Shown here: one piece after another, positions 1 through 64,000 of the stretch
Numbering within the stretch: position 1 is the first letter of the stretch
Layout: each line of letters opens with the position of its first letter
Assembly (NCBI RefSeq): GCF_900109575.1
Contig: NZ_FOAF01000016.1
Coordinates: 1-64,000 of the forward strand
Length of the DNA: 64,000 nt
Source of the DNA: Olivibacter domesticus
Lineage (GTDB): Bacteria; Bacteroidota; Bacteroidia; Sphingobacteriales; Sphingobacteriaceae
Reading direction: 5' to 3'
Made by a program: the position numbers and the translations under genes
Notes under the pieces: generated by a model
Databases searched by the model: none
Seen by the model: only the letters and a program-made list of their open reading frames with translations
What the model was told of the DNA's origin: nothing

Positions 1-366
1 GGCTACACAGGTGCGCACGGGGTAGGGTGCTTTAAAATAAGTAATATACAGCTGGTTGAACGTGTTGAACTGCGTCATGCTGCTCAAATAAACAGTAACG
101 CTAAAAACTCTTTCTTTATCGCTGTTAGCGCTGCGAAGCACCTGATCTAGATTGGTAAACAGTTGAAGTACTTCTTGCTCAAATGATGGTGGAAGCTGGC
201 CTGCCTGGTCTAGGCCTAATAGGCCGGATGTATAAACGATGCCTTGTTGCAGTACAAAATCGCTATAGGGCTTTACTGGCTCTTTTGTGCTCGTTTGCGC
301 GGCTAGCTGCATGCTTATTAAGCTGCAACATAATGCCAGACAGGTTATTAAAATGTTAGTTTTCAT
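1..366 (-). CDS. RidA/YjgF-family protein, exported, 3' end cut by window edge
   Basis: The reverse strand from an ATG at 366 reads 122 codons without a stop and runs off the left edge. The first 24 residues form a signal peptide ending LAAQ. The rest resembles the Rid (YjgF/YER057c/UK114) fold: a YTSGLLGLD segment, a Q-L-F-x-N-L-D-Q-V-L helix, and V-x-V-Y-L followed by F-N-Q-L-Y-x-x-Y-F and P-V-R-T-C-V. Cytosolic RidA hydrolyses reactive enamines/imines. This copy would be periplasmic, so its substrate is unknown. The conserved arginine before T-C-V is present. A hairpin follows the next gene upstream (392-444), so it is probably transcribed separately from the M28 peptidase gene. Confidence 0.75.
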   Translation of the reverse strand, partial: MKTNILITCLALCCSLISMQLAAQTSTKEPVKPYSDFVLQQGIVYTSGLLGLDQAGQLPPSFEQEVLQLFTNLDQVLRSANSDKERVFSVTVYLSSMTQFNTFNQLYITYFKAPYPVRTCVA

Positions 367-391
367 CGGAATAAATCATTTTAAAAGGTAA

Positions 392-444
392 GGAAGCTTA
401 CATGTTTGTTCATTTCTTTTAAGGTTGGCAAACATGTAGCTTCC
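392..444 (-). terminator. Hairpin terminator after the M28 peptidase gene
   Basis: Two arms, 392-408 and 429-444, pair over about 16 bp with a one-base bulge and a 20-nt loop. The hairpin lies 12 nt beyond the stop of the minus-strand peptidase gene. On the minus strand it is followed by TTACCTTTTAA, a weak U-tract, so the efficiency is uncertain. Confidence 0.5.
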
Positions 445-456
445 ATTTTATTATTT

Positions 457-1839
457 TCACAAACCATACTCGCTTATCAGAAAAGCCATCGCGGTCATAG
501 CTACCGCTCCTAAAGTTACTTCCCGATAGTTGAGCTTATCGAGGGTATCCAACTCACTGTGGTGAATATGAAATAGCCGATGGGATGCGCAATCTAAACT
601 CAGCAATACCTTCGATAAATCTTTCATGGCGGCAATGTCTACACCTCTATGCTGTGCAAGGATGCGCCCCATGCCATATTGCGATAATAGCGGACTATAA
701 GCCTTGATCTGATTCACGGCTTGTGGGTCGCCATCAATGCGAAATCCAACCGGTTGAAAACCTCCAGCGTCAGACTCGATGGATGCAAGGTGTTTCTCCT
801 TGTTTTCTCTTACCGCAGATGCATATTTACTGCCGCCATGTGCGCCAGACTCTTCGTTCATATAGAAGATAAAGCGAATGCTTCGTTTGGGTTTGGACGC
901 CAGGGTCTTAAATAAGCGCAAGGCCTCGATGGTCTGCGCAATGCCCGTTGCATCATCGCTGGCACCTTCACCCACATCCCACGAATCAATATGTGCGCCG
1001 ATGGTGATAAATTCATCTGGGAATTCTTTTCCGGTTATTTCGGCAATGACATTGTTTGAAACGATTTCGGGCAAGGTGCTGCAGTGCATCTCTAAAGAGA
1101 ATCGGAGCGTGGGATCGTCTTTAAGCGTTTGACTCAGCAGGTCGGCGCTGCGCGTGCCGAGTGCGGCAGCAGGAATCTTATTGATCCCGTCTGCATACTG
1201 CATGGCACCGGTATGTGGAGCATCATCTTTGGCAAGTGTAAGTGAGCGTACCAAAGCCCCTATAGCCCCTTTTTTGGCGGCTTCAATGGCGCCTATGGAG
1301 CGCTGATCAACAGCTTCCAGATAGGCATCAAATGGATCGATTTTAGTGGCATCCATGGCGCGGTTGTAGAAAACGAATTTGCCTTTTACTTTATCTGCCG
1401 GTAAGGCCGACAATTCCGCCCATGATTTCACTTCAACAACTTCGGCACTTAGCGTGCCCTTGGTGGCCACTGATCCACCAAAGGCGAGTACCTGCATCGG
1501 CTGCATATGGTCAGCCGTTTGGAAAAAAGCTTTCTCTTTTGGGCCTCTTTTCCATACGGGTATCTTGACGGCTTGTAAATACACGGTGTCGGGCTTCAAT
1601 GCTTCCAGCTGCAATTTGATCCAGTGCACTGCTGCTTCTGCCTGTGGCGACCCGGAAATTCGGTGGCCGATCTGTTTGGTTAGATGGTGCAAATGTGCGG
1701 GTATGGGCGCATTTGTTAGCGACTCATCGAAAAAATGTGCAATGGTAGCTTTTTTATCTTCGGGCGTCGTTTGGGCTGAAAGATTCTTGAAAAGAAGAAA
1801 AACAGCGGCGACGCAAATCCAGTACTTCATGTGTTTCAT
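457..1839 (-). CDS. M28-family zinc peptidase (carboxypeptidase Q-like), exported
   Basis: 460 aa with an N-terminal signal peptide (residues 1-22, ending LSAQ). Residues 90-250 form a PA-like inserted domain and the catalytic domain follows. Likely zinc ligands and catalytic residues are H283 and D285 (GAHIDSWD), D295/D296 (ASDDATG), E329/E330 (NEESG), D357 (SDAGG) and a late histidine in H-H-S-E-L-D-T-L-D-K. This is the arrangement of the plasma glutamate carboxypeptidase/CPQ branch of M28, which releases residues from dipeptides. The location is probably periplasmic. An ATG four codons later is an alternative start. It lies 12 nt downstream of the MBL-fold gene and is almost certainly co-transcribed with it. 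Confidence 0.9.
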   Translation of the reverse strand: MKHMKYWICVAAVFLLFKNLSAQTTPEDKKATIAHFFDESLTNAPIPAHLHHLTKQIGHRISGSPQAEAAVHWIKLQLEALKPDTVYLQAVKIPVWKRGPKEKAFFQTADHMQPMQVLAFGGSVATKGTLSAEVVEVKSWAELSALPADKVKGKFVFYNRAMDATKIDPFDAYLEAVDQRSIGAIEAAKKGAIGALVRSLTLAKDDAPHTGAMQYADGINKIPAAALGTRSADLLSQTLKDDPTLRFSLEMHCSTLPEIVSNNVIAEITGKEFPDEFITIGAHIDSWDVGEGASDDATGIAQTIEALRLFKTLASKPKRSIRFIFYMNEESGAHGGSKYASAVRENKEKHLASIESDAGGFQPVGFRIDGDPQAVNQIKAYSPLLSQYGMGRILAQHRGVDIAAMKDLSKVLLSLDCASHRLFHIHHSELDTLDKLNYREVTLGAVAMTAMAFLISEYGL

Positions 1840-1851
1840 AGATGTTTTGTT

Positions 1852-2829
1852 TTACTGTCCCTTACCTGTTGGGTCGATTGTATAGTTGATGGGATACCAG
1901 TGGTAACCATTTCCTTCCTTTTTGATGTGCCCGATCCCGGGATAGGAGAGATGGTCTGCCGCGATCCAGTATTTGTTTTGGGCAGCATCGGTAAAGGCCT
2001 TTTTGCGTGTCATTGCGGCCTGGTCGGGATCGATGTCGTACACAATTCTTACGTCTGGATTGGGGAATTGTACCGCGGCTGAATGCAAGAGATCACCCCA
2101 GAACACGATTTTTTCGTTTTTGCTCACCAGCTGATAAAAGGTATGTCCCGGCGTATGTCCTTGAGCAGCCAGCGGTGTCAGACCTGGAAATAGCTCTTTA
2201 CCGAACGTAAAGGTTTTGACTTTTCCTGCCTTCACATAAGGAAGGATTTTTTCACGGGCTTGTTCGAAATATACTTTCTTATCTGCCGGTGCTTTTTTAT
2301 AACTTTCGTCGCCTAACCAAAAATCCAATTCGGTTTTGCTAACATATACCGTGGCATTGGGGAAAACCATTTTGTCGCCATCCATCAATCCGCCTGTATG
2401 ATCGGTATGGATATGTGTCACCAGAATGACATCGATTTTCTTCGGGTCATAGCCCGCTTTCAAAAGGTTGCGGGGCAGATGGCCTAAGGATGGCCCGTAT
2501 AAGTCGGAGGTTCCGGCATCTACCATCATCAGTTTGTTATCTAATTTAAATAAATAGGCGTTTACGGATGCTTCGTTTTCATCGGTTTGAAAGTTCTCGG
2601 AAGTAAGATGATCAATTTCTTCATCTGTGGTATTTATTAATAGGTCTTTAAGAACCTGATTAACACTGCCGTCTGAGAGTGCAGTGATTTTAACATCACC
2701 CAATACCATCTCGTAGTTGCTAGGCTGCGCTAAGTACGAGAGGATTTGCTGTGCGGACAGCTCAGCATGGATGCCTACAAAGAGGCTGAACAGGGTGCCG
2801 AATAAAATATTTGAACGTGTAATTTTCAT
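1852..2829 (-). CDS. Exported MBL-fold metallo-hydrolase
   Basis: 325 aa with a signal peptide (about residues 1-26). The binuclear metal motif H-I-H-T-D-H is followed by G-H-T-P-G-H-T and F-W-G-D-L-L-H, the usual beta-lactamase-fold ligand series. The protein resembles periplasmic lactonase/quorum-quenching-like or general MBL hydrolases. The substrate cannot be told from sequence. It is the first gene of a minus-strand pair with the M28 peptidase and is divergent from the HxlR gene at 3007. The 177-nt gap between them carries two palindromes, so this pair is the likely HxlR target. Confidence 0.88.
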   Translation of the reverse strand: MKITRSNILFGTLFSLFVGIHAELSAQQILSYLAQPSNYEMVLGDVKITALSDGSVNQVLKDLLINTTDEEIDHLTSENFQTDENEASVNAYLFKLDNKLMMVDAGTSDLYGPSLGHLPRNLLKAGYDPKKIDVILVTHIHTDHTGGLMDGDKMVFPNATVYVSKTELDFWLGDESYKKAPADKKVYFEQAREKILPYVKAGKVKTFTFGKELFPGLTPLAAQGHTPGHTFYQLVSKNEKIVFWGDLLHSAAVQFPNPDVRIVYDIDPDQAAMTRKKAFTDAAQNKYWIAADHLSYPGIGHIKKEGNGYHWYPINYTIDPTGKGQ

Positions 2830-2910
2830 TGTTAATGTTTTTTAAATTAAAAAGTCGAATGCTGCGCGCAAGCATGAGCCTACAAAGCTAGGGGCATAGG
2901 GACTGATAAA

Positions 2911-2955
2911 CAAGTACGTACTTGATTGTAGCATAGGTACAAAAAAGTACCTATG
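2911..2955. promoter_or_regulatory. Two palindromes: predicted HxlR operators
   Basis: 2911-2924 is the perfect 14-bp palindrome CAAGTACGTACTTG. 2932-2955 is CATAGGTAC, six A, then GTACCTATG (9-bp arms). Both centre on GTAC and sit between the divergent MBL-hydrolase and HxlR genes. HxlR/YodB-type repressors bind short inverted repeats of the TACT..AGTA type. Assigning the sites to this regulator is inference. Confidence 0.6.
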
Positions 2956-2977
2956 GCTATAAAATAACAAATTGTTT

Positions 2978-2985
2978 TACCTTTG
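2978..2985 (+). promoter_or_regulatory. Bacteroidota -7 box for the HxlR gene
   Basis: TACCTTTG matches the TAnnTTTG -7 consensus of the Bacteroidota primary sigma factor, 21 nt before the ATG. No clear -33 TTTG is seen at the usual distance. The second palindrome ends 22 nt upstream, which fits repression. Confidence 0.45.
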
Positions 2986-3006
2986 TATATAAATAACTAA
3001 CAAGCT

Positions 3007-3351
3007 ATGTACGAGCGTAAGATTCCAAAAAATATAGATTGTGGTGTGGCAGCAACCATGGATATTATTGGCGGGAAGTGGAAGCCCTGCCTTATTTTTA
3101 ATATCATGAACGGGCATAGGCGGCCCAGCCAACTACAACGGCTTAATCCGCTGGCCACCAGAAAAGTGCTCAACCAGCAATTAAAAGAGTTGGAAGAGCG
3201 GGATGTCATCAGGCGGGTAGTGTATCCCGAATTGCCGCCGAAGGTAGAGTATTTTCTAACGGATTTTGGAGAATCATTGATTCCTGTAATTAAAGTGATC
3301 GATCAATGGGGCGAAGAATTGTTACAACGTCAGTTGGTGGAAGCGCGCTGA
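3007..3351 (+). CDS. HxlR-family transcriptional regulator
   Basis: 114 aa, the usual size for the family. The winged-helix core is seen in I-I-G-G-K-W-K (about residues 21-27), R-P-S-Q-L-Q-R, T-R-K-V-L-N-Q-Q-L-K-E-L and the wing V-Y-P-E-L-P-P-K-V-E-Y. A single cysteine near residue 13 precedes the HTH, where YodB/HypR-type members carry their redox-sensing thiol. That suggests, without proving, sensing of electrophiles or oxidants. It is divergent from the MBL/M28 pair with palindromes between, so it probably controls that pair and itself. The NADH dehydrogenase gene downstream has its own promoter-like sequence. A second HxlR gene lies at 9858. Confidence 0.92.
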   Translation: MYERKIPKNIDCGVAATMDIIGGKWKPCLIFNIMNGHRRPSQLQRLNPLATRKVLNQQLKELEERDVIRRVVYPELPPKVEYFLTDFGESLIPVIKVIDQWGEELLQRQLVEAR

Positions 3352-3424
3352 TACAAGCATTTGTTCACCGTTCATTACGATCATTTCATCGCCTGTTAAG
3401 GCAGTTCTAGCGAAATCTCGCGCC

Positions 3425-3450
3425 TTGTTTACCCTGTCTACTTATTTTTG
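3425..3450 (+). promoter_or_regulatory. Promoter candidate for the NADH dehydrogenase gene
   Basis: TTG at 3425-3427 and TATTTTTG at 3443-3450 resemble the -33/-7 boxes of Bacteroidota, but the 15-nt spacing is short. It lies inside the 5' extension of the reading frame and so favours the ATG at 3500 as the true start. Confidence 0.4.
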
Positions 3451-3499
3451 GTGCCAGCCATTAAAGACAACGGGCAGCCTACATAAAAATCTCTTGGGT

Positions 3500-4831
3500 A
3501 TGAAAAATTCAGAAAAAGCTAATCCGAAAAAGCACATCGTTGTGGTAGGTGGTGGTTTTGCCGGATTGAACTTCGCAAAAAAAATCGCTAATAACAACTT
3601 CTATGATGTTACTGTTTTAGATAAGAACAACTATAATTACTTCACTCCGTTACTTTATCAGGTAGCAACCGGTTATCTTGAGCCATCGAGTATTAGTTAT
3701 CCCTTTCGAAAATTATTCAGAAATAAAGGTGTAAAATTCAGACTGGCGGAAGTGGAGAAGGTGGATACGGATAAATGCCTATTGTATCTTAACAACGGTG
3801 AAATAGCTTACGATTATGTAGTGTTTGCTGCCGGGGCCAAAACAAATTTTTTTGGCAATGAGGACGTGAAGAGAAGGGCCTTATCCCTTAAAGGGATGGA
3901 TGATGCTATTTCCATGCGCAACGAATTGATTAGAACAATGGAGAAAGCTGCCATTGAAACGGATTTGGAGGAACGTAAGCGACTTTTAACTATCGTAATT
4001 GTAGGAGGAGGAGCAACGGGTGTGGAGATTGCCGGTGTATTGGCAGAAATGAAAAAATTTATAATAGAGAAGGATTACCCTGAGTTTAAAGGGGCAGAGG
4101 GTGATATCCATGTTGTAGATGGAAATACCAGTTTGTTAGCACCAATGAGCGAGAAAACGCATAAAGCAGCTTACAGTACACTCAGAAAATTGGGCGTAAA
4201 AGTGAAGCTACTCACGCATGTTTCGAACTATCAGGACGATAAGATAACGTTTTCTGATGGGGCTTTTGTTGAGGCGAAAACAGTGATATGGTGCGCAGGT
4301 GTTACGGCCAATATTGTTGATGGGATTCCTAAAAGTAGCTTAGGCATTGGAAACCGTATGAAAACAAACCAATTTAATCAGGTGCTCGGTCTTGATAATG
4401 TATATGCCGTGGGCGATATTAGCGTGCAGGAAACCGATCCGGTTTATCCTAAAGGGCATCCGCAGCTGGCCCAACCGGCTATTCAACAGGGAGGGCACCT
4501 TGCAAAGAATCTTAAGGCAATGGCACAAGGGAAGGCGCTCACGCCATTCAAATATTTTGATAAGGGGGATATGGCTATTATTGGACGGAATTATGCTGTT
4601 GCAGACCTCTTTAAACATAAACTTCACTTTGGAGGCTTTTTGGGATTAATGAGCTGGTTGTTTATTCATATCGTATCGTTAGTCAATTACAATAATAAGA
4701 TTAAGACATTTTATGATTGGGTAGTTGCCTATTTAACGCGTGACCAGCATTTGAGAATGATTTTTACAGAAACAGAAAAGAAGGGACAAAGAAGGGATAT
4801 GAAAAATGATAGTGAGGGTATGCCCGTATAA
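3500..4831 (+). CDS. ndh: Type II NADH:quinone oxidoreductase (NDH-2)
   Basis: 443 aa from the ATG at 3500. The frame is open 25 codons further up, but a promoter-like box lies there and the FAD motif needs a start near 3500. Two Rossmann motifs are visible: V-V-V-G-G-G-F-A-G-L (FAD) near residue 15 and V-I-V-G-G-G-A-T-G-V-E-I-A-G (NADH) near residue 170. The C-terminus has the hydrophobic, membrane-associating segment (F-G-G-F-L-G-L-M-S-W-L-F-I-H-I) typical of bacterial NDH-2. It oxidises NADH and reduces menaquinone without pumping protons, at the inner face of the cytoplasmic membrane. It follows the HxlR gene by about 150 nt on the same strand. Confidence 0.9.
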   Translation: MKNSEKANPKKHIVVVGGGFAGLNFAKKIANNNFYDVTVLDKNNYNYFTPLLYQVATGYLEPSSISYPFRKLFRNKGVKFRLAEVEKVDTDKCLLYLNNGEIAYDYVVFAAGAKTNFFGNEDVKRRALSLKGMDDAISMRNELIRTMEKAAIETDLEERKRLLTIVIVGGGATGVEIAGVLAEMKKFIIEKDYPEFKGAEGDIHVVDGNTSLLAPMSEKTHKAAYSTLRKLGVKVKLLTHVSNYQDDKITFSDGAFVEAKTVIWCAGVTANIVDGIPKSSLGIGNRMKTNQFNQVLGLDNVYAVGDISVQETDPVYPKGHPQLAQPAIQQGGHLAKNLKAMAQGKALTPFKYFDKGDMAIIGRNYAVADLFKHKLHFGGFLGLMSWLFIHIVSLVNYNNKIKTFYDWVVAYLTRDQHLRMIFTETEKKGQRRDMKNDSEGMPV

Positions 4832-5127
4832 AAGCAAGAAATGAAGGTGGTTGTTGGATAAATTGTAAAATGGTTCTTCAATGGATGGAAGCTTAATTGT
4901 CATCTACGTGTTATAACAAATATTCAAGAAAATTTTAAGTATTTGGTAATAAGTAATTCATACCCTGTTTGCTGTTACTTACCTTATTGTAAGTTGTTGA
5001 CTATACGTTGTTTATAATGTTTTTTTGTAGAAAAAATAGAACGATGAAACCATCATGATTTTACAAACCACCTAGTGGGATGAATGATCAGATAGTTTCA
5101 TCACCATTAACAAACAAATTTATAAGG

Positions 5128-5868
5128 ATGAAAAAAAACATTTTGATTACAGGTGGTTCGTCAGGCATAGGTGAAGGGCTTGCCCGTTATTTTCATAGCA
5201 AAGGATGGCAAGTGTTAATTACCGGTCGTAATATGGAACGTTTAGCGGCCCTGAAAAATGAGCTGCCTCAGCTGAATACAATAAGGTACGATAGTTTGAA
5301 ACAGGGGCAGGAGCAAGAGATTGTTGATTTCATTCGAAAGGAATGGGATAGTAAATTAGATGTGCTGGTGAACAATGCAGGGCATGTGGCTTTGACACCA
5401 TTAGAGGGAGTTGATGAAGAGTCTTTGGAAGAAATGTACCGCGTGCACCTAATAGCGCCGACGATGCTTACTGCTGGCTGTCTTGGTTTTCTCGAAAAAA
5501 CAAAAGGGCAGATAGTTAACGTCAGTAGCAGTCATGGTATTAAAGCCTTTCCGCAGCTAAGCGCTTACGGTTCTGCAAAAGCAGGTTTGAATATGCTGAC
5601 AAAGATATGGGCCCTTGAGTTGGCTCCCTTGGGAATTCGTGTTAATTCGATCGCTCCGGGGCCGACGGATACACCAGTGCTGGCACATGCTGGGTTATCT
5701 GAGGAAATTATAGCGGCAATACATAGAGAAGAGGTGGAGTTGGTGCCGTTACGCAGAAGGGGAAGTGTAGAAGACATGGTTGCTAATGCGGCACTATTAA
5801 TTGACTCGGGGTCAACTTGGGTGACAGGTGTTGTGCTTCCAATTGATGGCGGGGTGTCTGTGAATTAG
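5128..5868 (+). CDS. Classical short-chain dehydrogenase/reductase
   Basis: 246 aa from the ATG at 5128; an upstream in-frame ATG at 5080 would add 16 residues with no SDR homology. It shows the cofactor motif T-G-G-S-S-G-I-G at the N-terminus, N-N-A-G, the S-S-S catalytic strand, Y-G-S-A-K (the Y-x3-K pair) and a C-terminal G-V-V-L-P-I-D-G-G. An arginine after the first strand (TGRN) favours NADP(H). The substrate is unknown. It stands alone between two gaps of 296 and 227 nt; neither gap contains another gene that I can see. Confidence 0.88.
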   Translation: MKKNILITGGSSGIGEGLARYFHSKGWQVLITGRNMERLAALKNELPQLNTIRYDSLKQGQEQEIVDFIRKEWDSKLDVLVNNAGHVALTPLEGVDEESLEEMYRVHLIAPTMLTAGCLGFLEKTKGQIVNVSSSHGIKAFPQLSAYGSAKAGLNMLTKIWALELAPLGIRVNSIAPGPTDTPVLAHAGLSEEIIAAIHREEVELVPLRRRGSVEDMVANAALLIDSGSTWVTGVVLPIDGGVSVN

Positions 5869-6095
5869 CAATTCAGGCTAAGTTCTTTAAAAAAGAGCTT
5901 TGCCTGTTCAATGCTTTATCCAATACCGGTAATTCAAATTGTCCTTATTAAAAGGAAGGCCTGCCATCGTATTGGTTTCTGTCGATTTTTCATTCTAATA
6001 GCGGAGTTGAAAAATGTACAAATAGAAGCGTCATCCGTCCATTTTACTGATAGGGTCTATAGCCGACTTTTGTAGAAATTAAATTCAGAAAAAAG

Positions 6096-6878
6096 ATGAA
6101 AACAGTTAATTATTCAAAAGGCAAAGTGGCATTAATAGTAGCGGTCGTTTTAGCTAATCTAGCCGTGGTGGCTCCGCAAGCATTTGCACAAGAAAAGAAA
6201 GTTAAAAATGTAGTGATCGTTCATGGTGCATTTGCAGATGGGTCGGGATGGAAAAGTGTGTACGATATCTTATCTGCTAAGGGTTATAATGTTAGCATTG
6301 TGCAGAACCCATTGACATCCTTAAGTGATGATGTTGAAGCTACAAAACGGATGTTAGACAGGCAGGATGGACCCGTGGTGTTGGTTGGTCATTCCTGGGG
6401 TGGTACGGTAATTACGGAAGCAGGTAATCACAGTAAAGTAGCGGCTTTGGTATATGTGGCGGCGCACCAACCAGATCAGGGTGAAAATACGATACAGTGG
6501 GCACAGTCTCTACCTACGCTTCCGGAGAATGGTATTCTTCCTCCGGATGACAGGGGTTACGTTTATTATGATAAAGCAAAATTTCATGCCGGCTTCGCGG
6601 CTGATGTTCCTGCAGAGGAGGCAGCCTTTATGTTCGCATCGCAACAACCAATAAAGGGGGCTGGTTTTGTGGAGACGATTACCAAAGCTGCCTGGAGAAC
6701 GAAGCCGTCTTATGGTATCGTAGCAACCGAAGATAAAAGTATTAACCCTGATATTGAACGGAACTTATACAAACGTTCGGGTACAAAAACGGTTGAAGTG
6801 AAAGGTAGCCATGTGGTTTTTATGACACATCCGGACGAAGTTGCTGGTGTAATCATCGCTGCGGCAGAAAATAAATAG
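6096..6878 (+). CDS. Exported alpha/beta hydrolase
   Basis: 260 aa. A signal peptide of about 31 residues ends in A-F-A-Q. The mature part has V-I-V-H-G-A-F-A-D-G-S-G-W (oxyanion strand), the nucleophile elbow G-H-S-W-G-G, and a late histidine in G-S-H-V-V-F-M-T-H-P. It belongs to the AB-hydrolase group with plant methylesterase/EstC-like sequence (P-x-L-V-G-H-S-W-G-G). The substrate is probably a small ester, which is inference. It stands alone, with a strong terminator 28 nt after the stop. Confidence 0.88.
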   Translation: MKTVNYSKGKVALIVAVVLANLAVVAPQAFAQEKKVKNVVIVHGAFADGSGWKSVYDILSAKGYNVSIVQNPLTSLSDDVEATKRMLDRQDGPVVLVGHSWGGTVITEAGNHSKVAALVYVAAHQPDQGENTIQWAQSLPTLPENGILPPDDRGYVYYDKAKFHAGFAADVPAEEAAFMFASQQPIKGAGFVETITKAAWRTKPSYGIVATEDKSINPDIERNLYKRSGTKTVEVKGSHVVFMTHPDEVAGVIIAAAENK

Positions 6879-6905
6879 GTACAGCCCAATCGTTATCATA
6901 TTGTT

Positions 6906-6945
6906 AAGCCTGGATTTACTCATTGAGTAAATCCAGGCTTTTTTA
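6906..6945 (+). terminator. Rho-independent terminator
   Basis: Perfect 15-bp stem, arms 6906-6920 and 6926-6940, 5-nt loop, followed by a run of six T (6939-6944). It ends the hydrolase transcript. The reverse direction has a weaker T-tract. Confidence 0.9.
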
Positions 6946-6961
6946 TATTTCAGCTAAGTGG

Positions 6962-7915
6962 CTAAGTGTGGCTACTTGCTAGCTGGCTGCCGCGCTCATT
7001 AATCGGTAACATAGGCGACTGCTGAATAGGCTGCTTTTGCAAATTGCCTTCCCCATATCGCAGTACATTCCTGTACAGCAAAGGGGAAAGGCTGGCTTTG
7101 TTTTTAAAGTATTTGCTGAAGTGGTATTCATCATGGAAGCCAAGATTAAAAGCAATTTCTTTTATAGGTTTTTCGGTTAGATAAAGCTCTCTTCTCGCCT
7201 CGAGCAGTATTCGTTCACCTATTAGCGCTGTGATGGTTTTGTTGCAGTGTGTTTTAACAATTCTACCCAATGTTTTTACCGAGACATTCAGTAGTGCGGC
7301 ATATTCACTTGGGTTGTGGAATTTTTTATAGTGCTCATCAATGGCTTTCTTTAATTTCCGGAGAATTTTGGCTTGATGGGTGGTGTCGAGTGATTCTGAA
7401 AACGGCGCATGCGCATGGCTTTTTAGTGTAGCACGTGCCGCTTGAATGATAAGGATTTTGAGGTAGGCCACCAATAAGTCAAACTGACCGGTAGCTTCTG
7501 TAATGATGGCTAGCTCGATTTGTTGGAATAAGTTGTCGAACAGGGGAAGATCTTTATCGTTGATGTGAATAAAGGAACTTCGCTTGTCGCGGCTAAAAAT
7601 AATATGATCGCACGAGACTTCGCTTTGCTGTTTTATGGTATAAAAGAAATCGGGATGAAAGTTCATTACGATGCCGTTTAATTTCTCGTCTTTTAGAGAG
7701 AAAGGGTATTCTGGCTCGAAGAATAACAAGGTGTTTTTTTTGATTGGAAAAGTTGCAAACTCTGCTTGCAGATCGCCACTTCCTTCTTGGATCCAAACAA
7801 CGGAAAATTGATTTAACCTTTGGGCTTTTTCTAAACAATGGTCCAGCGGAAAACGTGAAAATCGAAAGCTGATGCTTTGATCGATCGGACTGGTAAGAAA
7901 CAATGGGTATTTCAT
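6962..7915 (-). CDS. AraC-family transcriptional regulator
   Basis: 317 aa. Residues 1-170 form a cupin-like sensing region. Residues about 195-285 carry the double HTH: Y-A-A-L-L-N-V-S-V-K-T-L-G-R in the first and I-K-E-I-A-F-N-L-G-F-H-D-E-Y-H-F-S-K-Y-F-K in the second, the family signature. A tail of about 30 residues after the HTH is unusual but not alarming. It lies 41 nt downstream of the lipoprotein gene on the same strand and could be the last gene of the cytochrome - lipoprotein - AraC operon. The inducer is unknown. Confidence 0.9.
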   Translation of the reverse strand: MKYPLFLTSPIDQSISFRFSRFPLDHCLEKAQRLNQFSVVWIQEGSGDLQAEFATFPIKKNTLLFFEPEYPFSLKDEKLNGIVMNFHPDFFYTIKQQSEVSCDHIIFSRDKRSSFIHINDKDLPLFDNLFQQIELAIITEATGQFDLLVAYLKILIIQAARATLKSHAHAPFSESLDTTHQAKILRKLKKAIDEHYKKFHNPSEYAALLNVSVKTLGRIVKTHCNKTITALIGERILLEARRELYLTEKPIKEIAFNLGFHDEYHFSKYFKNKASLSPLLYRNVLRYGEGNLQKQPIQQSPMLPINERGSQLASSHT

Positions 7916-7956
7916 GGATGTCTTTTTTTGAAGGCGTTAGTTAAGTTAAACCGTAA

Positions 7957-8403
7957 TTAGGGGGATACGGCTAGTTGTTGATTCATAATAAAAGTGGTGC
8001 GTTCTACGTTATCGATAGGGAGAGCCTCGGCGAATGGACTATCAAAACACTCAAGTGTATAGTTAGGAACTACTTGGCGCTCTTTTGAGGTGATTTCTAC
8101 TGTTTCAATACACAATAGTGTACCATTTATGTTACTACCGTACCAAAAGGTATTGGGTTGCTGGCGCCATGTGACGAGCTTGTATAACTCGCTATTTTCC
8201 CTTGGCTTTTGCGCTAATTTGTTTTGAAGGGCAAGTTTATTGCCGAATAATACGGCAATCGTGTTTGCTCTTTCATTCACTATCATGGTAATGACACGGA
8301 GACTGTCATTTTGAAAAGATAAGTCACGAATGTGACCCGTATAATTACTGGTACAGGCGTTTGCCAATAAAAGGATAGATCCGTATAGCGTGGTGTATTT
8401 CAT
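7957..8403 (-). CDS. Small lipoprotein of unknown function
   Basis: 148 aa. The N-terminus is a lipoprotein signal with lipobox L-A-N-A-C (Cys about 17), so it is a membrane-anchored periplasmic protein. I do not recognise the rest. The start ATG overlaps the stop of the cytochrome gene (ATGA at 8400-8403), which implies translational coupling and a shared job. Confidence 0.7.
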   Translation of the reverse strand: MKYTTLYGSILLLANACTSNYTGHIRDLSFQNDSLRVITMIVNERANTIAVLFGNKLALQNKLAQKPRENSELYKLVTWRQQPNTFWYGSNINGTLLCIETVEITSKERQVVPNYTLECFDSPFAEALPIDNVERTTFIMNQQLAVSP

Positions 8404-9353
8404 AGCTTTTCAGATGATTGTTTAGTAGAAAGGTTAAATACAAAATCGTTTTGTTCGACCGTCTTATGGCAGTCAATACATTCAGTGGCTAAGATGAGTA
8501 CATCTCCGTAAGGCTTTAGTTGAGGGCCGTCGAACCGGGCAAATCCCCACCCACCTGTACTGCTATACTTTCTCTTGTCCTTTACCATGTATTGTAGGTT
8601 AATGAATTTTCCTGGGCGTACTTGGCCCTCTTTATCTTCCAGTTTTTGCCACATGGCCTTTACAATAACGGAACCTTTTGGCCATGGATTGATGTTTTTA
8701 TTTTGGATTGCCTGTGACGCAATCGGATTTGCATAGAGTATGCGTATGGTGCCATTGTCAAATCGAGAGGTTGCACTCATTACCTGCCATGTTTTGTATG
8801 CAGGCATATGTGCTATACCATTTGGAGAAACTCTTCTACTAACCGCTTTACTTTTTATCCACGAATTGTATTGCGATAGAGTGGTTTCTAGTGCGGTAGA
8901 ATCTGCGAGCTGCTTAATGATTAAACCATCAATATAGGTTTTGAGTATTTGTCTATCGGCCGTTGTTATGATCGCTTTCGAGTGAGTCTGCAGATAAGAT
9001 ATAGGCGGCATCCTGCCGGCTCTAATAACGTTATATACATCCCATAATTTGGCTTTTCTCGCTGTAGGACTCAAGCTCTCCCACGCTGAGAAGTTTAGGT
9101 GTCGCCGCCCTTCTTCTACATCTTTTCTAACGGCTATTGAAATGATAGGCAGTCGGTCAAACCAAGCCAATTTGGTGTCGTTTGAATGACAATCGTAACA
9201 GGCTTTTCTGAGTATGTTGTCAACCTCTTTTGGGGCTTTTATTTCGCCTACGGTTGAGCCATTATTAATGCCGTGGCCGCCATAACCCGCAAATAAGAGG
9301 GCAGCCAGTGCTGTGACTAAGGCGATGAAAAACATGAAATTTCGTTTTGACAT
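8400..9353 (-). CDS. Haem-binding domain - cytochrome P460 fusion protein, exported
   Basis: 317 aa. An N-terminal membrane segment (residues 5-23) is followed by a haem-binding domain with C-Y-D-C-H-S-N near residue 52 and the usual W-x-x-Y-N-V-I-R-A-G-x-M-P-P region. The C-terminal half is cytochrome P460-like, with H-M-P-A-Y-K-T-W, G-S-V-I-V-K-A-M-W and a second C-x-x-C-H (C-I-D-C-H) near residue 295. Both haems would be covalent c-type and periplasmic. P460 proteins are linked to oxidation of hydroxylamine/NO or to detoxification. The role here is not known. It is translationally coupled to the downstream lipoprotein. Confidence 0.85.
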   Translation of the reverse strand: MSKRNFMFFIALVTALAALLFAGYGGHGINNGSTVGEIKAPKEVDNILRKACYDCHSNDTKLAWFDRLPIISIAVRKDVEEGRRHLNFSAWESLSPTARKAKLWDVYNVIRAGRMPPISYLQTHSKAIITTADRQILKTYIDGLIIKQLADSTALETTLSQYNSWIKSKAVSRRVSPNGIAHMPAYKTWQVMSATSRFDNGTIRILYANPIASQAIQNKNINPWPKGSVIVKAMWQKLEDKEGQVRPGKFINLQYMVKDKRKYSSTGGWGFARFDGPQLKPYGDVLILATECIDCHKTVEQNDFVFNLSTKQSSEKL

Positions 9354-9376
9354 GGTAATCGTATTTACTTTTTATC

Positions 9377-9388
9377 AAAAGTACTTTT
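9377..9388. promoter_or_regulatory. GTAC-centred palindrome upstream of the cytochrome gene
   Basis: AAAAGTACTTTT is a perfect 12-bp palindrome 24 nt upstream of the cytochrome ATG. It shares the AAGTACTT core with the HxlR operator candidate at 2911-2924. A second HxlR gene lies nearby at 9858, so this may be its operator; that is inference. Confidence 0.35.
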
Positions 9389-9474
9389 AGTGGGTTTTCA
9401 AAGGTGGGATTTTAGGTGAATGGGTTGAATGTAACGTTCAAATTGATGAAAATAGGGATAAGCAAAATTACATT

Positions 9475-9502
9475 AAGACGTATTCACCGACGAATACGTC
9501 TT
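9475..9502. repeat. 11-bp perfect inverted repeat
   Basis: AAGACGTATTC (9475-9485) and its exact complement (9492-9502) flank a 6-nt spacer. No T-tract follows, so an operator or RNA hairpin is more likely than a terminator. It lies in the 234-nt gap between the divergent cytochrome gene and the small membrane gene. Confidence 0.5.
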
Positions 9503-9587
9503 GTTCGACGAAAAGTCGATTGATGGATCTAAAAAGACGGGATATTTGGCTAAGCGACTGATTGTCGGAAATCTAAATTGTAAAATT

Positions 9588-9800
9588 ATGAAGAAAACAA
9601 TTGATGTTACATTACTCACCTTAGCAGGCCTATACGTATGCTCGATACCTTTCTGCCTGTATCATTTATATGTGGTGGGCATTACCAGTGGGAGTGGGCT
9701 GGAGGTGTTCATATACTACAAGCATTTGCTGTTTATATTTTTATTCCTGCTGTTTGATCGATATGGAATGAGATCGAATGCTATCATTGATGTATCTTAA
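9588..9800 (+). CDS. Small membrane protein, unknown
   Basis: 70 aa from the ATG at 9588; the open frame begins at 9501, but the first 29 codons look non-coding and overlap the inverted repeat. Two hydrophobic stretches (about residues 6-30 and 46-60) predict two membrane helices. There is no recognisable family. It precedes the second HxlR gene by 57 nt, which has its own promoter. Confidence 0.45.
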   Translation: MKKTIDVTLLTLAGLYVCSIPFCLYHLYVVGITSGSGLEVFIYYKHLLFIFLFLLFDRYGMRSNAIIDVS

Positions 9801-9803
9801 TGA

Positions 9804-9833
9804 TTGCAATTAGTATAATAAATATTATTTTTG
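9804..9833 (+). promoter_or_regulatory. Bacteroidota promoter for the second HxlR gene
   Basis: TTG at 9804-9806, 19-nt spacer, TATTTTTG at 9826-9833: a close match to the -33/-7 consensus at the normal spacing, 25 nt before the ATG at 9858. Confidence 0.6.
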
Positions 9834-9857
9834 ATAAAAATCTACTTAATATTCAAT

Positions 9858-10223
9858 ATGAGCTACAGTAGACAAGCAACGTTAAGTTGTGAAAATAACA
9901 GTGATGCTACCTGTTCTGTGGAGGCGGCACTCTCCATTATCAGTGGAAAATGGAAACTGAAAATATATAAAATATTACGACAGGGAGAGCCTCTTCGTTT
10001 TTCGATGATTGCCAAAGGCTTGGGTGATGTTTCTGAAAAATCATTGACCTTTCAATTGCGGGAGATGGAAAGCGATGGCATCATTGTTCGAAAGGTGTAT
10101 CCTGAGGTGCCTCCTCGCGTAGAATATGGGTTAACCGACTTGGGTAAGTCTCTTCATATTGTTTTTGAATCGCTTGATGTTTGGGGAAAAGCTTATATCA
10201 AAGCGAATAAATTGGAGGTTTAA
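9858..10223 (+). CDS. HxlR-family transcriptional regulator (second copy)
   Basis: 121 aa from the ATG at 9858; the frame is open to 9831, but the promoter box overlaps that segment. It has S-I-I-S-G-K-W-K-L-K-I-Y (HTH helix 1), S-E-K-S-L-T-F-Q-L-R-E-M-E (recognition helix) and the wing V-Y-P-E-V-P-P-R-V-E-Y. Two cysteines (about residues 10 and 18) precede the HTH and could act as a thiol sensor. It overlaps the convergent HSL-type hydrolase gene by 4 nt, so read-through transcription of either would be antisense to the other. Confidence 0.9.
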   Translation: MSYSRQATLSCENNSDATCSVEAALSIISGKWKLKIYKILRQGEPLRFSMIAKGLGDVSEKSLTFQLREMESDGIIVRKVYPEVPPRVEYGLTDLGKSLHIVFESLDVWGKAYIKANKLEV

Positions 10224-11218
10224 AGATGTTTTTTTAGCTCTGCGCCGCTATGGGCGAAAAGGGAACGGGTTTGAGGAAGGTCTGACAGTGCGTTAAATAA
10301 ACCGAAATCATGTATTACACCGTTGTAGGTAACAGTTGTTACGGGAACGCCTGCTTTGTCTAATTTTCGTCCGAAGGCTTCGGCCTCAGCTCGTAAAGGA
10401 TCATTCTCTGCTATTTGTATAAATGTTCTGGGTAATCCGGAGAGCTGGTCTAAACTAGCACTAAGGGGCGAAAAATACATTTCACTTTTATCTTCCTCGC
10501 AGCGCGCATATTGATCTGCCGCCCAATTTCGTAAAGCGGAAGCAAAGCGATGAATAATATCTGGCAGTACTGTGGAAAGTTCTCGAGAAACGCCACTTGT
10601 GATTGGGCATATTAACACCAGCAAACGGAACTTTATTTTATTTGCTGCGGTGGCCATCATGGCAATGGCCACAGCCATATTTCCACCTGCACTGTTGCCA
10701 ACTAAGCCAATCCGGTCGGCAAAAATGTTGAGCTCCTGCGCGTGTTGCGAAATCCATATGCATGCCGCGTATATTTCTGCCAAGGCTTGGGGGTATTTAG
10801 ATTCTGGGGAAGGTGTATAATTGATAGAGATACCGGTGTACTGCGATTCTACTACTAAGTCTCGTATCATGCGTTTATGCGATTCAAAGTTGCCGAACAC
10901 CCAGCCGCCCCCGCAAATAAATATAAAGGCAGGCAAAGTTCCCTCCAGGTATTTGGGCCTTACGATTTCCAGGGAAAGGGTAAAACCATCGGCGTTGATG
11001 TGTCTGGTATAAACGGTGATTCCCGATAAATCTGTTTCAACAGCATTTTGTGTTTCGAAGAATTTTTTTCGGGCATCGCTGATATTTAATTTATTCAAGT
11101 TCACCTTGGAGATGTCAATGGTTTCCAAGAAATCCCTGGTTTTTTGCGAGAGTTTTTCCCAATTGTTGAACGCTTCTGATTCGCTGGCTTTTCTGTTTGC
11201 TGCTGATGTTTTTTTCAT
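10220..11218 (-). CDS. HSL-type alpha/beta hydrolase (esterase), CGGG oxyanion motif
   Basis: 332 aa from the ATG at 11218; an upstream ATG at 11275 would add 19 basic residues. Hormone-sensitive-lipase family: nucleophile G-N-S-A-G-G, acid in A-E-N-D-P-L-R, histidine in G-V-I-H-D-F-G. The family's HGGG oxyanion motif reads C-G-G-G-W here, a His-to-Cys change not shared by the paralogue at 15471. There is no signal peptide, so it is cytoplasmic. The region upstream holds a -24/-12-like element (11331-11345) and dense TTTACG/CGTAAA palindromes (11391-11424), suggesting control by a neighbouring sigma-54 activator. The substrate is probably a short-chain ester. Confidence 0.88.
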   Translation of the reverse strand: MKKTSAANRKASESEAFNNWEKLSQKTRDFLETIDISKVNLNKLNISDARKKFFETQNAVETDLSGITVYTRHINADGFTLSLEIVRPKYLEGTLPAFIFICGGGWVFGNFESHKRMIRDLVVESQYTGISINYTPSPESKYPQALAEIYAACIWISQHAQELNIFADRIGLVGNSAGGNMAVAIAMMATAANKIKFRLLVLICPITSGVSRELSTVLPDIIHRFASALRNWAADQYARCEEDKSEMYFSPLSASLDQLSGLPRTFIQIAENDPLRAEAEAFGRKLDKAGVPVTTVTYNGVIHDFGLFNALSDLPQTRSLFAHSGAELKKHL

Positions 11219-11330
11219 GCTAAAACTTTTCTCATCATGATTTAATAAAGAAGGTCTTCTAGAGCAGCTCCGCATTTTTCTAGCAGCGTGCTTACGTCAC
11301 CTTTTTATCATGATAATTCGCTCACAGTTG

Positions 11331-11345
11331 CCAAAAGTAGTGCCA
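11331..11345 (-). promoter_or_regulatory. Possible sigma-54 (-24/-12) promoter
   Basis: Reading on the minus strand: TGGCACT, four bases, then TTGG. The GG-to-G spacing of 12 matches sigma-54, but the last base of the -12 GC is G. It lies about 110 nt before the hydrolase ATG. Confidence 0.35.
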
Positions 11346-11390
11346 ACGTGTAATCGTCAATCAGCCAATATATTAGGTTTTTTGCTTGCT

Positions 11391-11424
11391 CGTAAATTTA
11401 CGATTTTTTACGAAAAATCGTAAA
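11391..11424. promoter_or_regulatory. Palindrome cluster, putative activator binding site
   Basis: CGTAAATTTACG (11391-11402) is a perfect 12-bp palindrome. TTTACG-N6-CGTAAA follows at 11407-11424. An overlapping 8-bp inverted repeat (CGATTTTT/AAAAATCG, 11401-11420) also spans it. It lies about 45-95 bp upstream of the -24/-12-like element on the hydrolase side, the usual place for an enhancer of a sigma-54 promoter. Confidence 0.5.
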
Positions 11425-11454
11425 TTCATGTCGCAAAATGGAAGTCGCTTCTGT

Positions 11455-14400
11455 TTATAATTTATATGTTTTAGATAAACCAAGGCGTTTTATTTTGCTA
11501 TAAACGGTGGTAGCTGGCATCCCTAATAATTTAGCGGCTCCACCCGGCCCGGCAACTTTGCCATTGCACCGCTTCAAAATACCCATCAAATGCTGCTTTT
11601 CACTCTCTTTCAATGAATAGCCATTATTATAGGTAGCTGATGAGACATCTTCGTTAACTGATGCCACTGGTATATTCTCGGGTAAATTTATTTCTTTGAT
11701 GATTTTTCCGCTTGTCATGAGCATGGAGCGCTCTATATAATGTTCGAGCTCTCTGACGTTCCCCGGCCAGTTATAATGCACTAATTTTTGCATAACATCT
11801 TGCGACAGACCACTTATTTCTTTGCCAATTCTCCTGTTATATTTCTGAATAAAATGTTGTACGAGCATAGTCATGTCTTGTTTCCTGTCTCGAAGGGCAG
11901 GGGCTATTATCGGAAAAACATTTAACCGATAAAATAAATCTGCCCGAAAAGTTCCTGCACTAACTTCTTGCTGAAGATTTCTGTTGGTGGCGGCGATGAT
12001 CCGTACATTCACCTTGATAGGAGAACTGCCACCAACGCGTTCAAATTCTCGTTCTTGTAAGACACGTAATAATTTAACCTGAAGTTCTAAAGGCATTTCG
12101 CCCACCTCATCAAGAAACAGCGTTCCTTGGTGAGCCAGTTCAAATTTTCCTATTTTGCGTTCAAAAGCGCCAGTGAAACTGCCTTTTTCATGGCCGAATA
12201 ACTCACTTTCAATTAGATTTGCGGGCATAGCAGCACAGTTGATTTTTACCAATAACTTGTTTTTTCGGGTGGAATGATTGTGTATGGCTCTGGCGAGCAA
12301 TTCTTTTCCTGTGCCGGTTTCTCCAGATATTAGTACGGTACTGTCTGATTGGGATACTTGATCTATCAGTTGAAAAACATTTTGCATCAATGGCGAATCG
12401 CCTATAATTTCACTATACTCATAATGCTTCTTAATCTCTTCATGGAGCAGTAAATTCTCTTCCTCCAGTTTTCTTTTATAACTTTCAATTTGTTGAAATT
12501 GCTTCGCTATTTTCTCGCTAGATATTAAGTTTGAAACCGCTACTGCAATTTGTGACGAAATGCCTCGTATCATGTTGAGCTTTTCGGGCGGAAAGCTATT
12601 TTCACGATCGCTGAACAGGAGTAGAAATCCCATGTATTTCCCTTCCACTTTAATCGCCAATACGCCGATTTCCTTAATGCCACTTTCATAGTTCATGGCT
12701 ACAAATGCGGGCATTGATTGATCATGTCGGATTTCTTCTGTTTCGAAAATTTCGAGTTGTCCTGATACTATTGGTTTTTGGAAAAGCGGGCATTTCATCG
12801 AGAAATGATTATTTTTAACCGTTTCGTCAAATTTGGGATGATTAAAATTTCGAGAATGTGGATCTAAGATGAAGGGACTCGTTGTTTCACCCCCTTCGTC
12901 GATTAAACCGATGACGGAGTGCGCGAAATAAAAAATCTTCTTGAGGTTTTCATTAATAAGCTGAAGAAAATCTTCGCTGGTCTTAATCGCCGCAAATTGA
13001 TTGCTCAATTCCAGCAATTGTTGCTGCTCTTGTTCTCTTTTCTTAAGCGTTTCATAAGCTTTTACATTTTTTAGTGCTATGGTGAGGTAGGGAGCAAGCA
13101 TGTTAAATCGTTCGGTGGTTTGCGCTAGATCTGTTTGCGTTGAAAATAGCGTGAATAGCACAGCGGAGACGTCTTTTTCTATCGGGATGGGAAAACAACC
13201 AACCGTTGTTGATCTGCTGTTTTCTGTTTCCGTAGCTAAAAAGGGCCGGAGCTCTTCTGTCAAATCGTTTGTGCCAATATAACAGGGCACTCCTTTTAAT
13301 GCTACTTCTAAGAGGAGTTGCCCTTGGATATTTTCCCACCGGTCCTCGCTGATGATGGATGCGTTTACTTGATCGCCCTGCTGAAACTTGTCGATCGTTA
13401 ATAAAGAATACTGTTTTTCAGTATTTTTAACAAGTACGATGGTGGCTTCCTTAAAGGCTATTACATTTGTTAAACCATTAAAGATGAAATCGAAAAAATC
13501 AACGCTATTTCGAATGGAAGCTAAACTTTGACCTAAAGTGATGAGCGACTGGCGTTGTTGCTCTTTTGCCTCTAATAAATCTTGTGTAATAAGCGAATGG
13601 GTGGCCAGCGATAAGAAGAAACTTAATGCGACCTTGAAAAAGGAATCTAGCTTCAGAAAAATTTCTTTTTCGGAAAATAATATCAGTTTTCCAACAAATT
13701 TTCCGTCGGTCTGTAAGGTGATTGTTAATGCTTGTTTAATACCTGTTTCAGCGCAGAAGCTAAGATGTGCTGCTGTATGTATTTCTTTAATGGGAAGCTG
13801 CTTAATGTCGTAAATATCTATTGGATCTTCGTCGTCAATTGATTGCGTATCGATAAGAGACGGAAGGCAGGTTGCCAGCCATTCTTTGAAAGCGGGATGC
13901 TCTTTTCGCTTAGCCTCGAAATAGCTAAAATAAAGGCCGGTTTGGTTAAGGGCATTCAAGGGAACCAACAGCGCAATATCATCATAGTTCCAGATTTTTC
14001 GTAAATTTTCTAGTAATACATTTAAAAAATCTCCACGAGATCGAATGGTGGAAAGGGCTATCCGAAGATCTCTTGCAATTTTTCGCTCATTGTTGATTCG
14101 GAATTGCTCCTCTTGGGTCTTAAGGGATAGTAATTTATCTACGATCGATGCCTCGAATGGTTCAAGTGCTTCGAGGTTCATGCTATTTGCTTTATGTGAG
14201 AATAAAGACAATACACCGATCACATTGCTATCGTAGATAAGGGGAAGATGGCAGCTGTTAGTGACTATGCCGTTTTCTGCGCGAATGATATCAGTTTGCG
14301 GCGCCCTGGTAGCGAGTGCCCGTTCCATGATCGTTCCCTCCAAATTGGAACCTGAACAACGGAAGGCAAGAACGTTCGCGGAGGTGTCTTGGACCACTCG

Positions 14401-15135
14401 GGTGTCCAAAAAAGAACAATAGCGAGCGCGATCAAGATCAATTATGAATATGGCGGCATGTTCAGCGCCCATAAAGGGAAGAAAGTGCCTTATTAACCAG
14501 TCTTTTAGTTCGCTTTTTGTATAAGCGGTTGTCAAGGTGGCTTGCAATCTGCGCTCTTGCATACGCGCCTCAATGATACGCTTTAATGATTTGGTTTCTT
14601 GAATCTTTGAGAAGGTCAATTGGAGGTATAAAGATATGGGCTTGCATAGCGCTAATAAATCTGTTTCGCTGATAACACTGTTTGGTGATCGATCGAAAAA
14701 TATAGCAACTTCTTGATTCACTTCTTGAGTAGGAATACCTACAATTTCAGTAACTCCTAGTAGATTAAATATAACGGCAACACCATTTTCTTTATTAATA
14801 TCAGGGCCGTTAATCGGAAGGAGGAGTGGTTCTCCTGCCTCAACCACGGTGTTGAAATAGTTGTCAAAATAATCGCATGGCGTCTCCCGATAGAATGCCG
14901 ACTGCTCCTCCGACGCAGATAGAAGGTGATCTATAGAATAGGTGATTTTATCCTTATTCAATTGACAAAGTAAAATACTTTTCGTTCCTAAAATCGACAT
15001 CAGTTTTTGTCTCAAAATCGACAGTACTTCTTCAACTGATTTAGCTTTGCTCAGCGAAAGGCATAACTTTTCAAGTATGTCTTCTTGGCCAAACAATATC
15101 CGTGTTGGATAATCTACTTCGAAACTATTTTTCAT
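11455..15135 (-). CDS. Sigma-54 activator with about five GAF-like modules
   Basis: 1226 aa, far longer than typical activators of about 450-700 aa. Five repeated GAF-like segments span roughly residues 20-170, 190-340, 350-520, 525-690 and 700-870, joined by short helices. A coiled linker and an AAA+ domain (about 905-1135) follow. Visible there are Walker A G-E-T-G-T-G-K-E at 938, the sigma-54 contact loop G-S-F-T-G-A at 985 (canonical GAFTGA), Walker B L-F-L-D-E and [10 protein letters not shown] Fis-type HTH ends the protein. There is no receiver domain, so it is not a classical two-component regulator. It is cytosolic and senses unknown ligands. It lies between two paralogous HSL hydrolase genes. 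Confidence 0.93.
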
Positions 15136-15404
15136 CTATTAATAATTTTTTCGTCAGATGGAGCTTGCCGTCCATTATAATTTTAAACTTGCTCAACATA
15201 ACGCAATAATTGCCTTTTGTTTAAGGGCTGATCGTTCAATAATACTTGGAACCTTGGTCCTTATTTTATTATAAACCTTAAACGAACGAAATGTAAAAGG
15301 TACTCATAAGGAATATAAAATTTATTGACGCGAAGAATGTGAAGCGGATTACTTGTTTTCAACGTAGAGAGGCAATGGAATAAAAGAGGTTGGGCCGTAA
15401 ATCA

Positions 15405-15435
15405 AAAAGGCCTTTCCTAAGCGTAAGGAAAGGCC
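15405..15435 (-). terminator. Terminator of the catalase-hydrolase transcript
   Basis: GGCCTTTCCT (15409-15418) pairs with AGGAAAGGCC (15426-15435) across a 7-nt loop. On the minus strand the stem is followed by TTTTTG. The rest of the 335-nt gap (15136-15470) shows no gene; it contains the upstream region of the five-GAF activator, without a promoter I can name. Confidence 0.8.
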
Positions 15436-15470
15436 AAATATAAAAGAAGGGCTATTTGGATGCTTGAGGG

Positions 15471-16526
15471 CTATTCAGCTAATGCTTTTTTTATGACGGC
15501 TGCTGCTTGCAATAAGGCGGTTTGAATAGCAGGAACTTCTGCAATTGGATTCAGTAAGCCGTAATCATGAATCAAACCCTGATAGCGTGTTAACGTAACA
15601 GGGACACCTGCTTCATCGAGCTTTCTGGCATAGGCCTCACCTTCGTCTCTTAACACATCATTTTCGGCTGTCTGTACCAATGCTGGTGGAAGCCCTTTCA
15701 ATTGTTCGAGACTGGCCTGCAAAGGGCTTGCATAGATTTCCTTTCGTCTATTTTGCTCAGGTAAATAGTTATCCCAGAACCATATCATCATGTTACGAGT
15801 AAGAAAGCGCTCACTGGCCATCTGATGGTAAGATTCGGTATCGAAATCAGCGTCCGTTACTGGCCATAAAAGTACTTGGAGTTTCAGCAATGGGCCATTT
15901 TTGTCTTTTGCCATCAGCGCAACGGAGGCGGCCATATTGCCGCCCACACTATTGCCAACAATAGCTAAATTTTTGCCATTTACGCCTATCTCATTCCCTT
16001 TTTCAGCAACCCACTTTGTGGTTGCATATAGTTGATTAATTGCAGTGGGATACTTGGCTTCTGGAGACGGTGTGTAGTCAGGGAATACAGCTACGGCACC
16101 ACTTCCTACTGCTAAGTCACGTACTAAGCGCTTATGGGTGAGATAGTCACCTAAAACCCATCCACCACCATGTACAAAGATAAAGACCGGTGCATTGTTT
16201 TTTACGCCAGCCGGTTTCACAATGTGAATGGTAATGGTTTGGCCGTCTTGCGTAATTTCTTTTTGTGATTCTTCAATGCCGTCGTAATTGACGCTTACGG
16301 AGTTTTGCGCGTCTACGAGTACCTTCCTCGCATCGCTTGGTGGAAGTTTTTCAATTGGCTCACCATCGCCAGCATTTAATACCTTAAGAAATCCACGCAC
16401 TTCCCGGAGGATCTGTGGATCGTTTTCTGCTTTAATTGTTTGATTTGTTTGTGCCATGATAACTGAATTTAGCGTTAGACATACTATCCATGTAAAGATA
16501 CTTGGGTTCATTATGGAATTTTTCAT
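15471..16526 (-). CDS. HSL-type alpha/beta hydrolase, exported
   Basis: 351 aa. A signal peptide of about 25 residues ends V-I-M-A-Q. It has the canonical H-G-G-G-W oxyanion motif, nucleophile G-N-S-V-G-G, acid A-E-N-D-V-L-R and histidine G-L-I-H-D-Y-G. It is paralogous along its whole length to the hydrolase at 10220, including the shared S-D-A-R-K near the N-terminus. This one is periplasmic, the other cytoplasmic. The gene lies 22 nt after the catalase, in one transcript, and is closed by a terminator. The substrate is unknown; an ester-type xenobiotic or lipid is plausible. Confidence 0.9.
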   Translation of the reverse strand: MKNSIMNPSIFTWIVCLTLNSVIMAQTNQTIKAENDPQILREVRGFLKVLNAGDGEPIEKLPPSDARKVLVDAQNSVSVNYDGIEESQKEITQDGQTITIHIVKPAGVKNNAPVFIFVHGGGWVLGDYLTHKRLVRDLAVGSGAVAVFPDYTPSPEAKYPTAINQLYATTKWVAEKGNEIGVNGKNLAIVGNSVGGNMAASVALMAKDKNGPLLKLQVLLWPVTDADFDTESYHQMASERFLTRNMMIWFWDNYLPEQNRRKEIYASPLQASLEQLKGLPPALVQTAENDVLRDEGEAYARKLDEAGVPVTLTRYQGLIHDYGLLNPIAEVPAIQTALLQAAAVIKKALAE

Positions 16527-16548
16527 TTTTTTAAAATTTAAAAGATAA

Positions 16549-18069
16549 CTAGAGTGGTTTATGGATGGTGTGGTTTTCGGTACATGGGCTGCCTTGATAA
16601 TGAGGTGGGCTAATGCCTAATCCCTCTGCTATTATCTGGGCCAGCATCTGATCTACTTGGCAGAAATGATAAAGCTGCCGATTGATAATTTCCAGCGATT
16701 TTTCCCCAATAATACCCTGCATTGACTTGATGATATTGATACAGAGATCGCCGCGCTCCTTATTATCTAACACCTCTCTGAATAAAGTGCGAGGTTGGCT
16801 GTAGTGATCATTTTCCCCTGCGCTGTTTCTGTCATACCAGTCGGCTATGGTATTGCCTAGTTTTACTGGAGGCTCTTCGTAGTCATTTTCTATAAACAAT
16901 TGATCAAAGCTGTTTGGGTAGTAATTAGCTAAGCCTTCCCCATTGCCAGTTACCGTCATCAAGCCATCGCGTTGATAGTTGTGTACTGCGAAGAGGCATT
17001 GATTGACCGGAATCTGCTCATAATTTGCGCCCAGCCGGTAGCGTTGGGCATCGGGATAGGAGAGTATTCTACCTTGTAACACTTTGTCAGGCGAGTAGCC
17101 AATACCATCTACTACATGAGCCGGTGCAAAGGCCAGTTGCTCGACTTGGGCAAAGTAATTGCTAGGATTTTTATTCAGTTCTAATACACCTACTTCTATC
17201 AAAGGAAATTCTTTTTGGCTCCAGGTTTTCGTGATGTCGAATGGATTAAAAGATGATTTGGCACATTGATCGGTTGTCATTACCTGAATAAACAAGGTCC
17301 ATTTGGGGAAATTTCCGCGTTCAATGGCTTCGAATAAGTCACGTTGGGAAAAATCAGGGTCTGTACTACGCATTTGTATGGCATCCTCGTGGCTGAAGTT
17401 CTTTATGCCTTGCTGCGTCCGGAAATGAAACTTAACATATACGCGCTCATTTTTCGCGTTGATCATACTAAAGGCATGACTGCCATAGCCGTGCATGTGC
17501 CGTAAACCATAGGGCGTTCCTCTGTTGCTCATTAAAATGAGCACTTGGTGCAAACTTTCCGGATTAAAGCTGAAAAAGTCCCATATGCGGGTAGCGCTAC
17601 GCAGGTTGTGGTAGGGGTCGCGTTTTTGACTATGAATAAAATCTGAAAATTTTTTAGGGTCTTTTATAAAGAAAACCGGCGTATTATTACCTACTAGATC
17701 CCAGTTGCCATCCTCTGTATAGAATTTAACTGCAAATCCTCTCGGATCTCTTTCTGAATCGGCGCTTCCTTTTTCTCCTGCAATGGTAGACATGCGCAGG
17801 ATTATTTTCGTCTGTTTACCTAGCTGATTAAAAAGTTTAGCTCGTGTATATTGCGTGATATCATTCGTAACCGTAAAGGTTCCGAAAGCGGCAGAACCTT
17901 TTGCATGAACTACACGTTCCGGGATACGCTCTCTATTAAAGTGTGCCATTTTTTCGTGCAATATATAGTCTTCCAACAACAGGGGCCCGCGAGGGCCAAC
18001 ACTGCGGGAATCTTGTTCATACACGTAAGGAATTCCAGATGCGGACCTGAGTTTGAATAGATCTTCCAT
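16549..18069 (-). CDS. katA: Haem catalase (small-subunit monofunctional type)
   Basis: 506 aa, typical of clade 3 small-subunit catalases. The catalytic histidine lies in the F-N-R-E-R-I-P-E-R-V-V-H-A-K-G region (about residue 57). The distal asparagine region F-F-I-K-D-P-K-K-F is present, and the proximal haem ligand tyrosine is in R-I-L-S-Y-P-D followed by R-L-G-A-N-Y. It decomposes hydrogen peroxide in the cytoplasm; there is no signal peptide. It is the first gene of an operon with the exported hydrolase. It is divergent from a sigma-54 activator gene over a 219-nt gap with TTTACG repeats and a minus-strand -24/-12-like site. Peroxide or ligand control through that activator is inferred. 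Confidence 0.95.
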   Translation of the reverse strand: MEDLFKLRSASGIPYVYEQDSRSVGPRGPLLLEDYILHEKMAHFNRERIPERVVHAKGSAAFGTFTVTNDITQYTRAKLFNQLGKQTKIILRMSTIAGEKGSADSERDPRGFAVKFYTEDGNWDLVGNNTPVFFIKDPKKFSDFIHSQKRDPYHNLRSATRIWDFFSFNPESLHQVLILMSNRGTPYGLRHMHGYGSHAFSMINAKNERVYVKFHFRTQQGIKNFSHEDAIQMRSTDPDFSQRDLFEAIERGNFPKWTLFIQVMTTDQCAKSSFNPFDITKTWSQKEFPLIEVGVLELNKNPSNYFAQVEQLAFAPAHVVDGIGYSPDKVLQGRILSYPDAQRYRLGANYEQIPVNQCLFAVHNYQRDGLMTVTGNGEGLANYYPNSFDQLFIENDYEEPPVKLGNTIADWYDRNSAGENDHYSQPRTLFREVLDNKERGDLCINIIKSMQGIIGEKSLEIINRQLYHFCQVDQMLAQIIAEGLGISPPHYQGSPCTENHTIHKPL

Positions 18070-18109
18070 TGTATTAATTTTGCTTTTTGATACCTTTTAT
18101 TTAATTACT

Positions 18110-18140
18110 TTTACGGCGTAAATGTTGCGATATATTTACG
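18110..18140. promoter_or_regulatory. TTTACG repeats in the catalase/activator gap
   Basis: TTTACG-N1-CGTAAA at 18110-18122 and a further TTTACG at 18135-18140. This is the same half-site as at 11391-11424, 20461-20534 and 25535-25578. Confidence 0.45.
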
Positions 18141-18185
18141 CACCCATATATAGCTGACGTCACAAATCACTGGCGAAGGTAATTC

Positions 18186-18200
18186 GCAAGTGGATGGCCT
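18186..18200 (-). promoter_or_regulatory. Possible sigma-54 promoter for catalase
   Basis: On the minus strand AGGCCAT, CCAC, TTGC: GG and GC at the 12-nt sigma-54 spacing, with the -12 element perfect. It lies about 117 nt before the catalase ATG. The TTTACG sites lie downstream of it, unlike a normal enhancer, so confidence is limited. Confidence 0.35.
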
Positions 18201-18288
18201 TGTTTTTTTTTCGATGAATAAGGAGTTTCAATAGCCGAATAACAAAAATGTAATCATGAGATTTATTCAAATATTAAATATATAAGCG

Positions 18289-20427
18289 ATGTCAAAGGTG
18301 AACGATGGTATCTCAGAAAATTATATGGATGCAGAATCGATTCTGCCAGAGGATACGATGATTAGACTAAGCCAGTCACTTGCCACGATTCGTACGAAAG
18401 AAGCGTTTCAGCTTTTTTTACGAGAGAAGCTATATAGACTGGTGCCGTTTAAGGAGGGCTTTATCAGTACATTTGATCAAACTACAGAAAGCTATAAGCC
18501 TTACTTTACAAGCCATTTATTTAAACAACTGGCTTTCGACGAACAAGCTTGGGGTACTACATTGGCTGTTGGCTCAAGTGCTATAAATGAGGTAATCGAT
18601 AGTCGTGGACTGCAAGGTCACGTGCTCACATCTCGAATGTTTGAGCAGCTTGTGGAGTCTGGTCATTTCTTCGAGATTTCAAAGGAACTTCTTGTATTGG
18701 TGGGGTGTAGGTTACAAGCAGGTGACCATATTGTCGGTTTTCTTTGTCTTGTGCTTAACAAGTCACAATACCATGCGAATTATGCTGAAAAATTACTCGC
18801 TCGGATTTCGGGCCATCTGTCAACAGTATTAGCAAATATTCTGGCTTTAGAACAATTAAGCAACAGGGATCGGGAACAGGCTGCTTTATTGGAAATCAGC
18901 AATGATTTTGCAGCTATAAAGGATTCGAAGGATTTTTTGGATATCGTTAACAATAAGCTAAAAAAACTTTTTAATTTTTCGCATAGCGTGTTAAGTTTGA
19001 TAACTGAAGACGGCCAATATCTTTACCCATATATTTTTGATCCCAAAAATCCTAATATAAACCATCAACTCTATGATAACGCAATAAAGCTAAAGTTTCC
19101 CACAACCTATCACATTTTTAAAGAATCGTTAGAGAAAGGCACTGTTTTGGTATATAAAGTGGATGATCTGTTGATGGACGAAGATGCTCCGGTGTTTATA
19201 AAAATAAACCATGATAATAAAATGAGGGAAATGGCTGTTTTGGCATTAGGAGCTGAGGGATCTTACGTTGGCTTCATTCAGTTTTGGACACGGGTCATGG
19301 GAGCCTTTTCACCTTCTTGTTTGGAAATTATTGGTAGCGTATCGCAGCAGGTCGCAATCGCCTTATCGAACTTACTGGCAAAAGATAAAATTGCGGAGCA
19401 GCTCGCAGAGATAGAGCGTTACAAAAAGAAGCTGGAAGACCAGAATGTTTCGCTGCAGGAAGAGCTCAGCGCACAATATAAATATAGTGAAATAGTTGGG
19501 GAAGGGGGGGCAATAAACTCCGTGTTTAAAGCTATTGGGCAAGTTGCATCATCAGACAGCACCGTGCTTATTATTGGTGAAACAGGCACAGGTAAGGAGC
19601 TGATTGCAAAAGAGATTCATAATCGATCTAAGCGTAGCACTAAATTGATGGTTAAGATCAATTGCGCGGCGATACCGCTTAACTTAATAGAGAGTGAACT
19701 CTTTGGGCATGAAAAAGGTAGCTTTACAGGAGCGGGCGAAAGGAAGCTTGGCAAATTTGAACTTGCAGACGGTGGAACGCTTTTTCTGGATGAGGTAGGT
19801 GAGATGCCAATGGAAGTACAATCGAAGTTATTACGTGTTTTGCAAGAGCGGGAGATAGAACGTATAGGTGCCAATTTTCCAATAAGCATTGATGTGCGTA
19901 TTATTGCGGCAACAAACAGAAATTTGCTTCAGTCGGTGGCCTCGGGAAATTTCAGGGCAGATTTATTTTATAGATTGAACGTTTTTCCAATTGTGGTACC
20001 GCCCTTGCGCGAACGGAAAGGCGATATAAGAATCCTGGTCAATCATTTTCTGGAGAAACATGGAAAAAAAATAGGTCGGAAAATTATGGGAATTTCGAAG
20101 CAAGTGCTTCATGACTTTCGTCAATATGATTGGCCAGGAAATGTGCGTGAGCTCGAGCATGTTATTGAGCGTAGTATACTAATGACTTCCCAACCGATCA
20201 TTACGGAGGTTTATTTGCCAAATAGTAAAACAGATAGAATAGTTTCCTTTTTGGAGGATTTACCTCCAACATTGGCGCTTGAAAAAAACCATATCACGCA
20301 AGTGCTACAGCAGTGTGGCGGTAAAGTATCTGGATCTGGTGGCGCGGCGGAAGTGCTGGGAATGCCGCCTTCCACACTATTCAGCAAATTGAAACGGCTG
20401 GGCATAAAGCGAAATTATTCGATGTGA
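18289..20427 (+). CDS. Sigma-54 activator with two GAF-like modules
   Basis: 712 aa. Two GAF-like modules (about 25-200 and 205-375) precede a coiled linker with I-E-R-Y-K-K-K-L-E and an AAA+ domain. Walker A G-E-T-G-T-G-K-E is at 430, contact loop G-S-F-T-G-A at 477 (Ser for Ala), Walker B L-F-L-D-E near 498. A Fis-like HTH ([11 protein letters not shown]) lies at the C-terminus. There is no receiver domain. The second GAF and everything after it match the end of the five-GAF protein closely, so these are paralogues. It is divergent from the catalase gene, its most likely target. Confidence 0.93.
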
Positions 20428-20460
20428 TAAAGGCCTCGTGCAACGATAAAAAGGCAAAGT

Positions 20461-20534
20461 AAAATTACGAAACGGCTGAAGCTGCTATTTGCGTAATTTT
20501 ATGTCGTGTTTTTACGTAAGTTCGCTGATTTACG
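20461..20534. promoter_or_regulatory. TTACG repeats upstream of the LytTR gene
   Basis: AAAATTACG (20461-20469) and its complement CGTAATTTT (20492-20500) form an inverted repeat with 22-nt spacing. The palindrome TTACGTAA (20512-20519) and TTTACG (20529-20534) follow. The ten bases AAAATTACGA recur exactly at 25531-25540. Confidence 0.5.
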
Positions 20535-20545
20535 ATTTCTGTTTT

Positions 20546-20580
20546 TTTGTAAACAATTGATTATTAGTAGTTTATTTTTG
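20546..20580 (+). promoter_or_regulatory. Bacteroidota promoter for the LytTR regulator
   Basis: TTTG (20546-20549), 23-nt spacer, TATTTTTG (20573-20580): -33/-7 boxes at the long end of the usual spacing, 43 nt before the ATG. This fits primary-sigma transcription better than the weak TGG..TTGA at 20579. Confidence 0.45.
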
Positions 20581-20623
20581 GTATTAAGATTGAATGGGCT
20601 AATGAAATTAAAAACTCAAAAAA

Positions 20624-21316
20624 ATGAATTGCTTAATCATAGACGACGACCAACACACAAGAAAAACGATGACTGATTTGGCCCTTCAGTCAGATATAGT
20701 GTCTTCCATTTCTAATTGTTCAAATGGCTTGGAAGCTTACGGCCACCTACAAAATAACCGTTTGGATGTATTACTCGTAGATGCAAAAGTACTCGAGCTC
20801 CCGGGGGCTGACTTAATTACCCGTTTTATTGAAGGCTTACCATCCGTTCTTGTTACATCTGCCGATTACGAACATTCAACAAAAATTTCAAGCTTAAACG
20901 TAATCGATTACGTGAAGAAACCTTTAGAGGTCGACCGCTTTATGTTGGCACTGGCAAGGGCTAGCGTAATGGTTCAGGCTCGACAGGTGCTGAAGAAAGA
21001 GGAAACAGATTTTATTTATGTGCGTGATAAGACCTGTTTCCGGCGCCTCAATATAAACGAGGTGCTTTATGTGGAGGCCATGGGTGATTATGTTAAAATT
21101 CATCTTCCGAATCACTTTTTCCTGAGTCATTCAACCTTAAAAGCTGTGGAAGACCGATTGCCCTCCGAATTGTTTATACGTATTCATCGTAAATACATCG
21201 TTGCACTTAGCAAGATTGAAATGATACAGGAGAACGCACTGATTGTTGGCGGCACGTTCCTCCCCATTGCAGAGAGACATCGGAAAATACTGAATAATAA
21301 AATAACAATCCTGTAA
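20624..21316 (+). CDS. LytTR-family response regulator (orphan)
   Basis: 230 aa. The N-terminal receiver domain (1-115) has the acidic triad D-D-D at 8-10, the phospho-acceptor D in L-L-V-D-A-K near residue 53, T in V-L-V-T-S and K in V-K-K-P-L, so it should be phosphorylatable. A C-terminal LytTR DNA-binding domain (about 130-230) follows, with Y-V-E-A-M-G-D-Y-V-K-I and F-I-R-I-H-R-K-Y-I-V. LytTR regulators usually pair with a membrane histidine kinase of the LytS/HisK_7TM type. None is present within this window. It faces the ECF sigma gene tail to tail. Confidence 0.9.
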   Translation: MNCLIIDDDQHTRKTMTDLALQSDIVSSISNCSNGLEAYGHLQNNRLDVLLVDAKVLELPGADLITRFIEGLPSVLVTSADYEHSTKISSLNVIDYVKKPLEVDRFMLALARASVMVQARQVLKKEETDFIYVRDKTCFRRLNINEVLYVEAMGDYVKIHLPNHFFLSHSTLKAVEDRLPSELFIRIHRKYIVALSKIEMIQENALIVGGTFLPIAERHRKILNNKITIL

Positions 21317-21357
21317 GAAGTGAACACTGGGGGTTATTTTGCAATGCTGCTCGCATG

Positions 21358-21930
21358 CTATTCAAATAGTGTCTCTGTTTCTCTAATTCGCTGGGATTTA
21401 GTGCCGTAATTAAAATATGCATGTGATTTTTTTCGAAGAATGAGCCGCGCTCGATATAATTGGTTTTCTATCGTTCTGACAGATAGATTAAGCTTTCTGG
21501 CAATTTCATTTGATTGCAAACCTTGCGAATAAAACAAGTAAAAGATCTGTCTTTGCCTTTCGGGAAGTTTATTAACTTGCTTATGTAGATGTTCCATTAA
21601 ATCGTCTCGCATAAAAAGATGTTCTGCCGAGCTGTAAAAATCCAATTCCTTTAGTTTGAGTTGTATCGCTTGCTGGTCGACGAATTTTTGTTCTAAAGCC
21701 AGTCGACGTAAATAATCTATACCCGCGTTCTGGACGGCTTTATACAGGATTTTTTTTATCTCGCAATCAGGTGACAGGAAAATCTTTTTTCCCCATACAT
21801 TCATAAAGACATCATGTACGATATCTTCAGCGATAGAGAAAGGTGCAAACTTGTTTGCAAATCGTAAAAGCATAGGGGCATATTTCATATAAAGCGCCTT
21901 ATAGTGTTGTATTTCCTTACTTTGTGACAT
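21358..21930 (-). CDS. ECF RNA polymerase sigma factor without FecR partner
   Basis: 190 aa. Sigma-2 region: A-E-D-I-V-H-D-V-F-M-N-V-W. Sigma-4: L-P-E-R-Q-R-Q-I-F-Y-L-F-Y-S-Q-G-L-x-x-N-E-I-A-R-K-L-N-L-S-V-R-T-I-E-N-Q-L. It is closely related over its whole length to the ECF factor at 45518, which has FecR and SusC genes beside it. This copy has none, so it is an orphan. The ends of this gene and the LytTR gene are 41 nt apart. Its target genes are unknown. Confidence 0.88.
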   Translation of the reverse strand: MSQSKEIQHYKALYMKYAPMLLRFANKFAPFSIAEDIVHDVFMNVWGKKIFLSPDCEIKKILYKAVQNAGIDYLRRLALEQKFVDQQAIQLKLKELDFYSSAEHLFMRDDLMEHLHKQVNKLPERQRQIFYLFYSQGLQSNEIARKLNLSVRTIENQLYRARLILRKKSHAYFNYGTKSQRIRETETLFE

Positions 21931-22762
21931 TTAAACGAGGTAAAACATTTAAACGCTAAGACAATCGAATATGAAAAATTGGACATTTGCTTTAAAGCTC
22001 AAAATACCTTATTCAACGGCTATCTTGCAGTATTCAACGAATGTTGGAAGTATTTGGTCCTTACTTTTTTAGCTTTGATGGATATGGAGTCGTTTTTCTT
22101 TACCGGAAAATTTCTGACAAAGACACTACGACGGTGTGGGAAGTTCGTCTTTGGTTGTGCGGAGGGATAGTAAAAGATCGTTGGGGATAAACCGGATGTT
22201 GTATTCAGTCAGTCCATGTGCTCGATTATGATGGTTTAAATCGATTGTTCTTCGATAATTAAACATGAAGCATTTTCTTTACTAATCGGATTGTTCTTTC
22301 AAAAGAGCATGTTATTTCAGGTATATCGAACTCGCGATGAGGTAACCCGTAGTATAGCAGTAGTAGATGGATGCATTTGCAAGTCACCCTAAAAAGTTTG
22401 TTAATGGTTGTTGAAAAAATTTTCATCATGTTAAAATCTTGTTTCAATATTTCTTGTTGTGTATTATCGTATGCTAACATTTTCCATATCTCATCTATAT
22501 CAGCCCATTCTCAACCTTTCAAGGAAGGATTGTTAGGTATACACAAAAATACTGGCAGCAACTATGCAGATAAATGGTTAAAAGTCTCAAGTAATTGTAC
22601 ATTTTACCATAATAGCTCATTAGCGGTAGATGGAAGGCCTATAAATCTCCGTTTTTACTTTTGCATAGGAAAGGTAATTTGCCTAAGTTTGATAGGACCC
22701 ATGGTTATCACCTTGTGGGCCAGTTTTGGATTAAGACCTTATAGTTTTCATTGTAATTATTT
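21931..22762. other. 832-nt AT-rich gap with no convincing gene
   Basis: Open frames exist at 21979-22170 (+), 22371-22775 (+) and 22259-22480 (-, 73 codons), but they overlap each other, lack recognisable motifs and look unlike neighbouring coding sequence. A -7 box TACTTTTG at 22656-22663 (+), 100 nt before the next gene, is the only element I would defend. It may be the leader of the three-GAF activator gene or decayed sequence. Confidence 0.4.
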
Positions 22763-25423
22763 ATGGGTAAGTTGATTAAACCTGAAGTAAACAGAAACCA
22801 AGCGACGAGTTTCTTTTTAAATGAGGCGGAGTTTAGTATTGATTACTATAAACGTGAAAGGCAGGTTATTCTGCAGCTTAGTGAAGACATTACCCAAATT
22901 CATGAGAAGGCCGATTTAATGACGCTACTGTCTTTACGAATTAAAAGTTTTTTCTATTATGTCCACGCGATTGTGACGATCATTGATGAGTCGGATCATG
23001 TTTATAGACCATTTATATTAGACCCGGTATCTTCGCCCTTAAAGGATCACCCCGACTATCCAGTTTTAATCAAAACTGGTTTTGAATTGGACGAGCCGTT
23101 CATAACGAAGGTTATGGCAGCTGATGGTCCTGTCTCTTTTCGGTTAGACGAGCTTATATTGCAACCGAAAAGCCCATCCTTTTTACGTGTAAATTACGAG
23201 TGCGGTATGAAGGCAATACTGATGACACCGCTAAAAAGCAATGCAAGAACAGTCGCCTTTTTACATGTTTACTCTGATAGTGAAGACAGCTTTACACCGG
23301 CATTTAGAAGTCTTATCAAGGGAATTGCCCCTCAGATTTCAAATGCTGTTTCTAACGTCATTAGAAATGAACTAATTGTGCAGAAAGAGGAAAACAATAA
23401 GATTTTATTAGATGCCAGTTATGATCTTTCGGGAGTAAGGAGTCGTGAAGATCTAGCGGTTGCTATCGACAATTCCTTAAAAAGATTGAAGGCAATGAGC
23501 GGCTATGTCATTCGGAAAGTCAATGACGATAGGCAAACGATGAGTGCTTATATTTACGATAACACTATTTGTATACAGGAAAATGAAGATTTATCGGACA
23601 TCTTGAACTTCAAGTTTCCGATTGACGATGGTTTGCAAAATCGCGTGCTGGCAAGTCCTATTCCAATACTTATCAATGTTGATTCGGAAATTGAGCGCGG
23701 TGTTAGGGCGGAATATCTCTCTTTCTGGAAGCGAATTGGGTTTCGGAAAATGGTAGGTGTTGCGCTTCGTAATGGAGATTCAGCTCTTGGCATTTTATGG
23801 TTAGGGATTGATGACATAAATTTAACCTTATTAAAGGGAATATGCTCGCAGATATCTATAGCAATGGCCAATATTATGGTAAACGATGAGCTTGTTAGAA
23901 AACAGGAGGAACAGCAATTGCTGCTTGACTTCTGCGACGACATAGCAGGTGTACGCACAAAGTCCGATTTGCGGGTTGCGATATTCAATGTTTTTGAAAA
24001 GTTGCTGAACACTAAACTGGCGATGCTCAATTTACTCGAAGACGATGGCATAACATTCCGGCATTACATGTGGGATGAGACCCTTTTCGAAAAGGTGAAG
24101 ACGAGCTTTGATGAACGGATGGAAGCTAGGCTTGACATTCATGAAAACTATACCACTAAAGTATTAAATAGCGGAGATGTGGTGATTTTTAGCGTGGAGG
24201 AGGAATTAAGGCTCGATGCCAATAATCCTTATGCGCTGTTGTGGGAAAAAGTTGGATTTAAGTATGCATATGCGACGGCGCTGCGCGTGGGAAATACAGA
24301 TATAGGTACCTTATGGTTGTTGAGTGATTATATCAATCCCGAACTAGTGAAGGGCATCTGCGCCCAAATCTCTGTTGCATGTGCCAATATCAGGGCAAAT
24401 GAGCGAATTCTAGCCTATAAACGGATTCTGGAAACAGAAAATGAATTGCTCAAGGAGCAAATGAGAACCATCTATAATTTCGAGGAAATCATTGGTACTG
24501 GCGATGCCATGCAAAAAGTGTATGAACTGATGAGCATGGTTGCTGAATCACATTCGACCGTTCTCTTGACTGGCGAAACAGGAACAGGAAAGGAGCTTAT
24601 TGCCCGCGCCATCCATAATGCCTCGTCTCGTAAAAGTAAAGTGATGGTAAAAGTAAACTGTGCGGCACTGCCCGCAAACCTGATAGAAAGTGAACTTTTT
24701 GGTCATGAGAAAGGCGCCTTTACCGGTGCCTTAGAAAGGCGTATTGGAAAATTCGAAATGGCAAATAATAGCACCTTATTTCTTGACGAGATAGGCGAAA
24801 TGACATTGGATGCACAGGTCAAATTATTACGTGTGCTTCAAGAGAAAGAACTCGAAAGAATAGGTGGCACAACTACTATTAAAGTAAACGTCCGTATTAT
24901 AGCAGCAACCAACCGTAACCTAGCAAATGAGGTTAACGAAGGCCGCTTCCGTTCTGATCTTTTTTATCGTCTCAATGTATTCCCCATTCATTTGCCTCCG
25001 CTTCGCGATCGAAGGCCAGACATCGTTTTGCTGGCACAGTTTTTTTTAGATCGTTACAATAAAAACACAGGGAAGAATATAAAAGCACTTTCAGCAAAAG
25101 TTGTGAAGGAACTGAATGGTTATAGTTGGCCCGGAAATGTGCGAGAATTGGAACATGTAATTGAACGCAGTGTTTTGATGGCAACCGATTCGGTGATCAG
25201 AGAAATTTATTTACCGGTAAAGAATACGGAAACAGCGGGTGAAGCTAATATGGCTAATAGAACCTTAGAGCAAGTTGAAAGGGCTTACATAATAGATACT
25301 CTCAAACGCTGTGCCGGCAAACTTGCTGGACCTGGTGGTGCTGCAGCATACCTCGATGTTCCATCTACCACGCTCCACTCCAAACTGAAAAAACTTCGTA
25401 TCGAAAAGAAGGATTATTTTTAA
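22763..25423 (+). CDS. Sigma-54 activator with three GAF-like modules
   Basis: 886 aa. Three GAF-like modules (about 30-200, 210-370 and 385-560) each end in a similar 'G-I-x-x-Q-I-S-x-A-x-x-N' helix. An AAA+ domain follows, with Walker A G-E-T-G-T-G-K-E at 604, canonical contact loop G-A-F-T-G-A at 651 and Walker B L-F-L-D-E, then a Fis-type HTH ([11 protein letters not shown]). There is no receiver domain. It lies directly upstream of the operon beginning at 25704, which has a -24/-12 promoter and repeated TTACGA boxes. That operon is the obvious target. Confidence 0.93.
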
Positions 25424-25458
25424 TCCTTAGGCAGCTTCTCCCTTTTACTAGGTGCACA

Positions 25459-25493
25459 AAATGCTGTTCAATGTTAATTGAACAGCATTTTTT
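25459..25493 (+). terminator. Rho-independent terminator
   Basis: 14-bp perfect stem (25459-25472 with 25477-25490), 4-nt loop, and a T-run at 25488-25493. It separates the activator gene from the operon that follows. Confidence 0.9.
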
Positions 25494-25534
25494 CCATACT
25501 GCACCTTTCTCCTCTCAAGTATTACTCCTCAAAA

Positions 25535-25578
25535 TTACGAAAAGTGCTAAAGACACGATATTACGAGCATTTTTACGA
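25535..25578. promoter_or_regulatory. Three TTACGA boxes, putative enhancer
   Basis: TTACGA at 25535-25540, 25561-25566 and 25574-25579 (the last with five preceding T), all in one orientation, about 75-120 bp upstream of the -24/-12 promoter. That is the typical distance for a sigma-54 activator site. Confidence 0.5.
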
Positions 25579-25652
25579 GTAATGGCGATATATCGTGGCT
25601 TTTTCTAATCTGTTTTATTTTCAATGTATTGATTTTCAAGTTTTTAGTTGAA

Positions 25653-25667
25653 TGGCACGTCACTTGT
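25653..25667 (+). promoter_or_regulatory. Sigma-54 (-24/-12) promoter of the seven-gene operon
   Basis: TGGCACG (25653-25659), TCAC, TTGT (25664-25667). The -24 element is a perfect consensus match, the spacing is right, and the last base of the -12 GC is T. It lies 36 nt before the first ATG. No TAnnTTTG box was found in this gap. Confidence 0.65.
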
Positions 25668-25703
25668 CTTAATGGTTGTGGTATTAACATTAAATGAAAT
25701 TTT

Positions 25704-26468
25704 ATGAAAATCGTAGTAATTGGAGGCTCAGGCCTTATTGGTAGCAAGTTGGTACACAATCTTCGAATGCTTGGTCACGAAGTGTTTGCAGCTTCACCCG
25801 CAACGGGTGTTAACACCATTACAGGTGAAGGCTTGGCGCAAGCCCTTGAAAATACTCAGATCGTTGTAGATGTGGCCAACTCTCCATCTTTTGAAGACAA
25901 AGCGGTGTTGGAGTTTTTTGAAACCTCCGGACGCAATCTGCTGGCTGCCGAGAAAGCTGCCGGTGTTGGACATCACGTGGCATTATCGGTGGTAGGGACC
26001 GAGCTTCTTTCGGAGAGTGGTTATTTCCGAGGTAAAATTGCGCAAGAGAAATTAATTCGTGAGTCGGGCATGCCTTATACAATTGTGCATTCAACTCAAT
26101 TTTTCGAATTCTTGGGCGGGATAGCCAATTCGGCCTCAGACGGAGGTGAAGTACGTTTACCTACTGCTTTTGTTCAGCCAATTTCTTCTGATGATGTAGC
26201 GGCTGCATTGACAGAAGTGACACTAAATAATCCTGTTAATGGTATCGTAGAGATTGCAGGACCTGAGCGCTTTCGTATGCCAGATCTCATGCAAGAATAT
26301 TTCACGATTACGAATGACGCACGTAAGGTAGTAGGTGATCGTCAAGCGCGTTATTTTGGGGCACTATTAACAGATGAAATGCTTTTGCCGGCCGGCGTGG
26401 CTCATGTAGGCAGCAGCAGGATAATAAGTTGGTTGGAGAGTCAACGCAAAACAGAAAAAGCTTCGTAG
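25704..26468 (+). CDS. NmrA-like NAD(P)-binding atypical SDR
   Basis: 254 aa. N-terminal V-V-I-G-G-S-G-L-I-G-S-K-L cofactor motif. The Y-x3-K pair of classical SDRs is absent: the active-site region reads Y-F-R-G-K-I-A-Q-E-K-L-I-R, then Y-T-I-V-H-S-T-Q-F-F-E-F. This is the pattern of NmrA/HSCARG-like and QorB-like proteins, which sense NADP(H) redox state or reduce quinones. It is the first gene of an operon read from the -24/-12 promoter at 25653. Confidence 0.85.
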   Translation: MKIVVIGGSGLIGSKLVHNLRMLGHEVFAASPATGVNTITGEGLAQALENTQIVVDVANSPSFEDKAVLEFFETSGRNLLAAEKAAGVGHHVALSVVGTELLSESGYFRGKIAQEKLIRESGMPYTIVHSTQFFEFLGGIANSASDGGEVRLPTAFVQPISSDDVAAALTEVTLNNPVNGIVEIAGPERFRMPDLMQEYFTITNDARKVVGDRQARYFGALLTDEMLLPAGVAHVGSSRIISWLESQRKTEKAS

Positions 26469-26481
26469 AATATTGATTTGA

Positions 26482-26590
26482 CTTCGTAACGAAGATGACG
26501 GGTGTCAGCTCCTGGAGGAGGCTGTAAGGGGTGTGCACTTTCCACCCGTTCGTGCACGAGACAAACCCACGTCGGCATGGAGTTACCATG
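26482..26590 (+). ncRNA. Structured, GC-rich intercistronic segment
   Basis: Several hairpins in the 185-nt gap after the NmrA-like gene: CTTCG/CGAAG (26482-26494); CGGGTG (26499-26504) with CACCCG (26543-26548) enclosing CAGCTCC/GGAGGCTG (26506-26524); the palindrome TCGTGCACGA (26550-26559); and CATGG/CCATG (26576-26590). It is markedly GC-richer than its surroundings and not obviously coding. It could be an RNA processing, stability or control element. No known riboswitch is recognised. Confidence 0.35.
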
Positions 26591-26653
26591 AAATACCGAT
26601 CAGTTACACTGGGAAACGGAGGCAGAGAATATTAACTTAATAAATTTAGGACA

Positions 26654-27067
26654 ATGAGAATAATAGATTATATTATACAGAAAGGCTATTTGTGGTCGCA
26701 AATAACAAAGCTTCTCGAAAACCTTTATAAGGTGGATGCAGAGCAAGACAGCGTAGTATGTGCCGCCTACGGAAGCGAATTATTGGACGATACACGGATG
26801 GTAGATCAACCTTTAGAAAAAAGTGTTACACACCAAATTACCATGGGTGACTTTGCTCAACTTGGTCAAATTCCTTACCTATTGGTTCCCTTTCACGGAG
26901 AAGCGGAAGCAACGAAAACGAAGAAGAAATACAACGTTTTGAATTCGAAAATTCTAGTGGTGAATCCTGCTCAAGATGAGTTAGAACGTGCTATTGCATC
27001 AGAAGTTCCTTTTCCTTGGAACCAATTCAAGTTATATGCACTCTCTCAGGATATCGAGACTAATTAA
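26654..27067 (+). CDS. Hypothetical protein in the sigma-54 operon
   Basis: 137 aa with no signal peptide or membrane helix and no family that I recognise. It is soluble, with one cysteine (about 36) and a charged E-A-E-A-T-K-T-K-K-K linker in the middle. It begins 10 nt after the AT-rich stretch that ends the structured gap. Its 3' end overlaps the pirin-like gene by 32 nt in another frame if that gene starts at 27036, so the two are translationally linked. Confidence 0.6.
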   Translation: MRIIDYIIQKGYLWSQITKLLENLYKVDAEQDSVVCAAYGSELLDDTRMVDQPLEKSVTHQITMGDFAQLGQIPYLLVPFHGEAEATKTKKKYNVLNSKILVVNPAQDELERAIASEVPFPWNQFKLYALSQDIETN

Positions 27068-27917
27068 ATCGTCTTTCATTGGTAATCAGGATTTTTCAGT
27101 GGTTAAGGTACGCGCATCTTCATTCGATGGTTTAATGGATCCATTGCTCGGTTTCGAACATTTTAAAATGAGTACACAGGCATTTCGTCCACGTCCATAT
27201 GCAGGTATGTCAATTATAACGTATCTTTTTAATGATTCGGCACCTTATCACATCCTGGATACGGCAGGAACCGACCTTATTCTTCAACCCGAATGTTTAA
27301 GTTGGACACAGGCGGCTAAAGGACTGGTTCGTACGGCATCTCCTAAACCTGAAGGGCTTTTTTCGCACGGTTTACAGATACTGATCGATATACCTGGAAA
27401 GCATAAACAACTGAACCCAAAAGCGATCGCCCACATGGAGGCGCATTCCATTCCAGAAAGAGTTGACCATGGTGTTAACATGAGGGTGTTAATAGGCCAT
27501 GATGGGGATGGTATATCGCCAATTGATTCGCAGCAGGCATTTACGTTTTTGCATATCACGATCGCGAACGGTGAAAATTTTGTCTGCGATCTGCCTACCG
27601 GTTGGAATGCCACGGCTCATCTATTAAGCGGTGCCGTACGGATGCAAACCAATATTGGCATTAGCTATCTCAGTGCTGGGGTAACGGTAGCTTTAGGAGA
27701 GTCTTCTTTTATAGAACGTTTATCTTTTATTGCACACGCACAAAGCGAACTCTTGTTTTTCAGTGGTTTGCCGATCCAGGAGCAAACGTGCAATTCCGGA
27801 ACCATGTTTATGTCATCAACGGAGGATTTAGGAAGGGCTATTGCGGATTACGAAGAGGGAAAAATGGGCTTTATAACCCTAATAGAAGGAAGATGGCAAG
27901 TTATCCCGCCGGTGTAA
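27036..27917 (+). CDS. Pirin-family protein lacking the metal-binding residues
   Basis: 293 aa from the ATG at 27036; the frame is open to 26988. Bicupin pirin fold: L-D-P-L-L-G-F-E-H-F, G-L-Q-I-L-I-D-I-P-G-K-H-K and the C-terminal pirin domain E-S-S-F-I-E-R-L and F-F-S-G-L-P-I. Canonical pirins bind metal with the His pair of the H-P-H-x-G-F-E motif and with His/Glu of G-I-V-H-S-E. Here the aligned segments read R-P-R-P-Y-A-G and G-L-V-R-T-A, so all four ligands are replaced. Quercetinase-type or iron-sensing activity is therefore unlikely. It is part of the sigma-54 operon. Confidence 0.82.
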   Translation: MHSLRISRLIKSSFIGNQDFSVVKVRASSFDGLMDPLLGFEHFKMSTQAFRPRPYAGMSIITYLFNDSAPYHILDTAGTDLILQPECLSWTQAAKGLVRTASPKPEGLFSHGLQILIDIPGKHKQLNPKAIAHMEAHSIPERVDHGVNMRVLIGHDGDGISPIDSQQAFTFLHITIANGENFVCDLPTGWNATAHLLSGAVRMQTNIGISYLSAGVTVALGESSFIERLSFIAHAQSELLFFSGLPIQEQTCNSGTMFMSSTEDLGRAIADYEEGKMGFITLIEGRWQVIPPV

Positions 27918-28039
27918 GAAGTGTGGTCGACTGAAATTATCCAACATAATTAATTGATAGTATCAAAATAAAGTGTTTACCCCGGGCAGCGATTGCCCAA
28001 CAATTCGATATATATTTTAAACAATTAAAACAGACAAAA

Positions 28040-28399
28040 ATGAACGAGTATTTAGTAGTTGTCCACAGAGACATCACCAGCAAGAACCCGAAACCTACTG
28101 CAGAACAAATGCAAATGGCAATGAAACCTTATCAGGAATGGATCGCTTCTATTGCGGCACAAGATAAGTTGGTTGCCCCTCCTAAACGTTGGGATGTAGG
28201 CGGAAGAGTAATTAAAGGCATGAAATCGATGGCAAAGGTAAGCGAAGGTCCATTAGCGACCGATAGTCTTTCAATTGGTGGCCTCTTTTTAGTGAAAGCC
28301 GATGATTACAAGGAAGCGGTTAAACTTGCAAAAGCTTGTCCGATAATCCAATACGGCGCTATTGTAGAGGTGCGTGAGGCTATTCCTCCGGTACAGTAA
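28040..28399 (+). CDS. YCII-domain protein
   Basis: 119 aa, a single YCII-related (dimeric alpha-beta barrel) domain: N-E-Y-L-V-V-V-H at the start, M-K-P-Y-Q-E-W-I helix, G-G-L-F-L-V-K-A-D-D-Y-K-E-A-V-K-L-A-K-A-C-P and G-A-I-V-E-V-R-E at the end. The C-terminal half matches the usual 'A-x-x-A-A-x-C-P' signature. The biochemical role is not established for most members. The 122-nt gap before it contains only a small 5-bp hairpin (27984-27998). Confidence 0.85.
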   Translation: MNEYLVVVHRDITSKNPKPTAEQMQMAMKPYQEWIASIAAQDKLVAPPKRWDVGGRVIKGMKSMAKVSEGPLATDSLSIGGLFLVKADDYKEAVKLAKACPIIQYGAIVEVREAIPPVQ

Positions 28400-28405
28400 A
28401 TTCAG

Positions 28406-28513
28406 AAGGGGCTGTCTAAAAGTCATTCGTCAACGTCACCTCGAGTGAAGCATTCTCCACTCAGCTGGGTTTTGGACGAAATGATGGTCAATGCTACTTT
28501 TTAGGCAGCTCCT
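28406..28513. repeat. Long palindromic element (MITE- or REP-like)
   Basis: About 108 nt that fold on themselves. Outer arms GGGGCTGTCTAAAAGT and ACTTTTTAGGCAGCTCC, then TCATTCGTC with GACGAAATGA, then GAGTG with CACTC around a short loop. Mobile or REP-type palindromes with such GGGGCTGTCTAAAAA ends are familiar in Bacteroidota. It sits between the YCII and SdhC genes and would be transcribed with the operon as one long hairpin. Confidence 0.65.
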
Positions 28514-28544
28514 TTCAATAGGCGAAATTTAACAGATAATAGAT

Positions 28545-29216
28545 ATGAATTGGCTTATTAAAACATTAACAAGTTCTGTCGGTAAAAAATTTACAATGGC
28601 ATTTACTGGTTTATTTCTGATCAGTTTTCTCATTGTTCATGCCAGCATAAATGCGCTTATATTTTACAACGACGGAGGAGAGATTTTTACTATAGGGGCA
28701 CATTTTATGGCAACAAATCTCATTATTAGAACGATCGAAATTGTATTGGTAGTAGGTTTACTGTTACATATCATTCAGGCCTTATTGCTTTGGCGCTCAA
28801 ACCGTGCCGCTAGGCCAATAAGATATGCAGTTATTAAACATCCTCCTCAAAGTACCTGGTATAGTCGAAGTATGACCCTATTGGGTACATTGATTCTACT
28901 GTTCTTGGTTATCCATACATCAAATTTTTGGATTCCAAATCGCACACACCAATTTTTGTATGGGGAAGAGTTACCGCTCTACGACATGATGATTGAGAAG
29001 TTTAGTGACCCGATAGAGGTGGTGATCTACCTTTTGGGAGCTTTCTCCTTGTTTTGGCATCTATTACATGGCTTTGCAAGTGCTTTCCAAAGCCTCGGTT
29101 TAGACCATAACAAATACAAGGGATTGATCCGGTTTACGGGTAAGGCTTTTTCTGTGATTATCTGCTTGACTTTTGCCATGATGCCCATATCTATCTATTT
29201 GAAATGGATCAGATAA
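28545..29216 (+). CDS. sdhC: Succinate dehydrogenase cytochrome b subunit, orphan copy
   Basis: 223 aa, five predicted membrane helices. It matches the b558-type SdhC/FrdC of Bacteroidota: S-S-V-G-K-K-F-x-M-A-F-T-G-L at the N-terminus, conserved histidines in I-V-H-A-S, L-L-H-I-I-Q-A, V-I-H-T-S-N-F-W and F-W-H-L-L-H-G-F-A-S-A-F-Q-S-L-G for two haems. It binds haem b and menaquinone in the membrane. The flavoprotein (SdhA) and iron-sulfur (SdhB) genes that normally follow are absent, and instead it is inside a stress-type operon. It may act alone on quinone or substitute in the complex; this is inference. Confidence 0.88.
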   Translation: MNWLIKTLTSSVGKKFTMAFTGLFLISFLIVHASINALIFYNDGGEIFTIGAHFMATNLIIRTIEIVLVVGLLLHIIQALLLWRSNRAARPIRYAVIKHPPQSTWYSRSMTLLGTLILLFLVIHTSNFWIPNRTHQFLYGEELPLYDMMIEKFSDPIEVVIYLLGAFSLFWHLLHGFASAFQSLGLDHNKYKGLIRFTGKAFSVIICLTFAMMPISIYLKWIR

Positions 29217-29297
29217 GAAGTTTCTTGCTTCGTGGGGGAGTAAAGGGAAGTCCGGGCAAATAAAGTGGTACATGGAACAATAAAACATTAGTGATCG

Positions 29298-29729
29298 ATG
29301 ATGGAGTACATAAAAAAATATATTGTAAAAGAAGAACACACGGATTGGCAAGGTAATATGGAAGGTTTATATTACCCTTATTACCTAGAAGATTGCCGTC
29401 ATGCTTATATTAAGGAAATTCTGTGTTTCGATTTCGAGGAAGAAGCACGAAATGGGATAAGTATGGTGTTATCCAACTATCGTATACAGATCCTGCGATC
29501 ATTAAAAGGAGGGAGTAACCTTTCTGTCAGCTGTACGGTTTTTAGAGATAAAAGTGCATCTACACTTCTTCATTTTAAGCAGATGATTACTTTGCGGGGA
29601 AAAATTGTAACACTCGGATTGTTCTCCAGCACTTGTACGCCTTCAAATGGGGGGAGGTCGTTTTTGCCTCCATCGCTGAACCGTTTGTTAAGCAGGGTTC
29701 CGTTGTTGGAAACTCTGTCCAATTTTTAA
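29298..29729 (+). CDS. Hotdog-fold acyl-CoA thioesterase-like protein
   Basis: 143 aa; an ATG one codon later could also start it. The N-terminal segment H-T-D-W-Q-G-N-M-E-G-L-Y-Y-P-Y-Y-L-E-D-C-R-H resembles the 4-hydroxybenzoyl-CoA thioesterase helix, with the usual D-x-x-G/N-x-x replaced in part. L-S-N-Y-R-I-Q-I-L-R-S-L strand and F-K-Q-M-I-T-L-R-G-K follow. The C-terminal 30 residues are Ser/Pro-rich and overlap the open frame leading to the AhpD gene. Cytoplasmic. Its substrate is unknown. Confidence 0.65.
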   Translation: MMEYIKKYIVKEEHTDWQGNMEGLYYPYYLEDCRHAYIKEILCFDFEEEARNGISMVLSNYRIQILRSLKGGSNLSVSCTVFRDKSASTLLHFKQMITLRGKIVTLGLFSSTCTPSNGGRSFLPPSLNRLLSRVPLLETLSNF

Positions 29730-29767
29730 TTCTCAATTGTCAAAATAAAAATTTAAAACAAGTAAAA

Positions 29768-30220
29768 ATGGAAACCAGAATCAATGCATTCGAAAAAGGA
29801 AAAAAAGCAATGGGCGCACTATTTACATTAAGTGGTTACTTGAAAAAATCTGCTATTGAACGCGAGCTATTAGAGCTCGTAGATTTCAGAGTTTCGCAGA
29901 TAAACGGTTGCGCTTATTGTCTTGACATGCACTCTAAGGAGTTGCGGGCGATTGGTGAAACAGAACAGCGGCTTTATGGTTTAAGCGCTTGGAGAGAATG
30001 CCCCTATTATAGCGCTCGCGAAAGGGCCGCATTGGAGTGGGCAGAAGCATTAACGAAGGTGCAGGTGACCGATGAAATTTACCGCATAGCAAAGGAGCAA
30101 TTTTCTGACGAAGAACTAGTGGATTTGACGTTGGGCGTCACCACCATCAACACATGGAATCGTTTTAATCTAGCGTTCGAGAACACGCCTGGTACTTATC
30201 AAATAGGTGCATTTGGCTAA
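29768..30220 (+). CDS. AhpD-family carboxymuconolactone decarboxylase-like protein
   Basis: 150 aa from the ATG at 29768, preceded by AAGTAAAA. Core motif N-G-C-A-Y-C-L-D-M-H-S-K-E-L has the redox Cys-x2-Cys and following His typical of AhpD-like peroxidases. V-T-T-I-N-T-W-N-R-F-N matches the C-terminal helix. It reduces peroxides or serves as a thiol relay in the cytoplasm. Last gene of the sigma-54 operon, followed by a terminator at 30320-30344. It is the clearest antioxidant enzyme in that operon. Confidence 0.9.
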   Translation: METRINAFEKGKKAMGALFTLSGYLKKSAIERELLELVDFRVSQINGCAYCLDMHSKELRAIGETEQRLYGLSAWRECPYYSARERAALEWAEALTKVQVTDEIYRIAKEQFSDEELVDLTLGVTTINTWNRFNLAFENTPGTYQIGAFG

Positions 30221-30319
30221 CATTTAAATGAACATGTTTTTGCTCCATATACCCCTGGACTGCCTAGCGAAGCCGTTTGGTAGACTGCTTAAGCTTGTTC
30301 TATGTTGCTAGGAGTTCCC

Positions 30320-30344
30320 GAATCCCCGTCGTGCACGGGGATTC
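30320..30344 (+). terminator. Terminator of the seven-gene operon
   Basis: GAATCCCCGT and its exact complement (30320-30329 / 30335-30344) with a 5-nt loop, followed by T-rich TATTATTCTTTC. Confidence 0.75.
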
Positions 30345-30398
30345 TATTATTCTTTCAAAAAGTTCACAAAATAATGGATATTATAAATAACAAACATC

Positions 30399-30584
30399 AT
30401 GAGTAAATTTCACACCTTTACATCACCCGACAATCTAGCGGTGATTATCAATTTAAAAAAGATTACGGCAATCGTAGAAACGCACGAAGGAAAATCAACT
30501 ATCTTTTTGGATAACGGGCATAATATCTCAGTAAATGAAGATTTAAATAGCATCCGATTTGATTTAGATAGTAATAAGCAATAA
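30399..30584 (+). CDS. Small FlbD-like protein
   Basis: 61 aa, a single beta-rich domain: V-I-I-N-L-K-K-I-T-A-I-V-E, then T-I-F-L-D-N-G-H-N-I-S-V-N-E-D. This pattern (start-of-strand position, 'I-E' turn, 'L-x-N-G' hairpin and V-x-E-x end) resembles the short FlbD-like proteins found in Bacteroidota with no known role. Acidic tail. Alone between the operon terminator and the next SDR gene. Confidence 0.55.
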   Translation: MSKFHTFTSPDNLAVIINLKKITAIVETHEGKSTIFLDNGHNISVNEDLNSIRFDLDSNKQ

Positions 30585-30775
30585 TATTATTTTGCTAAAG
30601 ATGCCGTGTCGTAGGTGTTTTAAGCTGATGCATAAGGCTAGCGTACTGTAATTGGTCGGAAAAATGAGTAGAAAAGCTCTAACGAACCTTACAACAAAGT
30701 CGATTTGGACGTCGCAACAAAACGAAATTCAACCTTTTTATAGACCTTTGTATTATATTTATAAATGAAGACAGT

Positions 30776-31687
30776 ATGTGGACAACTAAAAATATGCCTG
30801 ATTTATCAGGTAAGATAGCCGTTGTAACTGGCGCTAATACAGGTATTGGCTTTGAAACAGCAAAAGCGTTATATGAAGCGGGTGCGACGGTCACGATTGC
30901 AGCTCGAGACGAGCGAAAAATTAAAGAAGCAATTGAGCGGATTAAAACTGCTGGAAAGGGACGTGGCTCGCTTGAAGTAGGAATTCTTAATTTGGCGAGT
31001 CTAACGAGTGTCAAGCATTTTGCTAATAGGTTCATCTCCCAACATAAGAGCTTGGATTTATTGATTAACAACGCAGGTGTGATGATTCCTCCAGCTTCCA
31101 AGACTGAGGACGGATTTGAATTGCAATTCGGCGTTAATTTTCTTGGACATTTTGCGTTAACCGGGCTTTTTTTTACATTATTGAAAAGGGCCGATCACGC
31201 GCGTGTTGTTACACTTTCAAGCGGTGCAGCTACGCTAGCGGAAGGTATTGATTTTGAAAATTTAAGATTGGAAAAACCTTATGACGAATGGCGAGAATAT
31301 GCTGTTAGCAAATTAGCGGATATCCTTTTCACTAAGGAATTCGATCGCCGATTGCAGGCTAATGGTAGCAATATCCTATCCGTGGCTGCACATCCGGGCG
31401 TTACGCGTACAGATCTGCAACGCCATATTCCGGCCGATGACCTAGATGTGCAGTTTGCCCGTTTTGATACTGTTATGGACCCTTGGCAAGGAGCCTTGCC
31501 CTCTTTGTTTGCGGCCACCGACGCCTCTGTAAAAGGTAGTGATTTTTATGGGCCGGATGGCGAAAACGAATATGCTGGTTATCCGGCACTTTCAAAGCAT
31601 TCCACAGGCTATATGCATGATAAGGTTTTAGCCACCAACTTATGGGAATATGCTGAGAAGGAGACGGGCGTTCACTACTTTCAATAA
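30776..31687 (+). CDS. Short-chain dehydrogenase (retinol dehydrogenase-like)
   Basis: 303 aa. T-G-A-N-T-G-I-G at residues 20-27, L-I-N-N-A-G-V-M, catalytic S-S-G and Y-A-V-S-K-L-A. The segment R-L-Q-A-N-G-S-N-I-L-S-V-A-A-H-P-G-V-T-R-T-D-L matches the RDH/WWOX-type branch, which usually uses NADP(H). The AraC gene starts 27 nt downstream from a TTG, so they are probably co-transcribed. The substrate is not predictable. Confidence 0.88.
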   Translation: MWTTKNMPDLSGKIAVVTGANTGIGFETAKALYEAGATVTIAARDERKIKEAIERIKTAGKGRGSLEVGILNLASLTSVKHFANRFISQHKSLDLLINNAGVMIPPASKTEDGFELQFGVNFLGHFALTGLFFTLLKRADHARVVTLSSGAATLAEGIDFENLRLEKPYDEWREYAVSKLADILFTKEFDRRLQANGSNILSVAAHPGVTRTDLQRHIPADDLDVQFARFDTVMDPWQGALPSLFAATDASVKGSDFYGPDGENEYAGYPALSKHSTGYMHDKVLATNLWEYAEKETGVHYFQ

Positions 31688-31713
31688 TTTTGAATTATTA
31701 AATTGGAATCAGT

Positions 31714-32505
31714 TTGCGAGTTACTAATATTCACTCTTGTCATTTAGGTCCGGAAATTTCGCCGGAACAATTTATTTCTGATCATTTCTTCCTTTGTTTA
31801 CTACGTGGCTCGATGGTAGCTTACGATGGTCAAAAAACTTATACCGTGCAACCGGGCAATTATTGCATCGCTCGGAAAAATCATTTGCTGCGGTATACCA
31901 AATACAAGGATAACGATCGCTTTGAAAAAGTTATCATTACCTTCGATGAGCCTTTTTTAAAGCGGTTTTTGGAACGTCATCCAACAGATTCTTTAACGCT
32001 AACTAATGACGACTCCTTTCTTTTTGTGAAAGAAGAGACTTTTATTGCAAATTTTATTCAATCGTTGAAGCCTTATTACAACAGTGATGAGGCGATTGAC
32101 GAAGCCTTCGCCGATATCAAACGCGAAGAACTGCTGCTGATTCTACTACGCGCTGACCCTAGCTTGGCAGCCGTTTTTTTTAACTTTGGCGCTCCTGCTA
32201 AAATCGATCTGGAAGAGTTTATGAACCGGAACTTCCGTTTCAATATCAGTTTGGAGCGTTTTGCTTTTCTTACGGGTAGAAGCCTTTCGTCCTTTAAAAG
32301 GGACTTTTACAAGATATTTAATGATACACCTCGCAATTGGCTGAGAAAAAAACGTTTGGACGAAGCACACTTTCAGCTCAGTAAAAAACACCTTAAATCA
32401 AGCGAAGTTTATTTGGAAGTTGGTTTCGAAGATTTATCGCATTTTTCTTTCGCCTTTAAAAAGCAGTTTGGCTATAACCCAAGCGAGCTTATGTCTAGCG
32501 AATAA
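31714..32505 (+). CDS. AraC-family transcriptional regulator (TTG start)
   Basis: 263 aa. The start is a TTG at 31714; an in-frame stop at 31699 leaves no ATG upstream and the first internal ATG would cut into the cupin. The cupin-like N-terminal half (P-G-N-Y-C-I-A-R) is followed by the double HTH in the last 90 residues: F-A-F-L-T-G-R-S-L-S-S-F-K-R-D-F and S-S-E-V-Y-L-E-V-G-F-E-D-L-S-H-F-S-F-A-F-K-K. It probably regulates the SDR gene in front of it; this is inference. Confidence 0.88.
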   Translation: MRVTNIHSCHLGPEISPEQFISDHFFLCLLRGSMVAYDGQKTYTVQPGNYCIARKNHLLRYTKYKDNDRFEKVIITFDEPFLKRFLERHPTDSLTLTNDDSFLFVKEETFIANFIQSLKPYYNSDEAIDEAFADIKREELLLILLRADPSLAAVFFNFGAPAKIDLEEFMNRNFRFNISLERFAFLTGRSLSSFKRDFYKIFNDTPRNWLRKKRLDEAHFQLSKKHLKSSEVYLEVGFEDLSHFSFAFKKQFGYNPSELMSSE

Positions 32506-32987
32506 TTTTGCACACGATCAACGTCAATATCAAAGTTGCGTAAGTTTGCGTGTCATCATAGTGCCTATATGGCCGGTCTGCCACTAAAGTAAATTTTCGT
32601 AAAATTTATTTAATACATCCTTTTTTACTCAACGTGAACTATTTCTCGGTTATCGCATTTTACCTCTTAACTCTTTAGCTTCTGATAACGTATTCACAAA
32701 TATAAGTAAGGATGCGACCGCTTAACCAGGCAAATACGTAATTCGTCCATGCGGAAACCATGCTCATCGAAATTTTTATAAAAACGACGGATAGTGGTTT
32801 AAATTTGAATAGCGTCTAATCTACCTTGATAGATGTAGGGTTCAGATTGTATATAATAGCCTGCGTTTCATCAAGGGGATGGCGAGTAAATATTAGACTT
32901 AATTGTGAAACAGGTGATTTGTCCTATAAATCAGGTTAAAAGGGGGATAAAGTAGCTGGTTTAACTGTTATTTTTGCCCATAGTTTA
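32506..32987. other. 482-nt gap without a supported gene
   Basis: No terminator or promoter that I can name. On the minus strand, around 32760-32930, two short runs read like protein (one of about 30 codons containing P-L-D-E-T-Q-A-I-I-Y-N-L-N-P and one containing F-D-E-H-G-F-R-M-D-E-L), in different frames and broken by stops. They may be remnants of a lost gene or chance. Confidence 0.35.
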
Positions 32988-33872
32988 ATGATAAAAGTTA
33001 TGACAACGAAAATCCCCATTTGGGAGTTAAAAAATCACTTATCGGGCATACGCATTGACCGGATGAGTGATACCTTTCTTAACGATCTTTTTGAGGATAT
33101 ATCGAAGTTGCACCGGAACGATCATTTCCTTTTGATTAAGCTGGAGAGGGGGCGGGCCGAACTTTTGGTTGATTTTAAAAAGACTTTGCTTGGCGCGGGA
33201 AAAATGTTTTTTCTACAACCTGGACAGGTGTTGCAAATGGTTCATTTTCAGGAAATTGATGGTTGGGTGCTATACCTGGACAATAAATTAATTGACGATC
33301 ATGTGCGGCTGACGATCGAAGATTCCTTATTCAGAGGGCCACTACTTTCGCTTACGGAGTCCGACTCGGAATGGTTCAACAGCTACCTGGATATTCTTTT
33401 GAAAACCTACCATGATCGGAATTATTCAAGTTTGCATAGGCATATCGTAAGTGCTATGGTTGCGCCGATTGTTTATAAGGCAGCCTCCATATTTCAGGCC
33501 AATGCTAGTAATTTAATCGATCAACATTCACAGCGGAGCGTGGAACTTACCAAGATTTTCAAGCGCTTGGTTAGAAGTCATTTTAAACAGTTGAAGCGAC
33601 CTAAAGATTATGCGTATTTAATGCATATTTCGATCAGCTACTTAAATGATACCGTTAAATCGGTCACAGGTTTTACACTTTCGTACTTTATTCAGCAGGA
33701 AATGCTTCGAGAAGCGCAGCGACTGCTCTGTTACACGGATTTGAGTGTAAAGGAAATTTCTTCCTCTATGGGCTATGAAGATTATAAATATTTCAACCGT
33801 ATTTTCGGGAAACTTACGAAAACTTCTCCGGGACGTTTCCGAAAGGAGTTTAAATTGACGAAGATGGCGTAG
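32988..33872 (+). CDS. AraC-family regulator of the efflux operon
   Basis: 294 aa; an alternative ATG lies four codons in. The sensing half (1-190) is cupin-like with F-F-L-Q-P-G-Q-V-L. The HTH pair in the last 95 residues is Y-A-Y-L-M-H-I-S-I-S-Y-L-N-D-T-V and V-K-E-I-S-S-S-M-G-Y-E-D-Y-K-Y-F-N-R-I-F, then S-P-G-R-F-R. It precedes the TolC-HlyD-MFS genes by 126 nt on the same strand, the usual arrangement of these pumps in Bacteroidota, and most likely controls them. Confidence 0.9.
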   Translation: MIKVMTTKIPIWELKNHLSGIRIDRMSDTFLNDLFEDISKLHRNDHFLLIKLERGRAELLVDFKKTLLGAGKMFFLQPGQVLQMVHFQEIDGWVLYLDNKLIDDHVRLTIEDSLFRGPLLSLTESDSEWFNSYLDILLKTYHDRNYSSLHRHIVSAMVAPIVYKAASIFQANASNLIDQHSQRSVELTKIFKRLVRSHFKQLKRPKDYAYLMHISISYLNDTVKSVTGFTLSYFIQQEMLREAQRLLCYTDLSVKEISSSMGYEDYKYFNRIFGKLTKTSPGRFRKEFKLTKMA

Positions 33873-33998
33873 GGTATTCACTTACAATATATAGAATTTA
33901 TGAAAAAAATTTTACGGATAATCATTCGTAGAGGGCATCTTTTGCCAAAATTTTCCGAGATACCCACGCGCATAGATTTCAAAAGGCTAATAGATTAA

Positions 33999-35381
33999 AT
34001 GATTAATATCAATAAAATGACAAAAAGAATAACCGTGGAATCAATAGCACGACAGCTAAGCATTATTATCTTGTGCACCATGCTATGCTTGCAGGTCGTG
34101 GCTCAATCTGCCACTACCAGTACGCTAAGCTTAAGTTTGGCCGATGCCATTTCTCGTGCCAAGGAGTCTAACAAGTTGATCGGCGTAGCACGACAGGAAC
34201 AGCTGGCCGCTGCGGTGGATCTCGCGCAAGCGAAAAGCGAGGTTCTCCCGCAATTAAATACTGGTTTAGGATATCAACGTTATACGGAGTTGACTTTGTA
34301 CGAGGGCTTATTCGGTGATGCTAGTCATCAAACTAAACCTCCAAATGCAAATGCCGGTAATTTGAATGTGGAATCTTCTTTCAATCTTTATGCAGGGGGA
34401 AGGCAAAAAGCGATTATCCATGGCTTTAAGCTAAGAAATGAACTTGCCGCAATCGCCACAGAAGAAACAGAGGCGAATATCGGCCTACAGACAGCACTTA
34501 GCTATTTAGACATGGTAAAGTTCTATTATCAGCAGCAGATAATAGCCGATCAGGTAGATAGATTACGCATTCTTTCGAAAAATATCAAGGCTTTGTACAC
34601 GAATGGTAAGGTGACGAGGAGCGACTTGCTACGCGCAGATGTCATGCTGTCTAACGCAGAGGTAAATCAGCAAGCAAGCATAAATGATTATGCTATCAGT
34701 AATCAGCGGTTAAATGTACTGTTAGGTGTAGATGAACAGACACTTATTTTACCGATTGATACTAATGCGCTCGTTATTGCGGATAGCATACGTATTAACG
34801 GATTGATACAGGAACGAGCGCATATATATAGCTTGTTAAAGGTCGACAAAAACATAGATATTCAGCAGCGGCAGATAGAACAGCTCAAATCTTTCAATTT
34901 ACCATCAGTTTCTTTGTTTGCGGGCTACGGATTTAATTATCCAAACAATTTTGTGTTCCCCCCACGGGATCAAACCGTCGGCGTTGGCACTGCAGGCATT
35001 AAGCTGAGTTATAACATTTCCTCGGTTTATCAGAATAAGAACCGTATACGTGCCGCCCGGGTGCGAACCGATGGGTTGAAACAACAAAAGGAATGGTTGC
35101 AGGAGAGTGTAGGCCAAGAAATCACGGCATTGGCTATAAAGCATAGGGAGGCTTTAAACAGAATGGCCGTAGTTAAAACATCCATCGAACAAACCAAAAT
35201 AAACTACCATATACAGAATACAAAATACCTAAATCAACTAAGCTTACTGACTGATTTATTGGAGGCCGACAATTTGTATCAAGAGGCTCGGTTTAGTTAC
35301 ATACGAACGAATATCAACGCTTTAGCAATCTACTATCGTCTATTATTTGTAACCGGAAAATTTTATCAAAATGGAATCTAA
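33999..35381 (+). CDS. TolC-family outer-membrane efflux protein
   Basis: 460 aa; a second ATG at 34017 is also possible. A signal peptide (about 1-34) ends C-L-Q-V-V-A-Q. It has the two long helical repeats of TolC-like factors: L-S-L-A-D-A-I-S-R-A-K-E-S-N near the start and a second half with long A/Q/E-rich helices ending N-A-L-A-I-Y-Y-R-L-L. It forms the outer-membrane channel of a tripartite pump. The last 11 nt overlap the HlyD gene. Confidence 0.9.
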   Translation: MININKMTKRITVESIARQLSIIILCTMLCLQVVAQSATTSTLSLSLADAISRAKESNKLIGVARQEQLAAAVDLAQAKSEVLPQLNTGLGYQRYTELTLYEGLFGDASHQTKPPNANAGNLNVESSFNLYAGGRQKAIIHGFKLRNELAAIATEETEANIGLQTALSYLDMVKFYYQQQIIADQVDRLRILSKNIKALYTNGKVTRSDLLRADVMLSNAEVNQQASINDYAISNQRLNVLLGVDEQTLILPIDTNALVIADSIRINGLIQERAHIYSLLKVDKNIDIQQRQIEQLKSFNLPSVSLFAGYGFNYPNNFVFPPRDQTVGVGTAGIKLSYNISSVYQNKNRIRAARVRTDGLKQQKEWLQESVGQEITALAIKHREALNRMAVVKTSIEQTKINYHIQNTKYLNQLSLLTDLLEADNLYQEARFSYIRTNINALAIYYRLLFVTGKFYQNGI

Positions 35382-36417
35382 ACAAAACACATTTAGCGGA
35401 TTTGCCAATAAGCTTATTTTTGGTATCGCCTTACTTGCCATGGGCATTGCTGTATTTTACTTTTTGCGCTACATGGCTTATATAAATAGCTATGAAGATA
35501 CCAATGATGCGCAAGTTGAATCCTACATCAATCCGGTATCTGCCCGGGTTGGTGGTTTTATCAACCGCGTTTTTTTTGAGGAGCATCAAAAGATAAAACG
35601 TGGAGATACCTTGCTAGTATTAGACAATCGAGAGTACTTCCAGAAAGTAAAGGAGGCAGAAGCTTTACTGGAGGATACCGAGGCTCAACTTGGCATTCTC
35701 GCCGCAGGTATTAATAGTGCTAAAACGGCTACCTTAGTTACTAAAGATCAAATAAATGCGGCCAAAGCCAAGCTCTGGCAACAAGAGCAAGAGGTTGGAC
35801 GTTTCAAAAACCTGCTGAAAGCGGAAGCCGTAACCATGTCGGATTTTGAGGTGGTGCAAACGAAATATAATGTGTTGCAAAGTGATTATAGTGCAGCAAA
35901 TAATAGCCTGAAAACGAATAATAGTAAGATTTTGGAGCTCGAAGCAAGATACAAATCTTTAGTGGCGGTCAGGAAAAGGGCTGAAGCAATGCTGGATCTC
36001 GCCAAACTTAACTTAAGTTACACAGTAATTACCTCTCCTTACAGCGGGTTTACCGGTAGAAAAGCAATACTGGAGGGGCAACAGATACAGCCTGGACAGC
36101 CCTTGCTTTCGGTGGTGAATAGCAACCTTAAATGGGTGATTGCTAATTTTAAGGAGACACAAGTGGAAGGGATGTTTATGGGACAAGCTGTACAGATCGA
36201 GGCCGATGCTTTCCCAGATGAAAGCTTCCATGGTCGGATTGACGCCATAGCCGCCTCCACAGGTTCCAAATTCTCTTTGTTACCAACGGATAATTCGACA
36301 GGTAATTTTGTCAAGATTGTACAACGTATCCCAGTAAAAATCACTTTTGAAGAAGGTGAGGCAGATAAACTGAAGGCGGGCATGAACGTGAAAGTGATTG
36401 TCAAAAAAAGAGATTAA
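35371..36417 (+). CDS. HlyD/EmrA-type membrane fusion protein
   Basis: 348 aa. One N-terminal membrane helix (about 14-31), then D-A-Q-V-E-S-Y-I-N-P-V-S-A-R-V-G-G-F-I (lipoyl-like barrel), a long coiled-coil hairpin (about 90-210) and the second barrel half with G-Q-P-L-L-S-V-V. It links the MFS pump to the TolC protein through the periplasm. It ends at 36417 and the MFS gene begins at 36419. Confidence 0.9.
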   Translation: MESKQNTFSGFANKLIFGIALLAMGIAVFYFLRYMAYINSYEDTNDAQVESYINPVSARVGGFINRVFFEEHQKIKRGDTLLVLDNREYFQKVKEAEALLEDTEAQLGILAAGINSAKTATLVTKDQINAAKAKLWQQEQEVGRFKNLLKAEAVTMSDFEVVQTKYNVLQSDYSAANNSLKTNNSKILELEARYKSLVAVRKRAEAMLDLAKLNLSYTVITSPYSGFTGRKAILEGQQIQPGQPLLSVVNSNLKWVIANFKETQVEGMFMGQAVQIEADAFPDESFHGRIDAIAASTGSKFSLLPTDNSTGNFVKIVQRIPVKITFEEGEADKLKAGMNVKVIVKKRD

Positions 36418-36418
36418 T

Positions 36419-38011
36419 ATGGGACCGGCTAATTTCTTTAAGGATTGGACATTGACAAGGCTCAACTTGTTAAGAGGGCTTCTGGTTTTAATTATGTTTG
36501 CCGCTATTGCGCAGTTCGCGTCTTTCGCACTGATTCAAGGACATGTGGTAGCTTATTATGGCGCGCAACCAGAGGATGTTTCGTTTGTTTGGTTGATTGC
36601 CTATGTAGGTATATCAATGGCGTTACCTGTGCAGTTTAAAGTGGCTTCTGCTTTTAATGTTAGAACGTATCTTTTAACTTCATTTTTATTAAGCCTGCTC
36701 TTAAATTTGGGGTCCATTTGTACGCACAATTTATGGCTATTCGCTGCACTTCGGTTTTGTACAGGAATAACTACTTGCCTAATTGTTGGACGCACGCTGA
36801 TGTTGCTCTTTACCACCTTGCCTGAAGCAAAGAGAATTTTGGTAGGAACCTCTCTTTTCTTTTCCCTGATTTTGATTGGTGGGCCGCTCGTTAGCTGGGG
36901 AGCCTCTTGGGTGGTGGAGCGGATGGACTGGACGGCATTTTATTATATTCTGATCGGTTTACAAGTGTTGGCCATTGGCCTTATACTACTGGTTTTTAAG
37001 TGGGACACACCTAGCACAACAGCCCCTTCGGCCGACTGGATAGGTGCCTTGCTCTTTGCCGTTGCTGCAGTGGCATTTACCTTTGCGATGATTTATGGAC
37101 CTCGGTATTACTGGTTGGAGGATGGCGCGGTTAAAATAGCGGCAACGGTAACTCTTGTTTTTATCCTATTGTTTATACTACGTCAGTCTGTCGTACCATT
37201 TCCGCTCATTGATTTGTCAGCCTTCAAATATGGCAAATTTATTTTGGGTTTAGTGCTGCTTCTTTTTTTCTACGGAGTGAAGGATAGCCTAAACTTAATT
37301 TACGGATATGCAATTTTGGTAAAGGGTTGGAGTGCGCAAGATGTGGTGAGATCTACCTCCTTCAATGTGGTAGGTGTTATCGTAGCGACCTTGTTCTCTG
37401 TGTTGCTTATTTTACGGAATAAAAGAAATTTGTTGCCATTAATAATAGCCGGCTTTGTGCTACTATTTGTATATAATTTTTACTTTTCTAGTCTGATTTC
37501 CAATGACTTGTCTGCCTTTAACCTGTCGATCCCTATCTTTATGCATGGACTTGCAAGTGGACTGTTATTTGTACCGTTGTGTACCTTTTGCCTTGCGGCT
37601 TTACCTCCGCAAAATATGTTAACTGGTATCGTGATTTGTACCTATGCACGTTTCATTTCTTCCCTGAATTCGATTGCAGGTTTTTTTACCCTTCAGCTCT
37701 TTTTTAATCAGAAACACAAAGATGTTTTTGTAGCAGATCTTAACTTATTTAACCAGCGGTTTGTGGAACGTAAAGGTTTTTTTGACAGTTTTCTCTTGGC
37801 AAAGGGCTATTCGCTTACCGACGCGAGCAGCTTATCGAATATGTTGGTGGCGAAATCGCTGGCGATACAATCGCAGCTGGCTACCACTCGCAGTATTTTT
37901 CTCCTTTTTTCTGTGATGATTGGACTAATGGTCGCTTTTCTACTTATATACCTCCTATGGAGCAAGATACATTGGTTGCTTACACAACCCTTCTTTTCCG
38001 GGAAAAAGTAA
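36419..38011 (+). CDS. MFS drug efflux transporter (DHA2/EmrB-like)
   Basis: 530 aa from the ATG at 36419, two nt after the previous stop; an ATG at 36398 would overlap it. About 14 hydrophobic helices are seen, as in the DHA2 family. A-L-R-F-C-T-G-I-T-T-C-L-I-V-G-R-T-L corresponds to the helix 4 region. Proton-driven export of drugs or toxic compounds with the HlyD and TolC partners. The third gene of the operon; the next gene follows after 114 nt. Confidence 0.88.
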   Translation: MGPANFFKDWTLTRLNLLRGLLVLIMFAAIAQFASFALIQGHVVAYYGAQPEDVSFVWLIAYVGISMALPVQFKVASAFNVRTYLLTSFLLSLLLNLGSICTHNLWLFAALRFCTGITTCLIVGRTLMLLFTTLPEAKRILVGTSLFFSLILIGGPLVSWGASWVVERMDWTAFYYILIGLQVLAIGLILLVFKWDTPSTTAPSADWIGALLFAVAAVAFTFAMIYGPRYYWLEDGAVKIAATVTLVFILLFILRQSVVPFPLIDLSAFKYGKFILGLVLLLFFYGVKDSLNLIYGYAILVKGWSAQDVVRSTSFNVVGVIVATLFSVLLILRNKRNLLPLIIAGFVLLFVYNFYFSSLISNDLSAFNLSIPIFMHGLASGLLFVPLCTFCLAALPPQNMLTGIVICTYARFISSLNSIAGFFTLQLFFNQKHKDVFVADLNLFNQRFVERKGFFDSFLLAKGYSLTDASSLSNMLVAKSLAIQSQLATTRSIFLLFSVMIGLMVAFLLIYLLWSKIHWLLTQPFFSGKK

Positions 38012-38125
38012 ATGGGGTGGTGGTTATAATGGTTTGGACGTTGGGACAAAGTTAAATTGGCCTTTGAAACAAAACAGCATGGTGTTTTATTATTGAGTTT
38101 TGTACTAAACAATTGAATATAGAAA

Positions 38126-39079
38126 ATGGGAAATCAAACAGTATTGGTAACAGGTGGGACAGGTTTTGTTGCTATACATACGCTGTTACAGTTGCTGCAA
38201 CAAGGTTATCAGGTCAGAACGACACTTCGATCGTTGGCCAGAAAAAGTGATGTTATTGGCGCCTTGAGAAGTGGAGGGATCAATAACTTCGAGAAATTGT
38301 CTTTTTATAAAGCAGACTTAAACGACGATGGAGGATGGAAAGATGCAGTAGCAGGTTGCGATTATGTGTTACATATGGCTTCGCCTTTCCCTGCCAAAGA
38401 GCCTGAAGATGAAAATGAACTAATTATACCGGCAAGAGATGGCGCGTTGCGGGTATTGAAGGCGGCTCGGGATGCGGGCGTGAAGCGGGTGGTGTTGACC
38501 TCCTCTTTCGCAGCGATCGGTTATAGTTTAGATACTAAAAATCACGTGTTCACCGAAGAGGATTGGACCGACCCGAACATCGTAATTCCGCCATATATCA
38601 AATCAAAGACGGTGGCCGAAAGAGCGGCATGGGCTTTTATCGAAAACGAAGGGGGCGATCTGGAGCTCACAGTAATTAACCCGGTTGGCATCTTCGGTCC
38701 GATATTAGGGGGTATTTCTTCGGCGTCGGTAAACGTGGTGATTAAGGGGGTTATTAATGGAACGACCAATCAGAGCCCTCCGTTTACGATGGGAGTGGTA
38801 GATGTGCGTGATGTGTCGGATATCCATATTAAAGCCATGTTGCATCCTAATGCCAAAGGAGAGCGCTTCCTAGCAACATCTGATGGTATTATGAGCTTTT
38901 ATGATGTGGCACAACTGATAAAAAAAGAACGTGCACACCTCGCTGCTAATATTGCTGCTATGACTAATACTGATAAGGCTTTTTACAGAACGTTAAGCAA
39001 TCAAAAGGCTAGATCTGTTTTAGGCTGGCAGCCGCGTACAAAAGAAGAAGCCATACTTGCCAGTGTGGATACTTTGTAA
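38126..39079 (+). CDS. Extended SDR (dihydroflavonol reductase-like)
   Basis: 317 aa. T-G-G-T-G-F-V-A at the N-terminus (the last residue of the usual TGxxGxxG is Ala), R-T-T-L-R-S (NADP preference), V-L-T-S-S-F-A-A-I-G and Y-I-K-S-K-T-V-A-E (Y-x3-K). N-P-V-G-I-F-G-P is the typical DFR/CCR segment. These enzymes reduce aldehydes and ketones of diverse origin. The glycine-to-alanine change in the third position of the motif may weaken cofactor binding. Confidence 0.87.
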   Translation: MGNQTVLVTGGTGFVAIHTLLQLLQQGYQVRTTLRSLARKSDVIGALRSGGINNFEKLSFYKADLNDDGGWKDAVAGCDYVLHMASPFPAKEPEDENELIIPARDGALRVLKAARDAGVKRVVLTSSFAAIGYSLDTKNHVFTEEDWTDPNIVIPPYIKSKTVAERAAWAFIENEGGDLELTVINPVGIFGPILGGISSASVNVVIKGVINGTTNQSPPFTMGVVDVRDVSDIHIKAMLHPNAKGERFLATSDGIMSFYDVAQLIKKERAHLAANIAAMTNTDKAFYRTLSNQKARSVLGWQPRTKEEAILASVDTL

Positions 39080-39093
39080 TTGTCGGTATGTTT

Positions 39094-39119
39094 ACAGAAC
39101 CTAGTAACCTGGGTTCTGT
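39094..39119. terminator. Hairpin between convergent genes
   Basis: ACAGAACC (39094-39101) pairs with GGTTCTGT (39112-39119). It overlaps the stop codon of the SusD gene and lies 15 nt past the SDR stop, so it could serve both transcripts. No strong T-run is present on either side. Confidence 0.4.
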
Positions 39120-40912
39120 ACTATTTTATTATTGGCAGCAATAACTGTGTAGGGAATCGGGTTCATGTACATCTTCCGCAAAAATACATGGGGATGATTG
39201 CTCAGCGGAAGCCGCTCATAGACCCATTGACCTGAGTTATCACTTGGTTTATTGTTCTGAATTTTCATGCCGTGTAAAGGCCTATTCATTACATCGAAGG
39301 CAATGCGCCAGCGAATCAGATCATAAAAACGCTTATTCTCAAAGCAGAGTTCTACGCGTCGTTCGTTTCGAATCAATTCACGCATTTGATCTTGCGTGAG
39401 TGTTCTGCCACCGTAGGCTTCCTCAATATTCGGCAGGCCCCTTTTCATTCGGAGCTCATTTATGACTGGGTAGACTTCGTTCGGGCCATAAGCTTCATTT
39501 TGCGCTTCGGCAAAGTTCAACAGCACCTCGGCGTACCGAATAAAAACATAGTTAATACCATAGCTCGACGCTGCCGGCTCATGATCAGGATCCATGCGTT
39601 TTTTAAAATAGTAACCCGTTCGAGTTACATCCGACTGTGCCAGTTCAATTTCGTTAAGGGAAGGATTCACCCGATCGATGCGTGTATAAATCGTGTCGGT
39701 TCGGCTCATCCAGTTCATTTTATAAGGTGCACCATCGTACACGATAAAGTCATAAAATCTTGGCTCTCGATTGATATATGGCTGCGTGGGATCGTAACCA
39801 GACCGCGGGTCATCTATTGGCAGGCCATTAGCCATTTTGAATACATCAACGAGTTCTTGCGTAGGACAAAAGTTTCCCCAGGTATAATATTTGCCGAGTA
39901 TATAGGTAGGTCCTCCTTTCTGTGCAAAGTCGCTTTCTAAATTCGGTACATTGGCTTTTAGTTGCCTATCCCAGATGATTTCCGAATTGTATTCGGTAGC
40001 TTCCGACCAAAATAAGCTCATATTATCGAACAATTTATAGGTACCGCTGTATAGATTAATGAATTTTCGGTTAGTTTCTGCTGCAATTTCCCAACGGTGC
40101 TGATCGAAATTACCAAATCCCACCAATGTCGTTTGCTCCGGAGTGGCGCCTGTTCCTTCGGCGGCAGCAGGAATGCTGTTGTTAAAACCAGGACTTGCTG
40201 CATATAATTCAATCCAGCCAGCCAAGGCCAGCGCGGCTCCCAGTGTAGCCCTTCCAGCATCGCCATCGCCGTTGTTATACTTAACAGCCAAATGGCCGTT
40301 ATCAACAATGCTTTTTAACTCACTGACGATAAAATCGAAAGTTTCCTCAAAGGTGCCCCGTTTTTGATAAAGCAATTCGTCAGGCATCTCTTTACGGTCC
40401 AATGGTTCACGAAGCAGTACCAGTCCGCCGGTGTGCTGCCATAGGCTCGCATAGAAAAAAGCCCTTAAAAAACGCACTTCGTCGCGTCTTTTATTATACC
40501 AAGTTGCAGCATAATTATTCTTGTTAAGCTCAGTTTGTTGCAGAAACTCATTACAGCGACGTACTTTGTTGTAGGTGTACACCCAGCCTGTGAAATCGTT
40601 AGCGACAGCATCTTGAACCATCGGATAGCCATCCTCAATTTCGGGTGTTACAATACCTTGTTTCCATTGCCATGAAAGCCAGTAAGGCCCGCCATCGTTA
40701 TCGTCGGTGTAATTATCCAACGGATCCGGCGTATTCGGCCTGCTTAGCTGGTTGTAGATGCCATTCAAATAAACATCTGCATTCGCTTCGTTGGCCCACT
40801 GTGTTTGCTCGGTAAGTGTGTTTGTTGAAGTTGTATCCAAAAACTTCTCACACGAAATATGTAAGCTTGTTGAGGCAATTATTACCAAAAGAATAAATGG
40901 ATTGCTTTTCAT
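39101..40912 (-). CDS. SusD/RagB-family glycan- or peptide-binding lipoprotein
   Basis: 603 aa from the ATG at 40912, chosen because it places the lipobox L-H-I-S-C near residue 20; the frame is open to 40936. The N-terminal tetratricopeptide-like helices and the C-terminal R-x-x-E-L-C-F-E-N-K-R-F-Y-D-L-I-R-W segment are diagnostic. It is a surface-exposed partner of the SusC transporter. The gap to the SusC gene is 10 nt. No enzyme gene follows, which is unusual for a polysaccharide locus. Confidence 0.93.
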   Translation of the reverse strand: MKSNPFILLVIIASTSLHISCEKFLDTTSTNTLTEQTQWANEANADVYLNGIYNQLSRPNTPDPLDNYTDDNDGGPYWLSWQWKQGIVTPEIEDGYPMVQDAVANDFTGWVYTYNKVRRCNEFLQQTELNKNNYAATWYNKRRDEVRFLRAFFYASLWQHTGGLVLLREPLDRKEMPDELLYQKRGTFEETFDFIVSELKSIVDNGHLAVKYNNGDGDAGRATLGAALALAGWIELYAASPGFNNSIPAAAEGTGATPEQTTLVGFGNFDQHRWEIAAETNRKFINLYSGTYKLFDNMSLFWSEATEYNSEIIWDRQLKANVPNLESDFAQKGGPTYILGKYYTWGNFCPTQELVDVFKMANGLPIDDPRSGYDPTQPYINREPRFYDFIVYDGAPYKMNWMSRTDTIYTRIDRVNPSLNEIELAQSDVTRTGYYFKKRMDPDHEPAASSYGINYVFIRYAEVLLNFAEAQNEAYGPNEVYPVINELRMKRGLPNIEEAYGGRTLTQDQMRELIRNERRVELCFENKRFYDLIRWRIAFDVMNRPLHGMKIQNNKPSDNSGQWVYERLPLSNHPHVFLRKMYMNPIPYTVIAANNKIVQNPGY

Positions 40913-40922
40913 AATCTTTGAT

Positions 40923-43900
40923 CTAAAAGGAGACATTCATGCCGAAAGTGTACGTTTTTTGAAGAGGGTATGACTCCTCGCGTAATTCGTAGTTAATTTC
41001 AGGATCCATAAAACCCAAACCACTCCAGGTAAAGACATTGTCGCCCGAGAGGTAAAACCGAAGAACTGAAATACCGGCTTTCTGGCTGAGCTTACTTGGT
41101 AGTGTATAGCCAATAACGAGATTTTTTAATCGTAAGTAATTGGTGTTCCGCATCCAGAACGAACTGGAGTAAGGTCCAAATCCATTTGCATATTGCAGAT
41201 TCGTTGTGTTTTTCTGAGCGGGTGCTTGGGTGATGCGTGGATAGATAGCATCTTGCCTGTCGGGCCGCCAATAATTATTAAAATACTCGTAAGATACATT
41301 TGCATTATTTAATCTAAAAGGTATTGTTTGATATCCTTGGATATTGATGCTGGCTTGTGCGGCACCTTGGAAAAATGCGCTGAAATCAATTCCTTTTAGC
41401 GTTGCCCCTAGGGTAAAGCCATAGGTAATACGAGGATAAGGAGCATAGCCGGAAACTGTTTCATCCCACGAATCTATTTTACCATCTGGCTCACCGTTTG
41501 GGCCATTTAAATCGGTATATTTTACGTCACCGGGATATAAGGAGGCTCCGAATTGATTGATGTGATAGCCATCGTTGGCATCTATTTTGCCGTCGCCATT
41601 TACATCGTCGGCCGTTGAGAACAATCCTAATGCTTGGTAACCAAAAGGTGTAAGCCAGGGTCTGCCAGTGCGGCGTCTATTGATGCTGTTGTAGGTGTCA
41701 AGCGATTCATAAATTTGATCCATTCTGTTTTTAGCATAACTGAAGTTTGCATTAAGTTGTAATGCAAGGCCGTTGGCAAATTGATACTTGCTCCCGACTT
41801 CAAATTCTACGCCGCGGTTTGTCATGATTCCGGCATTTTCTTCGGCAAGGCCGAGGCCGTATTCGACTGGAACAGTAACATTTGGTGAAAGCAGCATGCC
41901 ACTACGCTTCTGTTGGAATATATCTGCTGTTACTGAAATTAAACCATTTAAAAATGTGGCATCGAAACCAATATTGCTATTTCTGCTCACCTCCCAGGTA
42001 ATATTGGGATTTGGCTCGAGGTTCATGACCGAACCTTGCACAATGCTGTTGCCGAAGAGGTAAGCATTGCTTATAAGATTGTAGGCAGATAGGTATTGGA
42101 AAGCGTTTGAGGTTAGGTTGCCCGCTTTCCCCCAAGAACCACGGACCTTTAAATCGTTTAACCAAGTAATGCTGTTTTTTAGAAAGCCTTCTTCAGATAT
42201 TCGCCAACCGGCCGAGAAAGCGGGAAAAAAGGCCCAGCGGCGTTCCGGTGCAAAAAAAGAATGACCATCGTACCGCCCCGAGGCTTCCAATAAATATTTT
42301 TGACTGTAAGCGTAGGTAAAGCGATATACCAAGCCTGTTTGCGTTGTTCGTGAACTGGAGCCTCCATTGTCAAATTCAACTTTGTCTGAAGGACCTAAAT
42401 TCAACTCATCGAGATCTAGTTCAAAGCCTCTGCGTGAAGCCATTATCCATCGATTTCTGATGTCGCGCGCCTCAAACACGGCTAAACCGCTTACTTCATG
42501 CTTTCCAAACGCTCGATGGTAGTTTAAATAAAATTGACCAGTGTACCGGTCATTTTTATCGTCTTGTTGTCGTAAGGAGGTTATCTCTTGGCCATTCACC
42601 GTGCGGGTAAAACTGTAGGGGGCTGTGTCGGTATTAAGTATATAATAGTAGTAAGGTTTGGTCCATGTTTTTCTGTATAGAAAATTAGGGTCGTAGCCTA
42701 AAACGGCTTTTGCAGTCAGGCCCTCGATAAAAGGAAGTTTTTGTTCCAGTCCAACGCTTAATAACAAGGTGTTGTTATTGAAACGGTCATAAGATCCGCT
42801 GTTCAATTCTCCTAATGGGCTTTTGCCGCTCGATTCACCCCAAAGGCCATTGTTGTAGTACAGACTTTGTGTAGGAATGTAACTAATTCCTATAGGAGCC
42901 GGGCCAGCATTTCTATTTTCTACTGTCCCGTTCATCGACAGAAATAACCGCGTGTATTTTAGCAGCTGTAAATCGATTTTGCTGTTTATGCTGTAGCGCT
43001 TATAGTAAAGATTGTCGTATATTCCCTTTTGGTCAAAATAACCCATTCCTACATAATAGTTGGTTTGGGCAGTGCCGCCACTTATTTGTGCGCTGTAACT
43101 TTGGATAGCTGTGTTAAGATTGACCATTTCGTCAACGTAATTGCTATTAGGATAGACATTAGGATTAGCTGCATGCAACTGCGGATAATCGGCAATGAGT
43201 TGTTCGGAAAATGGGAGAGCGCCTCCTGCGGGAACCTGGTTACTATTATCGTTTAAGTAAGCCTCATTTCGAAGTTTCATGTAGTTTTCGGCATTAAGCA
43301 TATTGGGGATAACCGTTGGCCGCTGTATTCCAAAGTATGAATTCAACGTTACTTTTGCTTTTCCCTCCTTACCACTTTTGGTCGTGATCAGAATGACACC
43401 ATTAGCGCCACCAAGTCCATAAGGGGCAATGGCCGCAGCGTCTTTTAAAATGCTTACCGACTCAATGTCGTTGTTATTGACTTGGTTTATATTATTGCGA
43501 ATTATACCATCGATGACAATCAATGGACTTTTATTACCGGTTGTTCCGACCCCTCTTATGTAAATGGTTGGGTTGTCTTCTCCGGGCTTACCGCTGATGG
43601 GACGTATGCTTACTCCGCTTAGCCGCCCAGCCATGGTATTGGAAATGTTGGCCGTACTGGATTTATTCAATTCGGCACCGGGAATATGACTGACGGACGC
43701 TAGCTTAACGCTTTTTTTTTGCTCGCCGTAGGCAACAACGATAATTTCGTCTAAACTTTGGATATTCTCATTTAGGATAATTGTTAGCGGTGTGCGACCT
43801 TCAAAATTGATTTCCTTAGGTAAGTAGCCGACATATGATACGCGTAAAATACCCTTTGAAGGAGCCTTTAAAAAAAAACGACCCTGTTCATCTGTTGATG

Positions 43901-44396
43901 TTGTTATGGAGGAGGTCTTTAAGAATATACTTGCTCCGGTAATACGGTTTCCAAGTGTATCTTGCACCCAACCTGTGATGATTTCATCATTGCTGAGGGA
44001 CGATGATGGCGGTTGATTGAGCAGGGTTTCTCGCTCCGGATTGTTGTCGGTTATAATAATGTGCTTTTTTTGGATGATATACTTTAATTTAGTTTGTTTT
44101 CTGAGCTCCTCAAGCACTTGATAAATGGTAGCATCTTTTTTTTCAATAGTGACTCTGATGTTTACATTAATATCTGCTGATTGATAAAAAAAGAGAAACT
44201 CCGATTGTTTTTCAATCTCACGCAAAACTCTTTCAAGCTGTGTAGCTTTAAATGATAAATTAAGGCTTTTTGTTTGTGCATATTCGTTCGCTTCCCGCGC
44301 TCTGGATGGTGAGATTATGCCAAGTAACGCAATGATAAAAAAGATGCGCGTACAACGCACTTGAAGAAAACGCAAGGGGACAGGCGATTTATGCAT
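40923..44396 (-). CDS. SusC/RagA TonB-dependent transporter with STN domain
   Basis: 1157 aa. A signal peptide (about 1-34) is followed by an STN domain (about 45-120), which in FecA-type transporters signals to FecR, then a CarboxypepD-like fold, the plug (D-E-I-I-V-V-A-Y-G, then N-P-T-I-Y-I-R-G-V-G and G-V-I-L-I-T-T-K-S-G) and a 22-strand barrel ending in a C-terminal aromatic F. An EF-hand-like D-V-N-G-D-G-K-I-D-A-N-D segment lies near residue 930. Imports an unknown substrate with the SusD partner, powered by TonB. Gap to the FecR gene is 80 nt. Confidence 0.95.
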   Translation of the reverse strand: MHKSPVPLRFLQVRCTRIFFIIALLGIISPSRAREANEYAQTKSLNLSFKATQLERVLREIEKQSEFLFFYQSADINVNIRVTIEKKDATIYQVLEELRKQTKLKYIIQKKHIIITDNNPERETLLNQPPSSSLSNDEIITGWVQDTLGNRITGASIFLKTSSITTSTDEQGRFFLKAPSKGILRVSYVGYLPKEINFEGRTPLTIILNENIQSLDEIIVVAYGEQKKSVKLASVSHIPGAELNKSSTANISNTMAGRLSGVSIRPISGKPGEDNPTIYIRGVGTTGNKSPLIVIDGIIRNNINQVNNNDIESVSILKDAAAIAPYGLGGANGVILITTKSGKEGKAKVTLNSYFGIQRPTVIPNMLNAENYMKLRNEAYLNDNSNQVPAGGALPFSEQLIADYPQLHAANPNVYPNSNYVDEMVNLNTAIQSYSAQISGGTAQTNYYVGMGYFDQKGIYDNLYYKRYSINSKIDLQLLKYTRLFLSMNGTVENRNAGPAPIGISYIPTQSLYYNNGLWGESSGKSPLGELNSGSYDRFNNNTLLLSVGLEQKLPFIEGLTAKAVLGYDPNFLYRKTWTKPYYYYILNTDTAPYSFTRTVNGQEITSLRQQDDKNDRYTGQFYLNYHRAFGKHEVSGLAVFEARDIRNRWIMASRRGFELDLDELNLGPSDKVEFDNGGSSSRTTQTGLVYRFTYAYSQKYLLEASGRYDGHSFFAPERRWAFFPAFSAGWRISEEGFLKNSITWLNDLKVRGSWGKAGNLTSNAFQYLSAYNLISNAYLFGNSIVQGSVMNLEPNPNITWEVSRNSNIGFDATFLNGLISVTADIFQQKRSGMLLSPNVTVPVEYGLGLAEENAGIMTNRGVEFEVGSKYQFANGLALQLNANFSYAKNRMDQIYESLDTYNSINRRRTGRPWLTPFGYQALGLFSTADDVNGDGKIDANDGYHINQFGASLYPGDVKYTDLNGPNGEPDGKIDSWDETVSGYAPYPRITYGFTLGATLKGIDFSAFFQGAAQASINIQGYQTIPFRLNNANVSYEYFNNYWRPDRQDAIYPRITQAPAQKNTTNLQYANGFGPYSSSFWMRNTNYLRLKNLVIGYTLPSKLSQKAGISVLRFYLSGDNVFTWSGLGFMDPEINYELREESYPLQKTYTFGMNVSF

Positions 44397-44476
44397 AAAT
44401 TAATCGGTTATCTAAAATTGGCTACAGAAAGGAACGTCTTGCTATTTTTTTATTTTCTGCTATGAAAGTACGCTAT

Positions 44477-45445
44477 TCATTCGATTGTTATCTTATTATC
44501 TGTAAAAGTGTATTTTATTGGAATGGATATATTAATGATGTCTAATATATCGGTAATAGATTGCTCTTTTCTAAAAGTACCTGTGAATTTCTTTTTATCC
44601 AATGCCTGATTTTCTAGATTGAAGCTAAATCCGTAGATATGTGCCAATCTCCCTAAAATTTCGCTTAAGGTTTTGTCTTCAAAGTAGTAGTAACCTTCAA
44701 TCCATGATGCAAATCGCTTGGAATCAACCCTCTGTATGGTCTGCGATTTTGTTCTTCGGTTGTAAATCAATTGCTCATTTGCTTTCAAAACCATTTTTTT
44801 ACGAATCCCTTTGGTAGCCATGCTAATGGCACCTTCTAAAAGCGTTGTGGTATAGTACGCATCGTTCGGATAGGCTTGTATATTAAATTTAGTGCCTAAG
44901 ACTTGTATGTTTTGCAGCTTTGTTTTTACCGTAAAAGGTTTCTTTTCATTTTGTGAAACATCGAATAGGGCCTCTCCCTCTAAATGGACGATACGCTGTT
45001 CTTTGTTAAAGTCGGCAGACAAAGAAAAGGTACTGTTGGGACCTAACATAACGCTGGTTCCATCGGGAAGTAAAAGCAGATCGGCTTTCGTGCTATCACC
45101 TGTGACATAAACTGATGAAGAAGTGTTGTCTGGCTCGGAAAAAAACAAAAGGTAACTTATAGTGCCTAATACAAATAATACAACGGCCGCTGCATATTTT
45201 AGAAATGGATAGCTAGGCGATCTTCTTGCTAACGTGTTTCTTTTTTTAATAAGCAGACGTTCCCAACTTGCTTCGATATCGATTTCCTTACTCTTAATGC
45301 CGGCGTCTTTTAAGAGTTTGTATTCAAAAAATAATTGTTTATTTTGGTCGCTAGCATTTACCCATTCATAAAATGTCCGTTCCGCCTCGGTACTTAATGT
45401 GTCGTGATGGTATTGTTCGAACAATTCATATGGAGTTTCATTCAT
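44477..45445 (-). CDS. FecR-family anti-sigma factor
   Basis: 322 aa. A cytoplasmic N-terminal domain (1-80) binds the sigma factor. One membrane helix lies near 82-105, and the periplasmic FecR domain shows L-L-P-D-G-T-S-V-M-L-G-P-N-S, V-H-L-E-G-E-A-L-F-D-V and F-T-V-K-T-K-L-Q-N-I-Q-V-L-G-T-K-F-N. The STN domain of the adjacent SusC should contact it. It lies 72 nt downstream of the cognate sigma gene. Confidence 0.93.
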   Translation of the reverse strand: MNETPYELFEQYHHDTLSTEAERTFYEWVNASDQNKQLFFEYKLLKDAGIKSKEIDIEASWERLLIKKRNTLARRSPSYPFLKYAAAVVLFVLGTISYLLFFSEPDNTSSSVYVTGDSTKADLLLLPDGTSVMLGPNSTFSLSADFNKEQRIVHLEGEALFDVSQNEKKPFTVKTKLQNIQVLGTKFNIQAYPNDAYYTTTLLEGAISMATKGIRKKMVLKANEQLIYNRRTKSQTIQRVDSKRFASWIEGYYYFEDKTLSEILGRLAHIYGFSFNLENQALDKKKFTGTFRKEQSITDILDIINISIPIKYTFTDNKITIE

Positions 45446-45517
45446 ATTTTTTCCTGTTTAAGCTGTAACGAACAGGTTTTAAAAACTACTCACTAAAAAT
45501 GTTAATTTTTAAAACTT

Positions 45518-46066
45518 TCATATTTTAAAGAAAATAAAAAGGTAAATAAAGGCCGCTGGAATTTTCTTTCTAAGAATAAGTAAGGTTCTATATAATTGAT
45601 TTTCTACTGTACGTACGGATAAATTTAGGTCTTTTGCAATTTCGCTGGCCTTCATTTGCTCCAGATAAGACATTCGAAATATCTGCTGTTTTTTTTCTGA
45701 AAGTTCTTCAATGTACTTTAAAATAAGCGCCATTAAATCGTTCTGCATAAATATACTTTCAGACGATTTAAAAAAATCAAGTTCATCTAATTTTAGTTGA
45801 ATAGCATGATGGTCTACAAATCGTCTTTCCAATTTCAATCTTCTCAGGTGATCTATACAGGCATTTCGAACGGCTGCATATAAGATCTTTTTCACTTCAG
45901 GTTCCGGTAGTCGGAAAATTTGTTTGTCCCATAGCCGCATGAACACATCGTGAACGATATCTTCCACAAAATGCTCGTCGATAAATTTTTTGGCAAAACA
46001 TAATAACATAGGTGCATATTTTAGATAAAGCACCTTGTAATGTTCTGTTTCTTTGCTCTTCAACAT
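45518..46066 (-). CDS. ECF RNA polymerase sigma factor of the SusCD set
   Basis: 182 aa. V-E-D-I-V-H-D-V-F-M-R-L-W (sigma-2) and S-Y-L-E-Q-M-K-A-S-E-I-A-K-D-L-N-L-S-V-R-T-V-E-N-Q-L-Y (sigma-4). It is closely similar to the orphan factor at 21358, with shared A-I-Q-L-K-L-x-E-L-D-F near position 90. Held by the membrane FecR protein and released when SusC signals; it then transcribes the SusCD genes. The FecR gene follows. Confidence 0.92.
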   Translation of the reverse strand: MLKSKETEHYKVLYLKYAPMLLCFAKKFIDEHFVEDIVHDVFMRLWDKQIFRLPEPEVKKILYAAVRNACIDHLRRLKLERRFVDHHAIQLKLDELDFFKSSESIFMQNDLMALILKYIEELSEKKQQIFRMSYLEQMKASEIAKDLNLSVRTVENQLYRTLLILRKKIPAAFIYLFIFFKI

Positions 46067-46131
46067 GAAGCGTGTTTAACTTGAAATGAAAGCATGAAAA
46101 TGTTGGTCGATTACGGTTTGTAAGCTTAGAA

Positions 46132-46139
46132 CAAAGTTA
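46132..46139 (-). promoter_or_regulatory. -7 box upstream of the ECF sigma gene
   Basis: TAACTTTG on the minus strand, 66 nt before the ATG, matches TAnnTTTG. A -33 box at the right distance is not clear. Confidence 0.35.
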
Positions 46140-46293
46140 TCACTTCGGAGCAATTTTTACTAAAAAAGTAAGAAAAAACTATCAGCTTGGTCATTGTCTT
46201 AAAATAGCGGATTTGCAAGCTGCCAATTGTTTGCTATACCACCTGCAATGCAAATCACTGCGAGCTAAATTTAAACTGCAGTCTTGCTAGCCC

Positions 46294-46407
46294 ATGCGTA
46301 CTTTAAAATACTTCATCGATCGATTTCGGTTAAACACCGACGATAGTTACGCATTGAACGAATACTATCAATTCTCCTGCCGCTATGTGCTTAAATTTAT
46401 CCTATAA
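46294..46407 (+). CDS. Possible 37-aa small protein
   Basis: ATG to TAA, 37 codons, basic and aromatic-rich (M-R-T-L-K-Y-F-I-D-R at the start). It ends 12 nt before the peroxiredoxin gene, so it could be a leader peptide or nothing. No homology recognised and no other gene is apparent in the 46067-46293 stretch. Confidence 0.25.
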   Translation: MRTLKYFIDRFRLNTDDSYALNEYYQFSCRYVLKFIL

Positions 46408-46419
46408 AAGATATACACC

Positions 46420-46887
46420 ATGTTGAAGAAAAATGATATTGCGCCAGCTTTCAATCTATATGCGACACCGGATCAAAAAATTAAACTCAATAATTTTACG
46501 GGTCAAAATATAGTGTTAGCATTTTATCCAGCGGATTGGAGTCTCATTTGTAGCGATCAAATGGCCCTGTACAACGAAATGTTAAAGTACTTTAAAGAAT
46601 ACGATGCACAACTATTAGGTATATCCGTTGATAGTAAGTGGTGTCATTTAGCTTTTTCACAATCTAGAAATCTCCATTTTCCATTGCTTTCAGATTTTGA
46701 GCCCAAGGGAGAGGTTGCAAAGAAATACGGTGTTTATAACGAAGACAAAGGTGTAGCGGAACGCGCGCTTTTCGTTATCAATAAACAGGGTATTATTGAA
46801 TGGAGCTATTTGTCACCTATGGCGGTAAACCCGGGTGCCGATGGCATATTGGAAACGTTGGAGTCTATTTCGCTTAAATCCATATAA
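46420..46887 (+). CDS. Peroxiredoxin (AhpC/TSA-type)
   Basis: 155 aa. Thioredoxin-fold redoxin with the peroxidatic cysteine at residue 44 in P-A-D-W-S-L-I-C-S-D-Q (the usual T-x-x-C is L-x-C here: P-x-x-x-x-x-C is kept). A second cysteine in D-S-K-W-C-H-L-A-F sits where AhpE/BCP-like enzymes have V-D-S-x-W-C-H. It reduces peroxides in the cytoplasm. The DsbA-like gene begins 5 nt later, so the two are co-transcribed and may work together as donor and acceptor. Confidence 0.88.
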   Translation: MLKKNDIAPAFNLYATPDQKIKLNNFTGQNIVLAFYPADWSLICSDQMALYNEMLKYFKEYDAQLLGISVDSKWCHLAFSQSRNLHFPLLSDFEPKGEVAKKYGVYNEDKGVAERALFVINKQGIIEWSYLSPMAVNPGADGILETLESISLKSI

Positions 46888-46892
46888 AAAAT

Positions 46893-47408
46893 ATGTCAAT
46901 AAAAATAAGTATTGATCATAAAGATCATATAAAAGGCAATAAAAATGCCCAGTTAGAAATCGTTGAGTTTGGCGACTATCAGTGTCCTTACTGTGCCGCT
47001 GCACATCCAATAGTACATGATATCTTACACTTTTTTGGCAATCAGGTAAAGTTTGCTTTTAGGAATTTTCCATTGGCCAAAATTCACGCTTATGCCCATC
47101 CTGCTGCACTGGCAGCCGAAGCAGCGGCATTGCAGGGAATGTTCTGGGAGATGCACGATGCTATTTTTGATAACCAAGGATCTTTGAGTGGGGATTTATT
47201 TTTACAAATAGCCGCGAAACTCGAGTTGGATCATGAACGCTTTATAAATGATCTTCATTTAGACAACCTCGCACAAAAAATTGAAGATGATTTTGAAACC
47301 GGAATGCGTAGTGGCGTGAATGGTACACCCACCTTTTTTGTCGACGGTGAAAAGTTTCATGGAGATGCTACCGATTTATTCGAGCTATTAAAAGAAAATT
47401 TTAAATAG
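46893..47408 (+). CDS. DsbA-family thioredoxin-fold protein, cytoplasmic
   Basis: 171 aa. Active site D-Y-Q-C-P-Y-C (Cys31-Pro-Tyr-Cys34), helical insertion and the cis-proline region G-V-N-G-T-P-T-F-F-V-D-G. No signal peptide or membrane helix, so it is likely cytoplasmic, unlike classical DsbA. It resembles the NhaA-fused and stand-alone FrnE/DsbA-like thiol proteins. With the upstream peroxiredoxin it forms a two-gene antioxidant unit. Confidence 0.88.
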   Translation: MSIKISIDHKDHIKGNKNAQLEIVEFGDYQCPYCAAAHPIVHDILHFFGNQVKFAFRNFPLAKIHAYAHPAALAAEAAALQGMFWEMHDAIFDNQGSLSGDLFLQIAAKLELDHERFINDLHLDNLAQKIEDDFETGMRSGVNGTPTFFVDGEKFHGDATDLFELLKENFK

Positions 47409-47437
47409 GTCTTTCAAAATAAAGAGTTCTGGTCAAA

Positions 47438-47479
47438 ACAAATGTTTTAAGCAAAGCTACGCTTGCTTAAAACATTTGT
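47438..47479 (+). terminator. Strong hairpin after the DsbA-like gene
   Basis: 17-bp perfect stem (47438-47454 with 47463-47479) and an 8-nt loop. The following T-tract is weak (CTATTAC), yet the stem is long enough to stop transcription. Confidence 0.65.
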
Positions 47480-47536
47480 CTATTACTTAGGCCTAGCAGT
47501 AATGAGCAATCCTTTCTCAATACATTGGTTTGCTTA

Positions 47537-47989
47537 ATGTTCAATATTGATTTAACACAGTCGGAAATGAATAATGGAAATAGTAAGGCAATTTTGCTGA
47601 AAAAATTAACAATGAGAGAGCATCAAGAAATTTTTCAACTTTCGAAGTTTGGTTTGCTATCCAGTGATTTTTTACAAGAGTTGAAATTAGATGAAAATAA
47701 ATCTATAGCATTTACACAACGACTTTTATGGCTTAGTAAAGGGCATTACAGCGTTCGGCCCCAAAATCAACCGAAGAAAGTCATTGGTTATACCTTGTTT
47801 TACAAATCAGGCAAGTCTTATTATGACGGTCTCTGTCTCTTGCCTGAATATTATTTTCCAAGTGTAATTGATCAAATATATGAACAGCTGCTTGAATTAG
47901 CTAAATTTTGTTGTGGTGTAGAGATTGTTAATAAAAGAAGATTTATTTTTTCAGGTAAGTACAAGATGCATATCGGACCAGAAGAATAG
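47537..47989 (+). CDS. Hypothetical protein
   Basis: 150 aa from the ATG at 47537; a TTG at 47525 would add four residues. Soluble, helical, with a C-terminal double cysteine (K-F-C-C-G-V). A central G-Y-T-L-F-Y-K-S-G-K-S-Y-Y-D-G-L pattern suggests a mixed alpha/beta domain. No family is recognised. It lies alone after a strong hairpin, so it has its own control. Confidence 0.55.
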   Translation: MFNIDLTQSEMNNGNSKAILLKKLTMREHQEIFQLSKFGLLSSDFLQELKLDENKSIAFTQRLLWLSKGHYSVRPQNQPKKVIGYTLFYKSGKSYYDGLCLLPEYYFPSVIDQIYEQLLELAKFCCGVEIVNKRRFIFSGKYKMHIGPEE

Positions 47990-48007
47990 TTTGAGTTGGG
48001 AATTTCC

Positions 48008-48030
48008 TGCCTACCGACGGTGGGCAGGCT
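48008..48030. repeat. 10-bp hairpin of the CCTGCC repeat type
   Basis: CCTGCCTACC (48008-48017) and GGTGGGCAGG (48021-48030) pair with one G-T wobble across 3 nt. Such CCTGCC..GGCAGG hairpins are frequent in intergenic DNA of this phylum. Lies 18 nt past a stop codon. Confidence 0.45.
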
Positions 48031-48153
48031 GAAAGACCAATGGCGCAGCCTGAATATTGATTGGGTCGTCTTCAACGTAATTGTGCTGACACTAAATTTA
48101 ATTCCATCTATTCAAACGATTTTTCTTATTTTTAGATTTTACCAAGAATAGCT

Positions 48154-48741
48154 ATGGCTACTCAAAACCTGTATTTTGTTGCGATCATACCTCCGCAAAA
48201 CATAAGAGAGGAAGCTACTGTCATTAAACGCGATTTTGCCGAACACTACAACAGCCATAAAGCGCTGCGTGTAATACCACATATTACGCTGAAAGCCCCC
48301 TTTAAATTGTACGCCTCAGCGCATACGCAGTTGCTTAATTGGTTTGGCGAAATCCCTACGTCTATTGATCCTTTCTTGGTCGAGCTGAAGAATTTCGGTG
48401 CATTTGCCAATAAAGACAAGCCCGTGATTTTTATAAATCCGGTTGTAAATGATTATTTGATACAATTACAGTCGACCATTATTCATGACTTTGAAAAGCA
48501 CTATCCACAAATTCGTGTTTCCTTTTTAGAACATCATTTTAAGCCCCATATGACAGTCGCTTATCGCGATCTGGAACTGGATGCGTATGAGCGGGCTTGG
48601 GAAGTATATAAAGACAAAGAATATGAGGCTGCATTTGAAGTTAGCGACTTCTGCCTTTTACAGCACGACTCAAAACAATGGAATCTTATCGCGTCCAGGA
48701 AACTCAAAGCCGATGCGTCTTTTATCCCAAAATCTTTTTAG
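48154..48741 (+). CDS. 2H phosphoesterase (2'-5' RNA ligase family)
   Basis: 195 aa. The two catalytic H-x-T motifs are visible as H-I-T-L-K-A-P-F near residue 44 and H-M-T-V-A-Y-R near residue 131. Members cleave 2',3'- or 2',5'-phosphodiester bonds or cyclic phosphates in RNA or nucleotides. The substrate here is not known. Cytoplasmic; single gene. Confidence 0.88.
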   Translation: MATQNLYFVAIIPPQNIREEATVIKRDFAEHYNSHKALRVIPHITLKAPFKLYASAHTQLLNWFGEIPTSIDPFLVELKNFGAFANKDKPVIFINPVVNDYLIQLQSTIIHDFEKHYPQIRVSFLEHHFKPHMTVAYRDLELDAYERAWEVYKDKEYEAAFEVSDFCLLQHDSKQWNLIASRKLKADASFIPKSF

Positions 48742-48808
48742 CTTTTTGGTGTTATCCAAAATTACCGCCAAAAGCCAATACTTTTTTTAGAATCAACGTC
48801 GCTTAATA

Positions 48809-48836
48809 AGTTGTGAGTTGCCAGTTACGAGTTGGA
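48809..48836. repeat. Degenerate 7-bp tandem repeat (AGTTNNN)
   Basis: AGTTGTG, AGTTGCC, AGTTACG, AGTTGGA in tandem. A second array of the same unit lies at 49692-49726. The two flank the surviving 3' part of the broken gene. Confidence 0.6.
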
Positions 48837-49691
48837 TGTTCGTTGCGGTTACCGCGCTAGTAATTTATTTTCTGTTTGATACGATCGATTAACTGGTTAA
48901 ATGTTGGATCGTTCGGACGCAATTGATCGAGCCTTTCTGCCCACCGTAGGGCGTCTTTCAATGCAGGGTCACCATTGCTTAATACCATGTCAAACGTATT
49001 GCTGGCCTCGTAGAGGTAAACACAGATCTCAGCGGTATAGATTTTTTGTGCGAGAGCTTTGTCTTCGGTAGTAAGTTCAGCGCTATCGATTTCTCCGCTT
49101 AAATAGGGTTGCATGACTGCGGTATGGCGTCGTTTGTCTTCTGCCTGTATGCTGTCTGTTGATATGTTCATAATGTTGGCTACATAGTCATAACCTGCTT
49201 TTTTAGCTACTGTTGCATCCTTTGCCTTTTGCGCGTAAAATAATTGATATCGGTAGAGACTTTGCTGCTGTTTGGAATTTAGCTGCTGTTTTAGGATCTC
49301 CATTTGCTTAAAAATAAGTGGTATATCTACCGTTCTTTCGTCTTCCATGGCTCGGTAAAATGCGTCTGCTGATAAATTAAAGAGTAGAGGAGCTAATTTT
49401 TCTTGCCTTGCCTGGTCTACTGAAGGATAGGATTTTAGCAATAAATCAAAAGCAGCCCCTTTGGCGTGGTTGAGGTTGTTGCTGATGAAATCAATGTTGG
49501 CAGGTTTTTCGCGCTCGGTACTGGCCTGAGCGTTGAGATAAGCATCAAAGGCCAAGCTGTTGTCAAGGCCTAAATCTTTTTTCTGTATGATATAGGTTTT
49601 TAGAAAAGTTAAATCCCGATTGCCTGCTTGAAATTGCTTATCCAAATTGGCTAATACCTGCTCGCGGTTTTTCGCTACGGCCTCATGGCAT

Positions 49692-49726
49692 AGTTGCGAG
49701 TTGTGAGTTACGAGCTGCGAGTGCTG
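49692..49726. repeat. Degenerate 7-bp tandem repeat (AGTTNNN)
   Basis: AGTTGCG, AGTTGTG, AGTTACG, AGCTGCG, AGTGCTG. The same unit as at 48809-48836. It lies at the junction between the insert and the 3' fragment of the broken gene. Confidence 0.65.
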
Positions 49727-49785
49727 GAAATATTAATGGGTAATGCAATAATCAGCTACGGCACGCTTGCTCGACCGACCTCATA

Positions 49786-49927
49786 AGATGAGCGAAAAAA
49801 AAGTTTTGAGTGGGAAGGAGAAATAATATGAAGGAGCGAAGCGGCTACATATTATAGTGGAGGGAAAAACTTTTTAGCGAAGATTATGCAGTCTTGACTT
49901 TTGATCCTTTTTGTTAAGAAAAAGGAT
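49786..49927. repeat. Intergenic repeat element inside the broken gene
   Basis: Partial inverted arms GCGAAAAAAAAGTTTT near 49783 and AAAACTTTTTAGCG near 49866 surround a GC-containing middle. A 9-bp hairpin, ATCCTTTTT/AAAAAGGAT (49904-49912/49919-49927), follows. There is no coding capacity. Possibly a non-autonomous mobile element; no target-site duplication could be identified. Confidence 0.45.
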
Positions 49928-50226
49928 GATATAAACTACTGTAATAAAGCCTTCCATGACCCCTCAAAGAACTGTATACCATCTGCTGCATTGGAGATGA
50001 GGGGAGATAGGAATAAACCAATATAGAGGAGGGTATTTGCGAGAATAGTCTTCATCATTCAATAATTATCAGGTTTAAAAATAGATGCCTCAGTATCTAG
50101 CGCAATGATACGAATATAAGAAAAAATTTAGTTTCGTTGTTCGTCATTGGCTGTCTTTGTGAGCAGTTCTTAGTAGTAGCAACCAATAGGGTGAGCTTGT
50201 GGCTAAGTAATCGAGCGCTCCGCTAA

Positions 50227-50258
50227 TTTGCATTATTTTATAACTCCTGCTATATTTG
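50227..50258 (+). promoter_or_regulatory. Bacteroidota promoter of the second ECF sigma gene
   Basis: TTTG (50227-50230), 20-nt spacer and TATATTTG (50251-50258): consensus -33/-7 boxes, 40 nt before the ATG. Confidence 0.7.
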
Positions 50259-50298
50259 TCTGCATCAACTTAATCCCTGGTATACTAGAACCAATTCT

Positions 50299-50877
50299 AT
50301 GAATCTCAAAAATGAAGGGCATTTGTTAGGGGCAGTGGCGAGTGGCGATGAAGGAGCCTTTCGTCAACTTTTTGACGCATATCACAACAAATTGGCTTTA
50401 TTTATCTATAGGCTAACGAAAGATCGCTTACTTACGGATGAGTTGGTTCAGGATGTATTTGTGAAAATCTGGAACAGAAAAGAACACTTATTGAAGATCA
50501 CCAACTTTGATAGTTATTTATTTGCAATGGCTAAGAATTTAGCGTTGAATGCACTGCGCGATTTGGCAAGGCGATCGGAAAAACATAGATTGTGGGAGGT
50601 TGAATATGATGAAGCGGACCTCTCAGAGCAGCAAAAGGAATTTTTTTCTTTGGTAAATGAGGCGATTGATCATCTCCCAACACAACAACGCGAAGTATAT
50701 CTATTGAGTAAATACGAAAAATACAAACATGAACAGATTGCTCAAAAAATGGATCTCAGCCAGCAAACGGTAAAAAAATATGTACAACGTGCTACACAGC
50801 ACATCTTAGCGCACCTCCGAAATAAATTTGATGTATTTTTCACGCTGATTATTAGTGTGTTAATTTCTTTTCTATAA
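50299..50877 (+). CDS. ECF RNA polymerase sigma factor of the sulfatase locus
   Basis: 192 aa. L-T-D-E-L-V-Q-D-V-F-V-K-I-W (sigma-2) and L-P-T-Q-Q-R-E-V-Y-L-L-S-K-Y-E-K-Y-K-H-E-Q-I-A-Q-K-M-D-L-S (sigma-4). The C-terminus ends in a short hydrophobic stretch of 13 residues, unusual but seen in other SusCD-linked factors. First gene of the sigma - FecR - SusC - SusD - sulfatase locus. Confidence 0.93.
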   Translation: MNLKNEGHLLGAVASGDEGAFRQLFDAYHNKLALFIYRLTKDRLLTDELVQDVFVKIWNRKEHLLKITNFDSYLFAMAKNLALNALRDLARRSEKHRLWEVEYDEADLSEQQKEFFSLVNEAIDHLPTQQREVYLLSKYEKYKHEQIAQKMDLSQQTVKKYVQRATQHILAHLRNKFDVFFTLIISVLISFL

Positions 50878-50969
50878 AATTCTGCTATCCTATAGCCTCT
50901 TTTTTGGGGATTTAGTGTCTTTCTTTCTGAAGGGCAACATAGGCCAATTAGTTTTGTACAACGATCATC

Positions 50970-52154
50970 ATGGAAGACCGGTTTGAGGCTATACGATTAC
51001 AATTAAAGAATTATTACCGAGGAAATATCACGCCCGAGGAGGAAATGGAATTGATGGCAACATTGAAAACCTTACCAAATGGCGTGCTTAAAGAACTTTT
51101 AGCCTCGCTTTGGGATGAAGAGAAGGGGGATGATGTGTTTTACACGCCCAGGGAAAGTGATCATGTTTTTGCGGATATTATGGCGCAAGTGAAGTCTCCA
51201 AGGCGCCTTTTGTGGGGAAGGGTAGCGGCTGTCCTTGCTTTTGTTTTTCTCGGGAGTGTTAGTTATTGGTACTTAAATAAGTCTGCAGAGCCATCTGTCC
51301 AGTCTCAGGCGATAGCAGAAAAGGATGTTACGTCTGTTATACATCCCGGCGAGGATAAGGCGGTATTCGTTTCGTCAAATGGTGAAGTGCTCAACCTGCA
51401 AGATTTGCAGGTGGGGGCATCGCTTAACCAAGATGGAGCTGAATTAAAAAAGGAGGATGATGGAACAATTGTTTATCGTATGGCTGCCTTTGATAAAACG
51501 GCCCAACAGGTAAAAAGTTGGCCAACGTTAAGAACGCCTAAAGGAGGACAGTGCCCTTTTCGCCTGCCAGACGGATCGCAGGTATGGTTAAATGCCAATA
51601 GTAGTATTTCGTTTGCGCCGGATTTTCCGCAGGGGCTCCGACAGGTTAAAGTAAAGGGGGAGGTATATTTTGAAGTAGCCAAAGATGCGCACGCTCCTTT
51701 TGAAGTATTGGTAGCGGAAACCCGGATTCAGGTACTGGGTACACGCTTTAATGTTTCTGCGTATGCGGATGATGCCGCTCTTGTAACAACCTTGTTGGAT
51801 GGCATTATAAAGGTGCAACATCAAACAGATGAAAGATTGCTAAAGCCCGGACAACAGGCAAGCCTTTCTGCTAGCCGTGAGCTCGTTGTGCAGAATGCAG
51901 CGGATCCAAATGCGGCTATCGCCTGGAAAAACGGATTCTTCCAATTTAATGACAGTGACATCGCATCGATTATGCGCCAGGTTGCGCGCTGGTATGACGT
52001 GTCTGTTAAATATGAAGGGAATATTCCGTCGAAAAAATTGACAGGGTCAATACCTCGCCATGCAACGCTTAAACAAATGTTGGATGTTTTGGCCTATTCT
52101 GGCGTTCATTTTAGTGTGCACGGGCGGGAAATTACTGTCAAAGGCTCTAGCTAA
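50970..52154 (+). CDS. FecR-family anti-sigma factor
   Basis: 394 aa, longer than the FecR at 44477 because of an extended linker (about 100-180) between the membrane helix (about 77-97) and the periplasmic FecR domain (V-W-L-N-A-N-S-S-I-S-F-A-P-D-F, V-K-G-E-V-Y-F-E-V, V-L-G-T-R-F-N-V). It holds the sigma factor until the SusC at 52330 signals through its STN domain. Gap to the sigma gene is 92 nt and to SusC 175 nt. Confidence 0.93.
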   Translation: MEDRFEAIRLQLKNYYRGNITPEEEMELMATLKTLPNGVLKELLASLWDEEKGDDVFYTPRESDHVFADIMAQVKSPRRLLWGRVAAVLAFVFLGSVSYWYLNKSAEPSVQSQAIAEKDVTSVIHPGEDKAVFVSSNGEVLNLQDLQVGASLNQDGAELKKEDDGTIVYRMAAFDKTAQQVKSWPTLRTPKGGQCPFRLPDGSQVWLNANSSISFAPDFPQGLRQVKVKGEVYFEVAKDAHAPFEVLVAETRIQVLGTRFNVSAYADDAALVTTLLDGIIKVQHQTDERLLKPGQQASLSASRELVVQNAADPNAAIAWKNGFFQFNDSDIASIMRQVARWYDVSVKYEGNIPSKKLTGSIPRHATLKQMLDVLAYSGVHFSVHGREITVKGSS

Positions 52155-52225
52155 TAGCGTTACCGATATATAAATTTAAACTGACAAAGGGGAGGTTACA
52201 TGTAAAAAGAAACACCTAATTATTG

Positions 52226-52294
52226 ATGATGAAACGTTACAAATACCGGAAAGTGCTCGCTACACTTCCCGGCGCGATGGTCGTTTCCAAATGA
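52226..52294 (+). promoter_or_regulatory. Structured SusC leader with a possible 22-codon peptide
   Basis: In the 175-nt gap before SusC, GAAACG (52231-52236) pairs with CGTTTC (52282-52287) and encloses CCGGAAAGTG/CACTTCCCGG (52246-52255 / 52263-52272, one mismatch). A short frame from 52226 codes a basic peptide M-M-K-R-Y-K-Y-R-K and stops at 52294, overlapping the hairpins. Possible attenuator; function inferred. Confidence 0.35.
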
Positions 52295-52329
52295 GTTAAC
52301 CAAGTTCACAACCATTATTTACAAATCTA

Positions 52330-55300
52330 ATGAATTATAATCGAAAGATTGGAATCGGGCACCCTTATGGCCTGAAGAAGACTTTATGCGTCATGAAAAT
52401 AACAACTTTATTATTATTACTCGCTTTAAGCAGTGTAAGCGCAAAAAGTTATAGCCAACTGATCAGTCTTAAGGCCGCGAAGAGCAGCTTAACAACATTG
52501 CTTAGGCAGGTTGAGTCGCAGTCAGCCTATCGTTTTGTGTATGATAGATCGGAGTTGGAAGGTATGGACGTTTCGTCAATAAGCCTGAAAAATATACCCA
52601 TTGCTAAAGTGATGGATCGTTTAACACAAGACGTTCCGATAGATTATGAAATTTTCGGAACAACCGTTGTATTACGCGCAAAGGCTAAACCCCATACTGT
52701 TATACAACAGGAAGATCGTGACCTGAGAGGGCTCGTGCTTGATGAGGCGGGTTTACCGCTTGCAGGTGCGAGTGTGGTACTGCAGGGAAGTAAACGAAGT
52801 GCTTCCACGGATACAGATGGCAAATTTTTGATTCGAATACCATCAGAAATACCGGCAGTTTTGACAATTAGCTATATAGGCTATATGAGCAAGGATGTCA
52901 GTGTAGGCCAGCTGAACGACTTGCGGATTGCCTTAAGCCCGGATCTGGCGCAGCTAGACCAGGTAGTGGTAATTGGCTATGGAACCGCAAAGAAAACGAA
53001 TCTCACCGGGGCAGTGTCAACAGTTGATTTAAAACGAAATGAAAATGCGCCCGTAACCAATGCCTCCCAGCTATTGCAGGGCGTGGAAGGTGTCTATGTA
53101 AACCAACCGGGTGGCCAGCCGGGGCGTGATGTGGCAACGGTGCGGGTGCGGGGGCAAGGAACATTGAATAATAACAACCCCTTGGTTTTGGTAAACGGTG
53201 TTGAGTTTCCGATGGATAACGTCAATCCGGCCGATATTGCCAGTGTAACGGTATTGAAAGACGCGGCATCTGCAGCGATTTATGGATCAAGAGCGGCCAA
53301 TGGCGTTATTTTGATTACAACCAAAAGCGGTGCTGCGGGAGCTTTTCAAATAAACTATGCTAATTATTTTGGTTTTCAGGAAGCAAATTACCTGCCTGAT
53401 TTCGTGAAAGACCCGATCCAATTTATGCGTCTCCGCAACCAAGCTCAAATCAATGAAGGTCGTGCTGTAGTAGACTATTCGGATGAGTTGATAGAGGAGT
53501 ATCAAGCTGGTATGAAAAGCGATCCCCTGACTTATCCGAATAACGATTGGTTTAAAATTATATTCGGCAAGGGCGCGGTGCAGAATCATGGCTTTCAGTT
53601 TTCTGGAGGAACCGACAAGCTTACTCATTTGCTTTCGCTCAATTATCTTTCTCAAAAGGGGGCGGTGATGGGAACAGACGCGAAACGCTATTCCTTGAAT
53701 TACAGTACACAGGCCCAGCTTACCAACCGTATTAAAGTGGGAGGGGTGGTGAATATCAATTACAAGGATTTCAATGAACCAACGGCAGGTGTTGGTAATT
53801 TAATGGAAATGACATTTAAAGCGCAGGCTTTTCATCCAACCTATCTGGCGGATGGTCGTTATGCCAATACCTTCATTCGTACGCCTGGCCATAATATCTA
53901 TCGGCATCCCCTGGTATTGGCTAATGAGGGAGAAAATAATACGGTACAGCAAAGGGGGCTGGTGAATATATTTGCCGAGGTGCAGCTTCCGTTTGATATT
54001 ACTTATAAAATCAATGGTGCCATTAATAAGGCGGATGATGAGGTGACCAAATTTGTGCCCGACGCATTTGTTTACCAGGTTAAAACGGGTGAGGCACAGC
54101 GGGTACCTTATGATGGCGGCAACCCCTCTAACCGGGGATTGCGGAAGACGAGCCTGGGCACACTGAATACCACCTTGTTCCAGACCTTGAACTGGTCGCG
54201 CAGCTTTGCAGAGAAACACCAGGTAAATGCGTTGTTAGGCTACAGTAGAGAGCATTTTTCCGATGGAAATTTCTTTGCCCAAAATGAGGGGTATCTGGGT
54301 AACGATTTGTATGAGCTGAATGCGGGTTCTTCAAATCCGCTGGTAGGTGGTACCTCAACAGAAGCGAAAATGATATCATATTTTGGTCGCTTCAATTATA
54401 ATTACAAGGAGAAATACCTGCTTGAAGCAAATTTCAGGTACGATGGGTCTTCCCGTTTTGCTAAAGGCAATCAATGGGGATTCTTTCCTTCCTTCTCTGC
54501 GGGATGGCGGCTTAACACAGAGCCTTTTTTAAAGGATACTGATTGGTTGAATGAACTGAAACTGCGTGCTTCCTATGGGCAGCTGGGTAACGAGCGGATC
54601 GAGCTTTTTCGTTATGTGAATCTGATTGCGCTGGGCGCTGATTATCCTTTTGGATCAACAGTGTCTTCCGGTGCGGCGGTGTTAAATTATAATGATCCTA
54701 ATATAACCTGGGAAACGACTACCATGGCGAATATCGGCGTGGATGCAGCATTGTTTGACAACAAGTTGTCGGTTACGGTAGAAGCTTTCCGTAAGCGTAC
54801 ATCCGATATTTTACAGACAGTGATACTTCCTCAGCAGGTAGGTTCATTGGGAGGGCCAATACAGAATATCGGTACCGTAGATAATAACGGAGTGGAGCTG
54901 GTATTGGGTTACCAGCATAAATTGGGGGATGTAGGGATGCAGCTCAACGGTAGTGTTACTTATGTTAAAAATAAGGTGGTAGACCTTGGGGGGCAGGTCA
55001 TCTATAGTGGAAGACGGATCATTAGGGAAGGATCACCAATCAATTCCTACTACCTTATTCATGCCAATGGTATTTTCCAGACGGAGGAAGAAATTGCTAA
55101 CAGCCCTTTTCAAACAAATAATACGAAACCGGGGTACCTGAAATATGAAGACGCAAATGGAGATGGGTTCATTTCTGAATCGGATCGTAAAATTTCCGGA
55201 TCGAATATTCCGAAGCTGACGTATCAGTTCAATCTGAATTTCAATTATCGCAACTTCTCCTTGAATAGCTTTTTTCAGGGAGTAGGAAGTGTGTATACCT

Positions 55301-55695
55301 ACGCGGAGAATATTGGAGCAATGCCCTTCTGGTTCGGTACTTCGGTACCTAGAAAATGGGTGACGGATGCTTGGACACCAGAAAATAGAGATGCATCGCT
55401 GCCGATACTGACCACCTTTGAAGGGAGCCAGACTGAAAATTTTAGGAGCTCCGACTTTTGGTTGAGGAATGTGGCCTATCTAAGGCTCAAAAATTTGCAG
55501 TTTGCTTATGATTTTCCTACTGAATGGGTAAATAAGTTGGGGCTTAGTAAGTTTAGAATATTTGTAAACGCTCAAAACCTATTTACTTTTAGCGGAATGA
55601 AGGATTTTGATCCGGAGAAAAATCTGGACGGCTCTACCTTTTATGAATACCCTACAGTAAAAACCTATACGGCAGGCCTTAACTTAACTTTTTAA
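52330..55695 (+). CDS. SusC/RagA TonB-dependent transporter with STN domain
   Basis: 1121 aa with an N-terminal cytoplasmic extension before the signal peptide (M-K-I-T-T-L-L-L-L-L-A-L-S), which is common for FecR-linked SusC proteins. STN domain (about 45-115), CarboxypepD-like fold (about 125-205), plug with V-V-V-I-G-Y-G-T-A-K-K and V-R-V-R-G-Q-G-T, and barrel to a final F. D-A-N-G-D-G-F-I-S-E-S-D near residue 935 is EF-hand-like. It transports the glycan with the adjacent SusD (12-nt gap). Confidence 0.95.
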   Translation: MNYNRKIGIGHPYGLKKTLCVMKITTLLLLLALSSVSAKSYSQLISLKAAKSSLTTLLRQVESQSAYRFVYDRSELEGMDVSSISLKNIPIAKVMDRLTQDVPIDYEIFGTTVVLRAKAKPHTVIQQEDRDLRGLVLDEAGLPLAGASVVLQGSKRSASTDTDGKFLIRIPSEIPAVLTISYIGYMSKDVSVGQLNDLRIALSPDLAQLDQVVVIGYGTAKKTNLTGAVSTVDLKRNENAPVTNASQLLQGVEGVYVNQPGGQPGRDVATVRVRGQGTLNNNNPLVLVNGVEFPMDNVNPADIASVTVLKDAASAAIYGSRAANGVILITTKSGAAGAFQINYANYFGFQEANYLPDFVKDPIQFMRLRNQAQINEGRAVVDYSDELIEEYQAGMKSDPLTYPNNDWFKIIFGKGAVQNHGFQFSGGTDKLTHLLSLNYLSQKGAVMGTDAKRYSLNYSTQAQLTNRIKVGGVVNINYKDFNEPTAGVGNLMEMTFKAQAFHPTYLADGRYANTFIRTPGHNIYRHPLVLANEGENNTVQQRGLVNIFAEVQLPFDITYKINGAINKADDEVTKFVPDAFVYQVKTGEAQRVPYDGGNPSNRGLRKTSLGTLNTTLFQTLNWSRSFAEKHQVNALLGYSREHFSDGNFFAQNEGYLGNDLYELNAGSSNPLVGGTSTEAKMISYFGRFNYNYKEKYLLEANFRYDGSSRFAKGNQWGFFPSFSAGWRLNTEPFLKDTDWLNELKLRASYGQLGNERIELFRYVNLIALGADYPFGSTVSSGAAVLNYNDPNITWETTTMANIGVDAALFDNKLSVTVEAFRKRTSDILQTVILPQQVGSLGGPIQNIGTVDNNGVELVLGYQHKLGDVGMQLNGSVTYVKNKVVDLGGQVIYSGRRIIREGSPINSYYLIHANGIFQTEEEIANSPFQTNNTKPGYLKYEDANGDGFISESDRKISGSNIPKLTYQFNLNFNYRNFSLNSFFQGVGSVYTYAENIGAMPFWFGTSVPRKWVTDAWTPENRDASLPILTTFEGSQTENFRSSDFWLRNVAYLRLKNLQFAYDFPTEWVNKLGLSKFRIFVNAQNLFTFSGMKDFDPEKNLDGSTFYEYPTVKTYTAGLNLTF

Positions 55696-55706
55696 AGAAA
55701 AGCGTT

Positions 55707-57221
55707 ATGAAATCTATATATCAATTAATAATGGGGCTATGGACCTGCTTCTTTTGGGTGGCTTGCTCAAATGACCTTACCATTAACCCCAGTGATCAGT
55801 ACAGTGAAAATACTTTTTGGAAGAGCAGTGAAGAGGCAATGGCTGCGCTAACGGGTTGTTACCGCGTCTTGCAGGATGGGGCCGGTAGTACCTGGTTCCT
55901 GGAAACAGACATGATTACGCCGAATGGATTGGCCTATAATGAGTCAAATGGTACAGACGCCATTGCGCGTGGTGTGCACAATTCATTGACCGGGTTGATC
56001 GTAAGTAGGTGGGAGGTTGCTTATCGGGGTATTGGCAGAACGAACACTTTTTTGAGTAAGATATCGGATGTGGCGATGGATGAACAATTGAAAAGCAGAA
56101 CGCTTGGTGAGGCTAAATTTCTGCGGGGACTATATTACTTCTATTTAGTGGATTGTTTTGGTGGTGTGCCTTTGATTGTCTCAGCACCTGACCCTGAAAC
56201 GCAATCACAACAACCGAGAAATACCAAGGAAGAAGTGGTTGCACAAATGCTACAAGATCTGGCAGAGGCTGCAGAAGTGCTCCCGGCAACATATACTGCT
56301 GCCGCAGATCAGGGCAGGGCTACCCGGGGTGCTGCTTTGGCCTTACGCGCCCGTATCTTATTGTATAATGAACGTTGGAGAGAAGCGGCAGAAGAAGCGA
56401 AGAAGGTGATGGACTTAGGTGTGTATAGCTTGTTTGATAATTACAGGGCGCTGTTTATGCTTGAGAATGAAGAAAATCAGGAAGTTATTTTTAATGTGTC
56501 GTATCAGCTTCCGCGCTTTCCCAATAATTTTGATCATGATATTTTTATGTTGAACCGGCCAGCTCCGACGAAAGATCTAGTAGATGCCTATCTGATGAAA
56601 GATGGTGAGCCAATTACGACATCTACGCAGTTTAATCCCGCTCGTCCTTATGAAAATAGGGATCCGCGGCTCTTGCAAACGGTCAATTGTATCGGTTACC
56701 CCTATAATGGACAGATTACTACACCGGGCAGGGTGGTAACAACCGGATTTGGACTTAAGAAATATACTTCCTATCCAGATAATGAGACAATTGCCATTGT
56801 GAGTCCAAATAGTTCACAGATTAATCCTATCTTGATTCGTTATGCGGAGGTGCTGCTAACTTATGCGGAGGCGCAAAATGAAGCAAGTGGTCCGGATGCC
56901 TCGGTATACACTGCTTTGAATAGCCTTCGGCAGCGGCCATCCGTTGCCATGCCAACAGTTGAGGCAGGCTTAGATCAGGAAGGGATGCGTGAGGTGATCC
57001 GACGTGAAAGGCGTGTTGAATTGGCCTTCGAGGGGATCTACTATTCGGATATTAAGCGTTGGCGGATCGCAGAGAAAGTTAACAATGGGCCGGTGTATAA
57101 TCATGAAGGCGCAGTGGTGAGCCAAAGAACGTTTGATGCTGGCCGCGATTATTTATGGCCCATACCGGCCGATCAGGTACAGCTGAATCCAACGCTTGAA
57201 CAGAATCCTAACTGGTATTAA
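55707..57221 (+). CDS. SusD/RagB-family binding lipoprotein
   Basis: 504 aa. Lipobox W-V-A-C (Cys about 20) gives membrane anchoring and surface exposure. The N-terminal helical repeats and C-terminal R-R-E-R-R-V-E-L-A-F-E-G-I-Y-Y-S-D-I-K-R-W identify the family. Captures the substrate and delivers it to SusC. 12 nt after SusC and 20 nt before the sulfatase gene, so all are one transcript. Confidence 0.95.
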   Translation: MKSIYQLIMGLWTCFFWVACSNDLTINPSDQYSENTFWKSSEEAMAALTGCYRVLQDGAGSTWFLETDMITPNGLAYNESNGTDAIARGVHNSLTGLIVSRWEVAYRGIGRTNTFLSKISDVAMDEQLKSRTLGEAKFLRGLYYFYLVDCFGGVPLIVSAPDPETQSQQPRNTKEEVVAQMLQDLAEAAEVLPATYTAAADQGRATRGAALALRARILLYNERWREAAEEAKKVMDLGVYSLFDNYRALFMLENEENQEVIFNVSYQLPRFPNNFDHDIFMLNRPAPTKDLVDAYLMKDGEPITTSTQFNPARPYENRDPRLLQTVNCIGYPYNGQITTPGRVVTTGFGLKKYTSYPDNETIAIVSPNSSQINPILIRYAEVLLTYAEAQNEASGPDASVYTALNSLRQRPSVAMPTVEAGLDQEGMREVIRRERRVELAFEGIYYSDIKRWRIAEKVNNGPVYNHEGAVVSQRTFDAGRDYLWPIPADQVQLNPTLEQNPNWY

Positions 57222-57240
57222 ACAAATAAATTTTAGCAAG

Positions 57241-58605
57241 ATGAAGTTACACACAGGTATTTATGTAATAGGACTGGTTTTTTTATTTATAACTGCCAGG
57301 GCACAAGGCCCTGCTAAAGGTGATAAGCCCAATGTTATTTTGATATATTCGGACGATCAAGGCTGGGCAGACCTTGGTTCTTATGGCGCCACGGATTTGC
57401 TGACCCCTACTTTGGATAGCTTAGCGTTGAGGGGCACGCGCTTTACGCAGTTTTATGCTGCCTCGCCGATCTGTTCACCCTCCAGGGCATCGATGCTCAC
57501 CGGGCGTTATCCCCAACGGGCAGGCCTACCAGAGATGGCTTCTTCAAAGGAAGGGGTAGAGGGGATGCCTGCAGAGCAGTATACCATGGGCGAATTGTTC
57601 CAAGATGCCGGTTATGCTACGGCGCATATCGGTAAATGGCATGTGGGTTATACACCCCAAACCATGCCAAACGCCCAAGGTTTTGATTATTCCTTTGGTT
57701 TTATGGGAGGATGTATTGATAATTATTCGCATTTCTTCTACTGGGCAGGACCTAATCGGCATGACCTTTGGCGAAATGGAAAGGAGATTGATGAATCAGG
57801 CCGTTTTTTTCCGGATCTAATGGTAGAGGAGGCCGGTGCTTTTCTGGAGAATAATAAGACGAATCCATTTTTTCTGTACTTTGCTATCAATATCCCGCAC
57901 TATCCTTTGCAAGGAGAGAAGAAATGGCTTGATTACTACCGAGAAAAGGGTGTAGCCTCACCAAGGGATAAATATGCTGCCTTTATTTCCACCATGGATG
58001 AAAAGATAGCGATGCTGCTTGCTAAACTGAAGGCCTTGGGTTTGTCAGAAAATACGATCGTTATTTTTCAGCCTGATCAAGGTTTTTCGGAGGAAGAGCG
58101 TACGTTTGGCGGTGGCGGCTCGGCCGGAATTTACCGCGGATCAAAATTTAGCTTGTTGGAGGGAGGGGTTCGTGTTCCGGCTATTATCAGCTGGCCTGGA
58201 CATATTCCGGAAAACGAAGTGCGGGATCAGCTGGCGGCTAATATAGACTGGTATCCAACACTGGCCGAGTATTGTCAAATACCTTTGCCTGAACGGAAAA
58301 TTGATGGGAAGAGTTTAGTGAAGGTCATTAACGGAAAACATGAACCATCGGCACATGAGGCTTTTTATTGGCAAAGTGGCGGAAGTAAGGACGATCCTCA
58401 GTGGGCAGTAAGGCAAGGCGACTGGAAATTATTGCACAATCCGATGCAAGTGGCACCACAGGAGCTGGATAAGCAGAAATACATGCTCATCAATCTTGCT
58501 GAGGATCCTTCCGAAAAAAGAAATGTATCACAGAAGTATCCCGATAAAGTGTTGGCGTTAAAGGCACTGCACCAACGGTGGTTAAAAGAGGTCTATCATC
58601 AATAA
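57241..58605 (+). CDS. Sulfatase (S1 formylglycine-type), exported
   Basis: 454 aa from the ATG at 57241; the open frame upstream (57196) would add 15 residues overlapping the SusD gene. A signal peptide (about 1-21) is followed by the metal-binding S-D-D-Q-G-W, the formylglycine motif C-S-P-S-R-A-S-M-L-T-G-R (Cys near residue 80) and G-K-W-H-V-G. The usual late D-N-G reads P-D-Q-G followed by E-E-R-T-F-G-G-G-G, as in one bacterial arylsulfatase subgroup. It removes sulfate esters from a glycan in the periplasm. A maturase (anSME or FGE) is not in the window, so it must be elsewhere. Confidence 0.93.
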   Translation: MKLHTGIYVIGLVFLFITARAQGPAKGDKPNVILIYSDDQGWADLGSYGATDLLTPTLDSLALRGTRFTQFYAASPICSPSRASMLTGRYPQRAGLPEMASSKEGVEGMPAEQYTMGELFQDAGYATAHIGKWHVGYTPQTMPNAQGFDYSFGFMGGCIDNYSHFFYWAGPNRHDLWRNGKEIDESGRFFPDLMVEEAGAFLENNKTNPFFLYFAINIPHYPLQGEKKWLDYYREKGVASPRDKYAAFISTMDEKIAMLLAKLKALGLSENTIVIFQPDQGFSEEERTFGGGGSAGIYRGSKFSLLEGGVRVPAIISWPGHIPENEVRDQLAANIDWYPTLAEYCQIPLPERKIDGKSLVKVINGKHEPSAHEAFYWQSGGSKDDPQWAVRQGDWKLLHNPMQVAPQELDKQKYMLINLAEDPSEKRNVSQKYPDKVLALKALHQRWLKEVYHQ

Positions 58606-58614
58606 ATAAAAACA

Positions 58615-58641
58615 CCCGGATAGCAATCTGCACTATCCGGG
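58615..58641. terminator. Bidirectional terminator
   Basis: CCCGGATAG (58615-58623) and its complement CTATCCGGG (58633-58641) with a 9-nt loop. T-rich tracts are on both sides (minus: GTGTTTTTATTTATT; plus: CGTTTCTGTTTTA), so it serves the sulfatase gene and the convergent gene at 58752. Confidence 0.8.
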
Positions 58642-58751
58642 CGTTTCTGTTTTATTTCCGTATTTCCACTTTTAAGACCTCTTCAACTCTCCTTCAGCCC
58701 GCACTATGTACTCTCATTTGTTCAAAAAAGGAATCAAGGGGTGAGGGTCGG

Positions 58752-59249
58752 TTAGGGTTTAGTCTGCGTCTCTTCTCTCTTTCTGACATACGTGCAATAA
58801 GCATTCCATCCCGCATCATAATGATCTTCGATATACCATTCCAGGCGCAATCTGGTGATGGTTTGATTGTTGAATTTGGATGAAGGATATTTGTCTCCCG
58901 CAATTAGCGACATAGATTGGTTGCTTTGGTTGGCTAGCCACATCACGAATGCTGCTTCATTATCAAAAGTCACCAAAATAGGGTAAGGTCCCATACCGTC
59001 ATTTACTTCACCAAGGACAAATTTTTCTTCAAAAAAATACAGACCGATGCCACAATAATCCCGGTGTGCGAAATGAAGACCGTTACCAGAATAATAGCCA
59101 CCATTCGATTTTACGGGATTATTCATTAACTTTCGGGTCACCTTTCGGGCAAGGAGCTCTCCATAAGGTCGGTTATCCAAACCCTTGTAAATGTTCAATT
59201 CCTTATCGGTAAGCATTTCGGTCGATATGATTGGGGTATTCAGTTCCAT
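58752..59249 (-). CDS. Hypothetical protein, possibly immunity-like
   Basis: 165 aa from the ATG at 59249; an ATG at 59306 would overlap the neighbouring gene by 41 nt. Soluble and acidic/aromatic: L-Y-F-F-E-E-K-F-V-L-G-E-V-N-D, then P-I-L-V-T-F-D-N-E-A-A-F-V-M-W-L-A-N-Q-S. A pattern of this type ('E-x-x-F-x-x-W-L') recurs in small immunity-like proteins of Bacteroidota, but no toxin gene is present. The gene at 59266 ends 16 nt upstream, so they are likely co-transcribed. Confidence 0.6.
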   Translation of the reverse strand: MELNTPIISTEMLTDKELNIYKGLDNRPYGELLARKVTRKLMNNPVKSNGGYYSGNGLHFAHRDYCGIGLYFFEEKFVLGEVNDGMGPYPILVTFDNEAAFVMWLANQSNQSMSLIAGDKYPSSKFNNQTITRLRLEWYIEDHYDAGWNAYCTYVRKREETQTKP

Positions 59250-59265
59250 TAGAGTTGATAATTGA

Positions 59266-59958
59266 TTAATCTTTTTTCTCCTGGGCAGTAAACTCAATAA
59301 GCCCATCTTCTGAAATAAACTGTTTTGTATACGGCTCCAGCTCTTTTGCTTTTACCGCGCTTGTTTCCTCCTCAAAATCGGTGCTATTCATTGCTTCCTT
59401 AGGTTTGGCAGTATCACTCATTTCTACACTTCTGGCAATGTAGTACGTGTCATTTTCAATGCTTACTAACTTAAACCAGCCAAAGCCTCCTTTGCTTCCC
59501 ACAAAATTGCCCTTTTCTTTATAGAGGCGATAGTTTCCAAAATAAATATCACCTTCATGTACGGTTGCCAATGCTGCCATTTTCTGCTTATAGGCTTCTT
59601 TCTGGGCCGGTAGGGTAACTGCTTCATAGACGGCATAACCAATTAAGTAAATAGCGAGTAATAAAACAGGCCAACCGAGGAATGTGATTTTAAATCCTCC
59701 TTTTAATAGGGTTACCTTTGCCAATTCGTTCCTCGCCAATTTCTCCATTTCGGGCGACCATTTTCGTTTAGGGATACGCGTTCCGGTTGATGTTTCCAAA
59801 TATTCACCAATAGCTTTTTTACCCTTTAGCACAAAAAACACCGTTCTGCTTTCTAGTTGGTACAGATAGAGCGTCATCGGGTTACCCACTTTTTTGGGAT
59901 TCTCCAAATGAGATGCGTCAATTTGATTTATTCCTATTTTAGTTATTCTGATCCACAT
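59266..59958 (-). CDS. Hypothetical membrane protein
   Basis: 230 aa. One membrane helix at about residues 91-113, flanked by an N-terminal cytosolic part (Y-L-E-T-S-T-G-T-R-I-P-K-R-K) and a C-terminal domain of about 115 residues with strands D-I-Y-F-G-N-Y-R-L-Y and F-K-L-V-S-I-E-N-D-T-Y-Y-I-A. No family recognised. It ends in an acidic segment. It sits upstream of the gene at 58752 and looks like its partner. Confidence 0.6.
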   Translation of the reverse strand: MWIRITKIGINQIDASHLENPKKVGNPMTLYLYQLESRTVFFVLKGKKAIGEYLETSTGTRIPKRKWSPEMEKLARNELAKVTLLKGGFKITFLGWPVLLLAIYLIGYAVYEAVTLPAQKEAYKQKMAALATVHEGDIYFGNYRLYKEKGNFVGSKGGFGWFKLVSIENDTYYIARSVEMSDTAKPKEAMNSTDFEEETSAVKAKELEPYTKQFISEDGLIEFTAQEKKD

Positions 59959-60077
59959 AGTTTATTGTTTTATGGTAAAATGATATTGTTAAACTGAAAC
60001 GGATGCTCTTTTACAGCGTTTTCGTTTTGTTTAAAAAAATCATTGTTTTACATGTTGTGTTTGCATAGTTTTTTGTG

Positions 60078-61202
60078 TTAAAGCATGCGCACTCTAACAT
60101 GTCGCAGTATCCTGTGAATTATTGCTTTGGCTTCATCGCCGCCAGCTTGTGGGTATTCGTAATGTAATGTTAAGAATTTGCCCGATTTAAAGTACGTTTG
60201 TGCTATGCCTTTTACCTTCCCACCTGTTTCTTGCTCGTCGTAATACACACGCTGCCCGTTTGCCTCGTAGGCTGATAGGTTTTGATGTGTGGCGTCAAAT
60301 GCATCCCGATCGGCATAGGTGTCTTTCACTACAGTAAATAGCTCCACCTTACCCGTTGGCGTATCATAGCTAAAGTAATGGTCACCTTTTATTGCCGTAC
60401 GTGCCTCCCGGAACGGCGTATCTTTGATTTTGAGTGAAACCCGATGCAACAAGTACGGTTCCTCCATGTAAAGGCCTACAAACGGATTCTTCCAAAATGT
60501 TTCCTGCGTATCGACTGGTTGCAATTGCTGCGTCGTAGCTTGTTGCCACTCTCTGACGTGTAGCCCCAGTTTCTCGTTTACCGTGTTGAGTTTAACCAAT
60601 GTGGCCAATGTATCTGAAGCTCGGAGCGGGATTGCTACTTCAAAAATGAGCTTATCCCTTTGGTAAAATCCCAATAGGTAATGCCTACTCGATGTTCTCG
60701 CCCAATAGACCCCCGTTTTATAAGCAGCCGTGTTGGCAAAGACCGACGTTTCGGTCAGTGCAGCATCGTGACTCCCCATGGCCGCATTTACTCCGTCAAA
60801 TATGACGTTCCCGCTTTTGCTGTAGTATTGATCCAGGAAAACTTCCTGTTCATCATATAGCAGCGTGGCATTGACGAATAGATCGCCCCAATCTGGATCT
60901 TGATACAAAACCGTCTCTTGCTGATAGACCGGATTGTCCGGGTCGTTGTGAGTATATTGAAGTTCGCCCACAGCATTATGGTAGCGGCCCATGAACGGAA
61001 ATACTTGCTGCGCGTTTGTAAACACCGTTTTGTCGTTATCACTTTGCAACAGTTCGTCGGAAAACGGTACATTTCGTAGCCACGTGCCGAGGTCTTTTCC
61101 AGTGAGCTGTGCGATATCCGCCGGCCATTCAAAATTCCGTGTACCGGGACTGCAACTCGTCAGAACGAACATGAGCAGTAATTTAACTAGTCTATTGATC
61201 AA
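60078..61202 (-). CDS. Hypothetical lipoprotein
   Basis: 374 aa from a TTG at 61202, which overlaps the upstream stop by 11 nt. A GTG at 61211 is an alternative, and the ATG at 61172 would leave too short a signal. L-L-M-F-V-L-T-S-C is the lipobox, so it is membrane-anchored. The rest is a beta-rich domain (A-V-G-E-L-Q-Y-T-H-N-D, F-F-W-K-N-P-F-V-G-L-Y and S-A-Y-E-A-N-G-Q-R-V-Y-Y-D-E-Q), unknown family. Third gene of the minus operon with 61192-61533 and 61552-61875. Confidence 0.55.
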   Translation of the reverse strand: MINRLVKLLLMFVLTSCSPGTRNFEWPADIAQLTGKDLGTWLRNVPFSDELLQSDNDKTVFTNAQQVFPFMGRYHNAVGELQYTHNDPDNPVYQQETVLYQDPDWGDLFVNATLLYDEQEVFLDQYYSKSGNVIFDGVNAAMGSHDAALTETSVFANTAAYKTGVYWARTSSRHYLLGFYQRDKLIFEVAIPLRASDTLATLVKLNTVNEKLGLHVREWQQATTQQLQPVDTQETFWKNPFVGLYMEEPYLLHRVSLKIKDTPFREARTAIKGDHYFSYDTPTGKVELFTVVKDTYADRDAFDATHQNLSAYEANGQRVYYDEQETGGKVKGIAQTYFKSGKFLTLHYEYPQAGGDEAKAIIHRILRHVRVRML

Positions 61203-61533
61203 TATTGCCACTTTGGATTTCGTTGAGCAGGATCTCTGTATAATTTTCGCTGAATTGCAAGGCCATAAGAAAATAGGTATTGCCAGTTTCTTCGTAATGT
61301 CCTTTTGCACCAAAATAGGCGTTTTTTACCAGCTCTTCCACCAGGCTACCGTTGTTTGCTGTTGGATAAACGGGAATGGCTGTCACTGTTGGTTTATTGT
61401 ACATATTCCGACTCTTCCAACAGGTGAGCCAATCGTTGTCTACCGGATCCGCTTCTGGACGGTCGTTGAAAAACTGTATCAGCCGCTCCTTACGGATCTG
61501 TATAATGACGTATAATGAGCTTAGTTCTGACAT
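61192..61533 (-). CDS. Hypothetical protein
   Basis: 113 aa, soluble, no recognised family. Its C-terminal codons overlap the start of the lipoprotein gene, and the DUF4870-type gene ends 18 nt upstream of its ATG. M-S-E-L-S-S-L-Y-V-I-I-Q-I-R-K-E-R-L-I-Q-F-F-N-D begins the protein; it ends with a helix A-L-Q-F-S-E-N-Y-T-E-I-L-L-N. Confidence 0.6.
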   Translation of the reverse strand: MSELSSLYVIIQIRKERLIQFFNDRPEADPVDNDWLTCWKSRNMYNKPTVTAIPVYPTANNGSLVEELVKNAYFGAKGHYEETGNTYFLMALQFSENYTEILLNEIQSGNIDQ

Positions 61534-61551
61534 ACTTACGGATAGATTGGG

Positions 61552-61875
61552 TTACTGGATAAAGGAAAATTTATCTTCAAAAAAGCCGCCTATTAACGGT
61601 AACGGTTTTTTGATTTCATTGACTACATGGATAATGCCCAATATCATGAGGATGAGAAAGACAACCCCAACGTAGCCAATGATTTGCCCAATACCGGGAG
61701 CTATGGAAATAACAATCGTCACCACCAGGTTGTACAGTATGGCAACAACGAGCAAGCCAAGCCCCTGCTTGAGGTGGTAGATACTATTGGCGTCGCGATG
61801 ATCTTTACCGCCAAAATAAGCCACGAGCCATAAAATGCCCAGATAACTTAAAATGGATTGTGTTTTTGCATTCAT
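61552..61875 (-). CDS. DUF4870-like small membrane protein
   Basis: 107 aa, three hydrophobic helices (about 6-22, 38-60 and 62-84). L-S-Y-L-G-I-L-W-L-V-A-Y-F and H-L-K-Q-G-L-G-L match the DUF4870/Tic20-like fold seen in many bacteria. The role is not known. It is divergent from the TPR-LuxR gene over 164 nt with a palindrome at 61964. Confidence 0.75.
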   Translation of the reverse strand: MNAKTQSILSYLGILWLVAYFGGKDHRDANSIYHLKQGLGLLVVAILYNLVVTIVISIAPGIGQIIGYVGVVFLILMILGIIHVVNEIKKPLPLIGGFFEDKFSFIQ

Positions 61876-61963
61876 GATTTAATGATTTTTGAAGCAAAAG
61901 TGTATATAAAGATTGGCAAATAAACTGATTTAAAGCTAACAAAGTATCTACAACCACTAGTTG

Positions 61964-61975
61964 TTGTATATACAA
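61964..61975. promoter_or_regulatory. Palindrome TTGTATATACAA upstream of the TPR-LuxR gene
   Basis: Perfect 12-bp palindrome, 65 nt before the ATG of the regulator and 89 nt upstream of the DUF4870-like gene. An identical copy lies at 63860-63871, just after the regulator's stop. A possible operator for the regulator itself; inference. Confidence 0.5.
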
Positions 61976-62039
61976 AATATCAACAGATTTGCTCATAGGT
62001 TTATAATTTTTCTTAGATTCATCTCATATTTGCGCAATA

Positions 62040-63854
62040 ATGGCTGTTTTTAGAATTATATTGACAACGATTTTAAGTATGACAGTGGGCATGGAAGTGT
62101 TACGCTGCCAATCTATTGATCCACAAACCATAAAGATTGTTGCAGAAGCGGAAGCGCTGCAATTGAATGGTCAGCCCGAACAGGCCTTACAGGTAATTAC
62201 AAAGGGTCTGCAACAGATAGCGAATAAACCAGACAACCTTGCCTACCTCTATGCCCATCAGAGTGGGTTGTATGTTTCTGTCGACAGCCTGGTATTGGGC
62301 AAAAAGGCGCTGGATAAATGTATTGAACATGCGCGAACCTCCCAGAGCCCGGAAGCTAAAGCTGTATCGCAACGCGCAAAAGCTTTTATGTACCTTCGGC
62401 TCGGCCAACCTGATGAAGCTGTCGAGGCAGCCATGGAAGGCCTCGGATTGCTGAAACAGCGTGCTCACAATGAAAAAATAGGATACCACCTCAACTATTT
62501 ACTGTATAGGGTGTACAGTGGCTGGGGCGATTTCGAAAAAATGGAAAAGTACATTTTGACCTGTGAGCGTTATGCTGCCCAATTGGATAATAAGAACCTT
62601 CTGGTAAACGCTTTTAATGGTCATGCAAGTATGTACCTGACTAAATGGCGATCTACTAAGCAACAGGCATACGCCGATAGCTCGTTCCAGTACTTGCTGA
62701 AATCCCTTGCTGTGCACCAGCAGGATTCCAAAGATGTGGCTGTTAACAATTTTGTGATTACTTGTGTGAACATTGCTAATCATTTTCTTGAATATGCAGA
62801 CAATAGCCTCGACCAACGGAAGAAACAGGCGTTTGCATACCTGGATAGTGCAGTATACGCACTCCGGCTGTCTGATTCCCATTCATCCCATTGGATCAAT
62901 ATTATGGGCATCAAGGCTGGCTTTGCCTTACAGGAAAATAACTTTTCGGTTGCCGAAGCGTATCTCTTGGAAGGTCTTGCCAAAATAGCTGACGACCAAC
63001 AGCCGAATCGAAGTGCTGAAATGAATGCTTACCAACACCTCGCAGCAATTGCTTCCAAGAAAAAAGATTTCCAATCTGCGCTGAATTACCAGCGTAAAGC
63101 AACGAGTATCCAGCAAAAAATATTTGATCAGCGTCAGATTTTTAACGCTCAAAAATTGGAAGTGCAGTACGAAACAGAAAAGAAAAACCGCGAGATGGCG
63201 GTGTTGAAAGAACGGTCAGAAACACGCCGACGACAAAACTATCTCTATGGGACCTTAGCTGCTGTATCGCTATTGGGCTTGGTCTTTATGTTCCTGTCTT
63301 ACCATTTTAAGCTGCGTTATTCTGTTGAGCGCGAAGAAAAACTGGCTAAAGAAAAAGAGGAAACCGAACGGAACGCGCGTATGCAAGTGCAATTGGAAAA
63401 AGAAGAACAAGCCCGACTGAAAGCCGAGCAGGAGCTTTTAGAGCTCAGGCAACAGCAGCTCCAAAAGGAGGTGATGGCCAACAACCTGATGATCGACCAT
63501 AAGAATGAGATGCTGAAGCGTATCCAATCGGAGATTGTAGCGGGTGATCGCAAACAGCTACAAAAACTATTGAAGAAGGAGGCTTTGGTGAATATCGATT
63601 TCGAGGAAACCAGATCGCACATTCAACAGTTGCATCCAGGTTTTTTTAGCCAGCTGACGGAAAAAGCGGTGCAAAGGCTAACACCACTAGATCTCAAATA
63701 TTGTTCCTATATCCATTTGAAGATGTCTAGCCAACAGATTGCTCAGCTACTACACGTTGAAGCGCAAAGTGTACGCATGTTTAAATACCGACTGAAACGG
63801 AAGTTCGGACTGCCGAAAGCAACGAGTTTAGAAGTCTTTTTGCAGGAGATATAG
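62040..63854 (+). CDS. TPR - membrane - LuxR-type HTH regulator
   Basis: 604 aa. A likely signal anchor of about 23 residues is followed by tetratricopeptide repeats up to about residue 375 (helix pairs with A-L-x-Y repeats), one membrane helix near 403-421 (G-T-L-A-A-V-S-L-L-G-L-V-F-M-F-L), a coiled coil rich in E/K/Q (about 425-500) and a C-terminal HTH (L-K-M-S-S-Q-Q-I-A-Q-L-L-H-V-E-A-Q-S-V-R-M-F-K-Y-R-L-K). The TPR part would lie in the periplasm and the HTH in the cytoplasm. No kinase or receiver domain. Regulators of this design are common and largely uncharacterised in Bacteroidota. Identical palindromes on both sides suggest self-regulation. Confidence 0.85.
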   Translation: MAVFRIILTTILSMTVGMEVLRCQSIDPQTIKIVAEAEALQLNGQPEQALQVITKGLQQIANKPDNLAYLYAHQSGLYVSVDSLVLGKKALDKCIEHARTSQSPEAKAVSQRAKAFMYLRLGQPDEAVEAAMEGLGLLKQRAHNEKIGYHLNYLLYRVYSGWGDFEKMEKYILTCERYAAQLDNKNLLVNAFNGHASMYLTKWRSTKQQAYADSSFQYLLKSLAVHQQDSKDVAVNNFVITCVNIANHFLEYADNSLDQRKKQAFAYLDSAVYALRLSDSHSSHWINIMGIKAGFALQENNFSVAEAYLLEGLAKIADDQQPNRSAEMNAYQHLAAIASKKKDFQSALNYQRKATSIQQKIFDQRQIFNAQKLEVQYETEKKNREMAVLKERSETRRRQNYLYGTLAAVSLLGLVFMFLSYHFKLRYSVEREEKLAKEKEETERNARMQVQLEKEEQARLKAEQELLELRQQQLQKEVMANNLMIDHKNEMLKRIQSEIVAGDRKQLQKLLKKEALVNIDFEETRSHIQQLHPGFFSQLTEKAVQRLTPLDLKYCSYIHLKMSSQQIAQLLHVEAQSVRMFKYRLKRKFGLPKATSLEVFLQEI

Positions 63855-64000
63855 ATACTTTGTATATACAAAAAAATTGGCAAGTAGATATTTTGTAAAG
63901 CACCAAAATAAGACCGGTTCATCTTTTCTGTTCACTTTTGTAATCAAGAATCAAACACCTATCAGGATAATTATATTGCCCACCGAGGGGGAGCTAAACA
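63855..64000. other. Window tail: palindrome TTGTATATACAA and possible upstream region
   Basis: The palindrome at 63860-63871 repeats the one at 61964-61975. A CACTTTTG near 63930 (a one-base mismatch to TAnnTTTG) could be a -7 box for a gene beyond the window. No gene start is visible before 64000. Confidence 0.4.

Follow-up and report, generated by a model that had tools for sequence, protein, structure and literature searches.

Sigma-54 promoters combine a GG at -24 with a GC at -12 at fixed spacing, in the consensus TGGCACG-N4-TTGC. The described system closest to the locus analyzed here is that of FhlA, which has a sigma-54 target with upstream dimer sites; this layout is shared with our locus, the palindromes of which are presumably unlike the FhlA site in sequence. 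Within the Bacteroidota, -24/-12 elements have been found at mapped transcription starts of Flavobacterium psychrophilum, where one operon was mutagenized in a reporter (PMC9723704). The organism studied here belongs to the same phylum, and the targets described in the parts of that paper drawn on here are different in kind, comprising gliding motility, envelope stress and exported proteins. Sigma-54 regulons have also been computed by matrix across phyla, with targets predicted in Bacteroidota (PMC12316311); the main text of that study contains none of the terms sphingobacter-, mucilaginibacter, pedobacter or chitinophag-. At the level of titles and abstracts, the open-licence papers searched report neither sigma-54 control of NmrA genes nor enhancer sites of the activator group considered below.

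We analyzed a window of 64,000 nucleotides from Olivibacter domesticus (bases 1-64000 of a 66595-bp contig), which encodes three paralogous GAF/AAA+/HTH activators (15135-11455, 18289-20427 and 22763-25423) surrounded by oxidoreductase and hydrolase genes and, by eye, a catalase. An initial annotation had placed a sigma-54 promoter directly after the activator gene at 22763-25423, and a 280-bp gap does separate the end of this ORF from the next start codon at 25704 (Table 1). Comparison of this gap with its counterparts in other genomes makes it quite probable that the whole is a sigma-54 promoter unit, in which the GAF activator, acting on two palindromes, switches on an adjacent NmrA-type gene of detoxification type.

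The activator has the domains of an enhancer-binding protein: a Sigma54_activat AAA+ domain (PF00158, 243.9 bits) with GAFTGA in its translation, and a DNA-binding HTH (HTH_8, 24.4 bits). RpoN itself is encoded once in the genome (one Sigma54_DBD match, 190 bits). The activator had been annotated with three GAF domains; three GAF-like repeats can be discerned by eye in the translation, but Pfam reports a single GAF stretch. FhlA-type GAF/AAA+/Fis proteins have the same domain order, and FhlA is the best NCBIfam model of this protein at 404.5 bits, which is below the cut-off of that equivalog (NF011958, 830 bits) and leaves the activator FhlA-like rather than assigned. The two further differ in that the presumed target here is NmrA, not formate hydrogenlyase, and in the three GAF-like repeats seen by eye. 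Immediately behind the activator gene lies a strong hairpin, missing from the list of a consensus terminator scanner, which would end the gene, so that a separate promoter is probably required for the gene that follows.

Among 399 genomes of the family, 15 others encode an activator alignable over nearly its full length (47-58%), with further ones at 37-44%. The recognition stretch of the HTH reads PGNTLHSK in 14 of these 15 relatives, PPSTLHSK in the remaining one (G340) and PSTTLHSK in the window. In the four other genomes of the genus, nothing matched the activator at E<=1e-90. A profile scan of genome contigs with the activator alignment returned 80 loci, including one close relative (Mucilaginibacter gossypii), the rest being enhancer-binding proteins at large. 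In M. gossypii (L075/L192), three GAF activators are clustered with SDR and hydrolase genes in an arrangement that resembles the window by eye.

Table 1. Features of the NmrA promoter unit and of the paralogous units in the window (predicted from sequence)
Feature	Position	Strand	Remarks
Sigma-54 activator: GAF-like repeats, AAA+ with GAFTGA loop, Fis-type HTH	22763-25423	+	Pfam, translation
Likely intrinsic terminator of activator gene	25458-25491	+	15-bp stem, T run paired with A run; -19.1 kcal/mol, z -7.6
TTACGA box 1	25535-25540	+	Outside conserved palindromes
Predicted enhancer palindrome UAS2, GACACGATATTACGAGCA	25552-25569	.	Axis 92.5 bp upstream of -24 T; PWM rank 53 of 63983 positions
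TTACGA box 2	25561-25566	+	Within right half of UAS2
TTACGA box 3	25573-25578	+	Between the two palindromes
Predicted enhancer palindrome UAS1, ATGGCGATATATCGTGGC	25582-25599	.	Axis 62.5 bp upstream of -24 T; PWM rank 24 of 63983
Predicted sigma-54 -24/-12 element TGGCACGTCACTTGTC	25653-25668	+	Predicted start near 25678
NmrA-like NAD(P)-binding oxidoreductase, conserved target	25704-26468	+	Pfam PF13460/PF05368
Covarying structured RNA element	26471-26631	+	Starts 3 nt after NmrA stop
Further ORFs of proposed operon: unknown, pirin, YCII, SdhC b558, unknown, AhpD-like CMD	26654-30220	+
Likely terminator (hairpin) after CMD gene	30320-30344	+
Alpha/beta hydrolase, hormone-sensitive-lipase-like (below NCBIfam cut-off)	10220-11275	-	Presumed target of paralogous unit
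Second sigma-54-like element TGGCACTACTTTTGGC	11330-11345	-
Palindrome TTTACG-N6-CGTAAA, TTTACGAAAAATCGTAAA, after 1226-aa activator	11407-11424	.	PWM rank 12 of 63983
Paralogous 1226-aa GAF sigma-54 activator	11455-15135	-	60% identical over AAA+HTH
Third paralogous activator	18289-20427	+	TTACGA at 20465 and 20530 behind

The sequence TGGCACGTCACTTGT occupies 25653-25667, as first annotated, ahead of the NmrA start codon, and matches the -24/-12 consensus with one mismatch, T for C at -12. Rarity by itself proves little, since TGGCACGN4TTG occurs twice in the 6.78-Mb genome, including 25653, and once in the reversed control. The looser TGGCAYN5TTG has three copies in the window (25653+, 11345- and 41576+), the first two behind activator genes and the third within an ORF. 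Combined with an upstream hexamer, as TTACGA-N44..74-TGGCAYN5TTG, the pattern is found at two places in the genome (25573-25666, +; 11395-11332, -), both behind activator genes of the window, and nowhere in the control.

The promoter call draws strong support from relatives, in which the -24/-12 element recurs at an equivalent position ahead of the NmrA gene. Our set of NmrA promoters drew on 62 matches at E<=1e-60, 30 of them with DNA, with G259 and the first G388 copy added from other loci; two loci gave no result (L271, where the start was not located, and G007, with 37 bp before the contig end). Each sequence was anchored on the first loose match to the -24/-12 pattern lying no more than 110 bp from the start codon and was cut at fixed distances. 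The window element can be aligned with the promoters of relatives ahead of the same start codon, and the NmrA orthologs behind this promoter are 51-59% identical. In five genomes (G206, G251, G302, G388 and G259), the activator gene is followed by the -24/-12 element and then NmrA. The gene order varies by genus, with the activator first in g14 and g15 and NmrA first in g16, and the promoter layout before NmrA is kept. The T at -12, described initially as an imperfection, is indeed a mismatch to the consensus, but it is the commonest base at this place in relatives (element position 15: T in 8, A in 3 and C in 2 of 13; T in 5, A in 3 and C in 2 of the 10 distinct elements). Strict TGGCAYN5TTG fits six of the 13 relatives and the other seven depart from it, and the base usage suggests that promoters of this activator group can do without a C at -12. 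The predicted sigma-54 promoter before NmrA is highly likely to be real. Separately, the second NmrA copy of G388 (L248, upstream of 1501) has TGGCATTTCCATTGCA 77 bp before its start, with no strong palindrome pair.

Upstream of the -24 box, relatives carry two TTCACTATATATAGTGAA-like palindromes with axes at 62-63 and 92-93 bp. These distances were first spotted in g15 and afterwards applied to the other genomes. A pair at those axes is present at the NmrA loci of 13 of the 14 genomes with a PGNT-type activator ortholog; the exception, G270, has such an activator and NmrA, but no -24/-12 anchor and no palindrome pair. Matrices excluding the tested genus group still recover the 30-bp pair in the 13 relatives, the lower score of each pair being 9.3-21.1 bits. 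The other NmrA promoters (n=14) show no comparable pair, with none above 2.2 bits (the maximum is the second NmrA copy of G388), and no 30-bp pair exceeds 2.2 bits in G340. The activators of G332 have another helix type.

In the window, which was excluded from the matrix, the two best sites of the gap fall at the UAS1 and UAS2 positions. With the 13-genome matrix they form the only pair of that strength at a spacing of 19-40 in 64 kb, and a g16-only matrix ranks them 6 and 49, again as the sole such pair. When the gap was shuffled 20000 times under a first-order Markov model, the observed minimum was never reached at both places, with one base of slack. The pair is weak, with a lower score of 3.8 bits vs 9.3-21.1 bits in relatives. 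Under a matrix from g14 and g15 only (six genomes, two genera), the two window sites fall to ranks 188 and 64, and the window contains 10 further pairs 19-40 bp apart, two of them at 30 bp; the window sites have thus clearly diverged. This divergence parallels that of the recognition stretch (PSTTLHSK vs PGNTLHSK in relatives). As far as sequence can tell, the promoter has the upstream sites typical of its class, two predicted palindromes at a conserved distance, in a diverged form.

The pattern TTTCACKN6MGTGAAA has one site each in six of nine genomes, a count not above the reversed control, so its place rather than its number is the evidence. Five of these six sites lie behind the activator; the sixth, in G088, lies before NmrA together with a -24/-12 element on another contig than the activator, and this target retains both palindromes. 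We consider it very probable that the paired palindromes are the activator's enhancer. Enrichment of TYACGANNNNTCGTRA in its own genome was considered and rejected (2 sites vs 3 in the control).

The initial annotation had assigned the enhancer to three phased TTACGA boxes. Sites upstream of the promoter and the positions of the boxes stand, but the conserved predicted element is the palindrome pair at 25552-25569/25582-25599 rather than the boxes, and the box starts are 26 and 12 bp apart, which is not phased. Relatives have a TTTCACTRAATATAGTGAAA-like palindrome where the window has its TTACGA cluster. The hexamer is nonetheless striking behind the window's activator genes, where 9 of its 55 window copies fall within the 655 bp of the three gaps; the density in other intergenic DNA would predict 0.41 (Poisson P ~7e-10). 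It is 16-fold enriched there and heads the eight hexamers common to all three gaps with at least four copies; the palindromes alone do not account for this. At least two TTACGA within 400 bp are found behind only the window's three among 72 activator ends (0 of the 69 others). A paralog elsewhere in the genome (C13, L004), with a start that is PAS-like by eye, is followed by 1482 bp devoid of TTACGA.

One could read these counts to mean that the three hexamers themselves are the binding sites of the activator. The enrichment and its restriction to three of 72 ends favor this, as do the four copies in the paralogous unit, partly arranged as the palindrome TTTACG-N6-CGTAAA that ranks so high by the relatives' matrix; aligned on their axes, the TTTACG and TTCACK half-sites would share AC at the same place, and G302 and G088 each have one reverse TTACGA between their two palindromes. 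Yet no TTACGA lies within 200 bp of the start codon in 10 of the 13 relatives with the promoter, the single copy of G206 lies downstream of its -24/-12 element, boxes 1 and 3 fall outside the palindromes, the spacing is irregular, and no family-wide excess is apparent by eye. On balance we regard this reading as unlikely. Within the genome, pairs of TTACGA separated by 2-30 bp show no enrichment (42 vs 94 in the reversed control). As a family-wide enhancer, TTACGA was rejected: 159 of 399 genomes contain the two-part pattern, at counts resembling the reversed control by eye (unsummed). Likewise rejected was the recognition stretch P[SAP][TS]T as a predictor of TTACGA, as many others among the 72 ends share this helix without having two or more boxes. 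The TTACGA enhancer pattern looks local to this genome, and the hexamer may represent a half-site variant belonging to this group of activators, with its fullest development at the 1226-aa paralog.

A related and equally improbable proposal is that the TTACGA-type sites in all three gaps are bound by a single activator of the window or by a common heteromeric set, such that the paralogs cross-regulate their targets and the palindromes at 25552-25599 serve the local activator only. The same hexamer does stand behind three paralogs with unlike recognition stretches, but these are candidate binding sites only, and the third gap is without a good -24/-12 element: in the 20428-20623 region behind the third activator, two TTACGA and several CGTAA are followed by a LytTR response regulator gene, with no recognizable -24/-12. 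The stretch from 11330 to 15135 has the appearance of a second complete unit with the layout of the first, with the 1226-aa activator, the TTTACG palindrome, the sigma-54-like element and the hydrolase. The axis of TTTACGAAAAATCGTAAA is 70.5 bp upstream of its own -24 T, with the same inner geometry, and the palindrome contains TTACGA. The 1226-aa paralog has no match at E<=1e-200 in the 398 other family genomes.

It is very improbable that NmrA is transcribed from a housekeeping -33/-7 promoter, with the -24/-12 match a product of chance: housekeeping promoters in Bacteroidota are loosely defined and may escape a scan, and the reversed control of TGGCACGN4TTG yields one copy against two real ones, but the element, its spacing and the enhancers are conserved, and TTG-N17..23-TAnnTTTG is absent within 450 bp upstream, a weak point in that it is absent at all 29 loci scanned (over only 37 bp in G007).

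Under the sigma-54 reading with paired palindromes, transcription of the activator gene would end at the terminator at 25458-25491. The GAF-sensor AAA+ activator would bind as dimers to UAS2 and UAS1, 30 bp or about three helical turns apart, and contact sigma-54 RNA polymerase waiting at 25653-25668, which it would open in an ATP-driven step. Transcription would then start near 25678 and run into the NmrA-type oxidoreductase gene and probably on into some of those downstream. Because the neighbors are of NmrA, pirin and AhpD type, the signal sensed is perhaps an electrophile or oxidant. Comparison across genomes shows the predicted promoter element, both palindromes, their spacing, and the link to the activator family and its target; judged in this way, the window unit is ordinary in kind and well anchored. 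One activator family, two predicted sites, their spacing and a target are tied together in three genera besides the window's own. The layout offers a promoter ready for testing, and the genomes form a natural series for co-change of activator and site.

Just behind the NmrA stop codon, the window carries a predicted RNA element. Six other family genomes have DNA beside NmrA that matches it at 82-86% identity over 69-147 bp. The element begins 3-24 nt after the NmrA stop in six of seven family genomes and lies before NmrA in G340. A copy with 78% identity over 139 bp is found on a Variovorax paradoxus plasmid (NZ_CP138516.1, 790354-790492), where CMD (41% identical) and NmrA (73%) follow 2.4 and 3.1 kb on; folded as a single sequence, this copy has an unremarkable energy (z -1.4, equaled by 15 of 200 shuffles). 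In an alignment of eight rows, two of them near-copies and the structure derived from the same rows, both partners change in 22 of 43 pairs. Covariation amounts to 57 cells vs 21.6 in shuffles, with none of 500 shuffles as high, and is lost when partners are slid; further pair types are not above shuffles (297 of 500). An ACGGGTG/CACCCGT pairing is not claimed, as three of eight rows carry a base change that disrupts it. Rfam 15 (4227 families) gave no match at E<=5 to the window or L248 copies and one CRISPR-repeat match to the L274 copy, at 18.7 bits vs a cut-off of 42. When the model built from the element was run against 82 sources, every hit was an already known copy, and a set of 80 diverse loci gave no hit. 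We tentatively propose, at somewhat less than an even chance, that the NmrA transcript carries an RNA class absent from Rfam 15 and present also in other genera and Variovorax, that NmrA is under dual control by the GAF activator on paired palindromes and by this RNA, and that the window activators have drifted in helix and site together (PGNT/TTCACT to PSTT/CACGA, TTTACG).

The ORFs from 25704 to 30220 all run one way, and the annotation had taken them as a single operon. Whether the predicted promoter drives a seven-gene transcript seems evenly balanced. In nine neighborhoods searched with the operon proteins, NmrA stands behind the activator in five; in those five, no other operon gene is directly behind NmrA, and weak AraC- or SDR-type matches lie kilobases off in two. 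In G007, from another genus and outside the nine, NmrA (80% identical), the RNA element, SdhC (75%) and CMD (71%) occur in this order, the NmrA promoter being off the contig. G340 has relatives of YCII and CMD beside GAF activators. In this genome, a strong TGGCACACGGCTTGCC (L191 13320, -) precedes a tandem array of three YCII genes, with GAF activators in the surrounding region.
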